From Gemmatimonadota bacterium (lineage in GTDB: Bacteria; Gemmatimonadota; Gemmatimonadetes; Gemmatimonadales; GWC2-71-9), in assembly GCA_040388535.1 (NCBI GenBank), contig JAZKBR010000001.1, positions 21,764 through 85,763 of the forward strand: 64,000 nucleotides of DNA, read 5' to 3'. A model generated the notes under the pieces. It was not told the DNA's origin. It made no database searches and saw only the letters and a list, made by a program, of their open reading frames with translations. Position 1 is the stretch's first letter; each line of letters starts with the position of its first letter. Positions 1-64,000 of the stretch are shown piece by piece. The translations under genes and the position numbers were made by a program.

Positions 1-260
1 CTCCGTTCCAGTACGAAGTATCGCCCCCTCGCTACGCTCAGGGTGACAATCCAGCAGCTCTCTTCGGTTGTGTCGCCCTGAACGAAGTGAGGGGGCAAGG
101 CTCCGTCTCACCACGAAGTATCGCCCCCTCGCTGCGCTCAGGGTGACAATCCAGCAGCTCTCTTCAGTTGTGTCGCCCTGAACGAAGTGAGGGGGCAAGG
201 CTCCGTTCCAGTACGAAGTATCGCCCCCTCGCTACGCTCAGGGTGACAATCCAGCGGCTC
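1..260. repeat. 100-bp tandem repeat, about 2.6 copies, each unit a hairpin
   Basis: Three consecutive units begin at 1, 101 and 201 with the same 100-bp period; the third diverges after about 260, just before the leucine dehydrogenase stop. Unit 2 differs from unit 1 at only a handful of positions. Inside each unit one arm (CCCCCTCGCTACGCTCAGGG in unit 1) faces a near-complementary arm (CCCTGAACGAAGTGAGGGGG), so each copy can fold into a long imperfect hairpin with G-U pairs. No spacers separate the copies, so this is not CRISPR. It could be a dispersed palindromic repeat family and may also end transcripts arriving from the minus-strand genes. No coding potential is claimed here. Confidence 0.85.
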
Positions 261-266
261 GCTAGT

Positions 267-1334
267 CTACCTGTCTCCCGCCACCCACATCTGCTTCAGC
301 GCCGCCACCGACTTGATCCGCTCCTCGGCGAGGCGATCGGCAGCCTCGTAGGTCGGCACCTTCTCGCGATCGGCGATGGCGAAGACGCGGAGCATCGTGT
401 CGTAGATCTCCTGCGCCTTCCGCTTCGCCCGCTCCATCGTCCAGCCCTGGAGTTCGCCGTAGACGTTGATGACGCCGCCGCCGTTGATGACGTAGTCGGG
501 GGCGTAGAGCATCCCCTTCTTCTCGAGTTCAACGCCGTGACGCTCTTCGCCGAGCTGGTTGTTCGCGCCACCAGCGATGATCTCGACCTTGAGCCGCGGC
601 AGCGTGTCATCGTTGATGATGCCGCCCAAGGCACAGGGCGCGAAGATGTCGGCCTTCTGGTCGTAGATCGCCTCGGGGGCCACCGCGGTCGCGCCGAGTT
701 CGTCGACGACGCGCTGGACCTTTTCCTGATCGATATCGGTGACGATCAGCTTGGCGCCTTCCTGCTTGAGGTGCGTCATCAGGTAATAGGCGACCTTGCC
801 GCACCCCTGCACCGCGATCGTCTTGCCGGCGAGGGAGTCCTTCCCCCAGCGCGCCTTGGCCGACGCCTTCATCCCCATGTACACGCCGTACGACGTAACC
901 GGCGACGGATCGCCCGAGAGATTCAGCAGGCCGGCCACGTGCTTCGTCTCGCGCTTGATGAACTCCATGTCGGTCGGCGAGGTGCCGACGTCTTCCGCAG
1001 TGATGTAGCGGCCGCCCAGCGTCTCGACGAAGCGTCCATGCGCCCGGAAAATCGACTCGCGATCGCCGCGCTTCGGATCGGCGATGATCACGGCCTTGCC
1101 GCCACCGAGATTGAGCCCGGCCACGGCCGACTTGTAGGTCATCCCGCGCGACAGCCGCAGGGCGTCCTTGATCGCCGCTTCATTGTTGGCATACTGCCAG
1201 ACACGGGTGCCGCCGAGGGCAGGGCCCAGGGTGGTGTCGTGGATGGCAATGATGCCGAAGTAGCCGCACGAGGGTTCGTGGGAGAACACCAGCTGCTCGT
1301 GTCCCCACTTCTTCATTTCGTCGAAGACGTCCAT
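267..1334 (-). CDS. Leucine dehydrogenase (Glu/Leu/Phe/Val dehydrogenase family)
   Basis: NAD-dependent oxidative deamination of leucine and other branched-chain amino acids to 2-oxo acids, reversible, cytosolic. The protein is 355 aa, normal for the family. The N-terminal substrate domain carries Lys68 (MTYKSA) and Lys80 in [10 protein letters not shown], matching the substrate-binding and catalytic lysines of Bacillus leucine dehydrogenases. The C-terminal half has the Rossmann motif GCGKVAYYL around residues 175-185. The start ATG overlaps the stop of the upstream 3-hydroxybutyryl-CoA dehydrogenase (TGATG), so the two are probably translationally coupled. The pairing suggests branched-chain amino acid or short acyl-CoA metabolism. 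Valine or phenylalanine specificity cannot be excluded from sequence alone. Confidence 0.93.
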
Positions 1335-2185
1335 CAGGCCTTCCCGTAGTCGTAGAAGCCGCGGCCGCTCTTGCGACCGAGATATCCTGCCGCCACCATC
1401 TTCTTCAGCAGCGGACAGGGACGATACTTGTCATCGCCCAACCCAGCGTGCAGCACATTCAGGATCGCCAGACAGACATCGAGGCCGATGAAGTCGGCCA
1501 GTTGCAGCGGGCCCATCGGGTGCGCCATCCCCAGCTTCATCACCGTGTCGATTGCTTCCGGAGTGGCAACTCCTTCCATCACGCAGAAGATCGCCTCGTT
1601 AATCATCGGCATCAGGACGCGATTGCTGACAAAGCCGGGGTAGTCGTTGACTTCCACTGGCGTCTTGCCGAGGGCCGCCGACAACTCCACCACCGTCTTC
1701 GTGGTCGCATCGCTCGTCGCGTGACCCCGGATCACTTCCACCAGCTGCATCACCGGCACCGGATTCATGAAATGCATCCCGATGACCTGCGCGGGGCGCT
1801 TGGTCTTCGCGGCGATTTCGGTGATCGAGATGGAGGAGGTGTTGCTGGCGAGGATGGTGTCGGGACCGCAGATGCCGTCGAGTTTCGCGAAGAGGTCGAA
1901 CTTGATGGCGGGATTCTCGCTCGCCGCCTCGACCACCAGCGCCGCATCCTTCGCGGCGTTGAGGTCGCTGCTGGTGCGAATCCTCCCTACCACCTCCGCG
2001 ACCGCCTCCGGTGCGAGCGTGCCCTTCTTGACCTGCCGCTCGAGGTTGGCCGTGACCGTGGCGACGGCCTTCGCCAGCGCCGGCTCGCTCACATCAATCA
2101 GCGCCACCTCGTGGCCGTGCTGCGCGAAGACGTGGGCGATGCCGTTGCCCATGGTGCCAGATCCGATGACTGCGACTTTTTGCAT
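1334..2185 (-). CDS. 3-hydroxybutyryl-CoA dehydrogenase
   Basis: NAD(P)-dependent interconversion of 3-hydroxybutyryl-CoA and acetoacetyl-CoA, in butanoate and fatty-acid metabolism. The 283-aa length fits the stand-alone bacterial enzyme. The dinucleotide motif GSGTMG is at residues 8-13, the substrate-binding region ASNTSS near 113-118, and the catalytic His138 sits in [15 protein letters not shown]. The C-terminal helical dimerisation domain is complete. It overlaps the leucine dehydrogenase gene by one base, and a thiolase lies upstream on the same strand, so the pair thiolase plus dehydrogenase would connect acetyl-CoA with 3-hydroxybutyryl-CoA. Assignment as hbd, fadB-like or paaH-like is a naming matter; the family is clear. 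Confidence 0.93.
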
Positions 2186-2215
2186 GAGATCTCAGGTTTA
2201 CGAAGTTCAGTGTTG

Positions 2216-2271
2216 GGATGATGGATGATGGATAATGGATCTCTTCATCAATGATCCATCATCCATCATCC
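2216..2271. repeat. Perfect 18-bp inverted repeat (GGATGATGGATGATGGAT) between thiolase and dehydrogenase genes
   Basis: The arm at 2216-2233 is exactly complementary to the arm at 2254-2271, with a 20-nt loop. Each arm is itself a tandem of GGATGAT-like units. It fills the 88-nt gap between the thiolase stop and the dehydrogenase start. There is no U-tract, so it is not a classical terminator, but it may stabilise or separate the two messages. A related but longer element made of the same kind of units occurs at 50299-50423. Confidence 0.8.
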
Positions 2272-2273
2272 TT

Positions 2274-3461
2274 TCAGATGCTCTCAACGCTAAGCGCAAC
2301 CGCATTCCCGCCACCAAGACACAACGTCGCCAGACCCGTCTTCGCTCCGCGATCCTTCATGGCATAGAGCAGCGTCGCGAGGACCCGTGCGCCCGAGGCG
2401 CCGATGGGGTGGCCCAGCGCGATCGCGCCGCCATTCACGTTGACCCGGTTCTCGTCCCAGCCGAGGCCGCGGCCGTCGGCGATGGCCTGCACCGCGAACG
2501 CCTCGTTGGCTTCGATCAGGTCGTAGTCATTGATCGTGGTGCCGTTCTTCTTCATCAGGTTCTGCACCGCGAGGATCGGCGCGAAGAAGAGATCCTTCGG
2601 CTCGCCGCCACTGGTCGCGTAGCCGGTGATCCGGCCGAGCGGCGCGATGTTGTGATGCTTTGCGAACGCGAGCGAGGCGACCACCAGCGCGGCGCCGCCA
2701 TCGTTGAGCCCCGGCGCGTTGCCGGCGGTGACCGTGCCGTCCTTGCGGAAGACCGGCTTCAGCTTGGCGAGGGTCTCGAGCGTCGTGTCGGCGCGGGGCG
2801 ACTCATCGGCGCTCACCGTGATCGGCCCCTTCCGGTCGGCAATCTCGACCGACACCATCTCGTGGGCGAATTTCCCCGCCGCCTGCGCCGCGACGGCGCG
2901 CTGATGCGACCGGAACGCGAAGGCATCCTGATCGGCACGACTCACACCTGCCTTCTCGGCGGTGTACTCGGCGTACTCACCCATGTGATTGTTGCCGAAC
3001 GAGTCCCAGAGGCCGTCGTGGATCATCCCGTCGACCATGGTCTGGTTGCCGGCCTTGATGCCGTTGCGATAGCCGTAGACGTAGTGCACGGCGTTCGACA
3101 TCGACTCCATGCCACCAGCCACAACGCAGGCCGCATCGCCCGCCTTGATCGCCTGGGCCGCGAGCATCACTGCCTTGAGGCCAGAGCCGCAGACCTTGTT
3201 GATCGTGAGCGCGGGGATCGTCCCCGGAAGGCCGGCGTGGATCATCGCCTGGCGCGCCGGCGCCTGACCGGCACCGCCCTGTACCACGTGACCCATGATC
3301 ACGTCATCAATCAGTGTGGGGTCGATCCCGGTGCGGCGGACCGCTTCGGCAATGGCGATGGATCCGAGACGAGTGGCTGGCAGAGAAGAAAGAGCGCCGA
3401 GGTACTTGCCGATGGGCGTCCGGCAGGCGCTGAGGATGACTGGCGTGTTCTGGTCGGACAC
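2274..3461 (-). CDS. Acetyl-CoA C-acetyltransferase (thiolase)
   Basis: Thiolase II condenses two acetyl-CoA to acetoacetyl-CoA or cleaves it. At 395 aa it has the usual length. The nucleophile Cys91 lies in [10 protein letters not shown], and the catalytic His351 ([10 protein letters not shown]) and Cys381 (CLGGGNA) complete the active site. The chosen start is GTG at 3461, preceded by AGGA eight bases upstream. It reads towards the 3-hydroxybutyryl-CoA dehydrogenase, the next enzyme in the same pathway, with an inverted repeat between them. Either biosynthetic (PhaA-like) or degradative (AtoB-like) use is possible; the sequence does not decide. Confidence 0.95.
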
Positions 3462-3526
3462 TTGGCCGTTCCTGGGTAGTTAAACCGCGAGAAAGATAGA
3501 CGCGTCCACCCGCTGACGGGATCGGT

Positions 3527-4819
3527 TCAACTACCGAGCCGCTGCCTGCGGATGAAGTAGGGGATGGCGCAGGCCGCAGCAACTGCCCCAATGGCAAGGA
3601 GTTCGCCACTGGTGAGCGAGATCAGCAGGGCGACGATTGCCACCCCGGCTAGTACGGGAATCACCGGCCCGCCGGGCAGCACGAACGGCTCCTCCTCGGC
3701 CCGGATCCCCTTCCGCCGGAGCGGGATCACGCCCAGTGCGCAGACCAGGTAAATCATCAGCGTGCCCGACGCCGAGACGAGGGCGAGCACCGAGAAGGTC
3801 CCCGAAAGCGCCAGGGCGAGCGAAAGGAGGGCGTAGCAGATGATCGCGTTTGCGGGCGTCCGGCGGACGGGGTCGATCCTGCCCATCGCGGCGGGGAGCA
3901 GACCGTCTTCGCCCAGGGCTACCATGACTCGCGGCTGCGAGAGGATGTCAGCGAAGATGAAGGCGCCGGTCGCCAGGGCGATCGCTGCCAGCACCAGCGT
4001 TCCGCCGATACCGCCAATCATCGCGGTGGCGGTATCGGCAAGCGGCGAGCCCGTCGACGTAGCGAGCGCCGGACCGAGCACACCCTGCGCGACGAACTGC
4101 AAGCCGAGATAGAGCAGGGTCACACCGCCGATGCCGAAGAAGATCCCGCGCGGAATCGTGCGGGAGGGGCGAACCACCTCGCCCGCGACATTGAGCGCTC
4201 CCTCGATTCCGACGAAGGCGAAGATGAGCAGCACCGATGTCCGCCCCACGGCAACGATGCCCGGCACGGACGTCCAATGCAGATTCTCGCCCTTCACGTG
4301 AAAGAGGCCGAGTGCCACGAGGGCCACGAGCGGCAGCAGCTTGATCGCCGTGCTGATCTGGACGGCCGCAACCCCGTTGCGGACACCGCGCACATTGAGC
4401 GCCGTCGCGGCGAAGTAGACCAGCAGCAGCAATCCGATCCGCGGCACGGTGCCGGCGAAGAACGGGAAGAGCTGCGCCATCGTATCGGCGAAGAGGGCGC
4501 CTACTGCCGCGTCGGCAAACGCCCCGTTCGCAGTGAAGAGGAGCATGCCCACGAACGCTCCGGCGAAGCGGCCGAAGGCAGCGTCGGCGATGGCGTAGAG
4601 GCCACCGGTGTGCGGCACCCTGCTCCCAGCCTCGGCGAGCGAGAGCCCCACGAGTGCCATCACCAGCGCGCAGACGAGGTACGCGAGGACCGCGGCGGCG
4701 CCAAGCTCCTTCGCAGCAAGAGCCGGCAATCCGAAGATGCCGGCTCCCACCGTCACGCTTACCAGCATCAGGGCGAGAGCCCGAACGCCGATGAGACGTT
4801 CGAGCTTCGGGCCGCTCAC
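3527..4819 (-). CDS. APC-family amino acid permease
   Basis: Predicted integral membrane transporter of the amino acid/polyamine/organocation superfamily, 430 aa with about twelve hydrophobic segments. The N-terminal VTVGAGIFGLPALAAKELG stretch is the family signature in which helix 1 is broken for substrate binding. The start is GTG at 4819, overlapping the thrS stop in the arrangement GTGA, so it is probably co-transcribed and coupled with thrS. The substrate is unknown; adjacency to threonyl-tRNA synthetase makes an amino acid plausible but this is inference only. Confidence 0.88.
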   Translation of the reverse strand: MSGPKLERLIGVRALALMLVSVTVGAGIFGLPALAAKELGAAAVLAYLVCALVMALVGLSLAEAGSRVPHTGGLYAIADAAFGRFAGAFVGMLLFTANGAFADAAVGALFADTMAQLFPFFAGTVPRIGLLLLVYFAATALNVRGVRNGVAAVQISTAIKLLPLVALVALGLFHVKGENLHWTSVPGIVAVGRTSVLLIFAFVGIEGALNVAGEVVRPSRTIPRGIFFGIGGVTLLYLGLQFVAQGVLGPALATSTGSPLADTATAMIGGIGGTLVLAAIALATGAFIFADILSQPRVMVALGEDGLLPAAMGRIDPVRRTPANAIICYALLSLALALSGTFSVLALVSASGTLMIYLVCALGVIPLRRKGIRAEEEPFVLPGGPVIPVLAGVAIVALLISLTSGELLAIGAVAAACAIPYFIRRQRLGS

Positions 4820-6753
4820 GGAACCAACGACCGGCTCCGTACCTGTTCGGCCAGGCGCGCCGCAAAGTCGTCGAGCGAGACGACCTCCTGCTTGTTCCCT
4901 GCCCCGCGCACCCGCACGGCGAGACTCGCGCTGTCGGCTTCGCGCTGTCCGATCACGGCCATATAGGGCACCTTGGCGAGCTCCCCTTCACGAATGCGGT
5001 AGTTGAGTGTCTCGTGGCGATCATCAAGGTGCGCCCTGATTCCCATATCGCGCAAGCGTGCCGTGGCCGCCTCGGCCGCTGCCTGCTGCGTGTCGCTGAT
5101 GGGGATGATGCGCACCTGCTCCGGCGCGAGCCAGAGCGGGAAGGCGCCGGCGAAGTGCTCGATCAGGATCGCAATGAACCGCTCGAACGAGCCATTCACC
5201 GCGCGATGGATGATCACCGGCCGATGCTCGGAGTTGTCGTCGCCGACGTAATTGAGATCGAAGCGCTCTGGCGCGGCGTAGTCGAGCTGAATGGTGCCGA
5301 GCTGCCACTTCCGGCCGATGGCATCTTCAACATCGAAGTCGATCTTCGGGCCGTAGAAGGCGCCGTCGCCCGGCTTCATCTCGTACGCCATCCCGGTGGC
5401 CTCGAGCGCGTGCCGCAGGGCACGCTCGGCCTCGTCCCACATCTGGTCGCTGCCGATCCGCTGCTCCGGACGGGTCGCGAACTTCAGCGTCGCCTTGAGC
5501 CCGAACGTCTCATAGTACTTCATGATGAACTGCACCAGGCGGTGTACCTCGGCCTGGATGTGCCGTTCCATCAGGAAGATATGGCAGTCATCCTGCTGGA
5601 ACTGGCGCACCCGCGTCAGCCCCGAGAGTGCACCGGAGACCTCGTTTCGGTGCAACACGTCGTAGGTCGTGTAGCGCAGCGGCAGGTCGCGATACGAGTG
5701 CTTCTTCGCCTGGTAGAGCAGGTAGTGCGACGGGCAGTTCATCGGCTTGAGCGAGAAATCGTGCTCGCCAGTCTCGTTGTCGAGGACCAGGAACATGTTC
5801 TCCTTGTACTTCCCCCAATGCCCCGACATCTCCCAGAGCGCCTTGTTGAAGAGGAGTGGCGTGCGCACTTCCTGGTAGCCATCGCGCTGCAGCTCGCGCA
5901 TGAACTTGATCAGCTCGTTCATCAGTGCGCTGCCGCGATCGGTCCAGAAGGCCGCACCCGGCGCGAACGGATGGAACATGAAGAGGTCCATCTGCTTGCC
6001 GAGCACTCGATGGTCGCGCTTCTTCGCCTCGTCGAGTCGGGTGAGGTGCTGCGCCAGCTCGTCCTTCTTGAAGAAGGCGGTGCCATAGATCCGCTGCAGC
6101 ATCTGGCGGTTGGAGTCGCCCCGCCAATAGGCGCCGGCACCCGTGAGCAGCTTGAAGTGCTTGAGCTTCGCCGTGCTCGGGATGTGCGGGCCGCGGCAGA
6201 GGTCGACAAATGGCCCGTCGGTGTAGACGGTGATGGTCTCGTCGGGACCGAGTTCGGAGATACGCTCGAGCTTGAGGGGATCGTCGGCGAAGCGCTTGTT
6301 CGCTTCGTCGCGCGACACCACTTCGCGGGTAAAGGGATAGTCGGCCTCGACCACCGCGCTCATCCGCTGCTCGATTGCCTCGAGGTCTTCGGGCGTGAAC
6401 GGCCGCGGCACGGCGAAGTCGTAATAGAAGCCCTCCTCGATGGAAGGGCCGAAGCCGATCCCGGCCTCGGGAAAGAGCTCCCGGACCGCCGTCGCGAGGA
6501 TGTGGGCCGCCGAGTGCCGCAGCACCGGCAGCGACTCGGCATCGCGCTCGGTGAGGATCGCCACCGTGGCACCGTCAACGAGCGGACGACCCAGATCCTG
6601 GATCTCGCCGTTGACCCGGATCGCCACGGACGCGCGGGCGAGGCCGGCGCCGATCTGGGCGGCGAGTTCCATCCCGGTAGTCCCGGTCGCCAGCTCGCGA
6701 ACGGATCCATCAGGAAGGGTGACTCGAATCTGGCCGTCCGTGGTGGTCGCCAT
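4816..6753 (-). CDS. thrS: Threonyl-tRNA synthetase
   Basis: Class II aminoacyl-tRNA synthetase charging tRNA-Thr in the cytosol. The 645 aa match the full-length bacterial enzyme. In order, there is an N-terminal TGS domain (about 1-65), the editing domain with the HSAAHILATAV motif near residue 80 and CRGPHIPST, then the catalytic core with PMNCPSHYLLY, SGALSGLTRVRQFQQDDCHI and IHRAVNGSFERF, which hold the zinc ligands Cys, His and His, and a C-terminal anticodon-binding domain. It diverges from the gene at 6838 across an 84-nt gap. I see no T-box-like leader in so short a space. The APC permease follows with a 3-nt overlap. Confidence 0.97.
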   Translation of the reverse strand: MATTTDGQIRVTLPDGSVRELATGTTGMELAAQIGAGLARASVAIRVNGEIQDLGRPLVDGATVAILTERDAESLPVLRHSAAHILATAVRELFPEAGIGFGPSIEEGFYYDFAVPRPFTPEDLEAIEQRMSAVVEADYPFTREVVSRDEANKRFADDPLKLERISELGPDETITVYTDGPFVDLCRGPHIPSTAKLKHFKLLTGAGAYWRGDSNRQMLQRIYGTAFFKKDELAQHLTRLDEAKKRDHRVLGKQMDLFMFHPFAPGAAFWTDRGSALMNELIKFMRELQRDGYQEVRTPLLFNKALWEMSGHWGKYKENMFLVLDNETGEHDFSLKPMNCPSHYLLYQAKKHSYRDLPLRYTTYDVLHRNEVSGALSGLTRVRQFQQDDCHIFLMERHIQAEVHRLVQFIMKYYETFGLKATLKFATRPEQRIGSDQMWDEAERALRHALEATGMAYEMKPGDGAFYGPKIDFDVEDAIGRKWQLGTIQLDYAAPERFDLNYVGDDNSEHRPVIIHRAVNGSFERFIAILIEHFAGAFPLWLAPEQVRIIPISDTQQAAAEAATARLRDMGIRAHLDDRHETLNYRIREGELAKVPYMAVIGQREADSASLAVRVRGAGNKQEVVSLDDFAARLAEQVRSRSLVP

Positions 6754-6837
6754 GGCTCTGTCCTGCCTCGCAATCGGGGTCTGAAGAGGTCTGCCGCAGG
6801 CATAGGCCGGGCCGACCGAGTCTTGTAGTTTATCACC

Positions 6838-7278
6838 ATGCCACGTCTTGCTCTACGACATCGTCGCCCAGCACCCTCCACCCCGGCCACGCTCGGGGCC
6901 GTCACCCTCGGGCTGGCGGCCGGCGCGGCGGTGGGATTCCTCCTCAGCGAGTTCTTCGCCGGCACCGCCAAGCGCCTGCTCCAGGAGGTGGCCTCACCGG
7001 CGCCCGAACAGGGGTCGGTTGCCGAACTGGTGCACGACGCGCTCGCGGCCCTCGAGAATGACCTGCAGCTCCGCGAATGCCATCTCGACGTGGTGCCGGT
7101 CCGCCGCTTCGCGATCGAAATCCACGGCTGGGTCCCCGACCGCCCCTCGCGGCTCCGCGCCCAGCGTCTCGTCGCGGCCGCCGTGGCGCCGGCCGACGTG
7201 ATCAACTGCGTCCTGGTGCGGGGCGAGGACGATCTCGCTTTCGACCTGATCGACGATAGCGACGCGTTGCACGCATGA
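6838..7278 (+). CDS. Small membrane-anchored protein with a BON-like domain
   Basis: A 146-aa protein of unknown function. Residues about 18-36 form one hydrophobic segment (LGAVTLGLAAGAAVGFLLS), giving a single membrane anchor. The remaining part, from about residue 60, has the pattern of a BON domain: an amphipathic start, then IEIHGWVPDRPSRLRAQRLV and a terminal strand containing VLVRGEDD. BON domains bind phospholipid or sit on envelope proteins. The stop overlaps the valS start (ATGA), so the two are coupled. The domain call is by pattern only. Confidence 0.6.
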   Translation: MPRLALRHRRPAPSTPATLGAVTLGLAAGAAVGFLLSEFFAGTAKRLLQEVASPAPEQGSVAELVHDALAALENDLQLRECHLDVVPVRRFAIEIHGWVPDRPSRLRAQRLVAAAVAPADVINCVLVRGEDDLAFDLIDDSDALHA

Positions 7279-9944
7279 CCGAGCCGCTCGCCCCCCAGTA
7301 CGATCCGTCGGAGATCGAGGCGCCGCTCTATGCCTGGTGGCAAGAGCGGGGCTTCTATCACGTCGATGCCCACGGCACCGGCGAACCGTACGTGATCCAG
7401 ATCCCGCCGCCGAACGTGACTGCAGTGCTGCACGCCGGTCACGGACTCAACAACACGATTCAGGACGTACTGATTCGCTTCGAGCGGATGCGTGGTCGTC
7501 GCGCGCTCTGGGTGCCTGGCACCGACCACGCCGGCATTGCGACGCAAAACGTGGTGGAGAAGATCCTCGCGAAGGAAGGTCTCACGCGCTTCGATGTGGG
7601 CCGCGAAGAGTTCGTGAAGCGAGTCTGGTCCTTCGTGCATGAGACGGGTGGTCAGATCCTCGACCAGCTGAAGGCGCTCGGCGCGAGCTGCGACTGGTCG
7701 CGGACCTACTTCACACTCGACGAAGATCTCTCGCGGGCAGTGCGCGAAGTCTTCGTGCGCTTGCACGAGCAGGGGCTGATCTATCGCGGCAAGTACATCA
7801 TCAACTGGTGTCCGCGATGCCTGACCGCGCTCTCGAACGAAGAAGCCGAGAAAGAAGAGACCGACGGCCGGATCTGGCACCTCCGCTATCCGCTCGCCGA
7901 TGGCAGCGGCTCGCTGGTGGTCGCCACGACGCGCCCCGAGACAATGCTCGGCGACTCCGCTGTGGCGGTACACCCCGACGATCCGCGCTACGCCCTGCTG
8001 ATCGGCAAGCACATCCGGCTGCCGCTGGTCGACCGGATGATTCCGATTGTGGGCGATGACGCCGTCGACCCCGCGTTCGGCTCCGGTGCCGTGAAGATCA
8101 CGCCGGCGCACGACCAGACTGACTTCGAAATCGGCAAGCGGCACGATCTCGAGCAAATCAACGTGATGACGCCTGATGCGCACATCAACGAGAATGCGCC
8201 GGAGCGTTTCCGCGGCCTCGAGCGGTATGCCGCGCGCAAGGCCGTCGTCGCGGAGTTCGAGGCGGCCGGCCTGCTGGTGAAGGTCGAGCAGCATCGCCAC
8301 GCCGTGGGCCATTGCTATCGCTGTGGCACCGTGGTGGAACCGCGTCTCTCCGATCAGTGGTTCGTCAAGATGCAGCCGCTGGCCGAGCCGGCGCTTGCGG
8401 CATTTCGCGATGGCCGCATCAGCTTCATCCCGGAGCGGCAGGGCGACAACTACGCCAACTGGATGGAGAACATCCGCGACTGGTGCATCTCGCGCCAGCT
8501 CTGGTGGGGGCACCGCATTCCGGTGTGGTACTGCGAGTCGCCTGAGTGCAGCACCACGATCGTCTCACGGGAAACGCCGACGCGCTGCACCGCGTGCGGC
8601 GGCAGCGTGCGCCAGGACGAAGATGTGCTCGACACCTGGTTCTCCTCGTGGCTGGTGCCGTTGTCATCGCTCGGCTGGCCTGACCACACCGACGACCTCG
8701 CGGCGTTCTACCCCGGCACCACGCTCGTCACCGCCCCGGAGATCCTCTTCTTCTGGGTCGCGCGGATGATCATGGCCGGGCTCGAGTTCAAGGGCGAGGT
8801 GCCGTTCAAGACGGTCTACCTCCACGGCACCGTACGCGACACCCAGCATCGCAAGATGTCGAAGTCGCTTGGCAACGGCATCGACCCGCTCGAGGTGATC
8901 GATCGCTTCGGCGCGGACGCCCTGCGCTACACGATGGTGAGCGGGATGGCGGTGGGTACCGACCTGATCCTCGATCCGGCCGATCTTGAGTCTTCGTTCG
9001 CCCCCGGGCGCAACTTTGCGAACAAGCTCTGGAACATCGGGCGCTTTCTGCTGGGGCATCTGGAAGCGGGTGCTGCGCCGATCAGCAGCGTACCGGAAAG
9101 TGAACTCACGCTCGCGGATCGCTGGATTCTTGCGCGCGCCCATGAAACCATCGGGACTGCGACGCAGCACTACGAGCGCTTCCGACTCAACGATGCGGCG
9201 GCCGCGGTTTATCACTTCCTCTGGAGTGATCTCGCCGACTGGTATCTCGAGCAGGTCAAGCCACGGCTCTACGGCACGCAGCCCGGTGGCGAGACGGCGC
9301 GGGCGGTGGCGGCGCATGTCTTCAACCTCGCGTTGCGGCTGCTGCATCCGGTGATGCCGTTCGTGACCGAGACCCTCTGGAAGCGGCTGCCAGGTTCTGC
9401 CGACAACGCTTCGATCAGTGTCGCGAAGTGGCCGGTGTTGAACGATGGCCGCGAAGATGCTGCCGCCCTCGTGGACTTCGGTGCACTGCAGGCGCTGATC
9501 ACGGCAGTGCGCGTGTTGCGTGCCGACTACGCCGTGTCACCTGGTGCCACGGTGAAGGTGACGGTGGTTGATCCGAGCGAAGCGGTGCAACGCGCCATCG
9601 CTGCCGACAGTGACACGATTCGCCGGCTCGCCAAGGTGGAGCAGCTTACCGTAGGCCCGGCCCCTTCCGAGGCAGGCGGAACCCGGGTGCTCGATGACCG
9701 GACCACGATCGTGGTGCCACTGGGCGACCTCGTCGACCTCGACAAGGAGTGCGCCCGTCTGGGCAGCGAGGCCGCGAAGATGGAGCAACTGGTGCAGGCG
9801 CAGGAGAGCAAGCTTTCGAACGAGAATTTCGTGAGCCGCGCACCGGCCAACATCATCGAGAAGGAGCGGGAGAAGCTCGAGTCGTGGCGGGCACAAGCCG
9901 TCACCCTGCGAGAAAAGCGCCGGGCGCTCGGATGTGCCGACTGA
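7275..9944 (+). CDS. valS: Valyl-tRNA synthetase
   Basis: Class I synthetase charging tRNA-Val, with editing of mischarged threonine. The protein is 889 aa. The HIGH-type motif appears as HAGHGLNNT near residue 52, the CP1 editing domain occupies roughly 190-350 (TTRPETMLGDSAVAVHPDDP), and KMSKSLGNGIDP lies near residue 526. The anticodon-binding domain and a C-terminal coiled-coil arm (about 820-889, KMEQLVQAQESKLSNENFV) are typical of ValS rather than IleS. ATG at 7275 overlaps the previous stop, and the next gene begins inside its last codons. Confidence 0.97.
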   Translation: MTEPLAPQYDPSEIEAPLYAWWQERGFYHVDAHGTGEPYVIQIPPPNVTAVLHAGHGLNNTIQDVLIRFERMRGRRALWVPGTDHAGIATQNVVEKILAKEGLTRFDVGREEFVKRVWSFVHETGGQILDQLKALGASCDWSRTYFTLDEDLSRAVREVFVRLHEQGLIYRGKYIINWCPRCLTALSNEEAEKEETDGRIWHLRYPLADGSGSLVVATTRPETMLGDSAVAVHPDDPRYALLIGKHIRLPLVDRMIPIVGDDAVDPAFGSGAVKITPAHDQTDFEIGKRHDLEQINVMTPDAHINENAPERFRGLERYAARKAVVAEFEAAGLLVKVEQHRHAVGHCYRCGTVVEPRLSDQWFVKMQPLAEPALAAFRDGRISFIPERQGDNYANWMENIRDWCISRQLWWGHRIPVWYCESPECSTTIVSRETPTRCTACGGSVRQDEDVLDTWFSSWLVPLSSLGWPDHTDDLAAFYPGTTLVTAPEILFFWVARMIMAGLEFKGEVPFKTVYLHGTVRDTQHRKMSKSLGNGIDPLEVIDRFGADALRYTMVSGMAVGTDLILDPADLESSFAPGRNFANKLWNIGRFLLGHLEAGAAPISSVPESELTLADRWILARAHETIGTATQHYERFRLNDAAAAVYHFLWSDLADWYLEQVKPRLYGTQPGGETARAVAAHVFNLALRLLHPVMPFVTETLWKRLPGSADNASISVAKWPVLNDGREDAAALVDFGALQALITAVRVLRADYAVSPGATVKVTVVDPSEAVQRAIAADSDTIRRLAKVEQLTVGPAPSEAGGTRVLDDRTTIVVPLGDLVDLDKECARLGSEAAKMEQLVQAQESKLSNENFVSRAPANIIEKEREKLESWRAQAVTLREKRRALGCAD

Positions 9945-11272
9945 GGTTTCGCGCTGCCGCCCTGCTTCTCCTCGCCGGCTGCGCGCGGATGGGCAATCCT
10001 CCCGGCGGCCCGCCTGACTTCCGGGCGCCGGTACTGCTCGCGACCTATCCGGAATCGACGGTGGTCCTCCCCGACTTCAAGGGCTGGGTCGATTTCAAGT
10101 TCGACGAGACCGTGAGCGAGGGCTCCCAGCCCAACTTCGGCCTCGGCAACGGCGACCTCGAACGACTGGTGTTGCTCTCGCCATCGAAGCCTGGCGAAGT
10201 GCCACGCGTCGAGTGGCACCGCAGCCGGATCAGCGTGCGCCCGCGCAACGGCTGGCGCCCCAACACCGTCTACCGGATCGAACTGGCACCTGGCATTCGC
10301 GACCTCACTACCAACAGCCGCACCAACGAGGTCAAGCTCTCGCACGTGATCACCTTCGCCACCGGCGGTGAGTTGCCGAAGCGCGCGATCGAAGGGCGGG
10401 CTGTGGATTGGGCAGCCCGTCGCTTCATCCCGCACGCGTTGGTCGAGGCGATGCTCCTCCCCGATTCGCTGGTGTATCGCTCCGTCGCCGACTCGAATGG
10501 CCGCTTCCGACTGGGCCCGCTCCCCGATGGCGAGATGCTGGTCTCGGTGACGGCCGACCAGAATCGCAATATGGTGCGCGAAGGAAAGGAAGCGTGGGAC
10601 ACGGTGCGGATCGCGGCCGGTGCGTCGCGAGTCGGCGAAGTGTGGGCCTTCCTCCGCGATACGGTGCCTCCCAAGGTCACTGGTGCGGCGAGCCGGACCG
10701 ATTCCGTGAACATCACCCTCACGTTCCAGCAGCCGATCGATCCGCTGCTGGCAATCCCGGCCGACAGCATCCGCGTCCTGCTCCTTCCCGATACCACCAA
10801 CAAGCTCACCGACTCGGTGTCGCTCGGACCGATCTCGGCGCTGCCCCGTGCGGCTCACGACTCGGCGTACCGTGCGTTGGACGCCGCAGCCCGCGCCATG
10901 GCTGCGGCGGCGGCCGCGAAACCGGACAGTAGCAAGCCTGACACCGCCAGGGTGCCGGTCGCCCTCGCGAACCCGGCCGCGATCGACGGCGGAAAGGCCG
11001 CCGCCGATACGACGACCAAGGACGAACCACTCCAGAATCGCCCGCCGCTCGGAAGTGAGCTGGTAATTCGCACGCGTGGTCCGACCCGGCCCGGCAGCAC
11101 CTACCTCATCGAGATCCGCGGCGTGCGCTCGGCCAACGGTCAGGTCGGCACCGTCACGGCGCGACTTGCCGTGCCGAAGCCTGCGCCGCCACCGAAGGCG
11201 AAGAGCGCCGCCGATTCCGCGAAGTCTCGTGTCGATTCTGCTGCAACCAAACCGGCGCCGGTGCGCCCGTGA
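9932..11272 (+). CDS. Ig-like (Big_5) domain lipoprotein
   Basis: A 446-aa predicted lipoprotein. The start is ATG at 9932, 13 nt inside valS, because this gives a short basic N-terminus, a hydrophobic core and the lipobox LLAGC, with Cys near residue 17. The mature protein opens with MGNPPGGPPDFRAP, the Gly-Pro-rich linker typical of Big_5/SbsA Ig-like lipoproteins, followed by a first Ig-like domain ending in THVITFATGG-like sequence (SHVITFATGG) and a peptidase-regulatory-like beta-sandwich. The last about 100 residues are Ala/Pro/Lys-rich and low-complexity. It is likely an envelope-surface protein. The gmhB start overlaps its stop (GTGA). Confidence 0.75.
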   Translation: MCRLRFRAAALLLLAGCARMGNPPGGPPDFRAPVLLATYPESTVVLPDFKGWVDFKFDETVSEGSQPNFGLGNGDLERLVLLSPSKPGEVPRVEWHRSRISVRPRNGWRPNTVYRIELAPGIRDLTTNSRTNEVKLSHVITFATGGELPKRAIEGRAVDWAARRFIPHALVEAMLLPDSLVYRSVADSNGRFRLGPLPDGEMLVSVTADQNRNMVREGKEAWDTVRIAAGASRVGEVWAFLRDTVPPKVTGAASRTDSVNITLTFQQPIDPLLAIPADSIRVLLLPDTTNKLTDSVSLGPISALPRAAHDSAYRALDAAARAMAAAAAAKPDSSKPDTARVPVALANPAAIDGGKAAADTTTKDEPLQNRPPLGSELVIRTRGPTRPGSTYLIEIRGVRSANGQVGTVTARLAVPKPAPPPKAKSAADSAKSRVDSAATKPAPVRP

Positions 11273-11820
11273 GCACACCGGCAGTCTTTCTCGATCGCGA
11301 CGGCACCCTGATCGAGGATCCGGGGTATCTCAGTGATCCTGCCGGAGTGCAACTCCTTCACGGAGCTGGAGCAGCGCTCCGCGAACTTCGCGATGCGGGG
11401 TACGCGCTGGTGGTCATCACCAACCAGTCGGGGATCGGACGCGGCCTCTACGCCGCAAGCGACTTCGTCGCGGTGCAGCGTGAAGTCGAGCGACAGCTTG
11501 CCGCGGAAGGGGTCACCCTCGACCTGGTGCTGCATTGTCCGCACACCGCCGATGCGGGTTGCCAGTGTCGCAAACCGGGTACCGCACTGTATCGTCAGGC
11601 CATCGCCGCACTCGACCTCGATGCGACGAGCAGCTGGTTCATCGGCGATCGCCCCGGCGATGTGCTCCCCACCACGGTCCTCGGCGGCAGCGCCATTCTG
11701 GTACGCACGGGCGTCGGGAGCCGCCACACCGGCGAAGCGGAACGGATCGGCGCACACATCGCCACGGATCTCCCGGCAGCGGTCACGCACCTTCGATCGG
11801 TGGTACGCCTCCAGGGGTAA
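11269..11820 (+). CDS. gmhB: D-glycero-D-manno-heptose 1,7-bisphosphate 7-phosphatase (HAD-IIIA)
   Basis: HAD phosphatase of the GmhB/HisB-N type, 183 aa, which removes the 7-phosphate from heptose bisphosphate on the way to ADP-heptose for LPS core. Catalytic Asp9 and Asp11 are in FLDRDGTLIED, the second motif is VVITNQSGIGRG, and the zinc-binding loop CPHTADAGCQCRKP carries the Cys/His ligands of this subfamily. Motif III/IV is SWFIGDRPGDVLP. GTG at 11269 overlaps the upstream lipoprotein stop. Histidinol-phosphatase activity is the main alternative, as no other heptose gene is visible here. Confidence 0.85.
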   Translation: MSTPAVFLDRDGTLIEDPGYLSDPAGVQLLHGAGAALRELRDAGYALVVITNQSGIGRGLYAASDFVAVQREVERQLAAEGVTLDLVLHCPHTADAGCQCRKPGTALYRQAIAALDLDATSSWFIGDRPGDVLPTTVLGGSAILVRTGVGSRHTGEAERIGAHIATDLPAAVTHLRSVVRLQG

Positions 11821-11823
11821 CAG

Positions 11824-12474
11824 ATGACATCAAGCCAGGTGTTTGGCTGGTTGTTGATCGGCGTGCATGCGCTCCTGGTGCTCTTTGGCCTGATGCGCTG
11901 GCGCCAGCTCGACACCGGCTGCCGCTACACCTGGGCCTGGGCGTTGTTCGGGTTGATCACCCGCTACCTCAACACCAGGCTCCACGCCCCAACTGACCGT
12001 TTGGTCGTAACCCACTTCTACTTGCCGGTGAGCGCGGTCCTCGCCACGCTGGCGCTGGCGCAGTATCAACGGACGCGTCGCGATGCCGATGCCGTGCGGC
12101 TCGCTGGCGCCGGCTATGTCGTGGCGTGGGCCATCATCACGCCGCTCTTCGAGAACATCCGGGCCTTCTCGCTATACACCGCGCCGCTGCGGGCGGCACT
12201 CGTTGCATTCATCGCGATTCGCACCATCAGCGGCGCGCGCGCCCGGGTCGGGCACCCGTGGCACGAGGACCGGGGCATCCTTGTCGCGGGGGCATTTGCG
12301 GTGCTCTACGCCGCAACGGGGATCGCATCGCCCTGGGCGGCGGCAAACCACACCTCGAATCTGGCACTCATTCGCCCACTACTGCTCTGGCGTGACGTGG
12401 TCGTGCTGATTGCGATGACCCCAATGCTCTGGGCCTTCCTCCTGCACGTGCCGCTTCCGGAGCGTGAACGGTGA
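11824..12474 (+). CDS. Seven-transmembrane protein, putative sensory partner of the downstream kinase (paralog A)
   Basis: I do not recognise a named family. The 216-aa protein has seven hydrophobic segments (about 2-24, 33-50, 60-81, 92-108, 116-134, 149-168, 189-210) and no sizeable soluble domain. It shares an ordered set of motifs with the next gene: RWxxLD after segment 1, YLPxSA in segment 3, DAxRxAGxxYxVxWA in segment 4 and a following acidic residue. It starts 3 nt after gmhB and overlaps the paralog (GTGA). Followed by a histidine kinase and response regulator, it is inferred to be a membrane sensory module. Confidence 0.6.
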   Translation: MTSSQVFGWLLIGVHALLVLFGLMRWRQLDTGCRYTWAWALFGLITRYLNTRLHAPTDRLVVTHFYLPVSAVLATLALAQYQRTRRDADAVRLAGAGYVVAWAIITPLFENIRAFSLYTAPLRAALVAFIAIRTISGARARVGHPWHEDRGILVAGAFAVLYAATGIASPWAAANHTSNLALIRPLLLWRDVVVLIAMTPMLWAFLLHVPLPERER

Positions 12475-13130
12475 GGTCGTTCCTCTTCATCGCCGACCTG
12501 CTCACGAACGTTGGCGAACTGGTGATCTTCCTGTACGGGCTGCAGCGCTGGGAGCTGCTCGATCGCTCGCGTCGGTTGTTGACCGCGTGGGCGGGGAGTG
12601 CCGTGCTGGCAGCGGCCGGCACGGCGATCCTCACGGGCACCGCCGGCTACGGCCACATCATGCTGCAGCTCTACCTCCCATTGAGCGCCCTCTTCGCGAT
12701 GGGCTCGCTGGCAGCGTTGCAGACCTCGCGCCGTCGCCGTGACGCATTTCGGATCGCGGGGGCGCTATACGCGGTGGTCTGGGCAGTACTCACGCTGACC
12801 TATGAGGACCTCGGCGCGTACTCGGTGATCACCGGACCGATTCACCACGTGCTGATTACCGGCGGCGCCGCGTTCACGTTGCAGAGCGCCCTGCGGCGCG
12901 TGCAAGGGCCGCTGCTCGGCGACCCGGCCGCCGTGGTCGGCATGGGCTTCCTTGCGTTTGCGGCACCGACGGCGATGATTCACCCGGTGCTGACCATCTT
13001 CCGGAATGAACCGACGCTCGATCTGTTGCTGGTGACACGCGACGCCGTCGCCCTCCTGGGGTACGCCGCCATGATTCATGCCATCGCGCTGCCACGTTTC
13101 CGTCGTGCATTGCAGGAGATCGCCGCCTGA
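12471..13130 (+). CDS. Seven-transmembrane protein, putative sensory partner of the downstream kinase (paralog B)
   Basis: A 219-aa membrane protein, about seven hydrophobic segments, with the same motif order as the preceding gene: RWELLD, LYLPLSALFA, DAFRIAGALYAVVWA and then YED. The two are therefore tandem duplicates that have diverged greatly. GTG at 12471 overlaps the upstream stop (GTGA), and its own stop lies inside CTGA, the proposed start of the kinase gene. Such linkage makes it likely that both 7-TM proteins and the kinase act in one complex at the inner membrane. The ligand is unknown. Confidence 0.6.
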   Translation: MRSFLFIADLLTNVGELVIFLYGLQRWELLDRSRRLLTAWAGSAVLAAAGTAILTGTAGYGHIMLQLYLPLSALFAMGSLAALQTSRRRRDAFRIAGALYAVVWAVLTLTYEDLGAYSVITGPIHHVLITGGAAFTLQSALRRVQGPLLGDPAAVVGMGFLAFAAPTAMIHPVLTIFRNEPTLDLLLVTRDAVALLGYAAMIHAIALPRFRRALQEIAA

Positions 13131-13924
13131 GCGTCGTCCTCGCCCTGGCAGTCATCGTCCAGGCCGCCTCGACCGCGCCCACCTCACCGACCACCGGGCA
13201 GGCACCGGTCGTGGCGCTGGTGGTGACCTTCGCGCTCGTCGGGATCATCCTGACAGCGGCGCTCATTGGCTCGACCATCCTGCAGCAGCGTCGCTTCCTC
13301 CGCGCGCGGGAGCAGTTCGCTGGGCGACTCCTCGCCGTGCAGGACGAAGAGCGCTCAGCCGTCGCGCGCGAGCTGCATGACGATGTGATCCAGCGCCTCA
13401 TCTCGCTCTCGGCCGAATTGCGAACCGGCGAACCAGCACGGAGCGGCGCGGTTGCCGGCCGGATCGACCGCCTCGTCGACGACCTCCGCGGACTCGCGCG
13501 AGGAATGCACCCCTCGGTGGTGGACCACGTGGGATTGCACGAGGCGCTCCGCGAACTCGCGAGCTCGATGGAAGAACGGGAGACACTCACGATCGAGCTG
13601 ACCGGCCCTATCGACGAGTCAGGGCTTGGGCCGAAGCGCCGCCTCGCGCTCTATCGCGTCGCACAGGAGGCGCTCAGCAACGCCGCGCGCCATTCGGGCG
13701 TGGAGCGGGTGTCGATGAGCCTGAGGCGAATCGACCAGGCGATCCGGCTCACCATCGAGGATGCGGGGCGCGGCTTCGATCCCGACGAGGCGGCTACCGG
13801 ACCGGGAATCGGCGTCACGTCGATGCGCGAGCGCCTTGCGGCGTTCGGCGGCCTGGTGATCTTCGACGCCTCACCAGGGCGCGGCACCCGGGTCGTGGCC
13901 ACCATGCCGACGGAGAAGCCCTGA
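13127..13924 (+). CDS. Sensor histidine kinase, HisKA_3 (NarL-partner) type, probable CTG start
   Basis: Autophosphorylating histidine kinase, 265 aa from the proposed CTG start. From CTG it reads a secretion-like segment (VVLALAVIVQA), a second hydrophobic helix, then the HisKA_3 dimerisation region with the phospho-acceptor in ARELHDDV (His84) and a HATPase with DAGRGFDPDEA and GIGVTSMRERL. GTG at 13211 is the first conventional start, but it has no Shine-Dalgarno sequence; CTG at 13127 has GGAG nine bases upstream (13114-13117) and overlaps the previous stop as CTGA. The kinase has no recognisable soluble sensor domain, which fits sensing through the two 7-TM neighbours. It is coupled to the response regulator (TGATG). 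Confidence 0.85.
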   Translation: MSVVLALAVIVQAASTAPTSPTTGQAPVVALVVTFALVGIILTAALIGSTILQQRRFLRAREQFAGRLLAVQDEERSAVARELHDDVIQRLISLSAELRTGEPARSGAVAGRIDRLVDDLRGLARGMHPSVVDHVGLHEALRELASSMEERETLTIELTGPIDESGLGPKRRLALYRVAQEALSNAARHSGVERVSMSLRRIDQAIRLTIEDAGRGFDPDEAATGPGIGVTSMRERLAAFGGLVIFDASPGRGTRVVATMPTEKP

Positions 13925-14559
13925 TGACCTCAAAACCGACGCTGATGATTGCCGATGACCACCCCGTAGTGGCCGAGGCACTGTCGACGTCACTCGAGCG
14001 GTGGTTCCGGATCATCGGCAGCGTGGTGACGCTGGAGCAGCTCGAGGACGCCCTGCGGCAACGCACACCCGACGTCGTCGTGCTCGACCTTTCCTTCGGC
14101 GAGGAGAGTTCGCTGCGGATACTGCCCACGCTCGTGAAGGGGTATCCCGACACCCGCTTCGTGATCCTCACGGCACACGTCGAGCCAGTGCTGGTCGACG
14201 CCGCGTTGCGGGCTGGGGCCACGGGATACGTGGTGAAGCAGTCCGCCCCATCGGAGCTGCGCGTGGCGATCGAGGAATCCCTCCTCGGCCGGACCTACGT
14301 GACTCCAATCATCCGGCATCAGGCGCCTGAGCCGGGCGCCGACCCTGCCCTTCCCGGTCCCGACGCGATCCAGGTCTCGGAGCGGCAGCTCCGGATCCTT
14401 CGCCTGCTCCGTGCCGGCCACACCTACCGTCAGATCGCCGACGAGCTCGGCATCGCGACAAAGACCGTGGAATACCACATCAATGTGTTGCGCATCCGGC
14501 TCGGCGTGCCACGCACGAGTCAGCTGTTGCGCTGGGCCGAGACCGCGATCATCGACTGA
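13924..14559 (+). CDS. NarL/FixJ-family response regulator
   Basis: DNA-binding response regulator of 211 aa. The receiver domain (about 5-125) has the acidic pair Asp11/Asp12, the phospho-acceptor Asp55 in VVVLDLSFGE and Lys105 in GYVVKQ. A GerE/LuxR helix-turn-helix follows at about 145-205, with VSERQLRILRLLRAGHTYRQIA and KTVEYHINVLRIRLG. It starts one base before the end of the kinase gene and is surely its partner. Target promoters cannot be read from this window; autoregulation of the 11824-14559 unit is a guess. The gene converges with the DUF1835 gene, 13 nt away, with no visible terminator. Confidence 0.93.
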   Translation: MTSKPTLMIADDHPVVAEALSTSLERWFRIIGSVVTLEQLEDALRQRTPDVVVLDLSFGEESSLRILPTLVKGYPDTRFVILTAHVEPVLVDAALRAGATGYVVKQSAPSELRVAIEESLLGRTYVTPIIRHQAPEPGADPALPGPDAIQVSERQLRILRLLRAGHTYRQIADELGIATKTVEYHINVLRIRLGVPRTSQLLRWAETAIID

Positions 14560-14572
14560 TTGCCGGCACGCC

Positions 14573-15385
14573 TCAGGCCGCCTCGACCAGGGCATCCCCG
14601 CCCGAGCGCAATGCGCCAGGCGATGCCACCACAATCGGCGCATCGAGTCGCAGGGCCAATTCATCAATCATCGCGAAGACCATCGTGTCACCCAGCCAGG
14701 CACGATGTTCCTGCCGCTGGATCTCGAGGTAGAGCTCCCGGGCAGAGATCGGCATGGCCGCGGCGGCCACGATGCGTCGTTCGGTGAGCCCCAGTCCATC
14801 GAGATGAATCGCCTCCTCGCCGAGACGCGTCAGTGCGTCGGCGAGGAACGGGAGCGCGAGGGTTTGCTGACCGAGGTCGCGACACGCCAGCGCACCACTG
14901 CGGAGCGCGTCCCAGGCACGAATCAGCGACTCCTTTTCGGCCGCTGAAATCGCGGTTCGGGTCACGAAGCAGTCGGCGAGCTGGCCGGCCGTGAGCTGGT
15001 TCAGCCCCCAGAAGTTCGCCACCTCGGGGTGAGCATCGAGCAGCACCAGCTCGAGCCGTGCGTCGGGCTCGGCCGCCAGCACGAACGCGGTCGCGGCTGC
15101 GAGGTCGGCGAGGTCGTAGGGGTCGGCCTCGCACCAGAAGACCAGGCTCTCGCCATCGCGGACGGCCCGGAGCAGGGCGGCGTCCTGCTCGATCAGGCCG
15201 CGCTCGACGGCTTCCCGGTCGGCACCACCCCGACTGGCCAGCCAGGCCGCCCGGCCCTCCCGTGCCTCGGGCCAGCCCCCAAGCGGGCCCTGACAGGCCG
15301 CAATGGTCCACTTCAATGGAGTGCCAGGAATCCCGGAAGCACGGAGCTTGGGGAGCAGATCATCGCCACACCGCACGTGTCGCAG
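14573..15385 (-). CDS. DUF1835 domain protein, probable CTG start
   Basis: The N-terminal region LRHVRCGDDLLPKLRASGIPG, then TPLKW, fits the DUF1835 opening, in which a His two residues before a hydrophobic position and a Gly-Asp pair are characteristic; ESLVFWCEADPYDLADL near residue 80 is the second family motif. The first ordinary start is GTG at 15376, but this would remove the family His. CTG at 15385 keeps it and has GGAGG at 15392-15396, six bases upstream, so I place the start there (270 aa). Function is unknown; DUF1835 proteins are cytosolic and widespread. It is transcribed divergently from purN. Confidence 0.8.
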   Translation of the reverse strand: MRHVRCGDDLLPKLRASGIPGTPLKWTIAACQGPLGGWPEAREGRAAWLASRGGADREAVERGLIEQDAALLRAVRDGESLVFWCEADPYDLADLAAATAFVLAAEPDARLELVLLDAHPEVANFWGLNQLTAGQLADCFVTRTAISAAEKESLIRAWDALRSGALACRDLGQQTLALPFLADALTRLGEEAIHLDGLGLTERRIVAAAAMPISARELYLEIQRQEHRAWLGDTMVFAMIDELALRLDAPIVVASPGALRSGGDALVEAA

Positions 15386-15425
15386 GGGAGGCCTCCGGAC
15401 CGCGAGAGGATTAGATTTCAGGGCT

Positions 15426-16022
15426 GTGACTTACCGTGTCGCCGTCGCCCTATCGGGTCGTGGGAGCAACCTTCTCGCCCTGGTGGACGCCCTGGCCGCC
15501 GACCCGGTGGCCGAGGTGGTACTGGTGCTCAGCGACCGGGCAGCGGGGGCGATCCCGATGGCCGAATCGCAAGGCATTCGGACCCATCGGTTCCACGACC
15601 ATCGCGACCCCGGCGAATGGCTGACACAACTCGATACCTATGGTATCGACCTGTTGGTGCTCGCAGGATACCTGAGGCTGGTGCCACCCGAGGTCGTCAA
15701 GGCGATGTCGGGGCGGATCATCAATATCCACCCTGCCCTGCTCCCACGGTATGGTGGCCCGGGAATGTACGGTCACCGCGTGCACCAGGCCGTGCTCGCC
15801 GCCGGCGAACGCACCAGTGGTGCTACGGTGCATCTGGTCGATGAAGTGTATGACCGGGGAGAAATCCTGGCGCAGGCACGGGTGCCCGTGGAGCCCGGAG
15901 ATACACCCGACACTCTGGCCGCACGCGTGCTCGCGACCGAGCACAGATTGCTGCCGCTGGTCGTGAAGGCGGCTGCGAAGGCGGGCCGCCCGGTACCAGC
16001 GATGGCCGACAAACTTGACTGA
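15426..16022 (+). CDS. purN: Phosphoribosylglycinamide formyltransferase
   Basis: Transfers formyl from 10-formyl-THF to GAR in the third step of purine synthesis. The protein is 198 aa from GTG at 15426 (MTYRVAVALSGRGSNLLAL). Longer upstream reading exists, but the GTG places the Rossmann-like strand right at the N-terminus as in all PurN. Catalytic Asn and His are in NIHPALLPRYGG and the Asp in HLVDEVYDRGEIL. AGAGGA lies about 15 nt upstream, a rather long spacing. purH follows after 30 nt, giving a two-gene purine unit. Confidence 0.93.
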   Translation: MTYRVAVALSGRGSNLLALVDALAADPVAEVVLVLSDRAAGAIPMAESQGIRTHRFHDHRDPGEWLTQLDTYGIDLLVLAGYLRLVPPEVVKAMSGRIINIHPALLPRYGGPGMYGHRVHQAVLAAGERTSGATVHLVDEVYDRGEILAQARVPVEPGDTPDTLAARVLATEHRLLPLVVKAAAKAGRPVPAMADKLD

Positions 16023-16052
16023 CAGCTCCCCCGCTGTCTGGAGAATGGTGTA

Positions 16053-17582
16053 ATGCCCCGTGCGTTGATCTCCGTCAGTGACAAACGCGGTATTGTCGCG
16101 TTCGCGGAGGAGCTGGTCCGTCTCGGCTGGGAAGTCGTATCGACCGGCGGCACCGCCGCATTGATGCGTGAGGCCGGCGTGGCCGTGACCACGGTCGACC
16201 AGGTCACCGGTTTTCCCGAGATTCTCGACGGACGGGTCAAGACGCTGCACCCGGCCGTGCACGCGGGCTTGCTGGCGCGCCCCGATCGGCCAGTGCACGC
16301 ACGGCAGATGGCAGAGCACGCCTTGCACCACTTCGAGCTGGTCGCCGTGAACCTCTATCCGTTTCGTGCGACGATTGCCGATCCGAATGTGAAGTTCGAC
16401 GACGCCATCGAGAATATCGACATTGGCGGGCCATCGATGCTGCGCTCCGCCGCGAAGAACTTCGAGTTCGTGTTGCCAGTCGTTGATCCGCGCGACTATC
16501 CCCGCGTGATCGAACTGCTGCGGGCCGGCCCGGTACCGAGCGAGGTGCGACGCGAGTTCGCTGCCAAGGTGTTCGGGCACACCGCAGAGTACGACAACGC
16601 CATCGCCGGCTACCTGACCCTGCACGAAGAATCGCTCCCGAGCCGGATCTCGCTCTCCATGGAGCGCCAGCAGGTGCTTCGCTATGGCGAAAACCCGCAG
16701 CAGCGTGCCGCGCTCTACGTCACCGAGGAGCCACGCGGCATCGGCGACCTGACCCAGCGGCAGGGGAAGGAACTCTCCTTCAACAACCTGCTCGACATCG
16801 ATGCCGCCACGCTGGCCGTCAGCGCCTGGAGCAACGCGATTGCCTGTGCGGTGATCAAGCATACCACGCCTTGCGGCCTCGCCCTCGGGCGCTCGGTTGC
16901 CGAAGCGTTCGAGCGGGCGCGCGCCACCGACCCCTTGTCAGCTTTCGGCTCCGTCGTGGCATTCAATACGGTGGTCGATCGTGCCACGGCCGACGCAATG
17001 GCGGACCTCTTCGTCGAGGTGGTGGTTGCGCCGGCGTTCCACGCTGATGCATTGGCGAAGTTCGCCGAGAAGAAGAACCTCCGGGTGGTCGAACTGCCGG
17101 TGACCCGGGGGAGTGGGGCGCTCGACTGGAAGAAGATCCGCGGCGGCTTCCTGCTGCAGGATCAGTTCACCTTTGATCGTTCCGAGGATGCCTGGACCAT
17201 CCCGACCGCCCGCGAGCCGACCCACACCGAGCGGAATGACCTGCGCTTTGCCTGGGCCGCCGTGAGCAGTGTGAAGTCGAACGCCATCGTACTGGCGCGG
17301 GACGAGCAGGTTCTGGGGATCGGCGCGGGTCAGATGAGCCGCGTGGATGCCGCCTTCCTCGCGGTGCACAAGGCCGGGACGGCGGGGCATCCGCTCGACG
17401 GCGCTGTGCTCGCCTCAGATGGCTTCTTTCCGTTTGCGGATGGTGTCGAGGAAGCGGCCGGGGCCGGGATCAAGGCGATCATTCAGCCCGGCGGCTCGGT
17501 CCGCGACCCCGAAGTGATTGATGCGGCAAACCGGCTCGGGATCGCGATGATCCTGACTGGCGCACGGATGTTCAGGCACTAA
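16053..17582 (+). CDS. purH: Bifunctional AICAR transformylase / IMP cyclohydrolase
   Basis: Catalyses the last two steps to IMP. The 509 aa carry an N-terminal MGS-like cyclohydrolase domain (ALISVSDKRGIVAFAEEL, STGGTAALMREAGV, EILDGRVKTLHP) and a C-terminal transformylase domain (VIKHTTPCGLALG, GASVVAF-like SAFGSVVAFN, and SVKSNAIVLARDEQVLGIGAGQMSRVDA). The catalytic Lys-His pair is in the IKHTTPCG motif. It lies 30 nt after purN. The downstream DUF2723 gene starts 29 nt after its stop and may share the transcript although its role is unrelated. Confidence 0.97.
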   Translation: MPRALISVSDKRGIVAFAEELVRLGWEVVSTGGTAALMREAGVAVTTVDQVTGFPEILDGRVKTLHPAVHAGLLARPDRPVHARQMAEHALHHFELVAVNLYPFRATIADPNVKFDDAIENIDIGGPSMLRSAAKNFEFVLPVVDPRDYPRVIELLRAGPVPSEVRREFAAKVFGHTAEYDNAIAGYLTLHEESLPSRISLSMERQQVLRYGENPQQRAALYVTEEPRGIGDLTQRQGKELSFNNLLDIDAATLAVSAWSNAIACAVIKHTTPCGLALGRSVAEAFERARATDPLSAFGSVVAFNTVVDRATADAMADLFVEVVVAPAFHADALAKFAEKKNLRVVELPVTRGSGALDWKKIRGGFLLQDQFTFDRSEDAWTIPTAREPTHTERNDLRFAWAAVSSVKSNAIVLARDEQVLGIGAGQMSRVDAAFLAVHKAGTAGHPLDGAVLASDGFFPFADGVEEAAGAGIKAIIQPGGSVRDPEVIDAANRLGIAMILTGARMFRH

Positions 17583-17611
17583 CCTCTCTCGACTCGACCC
17601 CGGAGCACGGT

Positions 17612-19765
17612 TTGCAGGACGACATCGATACACAGCGCCCGCCCTACCTCGGCGCCCTCGCCACCTTCGTCGTGATCTTCGCGATCTATTTCGTGACGCT
17701 CTCGCCGACGACGGCCTTCTGGGACACCTCCGAGTACATCGCGGCGGCCTATACGCTGGGCATCCCGCACCCGCCGGGCAACCCGCTCTTCACGCTGATG
17801 GCGCACGTCTGGGGGATGATCCCGCTCGCGGCCGACTACGCCCAGCGGATCAACCTCTTCGCGGCCTTCACCAGTGCGGCCGGCGCAGCGCTCTGGTTCC
17901 TCATCGCCGAGCGGTGGACGCGCAGCATCCTTCCGGCGCGCGGTCCGCGGATGGCGGCAGCGTTTGCCGGCGTGCTCGCGAGTGCCACGGCGTGGACGGT
18001 GTGGAACCAGTCGACTGTCAACGAGAAGGTGTACACGGTTTCGCTGCTCTCGATCGCGCTGGTGGTCTGGTTCACGTTGCGCTGGGCCGACGAAGCCCCG
18101 GGTGAGCGCCGCGATCGCTGGCTCATCGCCTCGGTGTACGTGCTCGCGCTGTCGTCGACGAACCACATGATGGGCGTGCTGGCGGCACCGGTGCTGGGCA
18201 TCTATGTGCTGATGACCGATTGGCGCGTGATCCTGCGCCCGAAGGTGATCGCCTCGGTCGTGATCGTCGCCATCGTCGGCCTCTCGCTCAACTACATCTA
18301 CCTGCCGATCCGTGCCGGGCAGTATCCGCCGATCAACGAGGGCGAACCGATTGGTTTCTTCTCGAAGGCGCTGAGTGACGTGCTCGGGCGCGTCCAGTAC
18401 CAGAAGCCCCCGGTCAGCCAGCGGATGTCGCCATTGAGCGCGCAGCTCGCGATGTACTGGGAATACTGGAGCTGGCAGTGGGCGCGGGACTTCTCCTCCG
18501 TCTCGGCACTGATCACGGGCTTCTTCACCGCGCTCGGGCTCGGTGGCCTCATCGCCCTCTTCCGGCGGAACCTGCGCGCGGGACTCTCGGCCGCGGCGCT
18601 GCTGGGCACGCTGACGCTGATGCTGATCTACTACCTCAATTTCAAATACTCACCCTCGTACCACACGAGCGATGTATCGATCATCCAGGATGCGCGCGAG
18701 GTCCGTGAGCGCGACTACTTCTTCATCGCCTCGTTTGCCTTCGTCGGCGTGCTCTTCGCGGCGGGCTTCGCGGCCGCGATCAAGGCAGTCCACGACTGGC
18801 TGGGCGAGAAGGGCACCAACACCACCCGCTGGCTTGCGAGCAGCCCGATCCTGGCCCTCGGCCTGATCCCGCTCCTCGGCAATCATACCTCGGCCTCGCG
18901 CGCCCACGAGACGCTCGCGCGCGATTTCGCGATCGACATCCTCGAAAGCGTCGAGCCGTACGGCATCCTGATCACGGCCGGTGACAATGACACCTTCCCG
19001 CTCTGGTTCGCGCAGGAAGTGCTCGGTGTGCGGCGCGACGTGACGCTCGCCAATCTTTCGCTGATGAACACCGACTGGCACCTGCGCCAGATCAAGCGCC
19101 GCGAGATTCCCGCGTTCGATCCGGCCACCGCGGCGAAGATCTGGCGCCCCAACACCGACCGCGACTCGCTCAACCTGGGTGGCGTGCCGAAGGGCGGCTG
19201 GGTCCAGCCCAAGGCACCGGTCTTCACGATGTCGCTCGATTCCCTGAGCACGCTCCCCGAAGTCTCCGCGGCGCCGAAGGGGAGTATCGCGTTCGATTCC
19301 GTGATCGTGACCTTCTCGCAGCAGTACATCACCCGCAGCGATCTCGCGGCGCTCTTCCTCATCCGCGACAACATCGGCAAGCGGCCGATCTACTTCTCGT
19401 GGAGCGATGGCAATTACCCGAGCACGCTCGGCCTCGATCCGTACCTCGTGTCACACGGGATGGTCCGGAAGCTGATGCCGAACGTGGTCAAGGAAGGCGG
19501 GGCCATCCACAGCGGCGAGTATCTCGGCATGGTCGATGTCGAGCGCACCCGCGCGCTGCTCTTCGGCACCTACCACCCCGATGCCGCGGCGCGGTCACGG
19601 CCGTTCGGCTGGGTCGATCCGCCGTCGGCCTCGATTCTCCAGCTCTACGGCATCGCCTACGGCGGCTTCGCGCCGGTGCTGCGGGCGATGGGTGATTCGG
19701 CGAGTGCACTGAAGGCCGAACTGATCACGCGTGGCGTCGTCAACGCCATCAACGGGCGGAACTGA
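17612..19765 (+). CDS. DUF2723 family membrane protein (GT117-like)
   Basis: A 717-aa integral membrane protein with a long N-terminal multi-TM half (about residues 12-430) and a large C-terminal extracytoplasmic part. The signature FWDTSEYIAAAYTLGIPHPPGNPLF near residue 35 is diagnostic of DUF2723, a family grouped with C-type glycosyltransferases as GT117; the acidic Asp-Glu pair in the first loop is the usual catalytic position in such enzymes. The start is TTG at 17612 with GGAG at 17602-17605, six bases upstream. The substrate is unknown. It is followed 11 nt later by an exported propeller protein that may be a partner. Confidence 0.85.
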   Translation: MQDDIDTQRPPYLGALATFVVIFAIYFVTLSPTTAFWDTSEYIAAAYTLGIPHPPGNPLFTLMAHVWGMIPLAADYAQRINLFAAFTSAAGAALWFLIAERWTRSILPARGPRMAAAFAGVLASATAWTVWNQSTVNEKVYTVSLLSIALVVWFTLRWADEAPGERRDRWLIASVYVLALSSTNHMMGVLAAPVLGIYVLMTDWRVILRPKVIASVVIVAIVGLSLNYIYLPIRAGQYPPINEGEPIGFFSKALSDVLGRVQYQKPPVSQRMSPLSAQLAMYWEYWSWQWARDFSSVSALITGFFTALGLGGLIALFRRNLRAGLSAAALLGTLTLMLIYYLNFKYSPSYHTSDVSIIQDAREVRERDYFFIASFAFVGVLFAAGFAAAIKAVHDWLGEKGTNTTRWLASSPILALGLIPLLGNHTSASRAHETLARDFAIDILESVEPYGILITAGDNDTFPLWFAQEVLGVRRDVTLANLSLMNTDWHLRQIKRREIPAFDPATAAKIWRPNTDRDSLNLGGVPKGGWVQPKAPVFTMSLDSLSTLPEVSAAPKGSIAFDSVIVTFSQQYITRSDLAALFLIRDNIGKRPIYFSWSDGNYPSTLGLDPYLVSHGMVRKLMPNVVKEGGAIHSGEYLGMVDVERTRALLFGTYHPDAAARSRPFGWVDPPSASILQLYGIAYGGFAPVLRAMGDSASALKAELITRGVVNAINGRN

Positions 19766-19776
19766 GGAGCATCACG

Positions 19777-20817
19777 ATGCGATTCACCCCTGCCCTGTTC
19801 CTGATGATCTTGGCGGTATCGGCACTCTCGTCGCAGTCGCCGCGGGTGACCGAGCAGCAGAGTGGTACCACGCAACTGTTGCAGGCGGTGAGCGCCGTTA
19901 ACGACAAGGTCGTCTGGGTCAGTGGCCACGGCGGCGCCGTTGCCCGAACGCTCGACGGCGGTGAGCACTGGACCATTCGCCCGGTCCCGGGTGCAGAGAA
20001 GCTGGAGTTCCGCGACATCCACGCGGTCAGCGCCGAGGTCGCCTGGGCGATGAGTGCGGGACCCGGGCCACAGTCGCGGATCTACCGCACCACGGATGGT
20101 GGCGCGACCTGGGGGATGCAATTCACCAACGCCGACACTGCCGCGTTCTTCGACTGCATCACCTTCTTCGACAAGAAGACCGGGGTCGCCTTCAGCGATG
20201 CGGTCGGTGATCGGACGATGATCCTCCGCACGACCGACGCGGGCGAGCACTGGAACCTCATTCCCGCAACGGCAGCGCCCAAGGCGCTCAAGGGTGAGGG
20301 TGGCTTCGCGGCGAGCGGTGGCTGCCTGGTGAGTTCGGGCTCGAAGCGGGGCTGGATCGCGACGGGAAGCCCCGAGGCACGGATCCTCCGCACCGACGAC
20401 GCGGGCAAGAGCTGGCACACGTTCGCCACGCCGTTCGTCCGCAGCGCTGACGGTGCTGGCATGACGGCGACCTCGTGGCTCGACACCAGGCGCGGTATTG
20501 GCGTCGCGGCCCGCATCAGTGCCCGCGGCACGACCGACACCGCCTCGGCCGTCGTGGGGATCAGTGATGATGGTGGCGCGACCTGGACGCTAGGCAGCCG
20601 TCCGACACTTCCCGGCGGGATCTATGGCGTGACGTGGGTGCCAGGCGCCGGTCGCAACAGTGCCGTCGCCGCCGCGCTCAGCGGACTGCAGGTCACCACC
20701 GATGCTGGCAAGAGCTGGACAGCGGCGACGACATTTCCGTATTGGAGCGTGGGGGCTGCCGGCAAGCGCGCCTGGGGTGTCGGTCCACGCGGCCGGATCA
20801 CCCGACTCGACTTCTAG
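19777..20817 (+). CDS. Exported YCF48-like/Asp-box beta-propeller protein
   Basis: A 346-aa protein with a signal peptide (residues 1-19) ending SALSSQ. The mature part contains at least six Asp-box-like repeats: [40 protein letters not shown] and TTDAGKSW, spaced about 40-60 residues apart. These build a YCF48/BNR-type propeller. YCF48 in cyanobacteria assists photosystem II assembly, but in non-phototrophs such proteins are of unknown, probably scaffold, function. The gene overlaps the dapD stop by four bases at its 3' end (convergent). Confidence 0.8.
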
Positions 20818-21653
20818 CGCAACAATTCCTCGAGCGTCACCGCGGCGTCGGTCTTCGCGTCGCGGTACTTCACGATCACGGGAGCATAGAGCGCGATCCC
20901 GCGCGCGACTCCCGACCCCGATGTCACCGGCCGCGTCCCGGGCACGACCACCGCACCCGCCGGAATTTCGAGTGGCGTGTCGCCTTCGCGTCGAATCACC
21001 CGGTCGTGGACCAGATCGAAGACGGCGGTTCCGCCTGAGAGAATGACTCCCGGCGCCAGCACGGCGCGCTCCCGTACCACGGTGCCTTCGTACACGCCAC
21101 AGTTGCCCCCCACCAGCACGTCGTCTTCGATGATCACCGGCAACGCACCCGCGGGCTCGAGCACGCCCCCAAGCTGGGCGGCCGCGGAGAGGTGCACTCG
21201 CTTCCCGACCTGGGCACAGGAGCCGACGAGCGCGTGGGAGTCGATCATCGTCCCTTCGTCGACATAGGCGCCGACATTTACGTAGCTGGGCGGCATCGCA
21301 ATCACGCCACGCGCGAGGTAGGCACCCTCACGCACCGCCGTGCCGCCGGGGACGATCCGGATTCCCTCGTCCGAGCGAGTCGGTCGGAGGCCGTAGGTGT
21401 CCTTGTCGAAGAAGGTCATCGGGCCGGCAACACCCGCCGCGCGCAACACTCCGATCCGGAACCCCAGCAGGATCCCCTGCTTCACCCAGCGGTTCACACG
21501 CCAGACCCCGCTGGCATCTCGTTCTGCCGCGCGGACCCGGCCGTCCTGGAGTGCCTGCTTCAGCACCGCGAAGATCTCGCGCGCTTCGTCCTGCCTGCCA
21601 TCCGGTGCGCCATCCAGAAAGGGCGCCAGCTGCGCCTCGAGGCCATCAGACAC
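20814..21653 (-). CDS. dapD: 2,3,4,5-tetrahydropyridine-2,6-dicarboxylate N-succinyltransferase
   Basis: Succinylates tetrahydrodipicolinate in the succinylase branch of diaminopimelate and lysine synthesis. The protein is 279 aa from GTG at 21653, close to the 274 aa of E. coli DapD. The N-terminal helical domain is followed by left-handed beta-helix hexapeptide repeats from about residue 100 ([52 protein letters not shown]). The frame remains open upstream into dapA, but that part is out of frame with a real protein, and the GTG start gives [15 protein letters not shown]. It overlaps dapA by 8 nt and is the last gene of the lysine operon. Confidence 0.9.
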
Positions 21654-22530
21654 TGACACCTTCCAGCTGGTCGAGGTGGAGCCGCAGCCGCTCGCGGAGT
21701 GCCGGTGTGCACGGCACCAGTGGCAGCCGGACGGTATCAGTGCACTTGCCCAGCAGCGACAGGGCAGCCTTGATGGGGATCGGGTTGGATTCGGCAAAGA
21801 GCGCATCGATGAACGGCAGCAGGCGCTGTTGCTCGGCGAGTGCCTGCCCCTGCTGGCCCTGCATCGCCGCGCTGACGAGATCGGCAATCCGGTGCGGTAT
21901 GGCGTTGCCCGCCACCGAGATGAGGCCGTGTGCGCCCGCAGCAATGGCGGGGACCACGACGTCATCGTCACCGCAGAGGACCACGAAGTCGCTGGGCACG
22001 CGTGCCGTCAGGTCGAGCATTCGTCGCACGCTGCCGCTCGCCTCCTTGATGCCACGGATGTTCGTGTGCCACGCGAGCGTGGTGACGGTTTCCGGCTTGA
22101 GGTCGACCCCGGTCCGGCCCGGCACGTTATAAAGCAGCAGCGGGACCTTGATCGCATCGGCGATCGCCTCGAAATGCGCGATCATCCCGGCCTGCGTCGG
22201 CTTGTTGTAATACGGGGTCGCGCTCATGATGCCCGCGACACCGAGTTCGCTCAGATGACGCGCCTCGGCGACGGCGCGCGAGGTGTCGTTGTCGGTCGCA
22301 CCGGCGAGCACCGGGACCATGCCACCCACTGCCTGCACCACGGTGCGAACCACGAGTTCGCGCTCGTCCGGGGTGAGCGTCTGCGCTTCCCCGGTCGAGC
22401 CACAGGCAACGAGGAAGTTCATCCCTTCGGCGACCTGCCAGGCCGCCAGTCGCGCCAGCGCCTGGTAATCGACGGCACCATCGTCGGTGAACGGTGTGAC
22501 CAGGGCGGTTCCCGCACCTATGGGGATCAT
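21646..22530 (-). CDS. dapA: 4-hydroxy-tetrahydrodipicolinate synthase
   Basis: Condenses aspartate semialdehyde with pyruvate, the first committed step of the lysine branch. The protein is 294 aa, a TIM barrel. Schiff-base Lys is in [12 protein letters not shown] (about residue 160), the Tyr in [15 protein letters not shown], and the Thr pair region is [10 protein letters not shown]. The 3-nt gap from dapB and the overlap with dapD fit one operon. In many bacteria DapA is inhibited by lysine; nothing here argues for or against that. Confidence 0.96.
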
Positions 22531-22533
22531 GGC

Positions 22534-23226
22534 TCAGTCTCCTGCGAACATTGCATCGAGGGTGAAGGTACCGCGCCGGCCAGCAAGCCAGCGAGCGGCA
22601 GTGAGGGCACCAGCAGCAAATACGCGGCGATCCCGTGCGGAGTGTCGCAGGGTGATCGCTTCGAACGGACCGTCGAGTACGAGTTCGTGGTCGCCGGGGA
22701 TCGACCCGGCTCGCACCGATGTGATCGGCCAGACTCGCCCTGGATCTGCCGCCCGAACGGTGCGCTGCAACTGCAGGCCCGTGCCAGACGGGGAATCGAC
22801 CTTGGCGGCGTGGTGCCGTTCGTGGAGAAAACCGTCGAATTCAGGTCGACTCGCGGCGGCCAGGGCGAGCGCCTTCGCCGCGCGCAAGAAGAGCTGTACC
22901 CCGAGGGCGAAATTGCTGGCGATCAACAGCCCGCCCGGGCCCTTGCTCCAGTGCAGCTCGACGGCCTCGCGTTCGGCATCCCAGCCGGTTGTTCCGCAGA
23001 CCACGGTCGCACCGATGGCCTGCAGCGCCTTCAGGTTGACCGGCGCGGCATCGGGAACCGTGAACTCGAAGACCACGTTGCAGTCGCCGAAACGTTCACT
23101 CGTGATTCCGGACCCTGCAGCATTCTGGGCCGCGCCCAGAATGGTGCCGACGATGTCGCCAGCAGCAGTTGCCTCGGCCGCGATTGCCTGAGCCATCCTG
23201 CCATCGCCCACGATGCCGATCTTCAC
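22534..23226 (-). CDS. dapB: 4-hydroxy-tetrahydrodipicolinate reductase
   Basis: NAD(P)H-dependent reduction of the DapA product. The protein is 230 aa, shorter than the E. coli enzyme (273 aa) but within the compact range. The nucleotide-binding GDGRMAQAI is at residues 7-15, and the family signature ERHHAAKVDSPSGT carries the catalytic His pair and Lys. GTG at 23226 overlaps the lysC stop (GTGA), so translation is probably coupled. Neighbours dapA and dapD complete the pathway segment. Confidence 0.94.
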   Translation of the reverse strand: MKIGIVGDGRMAQAIAAEATAAGDIVGTILGAAQNAAGSGITSERFGDCNVVFEFTVPDAAPVNLKALQAIGATVVCGTTGWDAEREAVELHWSKGPGGLLIASNFALGVQLFLRAAKALALAAASRPEFDGFLHERHHAAKVDSPSGTGLQLQRTVRAADPGRVWPITSVRAGSIPGDHELVLDGPFEAITLRHSARDRRVFAAGALTAARWLAGRRGTFTLDAMFAGD

Positions 23227-24569
23227 GCGACCTCCGGAAAGAAGGTGCGATGCAGTGCGCGCACGACGGCGGGCCCGTCGGCTTCCTTCACGATGAATGT
23301 CAGGTTGGATGCCGAGGCACCCTGCGAAATCATTTCGACGTTGACATCGGCGATCGCGGTGTAGACTCGCGCCGCAATGCCGGGCGTTTCGCGGATACCT
23401 CGCCCAACGACCGCAATCACGCCCCGCTCGCCACGTACTCCGACCTCGCCGACGAGCCGCAGGTCACGAACGACCGGCTCGAGCCGGGATACGTCGTCGA
23501 CCGTGAGGGATACCGACACCTCGCTAGTGGCGAGGACATCGACCACCACTTCGTGCTGCTCGAACACTTCGAAGATACGTCGCAGGAAGCCATACGCGCC
23601 GAGCATCCGGGGTGCCCGGACTTGCACCACCGTCACGCCGGGCTTGAACGAAATGGAGCGGACTGGCAGAGCGTCTTCGGCGTTGTCATCGGCGCGGATC
23701 CAGGTACCCGGGCGAGCCGGTGCAAAGGTGTTGCGAATGACAATGGGGATTCCGGCCTCGACCAGCGGCAGCTGCGTCGCCGGATGGAGCACCTTGGCGC
23801 CAAAGGCGGCAAGCTCAGCGGCCTCGTCGTAGGTAGCGGTCGCCAGCAACCGCGCCTCGGGCACCAGCCGCGGGTCGGCACTCATCAAACCGTCGACATC
23901 GGTCCAGATCTCGACACGCTCTGCGCCGAGCGCCGCTCCAAAGAGGGCCGCCGAGAAATCTGAGCCGCCGCGGCCAAGCGTTGTGGGAGCACCATCGGGG
24001 GTTGCGCCGATGAACCCCTGCGTCACCGCAATCATTTCGGCAAGGAGGGGCGCGAGTTGCGAACGTGCGTTCTCGTGAATGCGGTTCTCGTCGGGGATCG
24101 CCGATCCGAAATGATCATCGGTGATGATCACCCTGCGAGCGTTGAACCAGCTGGCCGGACCCCCGGCGGCGCTGAAGGCTCCGACCACGAGCTGGGAGCT
24201 GAGCAGCTCGCCAAAACCGGCAATGAGGTCACGGCGCCGCGGCGAACTCGGCTGGCCCGCCTCCGAAGTCGCGATGCTCCGTAGCGAGACGAACAACGGG
24301 GCAAGCGCACCGCGGTCCGACGCGGTGATCCCGAGGGCATCGGCCGCGGAGAAATGACGCTCCTCCAACTGGCGGATTCCTGCCTCGACAATTGCGGGGT
24401 GGCCCGAGGCGATGGCCGCATCGAGCGCGACGAGCGCGTTGGTCACCTTCGACATGGCGGAGACCACCACGAGGGGACGCTCGTGCGACGCCGCAAGCAC
24501 AATATCCACGAGTCGTCGGATCGCGTCGGCATCACCAACAGAGGTGCCCCCGAACTTCATCACGATCAC
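23223..24569 (-). CDS. lysC: Aspartate kinase (monofunctional, ACT-domain)
   Basis: Phosphorylates aspartate, entry to lysine, threonine and methionine synthesis. The chosen start is GTG at 24569 (448 aa), giving MIVMKFGGTSVGDADA, the usual N-terminus; it overlaps the dapE stop as GTGA. A further upstream in-frame extension exists but only reads through dapE in the wrong frame. The kinase domain shows KFGGTSV, the GRGGSDFSA loop and IWTDVDGLMSADPR. Two ACT domains fill the C-terminal about 150 residues, expected to bind inhibitory lysine or threonine. There is no fused homoserine dehydrogenase. Confidence 0.95.
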   Translation of the reverse strand: MIVMKFGGTSVGDADAIRRLVDIVLAASHERPLVVVSAMSKVTNALVALDAAIASGHPAIVEAGIRQLEERHFSAADALGITASDRGALAPLFVSLRSIATSEAGQPSSPRRRDLIAGFGELLSSQLVVGAFSAAGGPASWFNARRVIITDDHFGSAIPDENRIHENARSQLAPLLAEMIAVTQGFIGATPDGAPTTLGRGGSDFSAALFGAALGAERVEIWTDVDGLMSADPRLVPEARLLATATYDEAAELAAFGAKVLHPATQLPLVEAGIPIVIRNTFAPARPGTWIRADDNAEDALPVRSISFKPGVTVVQVRAPRMLGAYGFLRRIFEVFEQHEVVVDVLATSEVSVSLTVDDVSRLEPVVRDLRLVGEVGVRGERGVIAVVGRGIRETPGIAARVYTAIADVNVEMISQGASASNLTFIVKEADGPAVVRALHRTFFPEVA

Positions 24570-25570
24570 GCGACGGCTCCGGCGAGCAGGATCCGGGCGA
24601 CTTCGACGTACTGGGTCACTGCATCGACCAATTCCTGCTTGCCGATATTCTCGTGATCGGTATGCGCGAGATGGATCGTGCCGGGTCCGAGCTGATAGCC
24701 GGTTCCCCACGCAGTGTAAAATGGCAAGTCCGATCCGTAGGCTACGGTGATCGCCGGGAAACCAGGGAGCACCGGGGCGCGGAGTACCGGGATCTCCAGC
24801 GGGAACTCCACCTTCACGCGGTCGGTAACCGCTGCGGTGATCGCATCCCGCACGGGCGCGGCATCGCCGACAAGCCGCACCATCAACTCCGCGCGAGCGC
24901 TCGGGGCGATAACGTTCGGAGCAGCGCCTCCTTCGATCCGGCCAATGTTGAGTGTGCTCTTCCCGAGCACCGGATCGCTCGGCAGGGGAATGCTCCGGAT
25001 CGCGGCCAAGGCATCGAGGAGGCGATCGACCGCCGAATCACCGAGTTCGGGATAGCCCGAATGCGCGGCGACGCCGCTCGCCTCGAGTGTCACGCGTAGA
25101 ACACCCTTCTGGCCGGTCACGACGTGGTTCTCGGTCGGCTCCCCATTGATGATGAAGCGGCCCTTCGGCTCCAGCAGAAAGGCGACCCTGGCGCCATCGG
25201 AACCGTTCTCCTCGCCGACCACGAAGAGGAGCCCGACCCGCGTTTCCCCGCTCGCTACCAGCTGCTCGGCCGCCACGACCATCGCGGCCGCGATTCCCTT
25301 GGCGTCGCAGGCGCCGCGGCCGTGAATGTGGGTCGTCGTTTCGCTGAACGGCACATCGGGTGGCACCGTGTCGAGATGGGTCGAGAACACCAGCTCGGGC
25401 GCTCCGCGATGAGCATAGATATTCTCGCGACCGTCCCGCACCGGTTGCCGTTCTACGTGCCAGCCGGCCGACCCAAGAAAGTCGGCCAGCCAGGCCGTGA
25501 CCGCGTGCTCCCGTCCAGTTGGCGAAGGAATGGCGAGCAGTGCGCGGGTCAGTTCCAGCACATCGGTCAT
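24566..25570 (-). CDS. dapE: M20 peptidase, probable N-succinyl-diaminopimelate desuccinylase
   Basis: Zinc hydrolase of 334 aa from ATG at 25570. Metal and catalytic motifs are STHLDTVPP (His, Asp), GRGACDAKGIAAAM, GEENGSDGA (catalytic Glu and metal Glu) and the C-terminal HTDHENIGKQELVDAV (His). A dimerisation lid sits between about residues 160 and 270. As first gene of an operon with dapD, dapE function is favoured over ArgE or LysK, but within M20 the substrate cannot be read from motifs. An in-frame extension up to 25711 would translate through the terminator hairpin and is rejected. The GGGG of the terminator arm lies ten bases before ATG and may serve as ribosome-binding site. Confidence 0.85.
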   Translation of the reverse strand: MTDVLELTRALLAIPSPTGREHAVTAWLADFLGSAGWHVERQPVRDGRENIYAHRGAPELVFSTHLDTVPPDVPFSETTTHIHGRGACDAKGIAAAMVVAAEQLVASGETRVGLLFVVGEENGSDGARVAFLLEPKGRFIINGEPTENHVVTGQKGVLRVTLEASGVAAHSGYPELGDSAVDRLLDALAAIRSIPLPSDPVLGKSTLNIGRIEGGAAPNVIAPSARAELMVRLVGDAAPVRDAITAAVTDRVKVEFPLEIPVLRAPVLPGFPAITVAYGSDLPFYTAWGTGYQLGPGTIHLAHTDHENIGKQELVDAVTQYVEVARILLAGAVA

Positions 25571-25576
25571 ATACAC

Positions 25577-25606
25577 AAAACCCCGCCCGACGATGGTCGG
25601 GCGGGG
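25577..25606 (-). terminator. Intrinsic terminator in the dapE leader
   Basis: On the minus strand an 11-bp perfect stem (CCCCGCCCGAC with GTCGGGCGGGG, 25606-25596 and 25591-25581) closes a 4-nt loop and is followed by UUUU at 25580-25577. The U-run ends six bases before the dapE ATG at 25570. Placed before rather than after an operon, it is best read as an attenuator terminator. Confidence 0.85.
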
Positions 25607-25709
25607 CTCCACGGTGAAAGTCGTGGGTGAACTGCTAAGCCAGTGCCGACCAAGTCGAGACCCTCGGTTCCGCGCGCTTCGAGGCGCAGAACAGAGGGGA
25701 CTTCTTGGC
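25581..25709 (-). promoter_or_regulatory. Putative lysine-responsive, ribosome-mediated attenuator
   Basis: Four segments can form mutually exclusive hairpins on the minus-strand RNA. Segment 1 (GCCAAGAAGUC, about 25709-25699, includes both tandem Lys codons) can pair with GACUUGG of segment 2 (25656-25650), with a 3-nt bulge. UGGUCGG of segment 2 (25652-25646) is exactly complementary to CCGACCA (25600-25594), which is segment 3, the 5' arm and loop edge of the terminator. Segments 3 and 4 form the terminator. Ribosome stalling at the Lys codons would block segment 1, free segment 2 and so suppress termination when lysyl-tRNA is scarce. This is inference from pairing; it has not been folded by software. 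Confidence 0.6.
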
Positions 25710-25736
25710 AACCCGCTTGAGCAGAAGAGGACGCAT
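25635..25736 (-). CDS. Putative lysine-operon leader peptide
   Basis: A 33-codon frame from ATG at 25736 to TAG at 25635, followed by the terminator and dapE. It begins MRPLLLKRVAKKSPL and ends RVSTWSALA. Lys codons are at positions 7, 11, 12 and 20, all AAG, and the adjacent pair lies in the segment able to pair with codons 27-29. No good Shine-Dalgarno sequence precedes the ATG, so translation could be weak or leaderless. The peptide resembles no protein I know, as expected for an attenuation leader. It lies in a different frame from dapE. Confidence 0.6.
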   Translation of the reverse strand: MRPLLLKRVAKKSPLFCASKRAEPRVSTWSALA

Positions 25737-25824
25737 TGGACACAACGCTAATTGCGACGCCAAGGGGAGGACAAGGGGGGCTGACCTAGAGTGGAGGCGG
25801 CGCCGCTGCTACTTTCCCTGCCGT

Positions 25825-25911
25825 GGCGCGGTGGCAGAGCGGTTGAATGCACCGGTCTTGAAAACCGGCGGGCCCGTAAGGGTCTCGTGAGTTCGAATCT
25901 CACCCGCGCCG
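25825..25911 (+). tRNA. tRNA-Ser (UGA)
   Basis: An 87-nt tRNA with acceptor arms GGCGCGG (25825-25831) and CCGCGCC (25904-25910) and G as discriminator. The anticodon arm CCGGT-CTTGAAA-ACCGG gives anticodon UGA, and the long variable arm (GGGCCCGTAAGGGTCTC region) is the class II form expected of serine. GTTCGAATC is the T-loop. The 3' CCA is not encoded. It lies 35 nt before the next gene and opposite the lysine leader. Confidence 0.96.
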
Positions 25912-25946
25912 TTGCAGCAGCACTTCCCAATTCTGTGAGTGTCTCG

Positions 25947-26657
25947 ATGCGACCGTTCATCCTGCTTGGCAGCTCCCTGCTTGCACTCCTGTCGAGTCCC
26001 GAACATCCGCAGTTCGAAGGGACCCTCGTCGTGCGCGTTGGCGGGCCAGGCGGCACCGGTGCGATGGTAATGACACTTACCGCCAAGGGGCAGAAGGTGC
26101 TGACGGTGATGGCGCTGCCAGGCGACAAGCAGGAGTACCGGTCGATCACCGACAACAAGACGCACACCACGACGAACTTCGTGCCCTTCCCGCCGGGGAT
26201 GGCGAAACCACCGGGCGTCGCCAACGCCAAGGGCGTGATCACGGTCGTCAAGAATCCGGTTCTCGCCCTGCCGACGCCGAAGCCTGGCGAGAAGTCGGAC
26301 ATTCGCGCCCTGGGGACTTCGCAGTCGATCGCCGGGTATCGCTGCGAAGACTACGAGTTCACTGCTGCCGCCGGCGCAGTGACGCGGATGTGCCTCTCGA
26401 AACAACTCGGCGCCGTGTTCCCCGGTATGATGGGTGGCAAGAGCGTCAGCGGCCAGCCGGCACCGTGGGCGGCCGCGCTCGGCAGCACACCAATGACACC
26501 GCTCAAGGTGTGGCACCCTGGTGGTGAGATCGTGCTCGAGGTCATCGAGGTCAAGCGTCAGCTTGTCTCGCCGCGGGTATTCGATGCGCCACCCGGCTAC
26601 ATCGACATTGCCACGGCGATGAAAAACCGGACGACGGCCCCGCAAGCCAGGCCGTGA
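25947..26657 (+). CDS. Exported protein, DUF4412-like
   Basis: A 236-aa protein from ATG at 25947; the open frame continues upstream through the tRNA and is not real there. An N-terminal hydrophobic stretch (PFILLGSSLLALLSS) is a probable signal peptide. The mature part reads FEGTLVVRVGG, then QEYRSITDNKTHTT and SIAGYRCEDYEFTAA, a pattern like DUF4412 proteins, in which a beta-rich fold begins with a similar strand. Two Cys (YRCEDY, RMCLSK) are conserved positions in such proteins. Function unknown. It overlaps the binding-protein gene (GTGA). Confidence 0.65.
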   Translation: MRPFILLGSSLLALLSSPEHPQFEGTLVVRVGGPGGTGAMVMTLTAKGQKVLTVMALPGDKQEYRSITDNKTHTTTNFVPFPPGMAKPPGVANAKGVITVVKNPVLALPTPKPGEKSDIRALGTSQSIAGYRCEDYEFTAAAGAVTRMCLSKQLGAVFPGMMGGKSVSGQPAPWAAALGSTPMTPLKVWHPGGEIVLEVIEVKRQLVSPRVFDAPPGYIDIATAMKNRTTAPQARP

Positions 26658-27547
26658 AACGGGTCGCGACCGCGCTGCTGCTGCTCTCCGCCTGTGCTGG
26701 CGGCACGGGCGGCCGCACCACGACGCTGCAGGATGTCGAAGGACATCCCGTCACCATCAAGCACCTGCCGGTGCAGCGGATCGTTTCGACGAATCAGGCG
26801 ATGACCGAATGGCTGATGCTGCTCGGGGCCGGCAGCACACTGGTATCGCGTACCGACTACGATCGGCAACCCGAACTGGCCAAGCTGCCGTCGATCGGTG
26901 GCGGGATGAATCCGTCGGCCGAAGGAATCATGGCGCTCTCTCCCGAAGTCGTCATCGGCTGGCATGATCGCTCGTCGCTCGACCTCGCCCACGCCATCGC
27001 CCCCTTCAAGATTCCGGTGCTGTCGTTCGAGACGACCGACACGGCCGATGCCCTCCGCAATCTCAAGTTGCTGGGGACGCTTGTGGGCCGGGAAGCGAAG
27101 GCGGACTCCCTCGCCGCCGTACTCCGAGAAGGGCTGGCCGAGGTTCGGCGAACGGCCTGTGACTCGGGCGCAGGAACTCCGCCCTCGGTCTTCCTGGTCC
27201 TCTGGGACGACCCACCGCAGACCGCGGGTGGGGGAACCTGGATGACCACGCTGCTCGAGACGGCTTGCCTCAGAAATGTCTTCGCCGACCTGACCGTGCC
27301 GTGGGGGCAGGTCTCGATGGAGGCGATCACCGCCCGGCAGCCCGACTGGATCCTCACATCCAACGGAAAGAGCCCCGGCCAGCGCCTCGCCGAGTTCAGG
27401 GCCAAAGCGGGGTGGCGGGAGCTCAAGGCGGTCCAGGCAGGCCGGATCATCGAGATCCCGGGTGACCTCTTCGCCCGGGCCGGTCCGACGATGCCCGCCG
27501 CCGCCCGGGCGATTGTGGCCGAGCGGCGGCGGATTGCCGGGAAGTGA
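26654..27547 (+). CDS. ABC transporter substrate-binding lipoprotein, BtuF/FepB-like
   Basis: A 297-aa predicted lipoprotein (lipobox LLLLSAC; Cys about residue 14). Two lobes of a class III periplasmic-binding fold joined by a long helix are indicated by RIVSTNQAMTEWLMLLGAG, LSPEVVIGWHD, the helix around RNLKLLGTLVGREAKADSL and then PPSVFLVLWDDPPQTAG. The family binds cobalamin, haem or ferric siderophores. No permease or ATPase gene is near, so its partner is elsewhere, or it could be a stand-alone binding protein. GTG at 26654 overlaps the previous stop. Confidence 0.85.
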   Translation: MKRVATALLLLSACAGGTGGRTTTLQDVEGHPVTIKHLPVQRIVSTNQAMTEWLMLLGAGSTLVSRTDYDRQPELAKLPSIGGGMNPSAEGIMALSPEVVIGWHDRSSLDLAHAIAPFKIPVLSFETTDTADALRNLKLLGTLVGREAKADSLAAVLREGLAEVRRTACDSGAGTPPSVFLVLWDDPPQTAGGGTWMTTLLETACLRNVFADLTVPWGQVSMEAITARQPDWILTSNGKSPGQRLAEFRAKAGWRELKAVQAGRIIEIPGDLFARAGPTMPAAARAIVAERRRIAGK

Positions 27548-27588
27548 CAGGCAGGGCGGTTGCGGGTTATCTTGACCCCGCGCCGGAA

Positions 27589-27679
27589 GGAGCGATGGCC
27601 GAGTGGCTGAAGGCGGCGGTTTGCTAAACCGTTTTAGTGGGGTAACCTGCTAACGAGGGTTCGAATCCCTCTCGCTCCG
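27589..27679 (+). tRNA. tRNA-Ser (GCU)
   Basis: A 91-nt class II tRNA. Acceptor arms are GGAGCGA (27589-27595) and TCGCTCC (27672-27678), discriminator G. The anticodon arm GGTTTGCTAAACC gives GCU. A long variable arm with TTTTAGTGGGGTAACCTGCTA follows and GGTTCGAATCC is the T-arm. CCA is not encoded. It is the second serine tRNA within 2 kb. Confidence 0.96.
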
Positions 27680-27691
27680 CTGCAGTACACG

Positions 27692-27734
27692 AGGTCGCGA
27701 AGTCTGCCCCAGTCCGGGACAGGCGACGCGACCT
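27692..27734 (+). other. Hairpin in the gltX leader
   Basis: AGGTCGCG (27692-27699) is fully complementary to CGCGACCT (27727-27734), with a GC-rich 27-nt interior. It lies between tRNA-Ser(GCU) and gltX and has no U-tract. It could be a processing or 3'-end structure of the tRNA transcript, or simply leader structure for gltX. Confidence 0.45.
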
Positions 27735-27764
27735 TCGACTTGTCGCCCTTGAGGCCGTGCCCGA

Positions 27765-29174
27765 ATGACCCAGCCCCGCGTTCGCTTCGCACCCTCGCCC
27801 ACGGGCTACCTGCACGTCGGTGGCGCCCGCACGGCGCTCTTCAACTGGCTCTTTGCCAAGCGTCACGGCGGCGTCTTCGTGCTCCGGATCGAGGACACTG
27901 ACAAGCAGCGCAGCACGGACGAGCATACGCAGGTGATTCTCGACGGGATGACCTGGCTCGGCATCACCTGGGATGAGGGCCCCTACTTCCAGGGCGAATA
28001 TGCGGCACGCCACAAGGCGGACGCCGAGCGCCTGCTTGCGGCCGGCAAGGCCTACAAGGACTTCCTCACGGCCGAGGAGCTGGATGCGGCCCGCGCCCGC
28101 ATCGAGTCGAGCGGCGGCACCTTCCGCTACGACCGCGCCACGCTGGCACTCCCGGCCGATGAAGTCGCGCGCCGCGAAGCTGCCGGCGCGCCGTATGCCA
28201 TTCGCTTCGAGGTGCCGCAGGAAGAGATCGCCTGGGACGACGCGGTGCACCAGCGGATTTCGTGGCAGGGGAAGGACATCGACGACTTCATCATCCTCCG
28301 TTCGGATGGCTCAGCGATCTACAATCTCGCCGTCGTCTCCGACGACATCGCGATGAAGATCACCCACGTGATCCGTGGCGACGACCATATCTCGAATACG
28401 CCCAAGCAGATCGCGCTCTATCAGGCGCTGGGCGCGGCCCAGCCGATCTTCGCGCACGTCCCGATGATTCTCGGCACCGACGGCAAGAAGCTCTCGAAGC
28501 GCCGCAGCGCGGCGGCGGTTGGTGATTATCAGGATCTCGGCATCCTGCCCTCGGCAATGCGCAATTTCCTGGCATTGCTGGGCTGGTCGCCGGGCCAGGA
28601 AGAGATCGTGCCGGAGCAGGAGATGATCGCGCGCTTCGCGCTGGAAGACATCCAGAAGAAGGCGGCGGTGTTTGACACCACCAAGCTCGAGTGGATGAAC
28701 GGTCAGTTCCTCTCGATGCTGCCGGCCGAGGAGCTGCTCGCCCCCGTCACCCGCCAGCTCGACATTCTGGGCGTCTCCTATGCGGGGCACGACCTGCTGG
28801 CAGTGATCGGCGCTGCAAAGGCGCGGGCGCGCACTATCACCCATCTCGCCGAGCAGGTGGCAGTACGGCTCGATGGTAGCCGGGTCGTGCGCGATGAGAA
28901 GGGTGCGGCGCTGGTAGCGAAGATGGGCGAGCGGTTCGCGGCCAATCTGCGACTCGCCGGCGATGCCCTGCAGGAGGTCGAGTGGAATGCACCGGCGATC
29001 GAGGCGGCGCTGAAGGCGCTCGCCGAGCGTGACGGACTCAAGCTCGGCGACGTGATGCAGCCGATTCGGGTAGCGCTCACCGGCGGAACAGTGAGCGAAC
29101 CGGTGCACGAACTGCTGGCCGTGATCGAGCAGGGCGAGGCGCTCAGGCGCCTCGCAGCTACCGCAGCGAGCTGA
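27765..29174 (+). CDS. gltX: Glutamyl-tRNA synthetase
   Basis: Class I synthetase charging tRNA-Glu. The 469 aa fit the family. The HIGH-type motif is in PSPTGYLHVGGARTALFNW (residues about 10-28), LRIEDTDKQRS follows, and the KMSKS-type motif is KKLSKRRSA near residue 245. A C-terminal all-helical anticodon domain completes it. A non-discriminating enzyme acting also on tRNA-Gln is possible, and no GatCAB gene is visible here. The last 17 nt overlap the convergent M28 peptidase gene. Confidence 0.96.
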   Translation: MTQPRVRFAPSPTGYLHVGGARTALFNWLFAKRHGGVFVLRIEDTDKQRSTDEHTQVILDGMTWLGITWDEGPYFQGEYAARHKADAERLLAAGKAYKDFLTAEELDAARARIESSGGTFRYDRATLALPADEVARREAAGAPYAIRFEVPQEEIAWDDAVHQRISWQGKDIDDFIILRSDGSAIYNLAVVSDDIAMKITHVIRGDDHISNTPKQIALYQALGAAQPIFAHVPMILGTDGKKLSKRRSAAAVGDYQDLGILPSAMRNFLALLGWSPGQEEIVPEQEMIARFALEDIQKKAAVFDTTKLEWMNGQFLSMLPAEELLAPVTRQLDILGVSYAGHDLLAVIGAAKARARTITHLAEQVAVRLDGSRVVRDEKGAALVAKMGERFAANLRLAGDALQEVEWNAPAIEAALKALAERDGLKLGDVMQPIRVALTGGTVSEPVHELLAVIEQGEALRRLAATAAS

Positions 29175-30903
29175 TCCCCTTGTTGCCGGCGGCCTTGATC
29201 CGCGCCTGACCCGCCGCGATCGCCGCCGTCAGATTCACCTTGCTCGCCGCTATCTCCGGAATCTTCGCGGTGGCGGCGATGTAGTAATCGCGCCACGTCT
29301 CGAGGGTCAGCGTTTCCTTCGCGAGCGTGGCGGCGCCTGGTGTCGCCACCAGAGCGGCGCGCGAGAGCGCCGCTTCTGTCGCGAGCCGCTTCTCGGCAAT
29401 TCCCACAAATTCTGTCAGCGCAGCTTTCGTCGTCGCAGGGGTTCCCCCGGCGAGCAGCAGCCCCGTCGTCAACGCGCAATTGCCGACGTTCTCGAGTGTC
29501 GACGCGCTCACCATCTCGATCCGGTCGCGATCGGTGTGGTAATACTGATCGGTGAAATGCCACATCAGGACTGCGGGAATCTTTGCGTTGAGGAACGGCG
29601 TGTGATCGCTGCCGCCCTCGAAGGGGTTTGCCTTCACCACCCACTTGGTGGTGGCCGCGCGATCGAGGCACCGCTGCTTCACGAAATCGTTGAGCCAGTA
29701 GGCCCAGATATCGCTGGCCTTGATCGGGGAGCCACCCCATTCGGTGTGCGGCTCGTCGCCGCGGACCCAGACAGCTGACGGATCCTTCATCTTCTCGATC
29801 AGGAAGGTGCCGCCGGTGAGCGCGGTGTTCTCCCCGACCATGTCGAGCGACATTCCCCACTTCACCCCGCTACGACGCGTCGAGTCTTCGGCCAAGAAGC
29901 GCGCTGTCGAGGTGATCTCGTCACCCCAGAGAAAGGTGATGGTGCGCGCCGGGTCGACCTTTTTTCCCTTCACCAGCACGGCCGCAACCTGCGCCATCTC
30001 GGCCAGTGCACCGACGCCGGTGGCGTTGTCGTTGGCTCCGGGCTCCTGCACGTGTGCGGAATAGACAAAGCGCTCGGCGGGGAGCTTGCTGCCACGAATT
30101 TCGGCGACCACCGTGCGCTCCGGCTTCTGCTCGATGATGGTGTTGACCACCACCTTTGCGCGGACCGGTCCGGCCTTCAGCGCCTGCTGCAGCGTCTCCT
30201 TCGCCGCGGTCGACAGGAAGATTGCGAATCCGCGGTTGAGCGTGTCGAGACCGACGGCGCTGAACTCGATCGCCGTGCGATTCACTTCGGGCTTCTTGTA
30301 CGAGGCGAGCTTCTGTGGTGCCAGGACGCCGAGCGCGCCACGCTTCATCGCCCGTGAGTAGAGGTTGCGCGCCGAGGTCTCGCCGGTCACGATCTTGCCC
30401 TTGACATCGAGACGATCGAAATCTGCCTCGGCCCCTGGGCCGACATCGACGACTTCCGCCTCGACGCCATCTGCTGGCGTCGACCACGAGTTGATCGCGA
30501 GCATGTTGTGATTGGTAGCCCACTTGAGCAGCGGCTGCGACTGCCCCACCAGGGTGACCGATCCGTCGATCGGCGACCACGCCGGTCCGCGCATTGGCCG
30601 CGACTCAACCCGGTACGTCAGTCGATCTGAGGGCGTGGCCTTCGACTGCTCCACGTACCCCGCCTTCGCGAGAAGCTTTGCGACCGTATCAATGGACGCG
30701 TCGAAGCCCCGATTGCCGGGCAGCCGGAAGAACTGCTCGACGAAGGCGACCGTGGCGAGCGCACGCTTTCCCGAGAGTTCTGCGGCGACCGACCTCGCGA
30801 CCTTGGCAAATGGAGAAGGCCCCGACCGCTGCTGGGCTGCGAGTGGAGCAACCAGAAGCGACGAGCAGGTCAGCAGGAACGCAGTGCGGGACATCATCGG
30901 CAC
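29158..30903 (-). CDS. Exported M28 family metallopeptidase with PA-like insert
   Basis: A 581-aa exported hydrolase. The signal peptide ends LVAPLAAQ with Gln at +1. A PA-type domain lies at roughly residues 120-260 and includes KGKIVTGETSARNLYSRAMKRGALGVL. The M28 zinc ligands appear in order as SAHVQEPGANDNATG (His, Asp), LWGDEITST (Glu), MSLDMVGEN (Asp) and YYHTDRDRIE (His). Aminopeptidase or carboxypeptidase activity is expected. The start is GTG at 30903, but ATG at 30897 or 30894 would serve as well. The 3' end overlaps gltX tail-to-tail by 17 nt. Confidence 0.9.
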   Translation of the reverse strand: MPMMSRTAFLLTCSSLLVAPLAAQQRSGPSPFAKVARSVAAELSGKRALATVAFVEQFFRLPGNRGFDASIDTVAKLLAKAGYVEQSKATPSDRLTYRVESRPMRGPAWSPIDGSVTLVGQSQPLLKWATNHNMLAINSWSTPADGVEAEVVDVGPGAEADFDRLDVKGKIVTGETSARNLYSRAMKRGALGVLAPQKLASYKKPEVNRTAIEFSAVGLDTLNRGFAIFLSTAAKETLQQALKAGPVRAKVVVNTIIEQKPERTVVAEIRGSKLPAERFVYSAHVQEPGANDNATGVGALAEMAQVAAVLVKGKKVDPARTITFLWGDEITSTARFLAEDSTRRSGVKWGMSLDMVGENTALTGGTFLIEKMKDPSAVWVRGDEPHTEWGGSPIKASDIWAYWLNDFVKQRCLDRAATTKWVVKANPFEGGSDHTPFLNAKIPAVLMWHFTDQYYHTDRDRIEMVSASTLENVGNCALTTGLLLAGGTPATTKAALTEFVGIAEKRLATEAALSRAALVATPGAATLAKETLTLETWRDYYIAATAKIPEIAASKVNLTAAIAAGQARIKAAGNKGISSLR

Positions 30904-30914
30904 GTTGGGCTCAC

Positions 30915-31358
30915 TCAGGCAAAGGCGCCGGCACGGAAGCGCCAGCAGCGGTCCAGGAATTCGTCGAGCCAGCCGCGAGCGATGAACGTCTCGACGGCGG
31001 CGGTGGTTGCGGCGGCATCCATGCCCCAGAGGGTCGCGCGGGGAGCGCCGTGGATGTAATCGGCCTGGATGATGATCCGATCATCCTGCGTCCAGACCGT
31101 CGGGATCTCGCTGCCAAGGCGGCCCGACACGCTGTTCACGCCGGGGCCTCCCACGGCGATGGTCGGCGCGACATGAAAGAGATCGGTCTCCTGCCAGGCG
31201 AAGTCACTGACGACCACGGCACGGCGGTACGGATGCCCTGCCCCGCGTCGATTGACCTCGGCCTGAAGCCGTGCCGCTGCCTCGCGGTCGGGGGCCGCAT
31301 CCTCGAGCTCGGCCGCGATCACCACGATCACGGTTTCCGATTGATCGATGAGCTTCAT
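30915..31358 (-). CDS. Protein of unknown function (147 aa)
   Basis: I do not recognise this protein. It has no signal peptide or membrane helix. Alternating beta and alpha pattern is suggested by ETVIVVIAAELEDA, RAVVVSDFAW and RIIIQADYIHGAPRATLWGM, and the C-terminus is helical (TTAAVETFIARGWLDEFLDRCW). It starts inside the stop of the upstream gene (ATGA) and ends 11 nt before the peptidase start, so it belongs to the operon with the aminotransferase and helicase. Confidence 0.65.
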   Translation of the reverse strand: MKLIDQSETVIVVIAAELEDAAPDREAAARLQAEVNRRGAGHPYRRAVVVSDFAWQETDLFHVAPTIAVGGPGVNSVSGRLGSEIPTVWTQDDRIIIQADYIHGAPRATLWGMDAAATTAAVETFIARGWLDEFLDRCWRFRAGAFA

Positions 31359-32239
31359 CGGGAGCTGTCCGGCGCGGTCCGCTGGTTCTTCTCGAACTCT
31401 TTCTGTCGCTGCTTTTCCTGACGCAATTCCTTCACCGCCTTCTTGAACTCCGCGAGATTGTCGGCGCGTCGCGCCGCATCGAACAGGTCCTGCCGCATTA
31501 CCGACAACTTGCGATTGAAGTCAGCCTGCGTCGGATTCCCCTGCAAGTTGATGGGGAGCAGCCCGAGCAGCATCGTCGGGATCTTGAGCGGCCCAAGATA
31601 AATCCATTTGGCATCGAGGCCGACGAGCTGCCCGGCGACCTTGGTGGTCCAGCTGGGCGGCGCGTTCTTCTGGCCGGCCTCTTCCTTCGCCATCGCCTCG
31701 AGGTAATCCTGCACCATCACGGCGACGGCGCTATCGGCAAGCTGGGCCGGCGTCTTCCCGGTCAGCGCGGATGCGATCTGCTTCGGGGTTTCCGGTAGCG
31801 GTCGTACCCAGACGCGGCCCTCAGCGTACTTGGGCCCGATCCGGCCGTCGCGCGCGACTGGCGGCGTATCGACTTTCGGAATGATCGCGAGCGCAAGAGG
31901 CGAAGGCGTCGTGCTCGATGTAGTGACCTTCGGCACCAGCAGCGGCGCTGGTGCAGCTGTCGGTGCTTCGTCGCGCACCGTGACCGGCGTGGTCGGCGCC
32001 GGAGCGGCATGCCGCGGCGGCGAGCCATGATAGACCATCGTGACCTGACGCACTTCCGACCCCAGCGCGATGGGGATCAAGTCCCGCCAGGGCGATTTCG
32101 CGGCCGGGTCGTACCCGTGTGGATGCGTCGCCCAGAGCACGGCGAAGGCCGCATGCGCAGCGATGGCCAGCCCCCACGCCCACGTGGGTGCCCGGCGCTC
32201 CGGTGGGAGGGTAAACTGCCGTTCAGGTTGCGTCGGCAC
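31355..32239 (-). CDS. Single-pass membrane protein with Pro/Thr-rich linker, unknown function
   Basis: A 294-aa protein from GTG at 32239. One hydrophobic helix (about 19-37, WAWGLAIAAHAAFAVLWAT) follows a short basic N-terminus, then a Pro/Ala/Thr-rich linker (about 70-130) as in TonB or TolA-like proteins, and a charged C-terminal helix (LAEFKKAVKELRQEKQRQKEFEKN). The region PVARDGRIGPKYAEGRVWVRPLPETP is recognisable as a conserved-looking block, but I cannot name it. It overlaps the aminotransferase by 17 nt and the next unknown by 4 nt. Periplasmic orientation is inferred. Confidence 0.6.
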   Translation of the reverse strand: MPTQPERQFTLPPERRAPTWAWGLAIAAHAAFAVLWATHPHGYDPAAKSPWRDLIPIALGSEVRQVTMVYHGSPPRHAAPAPTTPVTVRDEAPTAAPAPLLVPKVTTSSTTPSPLALAIIPKVDTPPVARDGRIGPKYAEGRVWVRPLPETPKQIASALTGKTPAQLADSAVAVMVQDYLEAMAKEEAGQKNAPPSWTTKVAGQLVGLDAKWIYLGPLKIPTMLLGLLPINLQGNPTQADFNRKLSVMRQDLFDAARRADNLAEFKKAVKELRQEKQRQKEFEKNQRTAPDSSR

Positions 32240-33419
32240 TCACCAGGCTACGGCAGGCCGCCAGCGTCTGGCCCAGCCGCGTCACCGCTTCGCGAATGCG
32301 GGGCGAGGGCACCGTGAGTGCGATGCGGAAGAAGCCCTCGCCGCCCGGGCCGAAGCCGCTTCCCGACATCACCACCACGCCCTGCTCCTCGAGAGCACGC
32401 GTCGCGAAGTCGGCCGACGCGATACCGTGGGGGAGCGGCACCCAGATGTACATCGCGGCCTGCGGCACTTCCACGTCGAGGCCGATTTCGCGGAGCGCGC
32501 TCACGGCCGCGTCGCGCCGGATCTGTAATTCGGCGCGGATCGGGGCGACCAGCTCTTCGGCGTGATCGAGGGTCCAGGCGCCGGCCTTCTGCAGCGCGAG
32601 GAACGGGCCGGTATCGACGTAGCTCTTTACCTTGGTGAGCGCGCCGATCAGGTCGGAATTGGCGACGGCAAATCCAAGGCGCCACCCCGTCATCTGGAAC
32701 GACTTCGACAGCGAGAAGAATTCGATCGCGACATCGCGCGCGCCCGGAATCTCGAAGATGCTCGGCGCGACATAGCCATCGAAGGTGATGTCGCAGTAGG
32801 CGTTGTCGTAGGCGAGCACGATGCCGTACTGCCGACAGGTCGCCACGAGGCGCTCGAGGTATTCACGCGGCGCGATTGCGGCCGTCGGATTGTTGGGATA
32901 GTTGACATACACCAGCTTGGTGCGCCGCAAGGTGGCTTCGTCGAGATCGGTCAACTCTACGAGGAACTGCTTCTCGGGACGGAGCGGCATCACCAGTGGC
33001 TGCGACCCCGACAGCAGCGCACCGCCGATGTATGCCTGGTAACCGGGCTCGGGAATCACCACGATGTCGCCAGGATTGCAGACGGCGAGCGGCAAGTGCG
33101 ACAGCCCTTCCTTGGAGCCGATAAGCGGCAACATCTCGGTCGTCGCGTCGAACTTCTGTCCGAAGCGACGCTCGACCCAGCGCACGGCCGCTTCACGGAA
33201 GGCCGGCAGTCCCTGCTGGAAGCCGTACTTGTGGAACGCAGTGGTATCGAGCGCTTCCTTGAGTGCATCGACCACGGGCTTCGGCGGCGGGCCGTCGGCA
33301 TCACCGGCACCGAGATCGATCACATCGACGCCGGACTCGATGAGTCGGCGCTTGATTGCTGGAATCTTCGCGAGTGGATAGCCCGGAAGCCGTCCCACCC
33401 GATCGCTGATGGTGATCAT
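32223..33419 (-). CDS. Class I/II aminotransferase, DapL/DapC-like
   Basis: PLP enzyme of 398 aa. It shows the fold-type I features YPNNPTAAIAPREYLERL, AYDNAYCDITFDGY and the PLP lysine in SLSKSFQMTGWRLGFAVAN (about residue 235). Together with IDLGAGDADGPPP and IGSKEGLSHLPLAV these resemble LL-diaminopimelate aminotransferase and its relatives, including the AlaC group. As the lysine operon at 20814-25570 encodes the succinylase branch without an aminotransferase, this gene is a candidate DapC. Alanine or branched-chain aminotransferase activity is possible. It is overlapped by the FAH gene (ATGA). Confidence 0.85.
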   Translation of the reverse strand: MITISDRVGRLPGYPLAKIPAIKRRLIESGVDVIDLGAGDADGPPPKPVVDALKEALDTTAFHKYGFQQGLPAFREAAVRWVERRFGQKFDATTEMLPLIGSKEGLSHLPLAVCNPGDIVVIPEPGYQAYIGGALLSGSQPLVMPLRPEKQFLVELTDLDEATLRRTKLVYVNYPNNPTAAIAPREYLERLVATCRQYGIVLAYDNAYCDITFDGYVAPSIFEIPGARDVAIEFFSLSKSFQMTGWRLGFAVANSDLIGALTKVKSYVDTGPFLALQKAGAWTLDHAEELVAPIRAELQIRRDAAVSALREIGLDVEVPQAAMYIWVPLPHGIASADFATRALEEQGVVVMSGSGFGPGGEGFFRIALTVPSPRIREAVTRLGQTLAACRSLVSADAT

Positions 33420-34042
33420 GCAGACTCCGCTCCACGGACAGGGTTACTCAGGATGCCGACGCCGGGGATCTCGACCTCGACCAGATCGCCGGGGGCGAGC
33501 GGGCCGACCCCCTCGGGCGTCCCGGTCAGGATCAGGTCGCCGGGTTCCAGGGTCATGATATGGCTGATGTATTCGATCAATACCGGGATCGAGAAGATCA
33601 TGTCGCTCGACTTCGCCCGCTGCCGTTCGACACCGTTCACTCGCCCGATGATCTCGAGCTGTTGCCAGTCGAGGTCCTTCGCGACGACCGGGCCCACCGG
33701 GCAGAAGGTGTCGAACCCTTTCGCGCGGCCCCACTGGCCATCGGGCTTCTGCAGATCACGGCAGGTGACATCGTTGGCGCAGGTGAAGCCGCGAACGAAC
33801 TGCATTGCATCGTCGGCCGATACTCGCCGTGCCTGCCGACCGATCACCACTCCGATCTCGGCCTCGTACTCCACTTGGTTCGACACCGCCGGCAGGACGA
33901 TCGCATCGCCTGGGCCGATGAGCGCGGACGACGGCTTGAAGAAGAGCATGGGATTCTTCGGGACTTCGTTGCCGAGCTCACGGGCGTGGGCGGCATAGTT
34001 CCGACCAACGCAGACGATCTTGCTCGGTTGGACCACCATCAT
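33416..34042 (-). CDS. Fumarylacetoacetate hydrolase family protein
   Basis: A 208-aa FAH-fold protein, length of single-domain family members such as FAHD1-like oxaloacetate decarboxylases and acylpyruvases. ATG at 34042 overlaps the helicase stop (ATGA); a longer reading exists but only extends into the helicase gene. Motifs are IVCVGRNYAAHA, LFFKPSSALIGPGDAIVLP, VEYEAEIGVVIG (two metal Glu), FTCANDVTCRDLQ and LTGTPEGVGPLAPGD. Metal ligands Glu, Glu and Asp are present. The substrate is not predictable. Confidence 0.9.
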   Translation of the reverse strand: MMVVQPSKIVCVGRNYAAHARELGNEVPKNPMLFFKPSSALIGPGDAIVLPAVSNQVEYEAEIGVVIGRQARRVSADDAMQFVRGFTCANDVTCRDLQKPDGQWGRAKGFDTFCPVGPVVAKDLDWQQLEIIGRVNGVERQRAKSSDMIFSIPVLIEYISHIMTLEPGDLILTGTPEGVGPLAPGDLVEVEIPGVGILSNPVRGAESA

Positions 34043-36546
34043 GTTGCCGCTCCAATGCCGTGACGGGCGAAGAAGTCTTCGCACTTGGTGCGCACCTGCT
34101 GCCAGCTGCCGACCACGCGCTCGGCGGGGGGAAGGCCCTCGAGCAGCATCGCACCATACCGTTTGGTGATGACGCGGCGGTCGAGGAGTATTACGACGCC
34201 GACGTCGCTGCCGTTGCGAATCAGGCGGCCGAACCCCTGCTTCAGCTTGAGTGCGGCGTGCGGCAGCAGGTAGCCGAAGAAGCCGTCCTCCCCCTGCTCC
34301 GACAGCCGTTCAAGCCGAGCGGCGGTCAGGGGCTCGGAGGGGACCTTGAAAGGTAGCTTGGCCAGCACGAGCCCTCTCAGGGCGCGGCCGGGCACGTCGA
34401 CCCCCTCCCAGAAGGAGTCGGTCCCCAGGAGAATGGCGTTGCCGGCCTCGCGGAAGCGCCGAATCAGTTGGTCGCGCTGCCCCTCGCCCTGCACCAGAAT
34501 GGGAAAGCGGGAGCCGAGCCCGGCGCGCAGGGTGGCGGCTGCCCGGCGCAGCGCGGCATGCGAGGTGAAGAGCACGAAGATTCCGCCATCACTGGCCCAG
34601 GCCAGGTCGGTCACGACGTGGGCAATGGCGGCGTCGTGACCCGCCTCATCCTCGCGCGGATCGGGGATGTCGTCGGGGAGCCCCAGGAGACACTGCTCGG
34701 CGTAATCGAAGGGCGACGGAAAGATCTCCTGCACCGTCACTGGCGAGTCGCTGCCCGCGAGACCGATCCGGGAGGCGAGGAAGCCGAATTCACCGCCGGT
34801 AGCGAGGGTCGCGCTGGTCAACGCGACGGTCTTGGTCCGGTCGAAGAGGAGATCGCGGAGCATCGGCGCGAGATCGAGCGGAACGGCCGCCAACTGGAGC
34901 GCCTGACCCTTGGGGCCGGTGCGTTCGATCCAGCGCACCTCGGGTGGTCGCCCCGCCGACGGACGCAGGGTGGCGTTGAGGCCGTCAGCGAAGGTGGCCA
35001 GACGTCGCAGCACACCTTTGCACTCCATCAGCAACTGACTGCGGCGCTCGGTCATCTCGACTTGCGCGAGGCGATCGGCGATCGTTTCGACCTGCTCCGA
35101 CACCGACTGGAACGCGCGCACCGTGGCATCGAGCTCACGCGTGAGTCCTTCCGGCCAGACGGCGTGCTTGCCGAAATCATCATCGAGACGAATCTGCCCC
35201 GCACCGACGCTTTCGACGTACCCGAAGAGGCGCAGGAAGAGACTCTCCGCCGCGAGGCGGGATTCGGCGACCGCGGGAATCAGGCGTTCACGCAGCAGAT
35301 CGAGCGAGGCGCGGCTCAGCAGGTCGTCGGCGGTTGCGAGGTCACGCTGGAGCGAAGGCACCAGCCCCTTGCCGCTCCGTTCGAGCCGATTGAGCAGGCG
35401 CCGGACCCCGCGACTGCCGACCTGCACGCCGAGGTGATTGGCGGCCACGTCCTCGAGGTGATGCGCCTCGTCGAGGATCAGCCGCTGATATGCCGGCAGC
35501 ACGGCCGCTTCTTCCCAGTTGTCCGAGGCCTGCCGCACCGCGAGATCGGCCGCGAGCAGATGGTGATTGACCACCACCACATCGGCCTGCGCCGCACGGC
35601 GCCGCGCCTGGAAGACAAAGCAGCGATCGAAGTGCGAGCACTTGAGTCGTGGACAGAGGTCGGACTCCGCGGCTACTTCGTCCCAGACTTCGCTCGATGG
35701 CGGCGCCGGCAGGTCGGCGAGCGTTCCATCCGCGGTATGGCTTGCCCAGGCGACGATGTCGACGAGCTCCTGCAGCTTGTCGCCTTCGAGCAGTGACTGC
35801 TGCGAGGCGGTCGCGGTGTCGAGTCGGGCCCGACAGAGGTAGTTGCGCCATCCCTTGAGCAGCGCGAAGGTCGGCTCGTAGTCGCCGCTCGTGAGGGCGC
35901 GCCGCAGCAGCGGCAAGTCCTTGCCGACCAGCTGCTCCTGCAGATTGATCGTGTTGGTCGAGATAATCGTGCGCTCACCGTTGGCGCGCGCCCATGCCAG
36001 CGCCGGGATCAGATAGGCGAAGGATTTGCCGACGCCGGTACCGGCCTCGAGCAGCAGGATGCCGCCATCGTTGTAGGCATCGGCGAGATGGGCGGCGAGA
36101 TCGCGCTGGCTCTGGCGATCCTCGTATCCGCCCAGTTCGCGCGCCACCGGGCCTTTCTCGCCGAGCAGATCGATCACATCGAAGGGATCGAGTCTGGTCT
36201 CCGGCCTCGCGCGCGGCACTTCGACCACCACGTACAGGCGGCTGCCGGAGTTGTCGACGATCCCGAAACCGATCCCGTCGTCGTGCGCGCGCGCCGCGAT
36301 CGAGAGATCCGCCATCGAGGGTTCGAGCCGGCCACCGGGATGGTTGTGGAGCAGCATCTCGCCCTTGCGCGCTACGCCCGGGAGGGCGAGCACCATATCG
36401 GCCGTTCCACGCGCCACGGCCCGGGCAGACACGACCAGCCCTGCCTCGTTGACCGTGGCGACAAAGCAGACTTCGTTGCCTCCCGCGGCCGCGATCTCGT
36501 GGCGCAGCGTCTCGCGGACAACAGGTGCCAGGCGGTCCGAGCTCAG
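34039..36546 (-). CDS. JAB/JAMM domain fused to a DinG-family XPD-like helicase, probable CTG start
   Basis: An 835-aa protein from CTG at 36546. The N-terminal about 110 residues are a RadC-like JAMM domain with Glu25 (NEVCFV), His67 and His69 (HNHPGG), Ser77 and Asp80. The helicase follows: GTGVGKS (169-175), an Fe-S cluster region with LCRARL and LCPRLKCSHFDRC, LDEAHHLEDVA (DEAH box), and motif V/VI GTDSFWEGVDVPG and GFGRLIRNGSDVG. No ATG, GTG or TTG lies between the stop-overlapping CTG (CTGA, with AGGA nine bases upstream) and GTG at 36432, and the GTG start would delete the JAMM Glu. DinG helicases resolve R-loops and G-quadruplexes; the role of the JAMM part is unknown. Confidence 0.88.
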   Translation of the reverse strand: MSSDRLAPVVRETLRHEIAAAGGNEVCFVATVNEAGLVVSARAVARGTADMVLALPGVARKGEMLLHNHPGGRLEPSMADLSIAARAHDDGIGFGIVDNSGSRLYVVVEVPRARPETRLDPFDVIDLLGEKGPVARELGGYEDRQSQRDLAAHLADAYNDGGILLLEAGTGVGKSFAYLIPALAWARANGERTIISTNTINLQEQLVGKDLPLLRRALTSGDYEPTFALLKGWRNYLCRARLDTATASQQSLLEGDKLQELVDIVAWASHTADGTLADLPAPPSSEVWDEVAAESDLCPRLKCSHFDRCFVFQARRRAAQADVVVVNHHLLAADLAVRQASDNWEEAAVLPAYQRLILDEAHHLEDVAANHLGVQVGSRGVRRLLNRLERSGKGLVPSLQRDLATADDLLSRASLDLLRERLIPAVAESRLAAESLFLRLFGYVESVGAGQIRLDDDFGKHAVWPEGLTRELDATVRAFQSVSEQVETIADRLAQVEMTERRSQLLMECKGVLRRLATFADGLNATLRPSAGRPPEVRWIERTGPKGQALQLAAVPLDLAPMLRDLLFDRTKTVALTSATLATGGEFGFLASRIGLAGSDSPVTVQEIFPSPFDYAEQCLLGLPDDIPDPREDEAGHDAAIAHVVTDLAWASDGGIFVLFTSHAALRRAAATLRAGLGSRFPILVQGEGQRDQLIRRFREAGNAILLGTDSFWEGVDVPGRALRGLVLAKLPFKVPSEPLTAARLERLSEQGEDGFFGYLLPHAALKLKQGFGRLIRNGSDVGVVILLDRRVITKRYGAMLLEGLPPAERVVGSWQQVRTKCEDFFARHGIGAAT

Positions 36547-37832
36547 GTCTTCAATTCCTTCTTCTTCGCCGCAGGGAAAAGGACGTTGTTGAGAATCAGG
36601 CGATACCCCGGCGAATGCGGATGGAGCGAAAGATCAGTCGGTGCGTCGCCGATGGCGTGCTGCGGATCTTCCGGATCGTGGCCCCCGAAAAAGGTCCAGG
36701 TGCCCTTGCCACGCTCCCCGTGAATGTACTTGACCCAGGGTGCTCCCAGCTCATCCCCGAGAACCGTGACCCCCGGCTTGAGTACCGCGCGCCGGAATGA
36801 GGTGGTGAGCCCAAAGAAGTCGGGGATCACTTGCCGGTGATCCTGCACCAGCATCGTGGCCACCGGATCGATCTTGGCCGAGAAGTTGAACAGGGTGAAT
36901 GCGCCAAGTGGCTGACGATCGACGCCGTTGACCTGGTGCCCATCGATATCGCTGAAGACCGCGAGGGATGGTGACAGTTCCAGGTTCGCGTTCTGGAATG
37001 CGAGCGCCTTCTCCCAGTGCATTCGCGAGGAGGCGAGCGGATCCATCGGCGTGCCGTCGGCGTAGGCGGCAGCGATATCCACACCGTCGCTGGCGAGTGC
37101 GAGATCGAGGGTCTCGGTGGCAGTGCACATCGCAAAGAGAAAGCCGCCGCGCTCCACGAAGCCGGCGATCCGCTGGGCCACCGCGCGCTTGGCGGCAGGC
37201 ACCGTGGCGAAGCCGAGTTGCTGCGAAGTCTCGCGATTGCGGGTCATCATGGTCTGCAGCCACGGGGCGCCGGCATAATTCACGACGAACTTCGAGTACT
37301 GCCCGGTGAAATCCTCGTGGTGCAGATGCAGCCAGTCGAACGCGACCAGCTTGTCGCCGATGACTTCCGGATCCCAGATCCGGTCGTACTTGATGCCGGC
37401 ATACTGCAACACCATCGTCACCGCGTCGTCCCACGGGGCAGCGTCTGGGGGCGAATAGACGGCCACCTTGGGGACCTTCTCCAGGGGCACCGCGTCCATG
37501 TTACTGCCCTGCACTTCACCACGAATGAGCGTGACGGCGACATCATCGGCCCGCTCGAGCGAAACGCCGTTGAGCGCGGCATCGCGCTGCACCGCTTCGG
37601 ACGCTGGCATCAGGAACGAACCACCACGGTAGTTCAGCAACCACTCTCCGCGTTCGCCACGCTCGAGGGCCCGGAACGCCAGGCCGTAGGCCTTCAGGTG
37701 ATCATCCTGCGCATCGTCCATCGGCACGAGGAACATCGCGGCGCGACCGAGCCCGGCTCCGACCCAGCGCGGCGGAGCTGAAAGCGTAGTCCCGAATGCG
37801 GCCGCCCCGGCGAGGAATTCACGCCGACGCAT
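36543..37832 (-). CDS. Tat-exported protein of unknown function (LKAYG family)
   Basis: A 429-aa protein with a twin-arginine signal (RRREFLAGAAAFG, residues 2-14). The mature N-terminus FLVPMDDAQDDHLKAYGLAF followed by WLLNYRGGSF is a family signature also seen in Bacteroidetes proteins; such entries may carry the label asparagine synthetase B, but I see neither a glutaminase Cys2 nor an ATP-pyrophosphatase loop, so that name is not supported. A Rossmann-like region (KVAVYSPPDAAPWDD) and GGFLFAMCTATETLDLAL suggest a GATase-like fold. It overlaps the TPR gene (TGATG) and the helicase (CTGA). Confidence 0.7.
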   Translation of the reverse strand: MRRREFLAGAAAFGTTLSAPPRWVGAGLGRAAMFLVPMDDAQDDHLKAYGLAFRALERGERGEWLLNYRGGSFLMPASEAVQRDAALNGVSLERADDVAVTLIRGEVQGSNMDAVPLEKVPKVAVYSPPDAAPWDDAVTMVLQYAGIKYDRIWDPEVIGDKLVAFDWLHLHHEDFTGQYSKFVVNYAGAPWLQTMMTRNRETSQQLGFATVPAAKRAVAQRIAGFVERGGFLFAMCTATETLDLALASDGVDIAAAYADGTPMDPLASSRMHWEKALAFQNANLELSPSLAVFSDIDGHQVNGVDRQPLGAFTLFNFSAKIDPVATMLVQDHRQVIPDFFGLTTSFRRAVLKPGVTVLGDELGAPWVKYIHGERGKGTWTFFGGHDPEDPQHAIGDAPTDLSLHPHSPGYRLILNNVLFPAAKKKELKT

Positions 37833-39583
37833 CAGCTCGGACCACCGGGCAAGGCCCCGCGCATCACATCGCGCAGACGGCGGGCTTCTGGAATCACGGC
37901 ACTCTCGGGAAAGTCGAGGATCAGTTTTTCGAGGATCCGGCCCGCATCGTCGGTGCGGCCAGCGAGCAGCGCGAGGCGGACAAGGTCGAGCCGGGCAGCG
38001 GCCGCTGTGGCCGGCGCTTCGGGAACATCGGCGGCACGAAGCAGCACGCCCGCCGTCGCGGTGTCACGACGCGCGACCGCAATCCGCCCCGCGAGCAGAC
38101 GAGCTTCGGCGGCGCCGCCCGGAGCCAGGCGCGTCGCAACCGCCGAGAGCCCCGCAATCGCCGCTACGGAGTCGCCGCGCTCGAGCGCGAGGAGGGCCGT
38201 GCCGAGGCCGGGCATCGAATCCTTGCCACTCGCCTGCAACAGCACCAGCAGGGTGACCCGCGCAACGGCTGTCTCGCGCTCCTCGTCATAAGGTCCGGCG
38301 GCCTGCAACAGTGCTCCTGCGCCAGCCAGGTCCCCGGCAAAGAGTCGTAGCCGGCCCCGCAGATCGAATCCTGCGATGCTCGAATCGGCCACGACGAGCC
38401 GCTCGGCCCGGGCGAGATCGCCAAGACGCGCCCAGGCCATCGCGATCTTCCGGGTCTGGCGCTCGCGATCATCGGCATCGAGTGCGGCCCCGAGTTGAGA
38501 GAGTACGCGTTCCGCTTCGGCCGGCTTTCCCTCCGCGATCAATACACCGAGCAGGGTACTCGACGCCGTGGTCGCCATGCCGGAAGGCGCTGCGGAATCG
38601 GCGGCGACCTGCGCGAGCAGTCGGCGAGCATCGCGCTCGGCGCCGGCGTCGGCGTATGCACGCGCCGCGTCCATCCGGGTCCGGACACCATCGCGGCCGT
38701 TCTGGCGTTCGGCAACTGCTTCCAGCACAGTCGCGCGGGCGAGCACCGCATTGCGATCCTCGCGGCCTCGCAGTTCGTCGAGCAACACACGCAGCAGGGT
38801 GAGCGCGTCTTCCTTTCCGGGTGGCAAGGCACTCCGGACCGCCGCGGTACCCTCGATCGTCTCACCCCAGTGCACCTGCAGCAAGCCGAGCAGGCGGCGT
38901 GCTTCGATCGAAGCATCCTTCTGCAGCGCGTCGCGCAACGCCGGGCGTTGCGCCAGGGACGCCTGCCCCAGCAGCATCAGAGCACCGCTGCGCGCGCCAG
39001 GTTCTTCGCGAATGGCGCTGACCCACTCGTGCGCGGCGCCGGCGAGGTCGCTCTCCTGCTGCAGCACCTGGGCGTACTCCTGTGCGAGCGCCGTCGGCCG
39101 CTGCAACCGCTTCCGCGCCACATCAACGGCGCCCTTGGCCTGGGCGATATCGCGTGCATCAGTGGCCGCCATCACCCACTCGCGCCAGGGGATGTCGTCA
39201 CCTGGAGTGCGTGCTGCCCACCGCTCGGTGTACTTCCGCGCCGAGTCGGCCTGGCCGAGACTCGCGAAGGTGCGCACGGCGATCCCGAGGATGCCGATGT
39301 TGGTCGAATCCACCTTGAGCGCGCGGAAGACCACCGGCACCATCTCCGGCTTGCGATTCAGCGCGGGCAGAACCCGGTCGAGCGCCATCAGGGCCCCGAG
39401 GTCGGCCGGACGTTGCGCGAGAGTCGCGTTGAACAGGCGGGCCGCCTCGGCATAGTTGCCGCGACGCTCTGCCAGCAACCCCTTGGAGAGCGAATCAGTC
39501 GGCGGGGTCGTGACCTGCTGCGCTGCCAGGGGCGACGTCAGTAGTACACCGACACAGCAGAGCCGAGCAAACCGGAAGCTCAC
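37832..39583 (-). CDS. Exported TPR-repeat protein
   Basis: A 583-aa protein with a signal peptide ending LLTSPLAAQ, Gln at +1. The mature chain consists of helical tetratricopeptide-like repeats: the clearest are GLLAERRGNYAEAARLFNATLAQRPADLGAL (first repeat) and a last repeat LALLAGRTDDAGRILEKLILDFPES, with more degenerate copies between. It probably forms a periplasmic scaffold for partners encoded beside it (DUF4175, DUF4159). Starts overlap both neighbours. Confidence 0.8.
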   Translation of the reverse strand: MSFRFARLCCVGVLLTSPLAAQQVTTPPTDSLSKGLLAERRGNYAEAARLFNATLAQRPADLGALMALDRVLPALNRKPEMVPVVFRALKVDSTNIGILGIAVRTFASLGQADSARKYTERWAARTPGDDIPWREWVMAATDARDIAQAKGAVDVARKRLQRPTALAQEYAQVLQQESDLAGAAHEWVSAIREEPGARSGALMLLGQASLAQRPALRDALQKDASIEARRLLGLLQVHWGETIEGTAAVRSALPPGKEDALTLLRVLLDELRGREDRNAVLARATVLEAVAERQNGRDGVRTRMDAARAYADAGAERDARRLLAQVAADSAAPSGMATTASSTLLGVLIAEGKPAEAERVLSQLGAALDADDRERQTRKIAMAWARLGDLARAERLVVADSSIAGFDLRGRLRLFAGDLAGAGALLQAAGPYDEERETAVARVTLLVLLQASGKDSMPGLGTALLALERGDSVAAIAGLSAVATRLAPGGAAEARLLAGRIAVARRDTATAGVLLRAADVPEAPATAAAARLDLVRLALLAGRTDDAGRILEKLILDFPESAVIPEARRLRDVMRGALPGGPS

Positions 39584-42500
39584 AGCGTGCCACCGGCGAG
39601 CCGCCGGAAATAGTCGATGACCCGGCGCCGCTCCTCAGGCGACAGGCGCTGCAGCTCTTCCCACCCCGGCAAGCGCAGATCGCCGTCGCCGCGGCGCAGG
39701 CGCGGATCGAGTGGATCCGGCGCCTTCGCGGCTCCATCCTTGGCGCTCGTGCTCTGGCGCTCCTTGGTCTCGTCCTTCTCTTCGCCCTGGAGTGAGCGCC
39801 CGGCGTCGAGCATCTTCTTGAAGAGGCGCTCCTGCCGGTCGGCGGTCTCGCGGTTGAGTCGACCTGCCTCAAGGGAGCGGGCGAGATCCTTTGCCTCCCG
39901 CGCCATATCCCCGGCACCGGGCACCTGACCGCCAGCGCGCATTCGTTCCATCTGCTGCGCCACCGCACGCTGCTGCATCGCCATCTGCATCATCTGCTGT
40001 GCGCCGCCCTGACCCTGCTGCATCATCCCCTGTGACTGCTCACTGAGTTTGCCCTGCTTGCCGGCCATCTGTTGCATCTCTTCCATTGCTTCCTTCACGC
40101 CACTTCCCGACTCGGAGCCCCCAACCTTCTCCTTGGCGCGGAGCAGATTGAAGGCGGCCACGGCGAGGGCATCGACGGCCTCCCCGGCCTGATCGGCGGC
40201 GTCGCGAAGATTCGGCGACGCACTTGATACAGCATCCACGGCGGCCCGCATCGAGTTGCGCGCGGCAGCGAGCGCCACGCCGGCCTGCGGCGGGATCAGC
40301 GCGTTCTTCGCAGCCAGCGCGGTGACCTGCTGCATCAGCTTCCCCGCTCCTTCCTCGACCGTCCCCTGATCGATGCGCGACTGCGACACCAGGGCACCGC
40401 GACGGAACGCCTCCGCCAGCGCGACTTGTCGCTGCGCGAGCCGCGACGTTTCGGCCAGCGTGCGCTCGAGGGCATCGAGGACATCCTTTCGCATCTCCTG
40501 CTGCATCTTCTGGCGCTCTTCGCTGATCTGCTCTTCGACCGGCTCCATCTCGGACTCGGCCTCCTTCCCCTGCTGCGCCGCGTCCTTCGGCTTGCCCTGC
40601 TGCGCCGACTTTGCGGCCTGCTGCATCTTGCCGGCGGCCTTCTGCGCCTTGTTGCTCGCCTGGCGCAGCCCGTCCTTGGTCGCTTCGCTGGGCACCTTCT
40701 CCGCAGCACGCACCAGCGCGGCAGCGAGTGAGTCGGCGCGAGCAGCGAGCGACTGCTCCTCCGCCGCGGCCGACTTTCCGCTGTCGGAACGCGCGAGTTT
40801 TTCCGTGGTCTTCGCCTGCTCCTGCGTCAGCTGCTTCGCTTCCTGCGCGAGATTCGCGAGGTCGGTCTCCAGGGCCGCGCGCTTGAACAACTCGCGCGCC
40901 TGTTCCAGGGCATCCTTGAGTTCCGCCTGCTTCTTCGCGAGCTCCTGCAACGCATCGCGGGTGCGATCCGCATCGAGATCCTTGGCGGCGTCGCGCAACG
41001 CCGCGAGCTTCTCGCGCAACTCCGGGGTCATCGCCTTGTCGAGCAGTTTCTGGATTTCACCAAGTTGCCGGGCGAGCGCGGTGTCGGCCAACCCTTCGCG
41101 CTCGGCCGCCTGGCGAAGCTCTTCGACCTGTCGGGCGAGCTGCTTGGTTTGCTCAAGCACCTTCTCCTGGGCCTGCGCCGCCGCTTCCGCCTTGCGGGCC
41201 GCCTCGAGCGACATCGGTTGCCGCTCACCATCCCCGGTGCCTTTCCCGTCGGCGCGCTGCCGCTCGCGCGCAAGATCCTCCGTCTGGCGCTGCGCGCGCT
41301 TCGCCGCATTGGCCACCGAGTCGAGTCCGGCGCTGGCTTCACTGGTTGCATCAGTGCGTGCCTCGCGCTGCTCGCGTTCGGTCGGAATGCGCACGAGAAA
41401 CTCGCGTGAACGACCCAGATGCGCCGCCGGCGAATTGTCGGTGGCTACCGCGACGTAGCGAACCGTGTCGCCGGGCTTGGCGCCCAGCGCGGCGAGATCA
41501 ATCGTGCTTGATGCAAGGGCGCGGTCGGAGCCGTCGGTGGCGAGGGATTGCCGGGTGATGGCGCCTGCTGCACCACGACGCAGTTCGAGCTGCAGTGCCC
41601 GGAGGCCGTGGTCGTCTCGCGCGGAAACCACCACCGGCAGCGAGAGCGAAGGCGGCGCCACGGTATCGCCACCGGGGAGCGGGATCTCGACCAGCGGAGC
41701 GGAATCGGGGAGGACCCGGATCGCCAGCGTCGGCGCTTCGCCTTCAAGGGCTCCGCCATTCGCGAGTTGCAACTGCAGGCGCCACGTGCCGACGCCAACG
41801 GGAATCATCTCACCCTGGAATGCGTCGCCGGTCACGGTGAGTGCGTGGGACGCGGAAGCGCCAGCGATTGCCGCTGCGGCGAGTGGTGTCGTGACGCGGC
41901 CCGCCAGCGTCAGGCGTGTTCCTTCAGGGACAACCAGCGTGTCCCCGCCAACCGGGAGCGCTTCATCTTCCAGTCTGAGATAAGCGGGATAGTGCGCCTT
42001 GACGGTAAACGCTCCGAGGAACGCCGGGAGGCGCACCACAATGCGCACTTCCGCCGACTGCCGCCCGCCCGCCTCGAGCCGGGCCACCAGCTCGGCCGAA
42101 AGCGGCGCGGTCTTGAGGCTCGCCCGACCGTCGGCATCGAGCATCACAACTTCGTTGCGCCACTCTTCGCCAGGTGCGCGCGTTCGCAGCGTCGCACGGC
42201 GCTGACCATAGGCGACCAGGTCGAGCGTGGCAGACTCTCCGCGCGCCACCGATGGGGTCGGCGTGGTGAGCTGGACCGGTGCCACGATCGCACGGAAGGC
42301 ACCGACCGGATTCCAGATCCGCGCGGTGACTCCGCTCAGCGGCCCCGCGGCGAACAACACCACCAGGGCGCCGGCGGCGACCGCGGCACCAATGCGTGTC
42401 CGGTGGGCCTGCACCGCGACCGCAGGCCGCAGGGCCTGAGCGGCATGCGCATCCACTTCGTCGGCGCGCGCAACTGCTGCCGCTGCGTGGAGCGCCGGCG

Positions 42501-42831
42501 ACGTGCCGGCTGCCAGCGGATCGAGCACGGTAGTGAGCGCCCCGCGACGCCAGGCACCAACTCCCTCGAGTTGCTCGGCAATATGCCAGGGACCGAGATC
42601 GCGAATCGATCGACGCGCGGTGAAGAGCCCCGCCGCGAGCAGTACGGCAACCGCCACCCACGCCGCAAGAATCCAGGCCGCACCACCCCATTCGGCGCGC
42701 AACAACCAGGCGGTCGCGGCGAACACGACGAGTGCCCCGGCGACACCGGCCACGAGTCGGGAGAGTCCACTCAGGCCACGGAGCGGGCGGCCAGCGTTGT
42801 CGAGGGCGCGATCGAGCGGATCGTCCATCAT
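39580..42831 (-). CDS. DUF4175 family membrane protein
   Basis: A 1083-aa protein from ATG at 42831 (ATGA overlap with the DUF4159 stop). Two N-terminal hydrophobic helices (about 27-44 and 50-70), a third near 150-170, then a beta-rich extracytoplasmic part to about 500. The rest, about 510-950, is strongly charged coiled coil (Lys/Glu/Ala-rich, e.g. QTEDLARERQRADGK and ALRDAAKDLDAD) ending in Met/Gln-rich MMQQGQGGAQQMMQM and a helical tail. The organisation fits DUF4175 proteins, which occur with DUF4159 and MoxR/DUF58 genes. Function unknown; envelope-associated. Confidence 0.85.
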   Translation of the reverse strand: MMDDPLDRALDNAGRPLRGLSGLSRLVAGVAGALVVFAATAWLLRAEWGGAAWILAAWVAVAVLLAAGLFTARRSIRDLGPWHIAEQLEGVGAWRRGALTTVLDPLAAGTSPALHAAAAVARADEVDAHAAQALRPAVAVQAHRTRIGAAVAAGALVVLFAAGPLSGVTARIWNPVGAFRAIVAPVQLTTPTPSVARGESATLDLVAYGQRRATLRTRAPGEEWRNEVVMLDADGRASLKTAPLSAELVARLEAGGRQSAEVRIVVRLPAFLGAFTVKAHYPAYLRLEDEALPVGGDTLVVPEGTRLTLAGRVTTPLAAAAIAGASASHALTVTGDAFQGEMIPVGVGTWRLQLQLANGGALEGEAPTLAIRVLPDSAPLVEIPLPGGDTVAPPSLSLPVVVSARDDHGLRALQLELRRGAAGAITRQSLATDGSDRALASSTIDLAALGAKPGDTVRYVAVATDNSPAAHLGRSREFLVRIPTEREQREARTDATSEASAGLDSVANAAKRAQRQTEDLARERQRADGKGTGDGERQPMSLEAARKAEAAAQAQEKVLEQTKQLARQVEELRQAAEREGLADTALARQLGEIQKLLDKAMTPELREKLAALRDAAKDLDADRTRDALQELAKKQAELKDALEQARELFKRAALETDLANLAQEAKQLTQEQAKTTEKLARSDSGKSAAAEEQSLAARADSLAAALVRAAEKVPSEATKDGLRQASNKAQKAAGKMQQAAKSAQQGKPKDAAQQGKEAESEMEPVEEQISEERQKMQQEMRKDVLDALERTLAETSRLAQRQVALAEAFRRGALVSQSRIDQGTVEEGAGKLMQQVTALAAKNALIPPQAGVALAAARNSMRAAVDAVSSASPNLRDAADQAGEAVDALAVAAFNLLRAKEKVGGSESGSGVKEAMEEMQQMAGKQGKLSEQSQGMMQQGQGGAQQMMQMAMQQRAVAQQMERMRAGGQVPGAGDMAREAKDLARSLEAGRLNRETADRQERLFKKMLDAGRSLQGEEKDETKERQSTSAKDGAAKAPDPLDPRLRRGDGDLRLPGWEELQRLSPEERRRVIDYFRRLAGGTL

Positions 42832-43505
42832 CCGCCCCACCCTACTGCGTAGGCGAAGAGGTTGACGCCCATGCGCAGCGCGGCCTCGTGCTTCTCGGGT
42901 GGATCGTGATGGACGTCGGGATCTTCCCAGCCATCGCCGAGGTCGGACTGATACGAGTAGTACACGGCGAGCCGACCCGCGATGAAGACGCCGAATCCCT
43001 GCGCGGGCTTGCCATCGTGTTCGTGAATCTTGGGGATGCCCGCCGGCAAGTCATATACGAGGTGGTACACCGGGTGATCGAGTGGTACCTCGACGAGTGG
43101 CCGGTCGGGGAAGAGCCGGGCGATCTCCTTCCGGAAAGACGCATCGAGTCCGTAGTTGTCGTCGACGTGGAGGAAGCCGCCCTGCACCACCCAGCGACGA
43201 AGCGTGGCAAGATCCTCATCGCTCCAGTGCAGGTTGCCGTGCCCAGTGATGTAGAGGTAGGGCACGTCCCACAGCTCCGGATCGCTGAGTCGGACCATCA
43301 CTTCCTTGGGTGCGGTGCGCAGCGTCGTGCGCTCGCGGACCGCCGTGAGCAGATTCGGAAGCGACGAAGGATTGGCGTACCAGTCGCCGCCGCCGTCGTA
43401 ATGGAGGCGGCCGATCGTGAGCGTGGTGCGCGCCGCCGGCGCCTGCGCAGGAAGCGTCGCAGCCAGCAGCAGCATCGGAAGGCACCAGCGGAAGCGATCG
43501 GTCAC
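42828..43505 (-). CDS. Exported DUF4159 protein
   Basis: A 225-aa protein with a signal peptide ending AATLPAQ. DUF4159 motifs are RLHYDGGGDWYANPSS, YLYITGHGNLHWSDED and GGFLHVDDNYGLDASFRKE, with the later HPVYHLVYDLPAGIPKIHEHDG and VNLFAYAVG. Such domains have a GATase1-like flavodoxin fold and generally occur beside DUF4175. GTG at 43505 overlaps the rsmI stop. The stop overlaps the DUF4175 ATG (ATGA), so the operon continues. Confidence 0.88.
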   Translation of the reverse strand: MTDRFRWCLPMLLLAATLPAQAPAARTTLTIGRLHYDGGGDWYANPSSLPNLLTAVRERTTLRTAPKEVMVRLSDPELWDVPYLYITGHGNLHWSDEDLATLRRWVVQGGFLHVDDNYGLDASFRKEIARLFPDRPLVEVPLDHPVYHLVYDLPAGIPKIHEHDGKPAQGFGVFIAGRLAVYYSYQSDLGDGWEDPDVHHDPPEKHEAALRMGVNLFAYAVGWGG

Positions 43506-44347
43506 GAGTCGTCCATCACCAGTCGGTAGGCGTCGTTGCGCGGGAGGTTGAAGCGTGCCGCGACCATACGAACAATGTCCTTGCGGGATTCGCCCGCGGC
43601 GAGTCGCTCGCGCACCAGCGCGCCGACTTCCGCCAGATCCACTTCGACCGGTGCGTCGGGAACTTCGCCACGCCCGGCAAGCACCACCGTGACCTCGCCC
43701 CGCGGCGGCGTGCTCTCGTAGTGGGCGGCCAGTTCAGCAAGCGTTCCACTCCGAAGCTCCTCGTGGAGCTTGGTCAGCTCGCGGGCGACGACCGCACGAC
43801 GTTCGCCGCCGCAGAGCAGCGCGAGGTCCGCCAGGAGTTCGCCGGTTCGCGGCGGCGCCTCGAAGAAGACGACGGTCCACTGCTCCACCGCGGCACGCTC
43901 GAGGAGTTGCCGGCGTTCCTTCCCTTTCCGCGGCACAAAGCCAAGAAAGAGATACCGATCGCCTGGCATCCCGGCCGCGCTGAGCGCCGTGGCCACGGCC
44001 GACGGGCCGGGAATTGGCACCACCCGGACACCGGCCTCACGTGCCGCCGCGACCAATTCCACGCCCGGGTCGCTGATCGCCGGAGTGCCGGCATCGGTCA
44101 CCAGCGCTACATCGCGACCATCCGCCAGCAGCGCAAGCAGGGCATCGGCCCGCCGCTCCGTGCTGTGGGCGTGGTAGGACATCAATCGGGGATGGGCGTC
44201 AATGGCTGCCAGAAGCCCCTGGGTCCGGCGGGTGTCCTCTGCGGCGACGGTATCGACCGTGCGTAACGTCTCGGCCGCCCGGGGAGAGAGGTCGCCCATA
44301 TGACCCAGCGGGGTCGCCACGACGTAGAGGGTTCCAGGAGGCATCAC
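43502..44347 (-). CDS. rsmI: 16S rRNA (cytidine-1402-2'-O)-methyltransferase
   Basis: SAM-dependent methylation of C1402 of 16S rRNA in the ribosomal decoding centre. The protein is 281 aa, tetrapyrrole-methylase fold. Motifs are LYVVATPLGHMGDLSPRA, VAAEDTRRTQGLL, ALVTDAGTPAISDPGVELV and IPGPSAVATALSAAGMPGDRYLFLGFVPRKGKER. It is the first gene of the run rsmI-DUF4159-DUF4175-TPR-Tat-JAB/DinG, and a terminator of trxA lies just before its start codon. Confidence 0.95.
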   Translation of the reverse strand: MMPPGTLYVVATPLGHMGDLSPRAAETLRTVDTVAAEDTRRTQGLLAAIDAHPRLMSYHAHSTERRADALLALLADGRDVALVTDAGTPAISDPGVELVAAAREAGVRVVPIPGPSAVATALSAAGMPGDRYLFLGFVPRKGKERRQLLERAAVEQWTVVFFEAPPRTGELLADLALLCGGERRAVVARELTKLHEELRSGTLAELAAHYESTPPRGEVTVVLAGRGEVPDAPVEVDLAEVGALVRERLAAGESRKDIVRMVAARFNLPRNDAYRLVMDDS

Positions 44348-44349
44348 GG

Positions 44350-44381
44350 AAAATAGACCGGCCGCCCTTGCGGGGCGGCCG
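44350..44381 (-). terminator. Intrinsic terminator between trxA and rsmI
   Basis: On the minus strand a 9-bp stem (CGGCCGCCC with GGGCGGCCG, 44381-44373 and 44367-44359), a 5-nt loop, then GUCUAUUUU ending at 44350. It lies downstream of trxA and its U-run ends three bases before the rsmI ATG at 44347, so rsmI either has its own promoter or is reached by read-through. Confidence 0.85.
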
Positions 44382-44405
44382 ATCGGGATCGCGAGGTCTC
44401 GGGGC

Positions 44406-44738
44406 TCAGGCCGCGAGGTGCGTCTTGATCTTCGCCTCGATGGCAGCGCGCGGAAGCGCTCCCACCACCGTGTCGACGTGCTTCCCGTCCTTGAAGAAGA
44501 GGATCGACGGAATCGAACGCACGTTGAATTTCATTGACGTGCCCTGATTGGAGTCGACATCAAGCTTGGTGATCTTGACCTGACCGGCGTATTCCGTCGC
44601 CAGCGCTTCAAGCGTCGGCGCGATCGCGCGGCACGGCCCACACCACTCGGCCCAGAAGTCCACCAGCACGAGTCCCTTGGCCTGCGAGACTTCGCCGTCG
44701 AACGTCCCATCGGTGACTGCTACCGTCTGTCCACTCAT
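44406..44738 (-). CDS. trxA: Thioredoxin
   Basis: A 110-aa thioredoxin with the active site WAEWCGPCRAIAPTL (Cys pair CGPC near residues 34-37) and the cis-proline in VRSIPSILFFKDGKHVDTVVG. It reduces cytosolic disulfides. GAGGAG lies ten bases upstream of the ATG. Its gene is transcribed divergently from the epimerase gene over 41 nt, and an intrinsic terminator follows. Confidence 0.95.
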   Translation of the reverse strand: MSGQTVAVTDGTFDGEVSQAKGLVLVDFWAEWCGPCRAIAPTLEALATEYAGQVKITKLDVDSNQGTSMKFNVRSIPSILFFKDGKHVDTVVGALPRAAIEAKIKTHLAA

Positions 44739-44750
44739 CGTTCCACCACT

Positions 44751-44763
44751 CCTCAGCCTGAGG
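44751..44763. promoter_or_regulatory. Palindrome between divergent trxA and epimerase genes
   Basis: CCTCAGCCTGAGG is a 6-bp perfect inverted repeat around a central base in the 41-nt divergent gap. It includes the trxA Shine-Dalgarno (GAGGAG region), and a TAATAC sequence on the minus strand adjoins it. It might be an operator, but the short length allows chance. Confidence 0.3.
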
Positions 44764-44779
44764 TATTAGGTTCCCATTC

Positions 44780-45169
44780 ATGAAGCCGACCATAGCTCAT
44801 ATCGGCATTGCGGTGCCGAGCGTGGAGGCCGCCCAGCGCTTCTATCGCGACGTACTCGGCGTCGCCTCACGCGGCCCCGAAGAAGCGGATGGCGCGCGCA
44901 TCGTGCACTTGCATTTCGGCGAGTCCGAAGTCGAACTGCTCGAGCCAGTGGACCCAGCATCCCCGATCGCCACCTTTCTCGAACGGCGCGGTCCGGGGAT
45001 CCACCACATCTGCTATCGTGTCGCCAACCTCGATGCCGCACTCGATGCGTGTCGTGAGCAGGGCTATCGGCTGGTGGACGAGGTCCCTCGCCTGGGAGCC
45101 GGAGGATGCCGGATTGCCTTTGTCCATCCCAAGGCGACCGACGGCATCCTGATCGAACTCACCGAGTAG
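44780..45169 (+). CDS. mce: Methylmalonyl-CoA epimerase-like VOC protein
   Basis: A 129-aa VOC-fold protein. Metal ligands are His7 (IAHIGIAV), the second-site Glu in SEVELLEP, His in GIHHICYRV and Glu in ILIELTE, arranged as in methylmalonyl-CoA epimerase, which interconverts the (2R) and (2S) forms in propionate metabolism. The terminal HPKATDGILIELTE is a typical Mce ending. No methylmalonyl-CoA mutase gene is in the window, so a glyoxalase-type alternative remains. Confidence 0.85.
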   Translation: MKPTIAHIGIAVPSVEAAQRFYRDVLGVASRGPEEADGARIVHLHFGESEVELLEPVDPASPIATFLERRGPGIHHICYRVANLDAALDACREQGYRLVDEVPRLGAGGCRIAFVHPKATDGILIELTE

Positions 45170-45178
45170 AACGCTCGA

Positions 45179-45637
45179 TTAGCGCCCCGGGTTCCCTGCG
45201 GTGCGGGTGTTTTCGCAGGGCTTGTTGGCCTGCGCCGCCTGGCTCAGATCGAAGTTCTTCACGATCCAGCCGCTCTTGGTCTTGACGGTGGTCACCGGGA
45301 TGGTCACGCGACACTGGCCGTGCGAGATCTCGGTGGTCACGATCCGCTCGTTCGAGCTGCTGGCATCCACCTCGGAGAGGGCTCGCGCCGAGACTCCCTT
45401 GAGGTAGGCATTCATGATCGCGACGCGCTTCTGGTAATCTTTCGGGAATCCGGTCACCCGGGCCGACCCCTTGGCCGAGCCCCAGAGTTCGGACATCCGG
45501 GTCAGGTTGCTGTCCGACGTGGCGCGCATGAACTCCTCGACCACGGCCGACGGCGTCCGTTCCGACCGCTGGGCCGAGAGCGGGGCGGCGAGGGCGACAG
45601 CAGCGACGGCAGTGAGCATATTCAGGACGAGCTTCAC
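45179..45637 (-). CDS. Exported protein of unknown function (152 aa)
   Basis: A signal peptide ends ALAAPLSAQ (Gln +1, about residue 23). The mature 130 residues begin with SAVVEEFMRATSDSNLTRMSELWG, which resembles the first helices of NTF2-like or DUF4878 proteins, and end with strand-rich RVTIPVTTVKTKSGWIVKNFDL. A pair of Cys (GQCRV, KPCEN) could form a disulfide. No function can be given. The gene converges with the epimerase gene, 9 nt apart, and diverges from pdxJ. Confidence 0.7.
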   Translation of the reverse strand: MKLVLNMLTAVAAVALAAPLSAQRSERTPSAVVEEFMRATSDSNLTRMSELWGSAKGSARVTGFPKDYQKRVAIMNAYLKGVSARALSEVDASSSNERIVTTEISHGQCRVTIPVTTVKTKSGWIVKNFDLSQAAQANKPCENTRTAGNPGR

Positions 45638-45690
45638 GACGGACTCCTTGGCTGACTTGGCGAGCGAAACGTATACCCCGGCACTACTGA

Positions 45691-46416
45691 ATGCGACCGC
45701 AACGACTCTATATCAACGTGGATCACGTGGCGACGGTCCGCGAGGCCCGCAAGACGGATGAGCCGAGTCCGCTCCAGGCGGCCCTCGAATCCGAGGCGCA
45801 TGGTGCCGATGGGATCACCATCCACCTGAGAGAGGATCGGCGGCACATCCAGGATCGTGATGCCCGGGAGATCGCCGCCGGCATCGCGACAGTGTGCAAT
45901 CTGGAACTCGCGGTGCGTGATGACATCATCGCGATCGCCTGCGAGCTGAAGCCTTTCCAAGCGACTATCGTGCCCGAGCGACGCGAAGAGGTCACCACCG
46001 AAGGCGGACTTGACGTCTCTCGCCGCGACCCGGCGCTTCGCTCGGCGATCCGTCGGCTCGAGGAGGCGGGGATCCACGTATCCTTGTTCATTGATCCCAC
46101 CGAAGCGGCGATCGACGCGTCCAAGGACCTTGGCGTGCCGGCCATCGAACTGCACACAGGTCGCTATGCCCACCACTGGCGCCGCGACCAGACCGCTCTG
46201 GACGAGTTGCGGCACGCGGCTGAGCACGCCGCCGGTATGGGACTCGCCGTGCACGCAGGCCACGGCCTGACCTACCTGAACGTCGGCCCGGTGGCCGCCA
46301 TCCCCGAGATCGAGGAGCTCAACATCGGACACTCGATCGTCAGCCGCGCGCTCCTCACCGGGATCGGCCCCGCCGTCCGCGAGATGCGGCGATTGATGCA
46401 CGAGGCCCGCGGGTGA
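45691..46416 (+). CDS. pdxJ: Pyridoxine 5'-phosphate synthase
   Basis: Condenses 1-deoxyxylulose 5-phosphate with 3-amino-2-oxopropyl phosphate to give pyridoxine phosphate, final step of DXP-dependent vitamin B6 synthesis. The 241 aa include [22 protein letters not shown] (His and Asp of the active site), [20 protein letters not shown] and [15 protein letters not shown]. The gene is coupled to the HPt-like gene by GTGA overlap. pdxA is not in the window. Confidence 0.96.
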
Positions 46417-48290
46417 GCACCGCCGCCCGCCGGGCGGAGTTCTTCGCGCTCGAGGCCGGCGAGTACCTTGCCGACCTGGGGCCGGTGGCCGCTGCCCGCG
46501 ATGTACCCGACGCCGAACGCTTGGTCCGCGGAGCGCGGGCACTCCGGGGCGCCGCGCTGATGGCGGGCCTCGGCACCTTCGCGCGGGCTGCCGCCGGGCT
46601 CGAGGGGATCGCCCGGCAGGTCCGGGACAACGCGCTCGCGTGGGATCCCGACGCCCGGGAAGCGTGGAATGAGGGGCTCGGGACCCTGCGTGGCCTGGTT
46701 CCCCGCGCGACGACCTGGGAAGCCAATGATGACCGGCAGGCCCTGGCGCTGGTCGATCGGCTCGAGCGAGTTTCTGGCGGGATGTCGGCTCGACCGGTCG
46801 CACCCACCACGCCGCGCACCTCGCTCAGCGCCGGCGTCCGCGCCTTCATTGCGCGCGAGTCCGCCCTGATTGCCGGTTCGTTCGCCCAGGCCGCGCGAGC
46901 GCTGGCACCGACCCCGCCACCTGCCGCACTCACCGCGGTGCTCGAGCGGATGCAGTCGTTGCGGGGCCTCGGCGCATCGGCCGAATTGTCGCCGCTGCCC
47001 GAATTGCTCGACGCAATGGAACTCGCAACGCGAACGCTGCTGGGAGAATCCCCTGCACCGCCCGACGTGGCGAACATCTTCGCCGATGCCGCACACGCGA
47101 TGAGTGCGATTGCGAAGGCGCTCGCCGATGGTGGTCAGATCACCTTGCCTCCGACGCTCGAACGGGTGGCGGCACGCCTGCTCGACACCTATGCCGCCGA
47201 GAGCGACGTAGTGCCGATTGCGATGCTGGCGCCGACCGGCGAAGAGCCGATTGTGCAGCACGGTATCGCGCCGGGCCCGGTGGGTGATCTCTCGCCGATT
47301 GCGGTCGAACTCGTGAGTGTGGGCGATCACCTGCTCGCCGCCGCCGATGCGCTCATCAAGCCGACCTCGCCGATTGCGCGCGACCTCCGGCTTTTCGTGC
47401 TGCACCGGACCCTCTCGACGATGCCGCCGCGGAGCGCGACCGGCCGCTTCCTCGCGCCGATCGCCGAGGCGATCACCGCCGCGATCGGCCATGGTGTCGC
47501 AGCGCGCAAGCCGGAGGCATTCGTCGCGATGCTGCGTGACTGCGGCCGCTTCCTCGTGGAATCAGGCAGCGAATCCGATCGGGTGGCGCTCACCCGGCAA
47601 CGCGATCGGATCGCGGCGGCCATCGTGCGTTCGGATGCGCCGGCACTGATGCCCTGGATCCCGGAACCGCTCGAGGAAGAGATCGCGGTGGCACCTGCCG
47701 TTGCGACGGCACCGCCGTCGGCGCCAATTGCAGCGCCAGTTGCAGCGCCAGTTCCGGAGCAAGTTGCAGCGACAGCACCAGCACCGACCGCCGCAGATGA
47801 CCTGGCCGACGCACCGATTGTCGACATCGCCGGACTGGCACCCGATCCGCTTCCCGCCGACGATGACATCGTGTCGATCGAATCGCTCGCGCCCGCGGAA
47901 GATGCGAGCGACATCGTCTCGATCGAATCGCTGGCCCCTGAAGACGATGACATGCCGATCGTGTCCATTGAATCGCTGGCGCCGATCGCCACCGGCCCGG
48001 GCCTGCTCGAGCGCGCCTACATTCGGCGCGGCGCGCTGCTCCTCGAACCGCGCCCGACCCAGGCCTCGCTCGAGGGCCTCACCGGGCGCAGCGTGGCCGC
48101 GGCCGACGACGCCATGATCCTCCCCGTCGCCGACATCCTCTATCGCGGGGTCGCGGCCCTCGACCGTGCCGAAGAAGTGCGGGCCGAGATCAACGCCATC
48201 CTAGCCGAACCGACGGTCTCACTCGAGGCCCTCCGACCCTGGATCAACGAATTGCTCGATCTTGTCCCGTTGGCGCGTGACGCGGCCTGA
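46413..48290 (+). CDS. HPt-like helical protein lacking the phospho-acceptor His, with a VSIESLAP repeat linker
   Basis: A 625-aa protein, no signal or membrane segment. The first about 110 residues have an HPt/CheA-P1-like pattern ([30 protein letters not shown]) but the His expected before the Lys-Gly or Arg-Gly pair is Arg-Ala, so phospho-transfer is not expected. A second helical region similar to the first spans about 130-240. Residues about 465-530 carry the repeat IVSIESLAP three times, preceded by the degenerate IVDIAGLAP, in acidic linkers. It is probably an adaptor or gliding/signalling scaffold; this is inference. Starts overlapping pdxJ. Confidence 0.65.
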
Positions 48291-49296
48291 CCGCGGCAGC
48301 GCGCGTGCGCTGCAACTCGTTGTCGGGCTGGTGGTCTCGGCAGTTCTGATCTACTTCGCCTTTCGAGGAACCAAGTGGCCGCTGCTCTGGGAAAGCATCC
48401 GGAACATGCACGTGCTGCCGATGCTCTTCGCGGTCGTGGTCAGTACCCTGCCTTTCCCGCTCCGCGTTCCGCGCTGGAAGTTGCTCCTGCGACACGACGA
48501 CGACAGCGCACTTCCGAATGCGTCGCTATGGCACGCGATCGCGATCGGATTCGCCGCCAACAACACGTTGCCCTTCCGTGCCGGTGAAGTCTTGCGAGTG
48601 GCTGCGGTCAGTCGCCTCGGCAAGGTGTCGTTCGCAACGGCGCTCTCGTCACTGGCCGTCGAACGAGTCCTCGATGCCCTCACTGTGGTGGCAATGCTCG
48701 GCATCGGGCTGGTGCTCGCGAACTTTCCCGCGAGTGCCGGTGCTCCCGACCCATCGACGGCCTCGAAAATTGGCGTCATCTGTATCGCCGTGCTCATCGT
48801 GGCGATCATCGCGGCGTGGAAACGTGAGTTGGCGCTCGGTCTGATCCGGAAGGTGGTAGGTCACGGATCGATCGGGGAGCATATCCATCACTTTGCCGAC
48901 CGGCTGCTTGCCGGCCTGAACGCGCTGCGTGACCCGCGTCGCGCAATTCCGGTCGTGGCGTGGACCATCGTGATCTGGCTGGTGAATGCCGCCGCGTTCT
49001 ACTTCGCGTTCTCGGCGTTCGACATCCAGGTGCCCTTCTCAGGTGCGTTGGTGCTCCAGGGGTTGCTGATGATCGGCATCGCAGTCCCTCAGGGACCGGG
49101 CTATCCCGGTGGCTTCGAGGCGCCCATCGTCCTTGTGCTTGGTTTCTACTCGGTAGACCCGAACCTCGCGCTCGCCTACGCAGTCAGCTACCACCTCCTC
49201 ACCTTCGTCCCGATCACCCTCCTCGGCGCGTGGTCGGCGGTGCGCAGCGGCGTGACGCTCAAGAGTGCCAAGGCCGTGGAGGAAGCGGCGACGTGA
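48262..49296 (+). CDS. Lysylphosphatidylglycerol-synthase-TM/UPF0104 family flippase-like protein
   Basis: A 344-aa polytopic membrane protein (about eight helices) of the AglD/MprF-N family. Motifs WKLLLR, AIGFAANNTLPFRAGEVLRVAAVSRLG, ATALSSLAVERVLDALTV and VPQGPGYPGGFEAPIVLVLGF are the family landmarks; they are thought to hold conserved polar residues in lipid or polyisoprenoid flipping. The start is TTG at 48262, giving 29 nt overlap with the previous gene. The ispE gene overlaps its stop as GTGA, an interesting link to isoprenoid lipid synthesis. Confidence 0.85.
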   Translation: MSRWRVTRPDRGSARALQLVVGLVVSAVLIYFAFRGTKWPLLWESIRNMHVLPMLFAVVVSTLPFPLRVPRWKLLLRHDDDSALPNASLWHAIAIGFAANNTLPFRAGEVLRVAAVSRLGKVSFATALSSLAVERVLDALTVVAMLGIGLVLANFPASAGAPDPSTASKIGVICIAVLIVAIIAAWKRELALGLIRKVVGHGSIGEHIHHFADRLLAGLNALRDPRRAIPVVAWTIVIWLVNAAAFYFAFSAFDIQVPFSGALVLQGLLMIGIAVPQGPGYPGGFEAPIVLVLGFYSVDPNLALAYAVSYHLLTFVPITLLGAWSAVRSGVTLKSAKAVEEAAT

Positions 49297-50150
49297 GCGA
49301 GACGCTCACGCGTGAATGTCCCGCCAAGGTGAACCTCCTCCTCCGCGTCCTGGCGCGTGAAGAGAATGGCTACCACGGCATTGAAAGCGTCTTCTGTCGG
49401 GTCGGCCTCAGTGACACCCTCGAGGTGTCCCGCGCCGCGAGCGGCATCACCCTCGACGTGCAGGGTGCCGATGTCGGTCCGGTCGAGAAGAACCTCGCGT
49501 ATCGTGCGGCCGATGCCGTGATGGCGGCGACCGGGCGCCGATTCGGGGTCGCGATGACGCTCACCAAGCGGATTCCGGCCGGCGGCGGTCTGGGCGGTGG
49601 CTCGAGCGATGCGGCACAGGCGCTCCACGCCGTGAACCAGCTCGCGGGCAACGCGGTGCCGCAGAGCGAGCTGCTGCAGATCGGTTACCGGATCGGTGCC
49701 GACGTGCCGTTCTTCGTGAGCGGTGCCCCGCTTGCCCTGGGATGGGGCCACGGCCAGCGACTCCTCTCGCTGCCGCCGCTGCCACCAGCCCCGGCACTCC
49801 TTCTCTTCCCGGGGATTCCGGTGCCAACCGGGGAGGCCTACGGCTGGGTCGACGAAATCCGGTCGGGATCGACCCCTCGCGGCAGTGTCACCCTCGATCT
49901 CTCAGTGCTGAGCAACTGGAGCGACCTCGCCCGGGTCGGCGGCAACGACTTCGAGGCGGCGGTCTTCGGGAAGTACCCCGCCATCAAGGGGGCCTTTGAG
50001 GCACTGGCACTCACCTGCCCCTTCCTCTGCCGGATGAGCGGCTCGGGAAGCACCTTGTTCGCGGTCTACCGCACCCCGGCCGACCGCGACGACGCCCGGA
50101 TGCAGCTCGGGAGCAAGCACGGCCAGCTGGTCGCCACGACCCTGGGCTAG
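49293..50150 (+). CDS. ispE: 4-diphosphocytidyl-2-C-methyl-D-erythritol kinase
   Basis: GHMP kinase of the MEP isoprenoid pathway. It is 285 aa from GTG at 49293, preceded by GGAGGAAG seven bases upstream; longer readings run into the flippase gene in another frame. Motifs are CPAKVNLLLRVL (Lys), PAGGGLGGGSSDAAQAL (ATP loop) and ADVPFFVSG (catalytic Asp), plus RMSGSGSTLFAVY near the C-terminus. A tRNA-Gln and prs follow, the common ispE-prs order. Confidence 0.95.
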   Translation: MSETLTRECPAKVNLLLRVLAREENGYHGIESVFCRVGLSDTLEVSRAASGITLDVQGADVGPVEKNLAYRAADAVMAATGRRFGVAMTLTKRIPAGGGLGGGSSDAAQALHAVNQLAGNAVPQSELLQIGYRIGADVPFFVSGAPLALGWGHGQRLLSLPPLPPAPALLLFPGIPVPTGEAYGWVDEIRSGSTPRGSVTLDLSVLSNWSDLARVGGNDFEAAVFGKYPAIKGAFEALALTCPFLCRMSGSGSTLFAVYRTPADRDDARMQLGSKHGQLVATTLG

Positions 50151-50216
50151 GCGCCAGCCGCTGGGGCGGGACTCCCGCCGGCGCCCGCTGTTCGCTTTCT
50201 TTGCATCGCCATTCCT

Positions 50217-50287
50217 TCCCTGGTCGTCCAATGGCAGGACAGCGGCCTTTGGAGCCGCGAATCGTGGTTCGAGTCCACGCCGGGGAA
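50217..50287 (+). tRNA. tRNA-Gln (UUG)
   Basis: A 71-nt tRNA. Acceptor arms TCCCTGG (50217-50223) and CCGGGGA (50280-50286) pair with one G-U, discriminator A. The anticodon arm GCGGC-CTTTGGA-GCCGC gives UUG, and GTGGTTCGAGTCCAC is the T-arm. CCA is not encoded. It lies between ispE and prs, a frequent position for tRNA-Gln. Confidence 0.95.
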
Positions 50288-50298
50288 CTGGAACTGCC

Positions 50299-50423
50299 GG
50301 ATGACAGGTGACAGATGACGGATGACAGATCAGGCATCTTGTCCCTCCCTCTGCCCCTCTTCCGGGCCCGCGCGGGCCTCGCCCCCCCACCAGCTGTCAT
50401 CTGTCATCGGTCATCCATCATCC
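50299..50423. repeat. Imperfect 30-bp inverted repeat with GATGACAG-type units
   Basis: The arm 50299-50328 (ATGACAG-like units) and the arm 50394-50423 match in reverse complement at 25 of 30 positions. The 65-nt interior holds a 14-bp perfect palindrome (GGCCCGCGCGGGCC, 50365-50378). The element occupies most of the gap between tRNA-Gln and prs. It recalls the shorter repeat at 2216-2271 (GGATGAT units); both end in ATCCATCATCC. I see no ORF in the gap. Confidence 0.75.
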
Positions 50424-50483
50424 GCCTGCTGACGCCCCGGTTGCCCGTATCTCACGGCTCCGTTATCTTTTCGGGCTGTCTTT

Positions 50484-51437
50484 ATGGCGGAACTGCCCCT
50501 GCTTTCGAAGCCCATGCTCCTGCTGAGCGGGTCGGCCAACCGACCCCTCGCTGAGGAGATCGCCCAGCAGCTGGATACCCAGCTTTGCAAGGTGACGCTC
50601 AAGCGCTTCGCAGACGGGGAGATCTTCGTCCGGATTGATGAGAACGTTCGCGGTCGCGACGTCTATGTCATCAATTCGACGAATCCGCCGGCCGAGAACA
50701 TGATGGAGCTGTTGATCCTCATGGATGCGGCCCGACGAGCAAGCGCGGCCCGGATTACGGCAGTGATTCCGTACTTCGGCTATGCCCGGCAGGACCGCAA
50801 GGACCAGCCGCGCGTGGCGATCTCGGCCAAGCTGATGGCTAACATGGTGTCGGTGGCAGGCGCCGATCGAGTCCTCTCGATCGACTTCCACCAGCACCAG
50901 TTGCAGGGGTTCTTCGACCTGCCGGTCGATCACCTCTATGCGGCGCCGATTTTCGTGAATCACTATCGGCAGAAGAACTTGCAGGATCTGGTGGTGGTGG
51001 CGCCCGATGTCGGCTCCGCCAAGATGGCACGAGGGTTTGCCAAGCGGCTCAACGGCACGCTGGCGATCATCGACAAGCGCCGCACCGGGCCGAACGTGGC
51101 CGAGGTCCTGAATGTGGTTGGCGATGTTGCCGGGAAGAATTGCATTCTCTCCGACGACATGATCGATACAGGTGGCACGATGGCCGAGGCCGTCCACGCG
51201 CTCAAGGCGCTGGGAGCCAAGGACATCTTCATCTGCGCGACACACGCTCTGCTGTCAGGCCCGGCGGTGCAGCGGTTGTCGGAATCACCAGTGACGGAAA
51301 TCGCCGTCACGAATACGATCAACCTGCCGCCCGAGCGGCACTTTCCGCAGTTGAAAGTGCTCTCGATCGCAGGTCTTCTGGCGAAGGCGATCGGCTACAC
51401 GCACAGCGACCAGTCGGTCAGCGCGCTGTTCGACTGA
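50484..51437 (+). CDS. prs: Ribose-phosphate pyrophosphokinase
   Basis: Makes PRPP from ribose 5-phosphate and ATP for nucleotides, His and Trp. The 317-aa class I enzyme has SGSANRPLAEEIA, RFADGEIFVRIDENVRGRDVYV, YFGYARQDRKDQPR, and the PRPP loop DDMIDTGGTMAEAV. It stands 16 nt before rplY. In this window PRPP use is represented by purine genes at 15426-17582. Confidence 0.97.
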   Translation: MAELPLLSKPMLLLSGSANRPLAEEIAQQLDTQLCKVTLKRFADGEIFVRIDENVRGRDVYVINSTNPPAENMMELLILMDAARRASAARITAVIPYFGYARQDRKDQPRVAISAKLMANMVSVAGADRVLSIDFHQHQLQGFFDLPVDHLYAAPIFVNHYRQKNLQDLVVVAPDVGSAKMARGFAKRLNGTLAIIDKRRTGPNVAEVLNVVGDVAGKNCILSDDMIDTGGTMAEAVHALKALGAKDIFICATHALLSGPAVQRLSESPVTEIAVTNTINLPPERHFPQLKVLSIAGLLAKAIGYTHSDQSVSALFD

Positions 51438-51453
51438 TGGACGGAGGCAGGAC

Positions 51454-52104
51454 ATGGCGCAGGTGAGTCTCGCGGCAGCATCGCGAACGGAATCGGGAAA
51501 GGGAGCGGCACGGTCGCTCCGTCGTGAGGGACGCGTTCCCGCCACGATGTACGGCCACGGCATCGCGGCACGCTCGCTGTCGGTCGATCACAAGCTGCTC
51601 GGCAAGCTCCTCGACGTGATCGGTGGCGAAGCCGCCCTCGTCGACGTGAGCATCGATGGCGCATCGCCGGTGAAGGCCCTGGTGCGTGAAGTCCAGCGCA
51701 ACCCGGTCCGTCGCGCCGACGTGATCCACCTCGACCTCTACGCCGTGGTCGCGACCGAAGCGATCACCGTCGAAGTCCCGGTCCACATCGTCGGCACCTC
51801 CGATGGCGTCCGCAATCACGGTGGCGTGCTCGACCACCACCTCCATCGCCTCACGGTGAAGGTGCTCCCGGCCGACATCCCCGAGCACATCGACGTCGAC
51901 GTGACGCACCTCGGCGTGGGTCACGCGGTTCACGTGCGTGACATCACGATCGCCAAGGGCGAGATCATGAACGACGCCGACGTCTCGATCGTCTCGGTGA
52001 TCCAGGCCCGTGCCGAGATCGTCGCAGCGCCGGTCGATGCGACCACGTCGCCGGAAGTCATCAAGAAGGGCAAGGCCGACGAGGCCGAGGCCGCTGGCGA
52101 GTAA
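51454..52104 (+). CDS. rplY: Large ribosomal subunit protein bL25 (CTC type)
   Basis: A 5S rRNA-binding ribosomal protein of 216 aa, i.e. the longer CTC type with an N-terminal L25 domain (ESGKGAARSLRREGRVPATMYGHG) and a C-terminal beta domain (VEVPVHIVGTSDGVRNHGGVLDHH). The last residues are acidic/Ala-rich. It lies in the conserved prs-rplY-pth order, and pth starts directly at the base after its TAA. Confidence 0.95.
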   Translation: MAQVSLAAASRTESGKGAARSLRREGRVPATMYGHGIAARSLSVDHKLLGKLLDVIGGEAALVDVSIDGASPVKALVREVQRNPVRRADVIHLDLYAVVATEAITVEVPVHIVGTSDGVRNHGGVLDHHLHRLTVKVLPADIPEHIDVDVTHLGVGHAVHVRDITIAKGEIMNDADVSIVSVIQARAEIVAAPVDATTSPEVIKKGKADEAEAAGE

Positions 52105-52677
52105 GTGGCAAAGGCGATCGTGGGGCTCGGCAATCCCGGGCCGGAATACGAGCGCACTCGCCACAACGCCGGCTTCCTTCTCGTCGATCATCTGGTCACG
52201 CGGTGGGGCCTCGGGCCCCTCCGCAAGGCCGACGAGGCCGTGGCGACATCGGGGACGCTGCATGGCGTCCCCGTTCGTTTAGTGAAGCCCATGACTTACA
52301 TGAACCGGAGTGGCGACGCGTTGCGTGCCCTCCGGTCGCCCACCTGGGATCCCGCCAGCGATCTGCTGGTGCTCGTGGACGATGTGGCGCTCCCTCCGGG
52401 ACGCTTCCGGCTGCGGGGCGCGGGCACTCCGGGGGGACACAACGGACTCAAGAGCATCGAGGCTGGGCTCCGGCGCCAGGATTATCCCCGGCTGCGGATC
52501 GGCGTCGGCGCCAAGCCGCCAGAGTATGATGATCTGGCCGACTGGGTCCTCGGCAAGCTGACCCCGGCCGAACGCACCGCGCTCGACGGGATGATGACGA
52601 CGATGGCAGAGGCAGTAGAATGCTGGGTGGCGTACGGGATCGAACGCGCCATGAATGACTTCAATCGCTTGACCTAA
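52105..52677 (+). CDS. pth: Peptidyl-tRNA hydrolase
   Basis: Releases tRNA from abortive peptidyl-tRNA. The 190 aa include [21 protein letters not shown] (catalytic His in RHN), [32 protein letters not shown] and [13 protein letters not shown]. The start is GTG at 52105, immediately after the rplY stop with no gap. Confidence 0.95.
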
Positions 52678-52693
52678 TCACCAGGACCATCAC

Positions 52694-54757
52694 GTGACTC
52701 TGTACGATCTTGCCCCGCTGACACCGATCTTTGGTGGCGCCGGCCTCATCGCCGCCCTGGTGCTCTACCTCTACCTGAAGCGTCAGCCCGATGGCACGCC
52801 GCGGATGCAGGAAATCGCGGGATTGATCCAGCGGGGTGCGATGGCCTTCCTGCGCCGCCAGTATCTGGTCCTTCTCCCGGTGATCTGCCTCGTTGCCGCT
52901 GCGCTCGCAGGCATGGTGCAGTGGCGCGTCGGTGCTGCCTTCGTCTTCGGCGGACTCTGCTCTGCCCTCGCCGGATTCGCCGGGATGCGCGCGGCGACCA
53001 AGACCAACGTGCGCACCACCGAAGCGGCCCGTACTCACGGCCTCGCCCGGGCACTCGAGATCGCCTTCGACGGCGGCGCCGTCATGGGTCTCGCGGTTGC
53101 CTCGCTCGGCCTCCTCGGTCTCGGTGTCGTGGTCAACATGACGCTGCCCACCGGCGATGCCAGCGCGATGGCGGCGGGCTTCCCGATGTTCGCCGAGATC
53201 ATGTCGGGCTTCGCGATGGGCGCGTCTTCGATCGCGCTCTTCGCCCGCATCGGTGGCGGCATCTACACCAAGGCAGCCGACGTCGGCGCTGACCTGGTCG
53301 GCAAGGTCGAGAAGGGCATTCCCGAAGACGATCCGCGCAACCCGGCGACTATCGCCGACAACGTGGGCGACAACGTCGGTGATGTGGCCGGCATGGGCGC
53401 CGACATCTTCGAGAGCTATGTCGACGCTGTTGTCGCCGCCGTTGCCATCGGCGCGACGGCAATCGTGATCCCGGCCGAAATGCGCATCAGCGCTGTCGGC
53501 CTCCCGATCGCGCTGGCCACTGCCGGCCTGGGTGCGTCGGTCATCGGCATCGCCTCGATGAAGGTCTTCAAGAATTCTGCGCCAGAGTGGGCGCTCCGTT
53601 ACGTCCAGCTGCTCTCGGCGATGATCTTCCTCGGGGCGGCGTGGTGGCTCACCACGGTGTTCCAGGTGTCGATCCCCGGCACCGGTGGCAAGCCGTTCAC
53701 CGCGATTCTTGTCGGCTCGCTTGCCGGTCTCGCGATCGGTCTCGTGACCGAGTACTACACTGCTGCCGGCCCGATCCGCCGGATCGCCGAAGCATCGAAG
53801 ACCGGCCCCGGCACCAACATCATCGCCGGCCTCGCCGTCGGGATGCAGTCGGTCGCGGCGCCGATCCTCATTCTCTGCCTCACCGTCTATCTCGCGAATC
53901 AGGCCACCGGCCTCTACGGCATTGCACTCGCCGCCGTCGGCATGCTCGGCACGGTTGGTGTCACGATGACGGTCGACGCTTATGGCCCGATCGCCGACAA
54001 CGCGGGCGGCATCTCCGAAATGAGTCACCTCGGCCCCGAGGTGCGCAGCATCACCGACCGCCTCGACTCGCTGGGCAATACCACGGCGGCAATCGGCAAG
54101 GGCTTCGCGATCGGTTCCGCCGTGCTTACTGCGCTGGCGCTCTTCTCGGCATATGCCTCGGCGATCACGGCACGGACCGGCGTCGCCTTCTCCCTCGACA
54201 TCCTGAACCCCACCGTCGTGATCGGGCTCTTCCTCGGCGCCATCCTGCCCTTCATGGTGGGCTCACTCACCATGACGGCGGTGGGCCGCGCCGCAGGCGC
54301 CGTGGTAGAAGAAGTCCGCCGCCAGTTCCGCGAGATCAAGGGACTGATGGAAGGCACCGCACAGGCCGATTCCGAGCGCTGCATCGACATCGCGACCAAG
54401 GCGGCGTTGCGCGAGATGGTGGTTCCGGGACTGCTCGCGGTCATCGCGCCGGTTGCGGTGGGCGGCCTGCTCGGCGTTCACGCGCTGGGCGGACTTCTCG
54501 CGGGCACTACGGTGAGCGGGGCGCTGCTGGCGCTCTTCATGGCGAACGCTGGCGGGGCGTGGGACAACGCCAAGAAGTTCATCGAGGCTGGCAATCACGG
54601 CGGCAAGGGATCGGACACGCACAAGGCCGCTGTGGTCGGCGACACCGTGGGCGACCCGTTCAAGGATACGTCGGGCCCCGGCATCTCGATCCTGATCAAG
54701 GTGACCTGCGTCGTGGCGCTGGTGTTCGCGCCGTGGTTCGCTTCACTCGGGAAGTAA
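52694..54757 (+). CDS. hppA: Membrane-bound pyrophosphatase, K+-dependent type
   Basis: Ion-pumping pyrophosphatase, 687 aa, about 16 transmembrane helices. The hydrolytic motifs [21 protein letters not shown] and [21 protein letters not shown] are near residues 195-245, and a third [13 protein letters not shown] near 430. The sequence [12 protein letters not shown] near 458-469 has Ala rather than Lys after GNTT, a mark of the K+-requiring group, so it may pump H+ or Na+. The start is GTG at 52694. It follows pth by 16 nt and precedes ychF by 3 nt. Confidence 0.94.
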
Positions 54758-54760
54758 CCT

Positions 54761-55858
54761 GTGCTCGCACTTGGAATTGTCGGGCTCCCGAATGTCGGCA
54801 AGTCGACGCTCTTCAATGCGCTGACGTCGGCCGGTGCGCTGGTGGCGAACTATCCCTTCGCCACCATCGAGCCGAACACTGGTGTCGTCGAGGTGCCGGA
54901 TGAGCGGCTGGCCGAAATTGCCAAGCTGATCAATCCTGAGCGGGTCGTGCCGGCCACGGTGCAGTTCCTCGACATCGCCGGCCTGGTCAAGGGCGCCTCG
55001 CAGGGCGAAGGCCTCGGCAACCAGTTCCTCGCCAACATTCGTGAAGTCGACGCGATCGTGCACGTGGTGCGCTGTTTCATCGACGACGACATCCAGCACG
55101 TGATGGTGGGCGTTGATCCCGCGCGCGATCGTGAAATCATCAATACCGAGCTCGCACTCGCGGACCTCGCCACCGTCGAGAAGCGTCTCGACAAGGCGAC
55201 CCGCGCGGCGCGCACCGGTGATGCCCAGTCCAAGCTCGAGAAGGGCTTGCTCGAGCGGCTCAACGAAGCCCTGGCCGCCGGCAGGATGGCACGCACGGTG
55301 GTCCCGACCGAGGAAGAGCGCGCGACCTACAAGTCATTTGCACTCCTCACCGCCAAACCTGTGCTGTACGCCGCCAACGTGCGGGAGGATGAGCTCGCCT
55401 CCGGCAACGAGCAGGTCGAGGCCCTCCGCCAGGCCGTCGCCGCCGATAACGAGGCCGCTGACATCGTGATCTTCTCGGCCAAGGTCGAAGCAGAGCTCGC
55501 GGAGCTCCCGCTCGAAGATCGGGCGGCGTTTCTCGAGGAGCTCGGTGTGCACGAGTCCGGGCTCGATCGGCTCGCGCGCGCGGCGTATCACGTCCTCGGC
55601 CTGCAGAGCTATTTCACGGCGGGCGAGAAGGAAGTTCGCGCCTGGACGATCCGGAAAGGCGCCAAGGGCCCCGAGGCCGCTGGCGCGATTCATTCCGATT
55701 TCGAGAAGGGCTTCATCCGGGCCGAGACGGTGGCCTATGCCGAGTTCGTGCGGGTGGGTGGCTGGAAGCCCGCCCGGGAGCAGGGGCTCGCCCGCGCCGA
55801 GGGCAAGGAATACGTCGTGCAAGACGGCGACTTGATGCTCTTCCGCTTCAGCAGCTAA
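54761..55858 (+). CDS. ychF: Ribosome-binding ATPase YchF
   Basis: OBG-family P-loop NTPase of 365 aa that prefers ATP. G1 is [16 protein letters not shown]3 region is [37 protein letters not shown]4-like is NVRE, and a C-terminal TGS domain ends the protein ([19 protein letters not shown]). The start is GTG at 54761, 3 nt after the hppA stop. It links to the translation genes rplY and pth in the same unit. Confidence 0.96.
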
Positions 55859-55899
55859 TCTCCATCGGCAGTACCCAACCCATTCCATCCGGTCCACCG

Positions 55900-57042
55900 A
55901 TGATTCGTCGTCGTACTCACCTCCCCGCCCTGACCGTCGCCCTTTTCCTCGCGGCCTGCGGTAGCGCTGCCAAGGACGCCCCGGTCGACGGCGTCACCAC
56001 GACCGTCACTCAGGCGACCCTCGACGCACTCCCGCTCGTGACCCTGACCGAGGGTGGCCGCGTCTGCATCGGCGACGGGAAAGCGCACTGCCCACTCCAG
56101 GCCGCCCTCGCGAACTGGGTCGCGGCGGATCGTTTCGCCGTGTGGGAACCGGGGCGCCAGGTCGCAGCCTACCGCGTGGGTGACACCACCGGCGTCGCAG
56201 TGGGCGGCTTCGGCGAAGGGCCCGGGCTCTACACCAATCCGGCCGCGGTCGCCGGCACAGCCAGTGGCGAGTTGCTGGTGATTGACGCCGACAGCACGCG
56301 CCTCCTGCGCTACGACACGCAAGGCAAGTTCATCGACGCGAAGCCGTTGCCACCGCTCACCAACGGGATGTTCGCCTGGGGATTCGGCGGCAACCTGCCG
56401 GTGCTGCAGATCATCTCGGCCGTGAACGACACCATGCCGGCCGTGTTGCAGCTCAAGGTGCTGAAGGCCCCAGGAGACTCGGCGGGCCGTGTCGCCCTGC
56501 GTCACCCGCTTCCCTGGCTGCATCTCAATGGGGACGTCGTGAGCAGTGCGCTGCCGCTCTTCCCGACGCAGCCGGTCTATGCCTTCGGTGAGGACGGCGC
56601 CCTCCTCTGGAGCAGCGCGGAGCGCTTCTGGTTCCAGCGCATCGATCCCGCTGGCAAGGTCGAATGGACGCTCTCCAGCAACATCACCGGACCCACGATC
56701 GATACGGCTACGATCAACGCGCGGCGCAAGACGATTGCGGGAGCAGGAGTTCCCGCCATCGATATCGACTCGATGGTCGCACGGACGCCAGCCACCTATT
56801 CGGCCGTCAGTGGCGTCCTCCTGAGCCGCGATGGTCGTTCGGTTGTTGCCCAGGCGATGGTGCCATTGAGCGATTCGATCCGCTTCGTGGCGCTCTCGAA
56901 GGGCGGCGTGCCCACCGCGCGCTTCACGCTCTGGAAGCAAGTACACCCACTGCTGCTGAGCGGAGACTCGTTGCTGGTGCAGCGGCCGGGCGAAGGTGAG
57001 CCGCTCGAAGTTCGCTGGCTGATTCTTTCCAAGGTGAAATGA
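55900..57042 (+). CDS. Lipoprotein of unknown function, possible six-bladed propeller
   Basis: A 380-aa predicted lipoprotein (lipobox LAAC, Cys near residue 21). The mature chain has repeated strand pairs separated by Gly turns, such as FAVWEPGRQVAAYRVGDT, ELLVIDADSTRLLRYDTQGKFID and PVYAFGEDGALLWSSAERFWF, giving the look of a beta-propeller with about 40-60 residue blades. I do not know the family. It starts 42 nt after ychF and overlaps the PAP2 gene (ATGA). Confidence 0.65.
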   Translation: MIRRRTHLPALTVALFLAACGSAAKDAPVDGVTTTVTQATLDALPLVTLTEGGRVCIGDGKAHCPLQAALANWVAADRFAVWEPGRQVAAYRVGDTTGVAVGGFGEGPGLYTNPAAVAGTASGELLVIDADSTRLLRYDTQGKFIDAKPLPPLTNGMFAWGFGGNLPVLQIISAVNDTMPAVLQLKVLKAPGDSAGRVALRHPLPWLHLNGDVVSSALPLFPTQPVYAFGEDGALLWSSAERFWFQRIDPAGKVEWTLSSNITGPTIDTATINARRKTIAGAGVPAIDIDSMVARTPATYSAVSGVLLSRDGRSVVAQAMVPLSDSIRFVALSKGGVPTARFTLWKQVHPLLLSGDSLLVQRPGEGEPLEVRWLILSKVK

Positions 57043-57788
57043 GACTGCGACCGCACCTCCTCGCTTTCCTCGTCCTGTCCGGCCTTGCTCAGCGCATCGT
57101 CGGACAGGACGTTCGGCATTCGTCGATTCCCGACCTGAAGTGGCAGCCGGTGGCGATTGGTGCGGGGGTCGTCGGACTCGCGATGCTCTTCGACGCACAG
57201 ATTGCGCGGGACGTCGCGCGTCAGAGCACGGCCGGGTCGCGCGAGAGCGCCCGGACGCTCAGCAAGTTTGGTGAGGTGGTGGTGATTGGCCCGGTGGTGG
57301 GCGGGCTGGCCGCGGTCGGGCTGCTCTCCGGACAGCCCCGGATTACCCGGACGGCGGGACGAGTCGCCGCCTCGATCATCGTCGCGGATCTCCTGACCCA
57401 GCCGATGAAATACCTGACTGGTCGGCGGCGACCCTATCAGGACAACAATCTCGACGCCACCGATTTCTCGCCGTTCAGCGGCCACACCTCTTTCCCATCA
57501 GGGCATAGCACCGCGGCCTTCGCGCTGGCCACAACCCTCGGCGACGCGACCGGGAATACACTGGCGCGGGTCGGGCTCTATGCGCTGGCCACGGGCACGG
57601 CGTGGGGGCGGGTTGCCGAGGCTGACCATTGGGTCAGCGATGTCCTGGCGGGAGCGGGGATCGGGATTCTCTCGGCCAAGTTTGCTTCCGGAAAGATCCG
57701 TGTCCTTGGCCTCCAAGCCCCGCGGTTCCTGATCGGCCCCCACGGGAATGGCCTCGTGATGACAGCATTTCTGCCTCGGATTCGATAG
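57039..57788 (+). CDS. PAP2-family phosphatase, exported
   Basis: A 249-aa lipid or phosphate ester phosphatase. The acid phosphatase/vanadium haloperoxidase motifs are in order: KYLTGRRRP (K-x6-RP), SFPSGHSTAAF (SGH) and GRVAEADHWVSDVLAGAGIG (R-x5-H-x3-D). An N-terminal signal (residues 1-24, ending RIVGQ) and some hydrophobic helices place it in or at the membrane. Substrates could be phosphatidic acid or undecaprenyl diphosphate. It overlaps the lipoprotein by four bases. Confidence 0.88.
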   Translation: MRLRPHLLAFLVLSGLAQRIVGQDVRHSSIPDLKWQPVAIGAGVVGLAMLFDAQIARDVARQSTAGSRESARTLSKFGEVVVIGPVVGGLAAVGLLSGQPRITRTAGRVAASIIVADLLTQPMKYLTGRRRPYQDNNLDATDFSPFSGHTSFPSGHSTAAFALATTLGDATGNTLARVGLYALATGTAWGRVAEADHWVSDVLAGAGIGILSAKFASGKIRVLGLQAPRFLIGPHGNGLVMTAFLPRIR

Positions 57789-57799
57789 GCTCACGCGGC

Positions 57800-57834
57800 G
57801 GCTGCGAACCACCCTGACTCGTGGTGCCGCAGCC
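57800..57834 (+). other. Stem-loop after the PAP2 gene
   Basis: GGCTGCG pairs with CGCAGCC (7 bp) around an inner ACCAC/GTGGT stem with an 8-nt loop. It starts 12 nt after the PAP2 stop. No U-run follows, so it may be a 3'-end stabiliser or a Rho-assisted end. The remainder of the 198-nt gap to the next gene (57835-57986) shows no convincing motif. Confidence 0.5.
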
Positions 57835-57986
57835 TGTTCGGACCTGGTCAGGGGCAATCTTGCTGACATTTCGCTAACCTCGGTTGGTGGTAGTCTTCCT
57901 CTCTCGCGCGATTCTCGCAACTCGCTTCCGCGACCGTCCGCACGCGTTCAGGACCTACCCGCGTTCAAAAGAAGAGAACACCGACC

Positions 57987-60329
57987 ATGACGACACGACA
58001 CTCTTTTGGTGCGCTCTCGCTCCTGGTGCTCCTGTCGAGCGCCGCCCCCATCAAGGCACAGACCCGGGATCAACGCCTGGCACTGGCTCGCTGGGGCGAC
58101 TCGCTCACGCACGCCCAGGATGCTGCGGCGCTTGCCGCGTTTGGACCGGTGGTCGGGGCCGGCGACAAGGCCGTGCGACAGGTGCGACGTGCATTGTACA
58201 ACGCGCGCCGCGGCGAGGTCAGCCACGACCGAGGCGCTCTCGAAAAAGCCCTGTTCGATTTCGATCAGGCGAGCGCACGGCATCGTGACTGGCCCTGGCC
58301 GGATTATGGGCTGGCACTGGTATTCAAGACATTGCATTTCGAAGATTTCCCAGCGATCGGATCAAGCGGGCAGTATCCCGGGGAGGCGCATTCCGAGGCG
58401 ACCTGGCGTCATCTCCGCGACGCCATCAAGCGTGATCCTGCAATGCCGGAGGCACGCCACCTCGCACTGAGCCTGATGATCGCCGCGGGCGATCGGGAAC
58501 TCCCGGCGACCCAGGAGGATCTGTTCAACCGCATGTTGGGCACACCTTCACCCGAGGCAGACCTTCAGCTGGTCTTCGGGCGCGTGCTGCGAGCCCGCAA
58601 GCAATTCGACAGTTCGCTGATGGCCTTCGACCGCGCCCTGGGTGTCGGAGGCGACCGGGCCCAGCTGCAGCTGGAGCGCGCCCGGTCACTGCGAAGCCTG
58701 GGCGATTCTACTGCGGCGGTGGCGGCCTACTGGGACGGCGCGGCACACCCGAGCGAGATCGGCCGACGGGCATACCGCACCGACCTGGCATGGATCCTTT
58801 CGCCGGACTCGCTTGGAGGATTTGACGCGCAGAGCAGCGACTCGCTGCTGCCCTGGCTCACGCGGTTCTGGGCGGAGCGGGACATGTGGTCCGCCAAGAC
58901 CACGAACGGACGACTTGCCGAGCATTTGCGGAGGTGGGCCGTGGCCTTCGCCAACTTCCGGGTCAGCACGCCCTGGCGACGGACGATGTACACACGGGTC
59001 GAGTTCGGGTATGAAGGACTCAGTTCGTGCATCAGCAGCTACAGCAGTTTCTATCGGCAACTCTCGCGGATGCCGCCGGAGGATCCGGCGGATATCCGCA
59101 GTCGCGAACCACTGCTCGATCACCGGGGCCTGGTCTACCTGCGGCACGGAGATCCGGTCGGACGCACCGCATTGGTCTCGGTCACCGGACCGACTGACGT
59201 GGGCTCGGTCGGCTCGCCCGTGTTGACATACAACGGGTCCCCATCGTACGGCATGAGCGTGGACATCGCCGCCACGCGCGCTTCGACTGCCTCCTGGCTC
59301 TACTGGATTGAAGGCGCCTGGCGCGTGCTCTTCTTTCGCGGCAGCAAGGCCCTCGGCACCAATGCTCCGACGACGCTCACGAGCTTTCTCCCGCTCGACT
59401 GGATTCAGGAATGGCTCACGGTAGCGAAGATGGCACCGGAGTACGCCCCTGCCGCATCGAAGTTGGCGACATATACCGGCATGCAGCCGGTGTCCTGCTT
59501 GTCCGAGGTGAAGAAGGCCGTCCAGAAGAGTCGGCGCGACGGCACGGTCGGCATTTCGACGGACAGCGATTCACCGCCGATCACGCATCCCTGGAACGGG
59601 GTCCTGGAGATATTCGGTGTCGGTGGAAGTCCCGGAAATGACGGGCGCGCGCTGATTACCTTCGCCTTGCCCACGACCCGGTTGCAGACCACCCCGCGCG
59701 ACAGTGGTCGGGTCGGGATCGATGTGCGCTTCCGCCTCTCGGCATACAATCGCGCCACCGGGGCAATCGTCCAGATCGACACGGTTCGCCATTTCGCAGC
59801 GACGACTGCTGCACAGGCCAATCAGTTTCTTTCCGGCCTCTTCGAGGTACCTCTGACGCCGGGTGCATGGGACGTTTCCGTGCTCGCGCGCCAGGAAACG
59901 GATTCCAGTGGAGCCTACGCCCTCAGTCGTGCACGGCCGATCGCGATCGGCGCGTCGCTTGCGCTCAGTGACGTGGTGACTGGAACCGGCAACGGCCGCA
60001 TTCTCTGGCCCACCGCTCAGGGGGCGTTTCCGCTCAACCCGCTTAGCGCCTGGACGCCCAAGGCTTCGCTGGAGATCTACTACGAGATTTACGGGCTCGC
60101 CGACGGTACCAGCTACCGGGCCACGCTCGAACTGCGGCCGGCGGATGGTCAGAAGACCAAGAGTGTCATCATCGGGACCACTGGCCAGTCGGCGGGGCTG
60201 ACTACGCACGTGCGTCGCACGGTCGGCCTGACGCAGCTCAAGCCCGGCGGATACCGTCTCATAGTTACTGTAACGCACGGCGCCGAATCGGCGACAAGTG
60301 AGCGCCCCATCCAGATCGTGAAGCCGTAG
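57987..60329 (+). CDS. GWxTD-domain-like exported protein, paralog 1
   Basis: A 780-aa exported protein, signal peptide ending APIKAQ. N-terminal TPR-like helices include the block FDQASARHRDWPWPDYGLAL and LERARSLRSLGDSTAAVAAYWDGA. The central GWxTD-like domain shows LPWLTRFWAERDMW, EHLRRWAVAFANFRV and DHRGLVYLRHGDPVGR. The last about 250 residues are beta-rich. The domain is common in several phyla but has no known reaction. Amino-acid similarity to the next gene is high over the entire length, and codons 566-601 are identical at base level. Confidence 0.8.
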   Translation: MTTRHSFGALSLLVLLSSAAPIKAQTRDQRLALARWGDSLTHAQDAAALAAFGPVVGAGDKAVRQVRRALYNARRGEVSHDRGALEKALFDFDQASARHRDWPWPDYGLALVFKTLHFEDFPAIGSSGQYPGEAHSEATWRHLRDAIKRDPAMPEARHLALSLMIAAGDRELPATQEDLFNRMLGTPSPEADLQLVFGRVLRARKQFDSSLMAFDRALGVGGDRAQLQLERARSLRSLGDSTAAVAAYWDGAAHPSEIGRRAYRTDLAWILSPDSLGGFDAQSSDSLLPWLTRFWAERDMWSAKTTNGRLAEHLRRWAVAFANFRVSTPWRRTMYTRVEFGYEGLSSCISSYSSFYRQLSRMPPEDPADIRSREPLLDHRGLVYLRHGDPVGRTALVSVTGPTDVGSVGSPVLTYNGSPSYGMSVDIAATRASTASWLYWIEGAWRVLFFRGSKALGTNAPTTLTSFLPLDWIQEWLTVAKMAPEYAPAASKLATYTGMQPVSCLSEVKKAVQKSRRDGTVGISTDSDSPPITHPWNGVLEIFGVGGSPGNDGRALITFALPTTRLQTTPRDSGRVGIDVRFRLSAYNRATGAIVQIDTVRHFAATTAAQANQFLSGLFEVPLTPGAWDVSVLARQETDSSGAYALSRARPIAIGASLALSDVVTGTGNGRILWPTAQGAFPLNPLSAWTPKASLEIYYEIYGLADGTSYRATLELRPADGQKTKSVIIGTTGQSAGLTTHVRRTVGLTQLKPGGYRLIVTVTHGAESATSERPIQIVKP

Positions 60330-60540
60330 TGATCTCCAGCGGTGTGAGGTTGATGTTCTCGTGCCATCGGCCAATTCCACGTCTGGCGTAGGTGGTCGAT
60401 GGAATGCGCCCGGGGCGAAGCCAGGAGACCCGGCCAAGCTTACGGGAGGCGAACGCGAGCGGCCTACGTCCGGCAACGGTACGGGCCATAGACAACAGGA
60501 CTGCCGAGGGGGCCGCTTTCCGACGACTGGTGGGAAGAGC

Positions 60541-62874
60541 ATGAGTCGTCGGATTCTGCTCGTGGCAGTCGTACTCCTGGGGCAGCCGCTGGCGGCACAG
60601 AGCCCGGCGCAGCGGCTCGCCCTCGCCGGGTGGCGCGACTCACTCACGCGCTCCGGCGATGTGACCGCAGTCGCGGCGCTCGGCGAACTCGCTGGCTCGG
60701 GCGACAAGGCGTTGCGGCCACTGCGACGCGCGTTCTACAACGCCCGACGTGGCGAACTTGCACATGACCGGGGCGCGCTCGAGAAGGCGCTCCTCGATTT
60801 CGACCAGGCAAGCGCGCGGCATCGCGACTGGCCCTGGCCGGAGTACGGCTCGGCGCTGGTGTTCCGGGCCCTGCACTTCGGGGAATTCATCTCGACCGCC
60901 TCGCCCGGACAGATGGAAGGTGAGTCCGACGCTGCCGCCGTGTGGCGTCATCTCCGCAATGCCTTGAAACGCGACCCGGACGCGTTACCCGCACGGCAGT
61001 TGGCGATCGAACTCCTCGTCCGAAGCGGCGATCGTGAACTGCCCAGCGTCCAGCAGCAGCTGCTTGATGGGCTCCTGCGCTCGGCGACCCCCGAGGCCGA
61101 TGCGCTACTCGTCCTGGGCCGGACCTTGCGCGGACGCGAACACTATGACAGCGCGCTGCAAGCATTCGTCCGTTCCGGGATGCGCGGGGGCGATGGCTCG
61201 CGACTCGCACTCGAACGGGCCCGGACCCTGCGAGCCATGGGAGACAGTGTTGGCGCGGCTGCCGCCTACTGGAGTGGGCTTGCTCCCCTCTCCTTCACAG
61301 GACGGGTCGCCTATCGAACCGACCTCGCCTGGATCGTCGGCTCGGATTCGCTTGCGGCATTCGACACAATGCCGACCGACTCGATCCGGCCCTGGCTGGA
61401 ACGGTTCTGGGCCCGGCGCGACATCCAGTCCGCCACTGGCCGTGATGGTCGCCTGATGGAGCACTTGAGGCGCTGGGCGTTCGCCTTCGCCCACTTCAAG
61501 GTGGCCCTCCCATGGCGCCGGACGATGTTCGCTCGCGTCGAGATCGACTTCGAGAACCATGACGCGTGTGTGGCGAGCAATACGGCGTTCTACGAGCGGC
61601 TGGCACGGGTACCACCGGTCGACTCGCTCGATATCCGGGCGCGTGAGCCGCTGCTCGACCATCGTGGTCTCGTCTACCTCCGGCACGGTATGCCGCTCAG
61701 CCGTCAGGTGCTTGCCACGGCGACCGGTTTGACGCCGATCCGTGCCGTCGGGATCGCCGGGGACCCTTTCAGCGATGACCTCACGCCCTCGCAGACTGCC
61801 CAAGGTGCGCTCACGGACTCGCACGGCGCAACGGAACTCTGGCTTTACTGGATGGAAGGGGACTGGCGCGTCCTCTTCTTCCGTGGCAGCAAGGCGCTTG
61901 GTGACGGTGCGGGCACCACGCTGACGAGCTACATGCCGATCAGTTTCGCGAATGAGTGGTGGGTGGCGGCCCAGCTCGACTCCAAGTACGGCCCAGCTGC
62001 CGACCAGATCGAGTATTACCTCGGGATCCAACCGAAGAGCTGCCTCGGTCAGGTCACCAGTGCAATCGCAACCAGTCGGATGGACGCGTTGACCGCGATC
62101 ACGACCGACAGCGATTCCCCGCCGCTGACGCATCCCTGGAACTCGGTACTCGACGTCTTCACTGTCGGCAGCGAGGCGAACAGCGATGGCCGGGCCATCA
62201 TCACCTTCGCACTGCCGACCGCCGAGTTGCAGACCACCCCGCGCGACAGTGGTCGGGTCGGGATCGATGTGCGCTTCCGCCTCTCGGCATACAATCGCGC
62301 CACCGGGGCAATCGTCCAGATCGACACGGTTCGCCACTTCGGCGCCTCCGGTGCGGTGCAGGCGAACCAGTACCTGTCGGGCCTCTTCGAAGTGCCACTC
62401 ACGCCCGGCATGTGGGACGTCTCGGTCCTCGCGAGGCAGGAGCGCGACTCCACCGGTGCATACGCCCTCAGCCGGGCTCGACCAGTTGCGATCGGGACAT
62501 CCCTCGCGTTGAGCGATGTAGTGACCGGAACTGCAAATGGGCGTATACTCTGGCGCACCCCGGAGAGCATGTTTCCACTGAACCCGCTCGGGGCCTGGAC
62601 ACCGAACGCCTCCCTTGAGATCTATTACGAGATCTACGGACTCCCCGCCGGGACCGGCTACCGTGGTACTCTGGAACTGCGGCCCGCGGAAGGCCAGAAG
62701 GCCAAGAGCGTCATCATCGGAACCACCGGACAGTCGACCGGGCTGCGGACGGTAGTCCGACGCAGTGTCGGGCTGACCCAGCTCAAGCCCGGCCAATACC
62801 GGTTGATCATTACCATTCACCAAGGCGCCGATTCGGTGGTGACCGAGCGGCCGCTGCTGATCACCGCACCGTGA
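60541..62874 (+). CDS. GWxTD-domain-like exported protein, paralog 2
   Basis: A 777-aa protein from ATG at 60541, with signal peptide LLVAVVLLGQPLAAQ. An upstream in-frame opening to 60361 encodes only Gly/Arg-rich sequence and is not included. Domain order is the same as in paralog 1: FDQASARHRDWPWPEYGSAL, RPWLERFWARRDIQ, EHLRRWAFAFAHFKV, DHRGLVYLRHGMPLSR, then a beta-rich C-terminal part. The gap of 211 nt before the start contains no feature I can name. Confidence 0.8.
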   Translation: MSRRILLVAVVLLGQPLAAQSPAQRLALAGWRDSLTRSGDVTAVAALGELAGSGDKALRPLRRAFYNARRGELAHDRGALEKALLDFDQASARHRDWPWPEYGSALVFRALHFGEFISTASPGQMEGESDAAAVWRHLRNALKRDPDALPARQLAIELLVRSGDRELPSVQQQLLDGLLRSATPEADALLVLGRTLRGREHYDSALQAFVRSGMRGGDGSRLALERARTLRAMGDSVGAAAAYWSGLAPLSFTGRVAYRTDLAWIVGSDSLAAFDTMPTDSIRPWLERFWARRDIQSATGRDGRLMEHLRRWAFAFAHFKVALPWRRTMFARVEIDFENHDACVASNTAFYERLARVPPVDSLDIRAREPLLDHRGLVYLRHGMPLSRQVLATATGLTPIRAVGIAGDPFSDDLTPSQTAQGALTDSHGATELWLYWMEGDWRVLFFRGSKALGDGAGTTLTSYMPISFANEWWVAAQLDSKYGPAADQIEYYLGIQPKSCLGQVTSAIATSRMDALTAITTDSDSPPLTHPWNSVLDVFTVGSEANSDGRAIITFALPTAELQTTPRDSGRVGIDVRFRLSAYNRATGAIVQIDTVRHFGASGAVQANQYLSGLFEVPLTPGMWDVSVLARQERDSTGAYALSRARPVAIGTSLALSDVVTGTANGRILWRTPESMFPLNPLGAWTPNASLEIYYEIYGLPAGTGYRGTLELRPAEGQKAKSVIIGTTGQSTGLRTVVRRSVGLTQLKPGQYRLIITIHQGADSVVTERPLLITAP

Positions 62875-62896
62875 GCCCCCCACTCCGGAGTTGTAG

Positions 62897-64000
62897 ATGT
62901 TTCGGTGTCATCGCGCAGTTCCCCTGCTGCCGCTGCTCTTGCTCGTCGCCTTGCCACTTTCGGCGCAGACTCCCGCCGAGCGGGTCGCACTCGGGGCTTG
63001 GGAAGATTCGTTGCAGCGGGTCACCACCGTGGCCGACCTCGCGGCGCTCGAGGGGCCGTCGAAGTCCGGCGGTGGCGCCGCCACGGCGCAGGTCAGACGG
63101 GCTGCCTACGTCTTGCGCCGAGGCGAGCTGAAGAACGACGTCGGCGATCTGGATGCCGCGCTGTTCGACTTCGCTCAGGCCGCCTCGCGCCACGGCGACT
63201 GGCCGTGGCCTCGGTATGACATCGCGCGCGGACTCTTCGCGCAGGAGCAGCGCAACTACTCGCCCAAAGCAACCGGTGGACTCAACGACGGCGAGAGCCA
63301 CGCCACGGGCATCTGGCGGGCGCTTCGCGAATCGGCAGACCGCGACGTGGAATTCGATCGCACGCGCGAAACCTTCCTCCACCTCGCACTTGCGACCGAG
63401 GACCGGCTCGCTGCGAGCGACTTCATTGCTGGCGTTCGACGTTACGCGCGCGGTGCCCACCCCGACCCGCGCGCCGTCCTCGTGCTCGGTCGCATCGCCC
63501 GGAGTGACAAGGATTACCGCACCGCGCTCGCCATGTTTGACAGTTCCCTCACGCTGGGGGGCGATGCTGCGCTGATCCAGCTCGAGCGCGCTCGCACCCT
63601 TCAGGCGCTCGGCCGAAGCAGCGAAGCCGTTGATGCGTACTACGCCGGCCTGCGACGCCCGACTGCCATCGGTCGGGCAGCCTACCTGCTCGATTTCCGC
63701 TGGATTGTCAGCAAGGACAGCGTGGCCCTCCTGCAGGCGACCCCGGATTCCGCCCTCGTTCGCTGGGTCGAGCGATTCTGGGCCGGTCGTGATGCCGAGG
63801 CTGTGCGGGAATCGGGAGAACGTCTGGTCGAGCACCTCCGCCGCTGGAATTACGTGCGCGAAAATTTTCGCGTGGTCTCGGCCGGACGTCGCAGCCAGAT
63901 GAAGCGCGCCGAGTTCGATGTCGCCGTGCAGGGGCTCTGCATCGGCTCGGGAAGCTGGTCGCTCGATGACATCATCGCTGAAGAGCCGGCAGATTCCGAG
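62897..64000 (+). CDS. GWxTD-domain-like exported protein, paralog 3 (truncated by window edge)
   Basis: The first 368 codons of a third paralog; the frame is still open at the last base. GGAG at 62887-62890 lies six bases before the ATG. The signal peptide ends VALPLSAQ. Shared blocks are FDFAQAASRHGDWPWPRYDIA, QLERARTLQALGRSSEAVDAYYAGL, VRWVERFWAGRDAE and EHLRRWNYVRENFRV. It is less similar to the other two than they are to each other. Confidence 0.8.
   Translation, partial: MFRCHRAVPLLPLLLLVALPLSAQTPAERVALGAWEDSLQRVTTVADLAALEGPSKSGGGAATAQVRRAAYVLRRGELKNDVGDLDAALFDFAQAASRHGDWPWPRYDIARGLFAQEQRNYSPKATGGLNDGESHATGIWRALRESADRDVEFDRTRETFLHLALATEDRLAASDFIAGVRRYARGAHPDPRAVLVLGRIARSDKDYRTALAMFDSSLTLGGDAALIQLERARTLQALGRSSEAVDAYYAGLRRPTAIGRAAYLLDFRWIVSKDSVALLQATPDSALVRWVERFWAGRDAEAVRESGERLVEHLRRWNYVRENFRVVSAGRRSQMKRAEFDVAVQGLCIGSGSWSLDDIIAEEPADSE

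Follow-up and report, generated by a model that had tools for sequence, protein, structure and literature searches.

A probable lysine-responsive, ribosome-mediated attenuator upstream of the diaminopimelate operon in Gemmatimonadota

The window, that is, the whole stretch of 64,000 nucleotides of Gemmatimonadota DNA that was analyzed, carries on its minus strand the diaminopimelate (DAP) operon dapE-lysC-dapB-dapA-dapD, preceded by a short frame with a putative promoter and by a strong hairpin just before dapE. These features are listed here in the order in which they would be transcribed.

25769..25774, minus strand: -35 element TTGTCC, with an 18-nt spacer to the -10 element (predicted from sequence; layout recurs in relatives)
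25745..25750, minus strand: -10 element TAGCGT, 8 nt 5' of the leader ATG (predicted; transcription is expected to start on the ATG or directly beside it)
25635..25736, minus strand: leader peptide frame MRPLLLKRVAKKSPLFCASKRAEPRVSTWSALA, ending in a stop codon (translation; Lys enrichment; identities with the leader of locus L067)
25699..25709, minus strand: region 1, which holds Lys codons 11-12, with 25656-25650 as partner (minimum-energy fold predicted for the free leader)
25646..25652, minus strand: region 2, 5' strand of the antiterminator, in the last leader codons (predicted pairing with 25600-25594 when the ribosome is at Lys)
25595..25609, minus strand: region 3, 5' arm of the terminator and 3' strand of the antiterminator (folding, comparison with relatives)
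25581..25592, minus strand: region 4, 3' arm of the terminator hairpin (folding; outer pairs conserved)
25577..25580, minus strand: T-run past the hairpin, TTTTGTGTA (sequence)
24566..25570, minus strand: opening gene of the operon, "dapE", an M20-family deacylase (NCBIfam DapE-ArgE subfamily; does not reach any curated cut-off)
23223..24563, minus strand: lysC, lysine-sensitive aspartokinase (NF006570, above cut-off)
22534..23226, minus strand: dapB (TIGR00036, slightly below cut-off)
21646..22530, minus strand: dapA (TIGR00674, above cut-off)
20814..21668, minus strand: dapD (NF008808, above cut-off)

The product of 24566-25570 scores under every curated DapE, ArgE, or LysK cut-off, so that its assignment as DapE and its exact activity rest on the operon context. 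The operon goes on with asd-lysC in most of the other genera that were examined. Lysine accounts for 1.6% of the residues in the operon's own proteins. The next gene upstream of the leader is a divergent tRNA-Ser, which means that no upstream gene on the same strand needs a terminator, and the hairpin was thus rejected as the terminator of an upstream gene.

The leader frame (25736..25635) comprises 33 codons and a stop, with Lys at positions 7, 11, 12, and 20, and the reading given in a preliminary description of this DNA proved correct to the base upon translation. The strong hairpin noted there is also present, at 25609-25581 (GAGCCCCGCCCGACC-AT-CGTCGGGCGGGG), followed by TTTT, with six bases between the T-run and the dapE ATG at 25570. 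The terminator hairpin has a dG of -27.1 kcal/mol, and the genome contains hairpins with this core at just four sites.

The absence of a clear Shine-Dalgarno sequence before the leader had been regarded as the weak point of an attenuation model. We observe that the leader ATG lies where transcription should begin: a TTGNNN-17/18-TANNNT promoter layout also precedes the leaders of relatives, and in 11 of 15 leaders the ATG falls 6-9 nt past the -10 element, a start-site prediction made from sequence. The leader mRNA is thus probably leaderless, in which case a missing Shine-Dalgarno sequence is no weakness. Neither the -10 element TAGCGT nor the -35 element of this leader fits the consensus, and the first Us can be drawn into the hairpin stem by G-U pairing, which explains why a generic consensus scan for promoters and terminators detected neither the promoter nor the hairpin of this leader. 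The promoter-to-ATG pattern occurs 55 times in the bacterium's own genome, compared to 23 times for a reversed control, and this roughly twofold excess suggests that leaderless genes are common there. Many of these matches are the starts of long genes that resemble uvrA, trpS, and ddl, as named by eye; leaderless-type starts in genome G000 include L223 (trpS-like), L224 (uvrA-like), and L242 (ddl-like).

A short Lys-containing frame together with a hairpin of the GCCCCGCC/GGCGGGG type was found directly upstream of dapE in 15 genomes, from about ten genera and two families. The set consists of L062 (the window), L067, L068, L070, L071, L073, L075, L082, L093, L094, L095, L096, L098, L104, and L198; the first 14 belong to the window's own family (f1, about nine genera) and L198 to another family of the same class. 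Of the 14 family-f1 leaders, 11 have their stop 58-70 nt before dapE. The closest relative with a leader, L067, encodes MTVVSSLPVAKKCAPTRAKKCAGRGNTTWPALA before its stop, a peptide of the same length as that of the window, retaining Lys 11, 12, and 20 and sharing 13 of 33 residues, an identity matched by 6 of 100,000 shuffles. Five of the leaders have a single Lys only. In the proposed comparison of dapE upstream regions, the Lys frame and the terminator thus occur together in 15 genomes, and the hairpin occurs without a Lys frame in six relatives (L077, L078, L079, L097, L099, and L100). Four dapE genes, most of those from the same genus, have neither Lys frame nor hairpin. In relatives that lack the leader, or whose tails are poor in U, the attenuator may have been lost or replaced by control of translation. 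In the sister family f2, no leader was found in 20 sampled dapE upstream regions, and a promoter seems to be positioned right at dapE. Where lysC precedes dapE, the lysC upstream regions showed no convincing leader. Genome G139 has two dapE copies, L102 and L104, and carries a Lys leader at L104 only.

Lysine stands out among the amino acids encoded by these frames. Over the 15 leaders, Lys occupies 35 of 448 codons, compared to 9.2 expected from dinucleotide shuffles (z = 10.6, reached in 0 of 2000), and the other two frames of the same leaders contain three Lys codons each. The next most enriched amino acids are Met (z = 5.6) and Thr (44 versus 30.8 expected, z = 3.0). Since some of the 15 frames had been picked by eye, we applied a rule blind to lysine, consisting of TTGNNN, a spacer of 16-19 nt, TANNNT, an ATG 5-9 nt later, and a frame of 8-60 codons. 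This rule recovers 11 of the 15 leaders, which by themselves give z = 10.1 for Lys. At dapE loci, 11 of its 12 matches are Lys leaders (the window, read twice, is among them), and at hisG loci all eight matches are poly-His leaders such as MLIHAHRHHAHHHGVSGAV, which ends in a stop (one of the eight was read twice). The fact that the rule yields only poly-His frames at hisG constitutes a built-in positive control. No match was obtained in the trpE and ilvB loci, and a tryptophan or branched-chain leader recognizable by this rule was discarded for these loci. Overall, the Gemmatimonadota loci scanned amounted to about 1.2 million strand-bases, from which the blind rule returned His and Lys leaders and almost nothing else. 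Leaderless poly-His frames lie upstream of hisG at L181, L184, L191, L192, L194, L195, and L196, several of them followed by strong terminators; the Rfam His_leader family did not match the hisG poly-His leaders.

Three mutually exclusive pairings had been proposed for the leader RNA, of which 2:3 and 3:4 are present and 1:2 is found in the window, without being general in relatives. In the window, the 2:3 pairing (25652-25646 TGGTCGG with 25600-25594 CCGACCA) is a perfect 7-bp helix, while 1:2 (25709-25699 GCCAAGAAGTC with 25656-25650 GACTTGG) is bulged and forms part of the minimum-energy fold predicted for the leader when free. When the window sequence was folded with a ribosome masked at Lys 7, 11, 12, or 20, the 3' arm of the terminator not yet being made, 25652-25646 was predicted to pair with 25600-25594; once the ribosome was moved to the stop codon, the terminator alone remained. 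Across 14 leaders, region 2 falls within the last codons or around the stop. The 2:3 pairing energy compared to shuffles gave a negative z in 14 of 14 leaders (Stouffer -4.1), the window by itself being no better than shuffles (z = -0.39), and native partners beat partners swapped in from other genomes (p = 0.008). In most relatives, stalling of the ribosome gives more predicted pairing of the terminator arm than its arrival at the stop codon does, L067 and L198 being ambiguous. Protection of the free state by 1:2 is seen in the window and some relatives; in most relatives, folding indicates that free RNA would also antiterminate, from which we take the choice between 2:3 and 3:4 to be the conserved switch. 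Sequence conservation is restricted to the hairpin, whose outer eight pairs are conserved in 18-20 of 20 relatives, and the stretch before it is conserved only in Lys coding and pairing. About nine of the 15 leaders have poor U-tracts, and 6-7 T within nine bases past the hairpin are found in the window, L067, L068, L071, L082, and L104.

A search of the whole window with 4227 Rfam families returned tRNAs only, with neither the lysine riboswitch (RF00168) nor a T-box, and neither the window nor the other leaders gave a riboswitch or T-box match, whether the gathering score or the looser limit of E up to 1 was applied, so that such an element at the dapE leader was rejected. The bacterium's own genome has no lysine riboswitch match, and among 101 genomes searched a single one contains this riboswitch, G001, which belongs to the same genus. 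It lies at L248:1306-1496 (85 bits), about 57 nt upstream of an asd-lysC pair. The dapE gene of G001 has no Lys leader, and the estimated contamination of this genome is 3%.

We propose that the region is a lysine-responsive, ribosome-mediated attenuator of the DAP operon, with a probability of about 0.86. The parts, their recurrence, their lysine specificity, and their pairing potential are established at the level of sequence, and the earlier idea that the operon is attenuated by lysyl-tRNA gains support from the recurrence, the Lys enrichment, and the shuffle and swap tests of pairing. According to this model, the promoter at 25774-25745 would direct transcription from the leader ATG or a position adjacent to it, and ribosomes would translate the leaderless frame. 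With ample Lys-tRNA, the ribosome would get to the end of the leader and cover region 2, allowing 3:4 to form, and RNA polymerase would halt before dapE. When Lys-tRNA is scarce, a ribosome stalled on the Lys codons would mask region 1, region 2 would pair with region 3, and dapE-lysC-dapB-dapA-dapD would be transcribed. If the window leader is not translated at all, 1:2 is expected to form and the terminator to be favored again.

Lysine stalling in the leader might instead act on translation, the hairpin blocking ribosome access to the dapE start and antitermination freeing it, with termination of minor importance. Such an arrangement would fit the position of the hairpin, whose end is in most cases 6-10 nt away from the dapE ATG, the U-poor tails such as GTCTCGTTC or GTTTGCATT of several relatives, and the 3' arm GGGCGGGG, which is the sole G-rich stretch near the dapE start. 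However, the T-rich tails of the window and the five leaders that share them argue for termination, and a polycistronic operon controlled in this way would still be fully transcribed; we consider this explanation rather unlikely. A contribution of threonine to the sensing, in addition to lysine, is conceivable since lysC and asd feed both amino acids, and it agrees with the Thr enrichment, visible in L071 and L093, and with a Sinorhizobium frame of six Thr and three Lys codons, a proposed leader before an aspartate-pathway gene (PMC10117765). Nevertheless, the enrichment is modest and the window leader has one Thr, which makes co-sensing improbable here.

The remaining two alternatives do without a lysine-sensing peptide. 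An ordinary upstream frame followed by a constitutive 5' hairpin, serving as mRNA stabilizer or weak terminator, would account for the six relatives that keep the hairpin and have no Lys frame, but not for a Lys enrichment that is specific to one frame and unequaled by any other amino acid, nor for the His-rich leaders that the blind rule picks out at hisG, and we regard it as very unlikely. Direct reading of lysine or tRNA-Lys by a metabolite-binding riboswitch or a T-box has in its favor the lysine riboswitch of one genome of the same genus; given the Rfam results above and a pre-hairpin sequence that is unconserved apart from Lys coding and pairing, it appears extremely improbable.

The trp, his, thr, leu, and ilv operons are controlled by classical ribosome-mediated attenuators, with which the region before dapE shares a leader rich in the end product, exclusive antiterminator and terminator structures, and a site before the first biosynthetic gene. 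It differs from them in its proposed sensing of lysine, in its probably leaderless mRNA, in a 1:2 pairing that is not general, and in its occurrence in Gemmatimonadota. The usual framework for lysine genes is the lysine riboswitch (Rfam RF00168), which acts on this pathway, here in a single sister species, but binds lysine directly and has no match at the dapE locus. Tsubouchi and colleagues are said to have described, in J Biol Chem in 2005, a lysine leader peptide for the lysine gene cluster of Thermus thermophilus; this would likewise be lysine-responsive leader-peptide attenuation, although of the aminoadipate pathway and in an unrelated phylum, whereas the operon studied here belongs to the diaminopimelate pathway. 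The novelty claimed in the preliminary description is therefore to be narrowed: the mechanism is that of the classical amino-acid attenuators, the pathway and the phylum are new, and the idea is not. For comparison, no conserved RNA element was detected upstream of lysine operons in a survey that covered Actinobacteria (PMC1262725).

Leaderless leader peptides have been described for the polycysteine frames of mycobacteria (Canestrari 2020, going by the account in PMC9031893) and for tryptophan in Sinorhizobium trpL (PMC10117765). In these systems, as would be the case for the probably leaderless Lys leader, a short frame that begins the mRNA without a 5' leader causes attenuation; they differ in the amino acid, which is cysteine or tryptophan and not lysine. 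Sinorhizobium SEP5, whose translation was detected by Ribo-seq and Western blot, is described only as a possible Thr/Lys leader peptide (PMC10117765); judging from that description, it resembles the Lys leader in being a small frame that contains Lys (and Thr) codons and precedes a gene of this pathway.

Gemmatimonadota quite likely possess a class of leaderless leader-peptide attenuators, so far for His and Lys, of which the Lys version would be a recurrent DAP sensor that can be exchanged for the lysine riboswitch, since in one genus some species carry the attenuator at dapE and another carries a riboswitch before asd-lysC. Leaderless attenuation would then no longer be confined to the mycobacterial and rhizobial cases, as those are portrayed in the sources cited above, and the combination of a promoter, an ATG 5-9 nt past the -10 element, and a short frame provides a usable search rule for leaders. 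A lineage nearly devoid of the lysine riboswitch appears to rely on the translation of a leaderless mini-frame, and the presence of both sensors in one genus makes the exchange of RNA sensors testable among close relatives.
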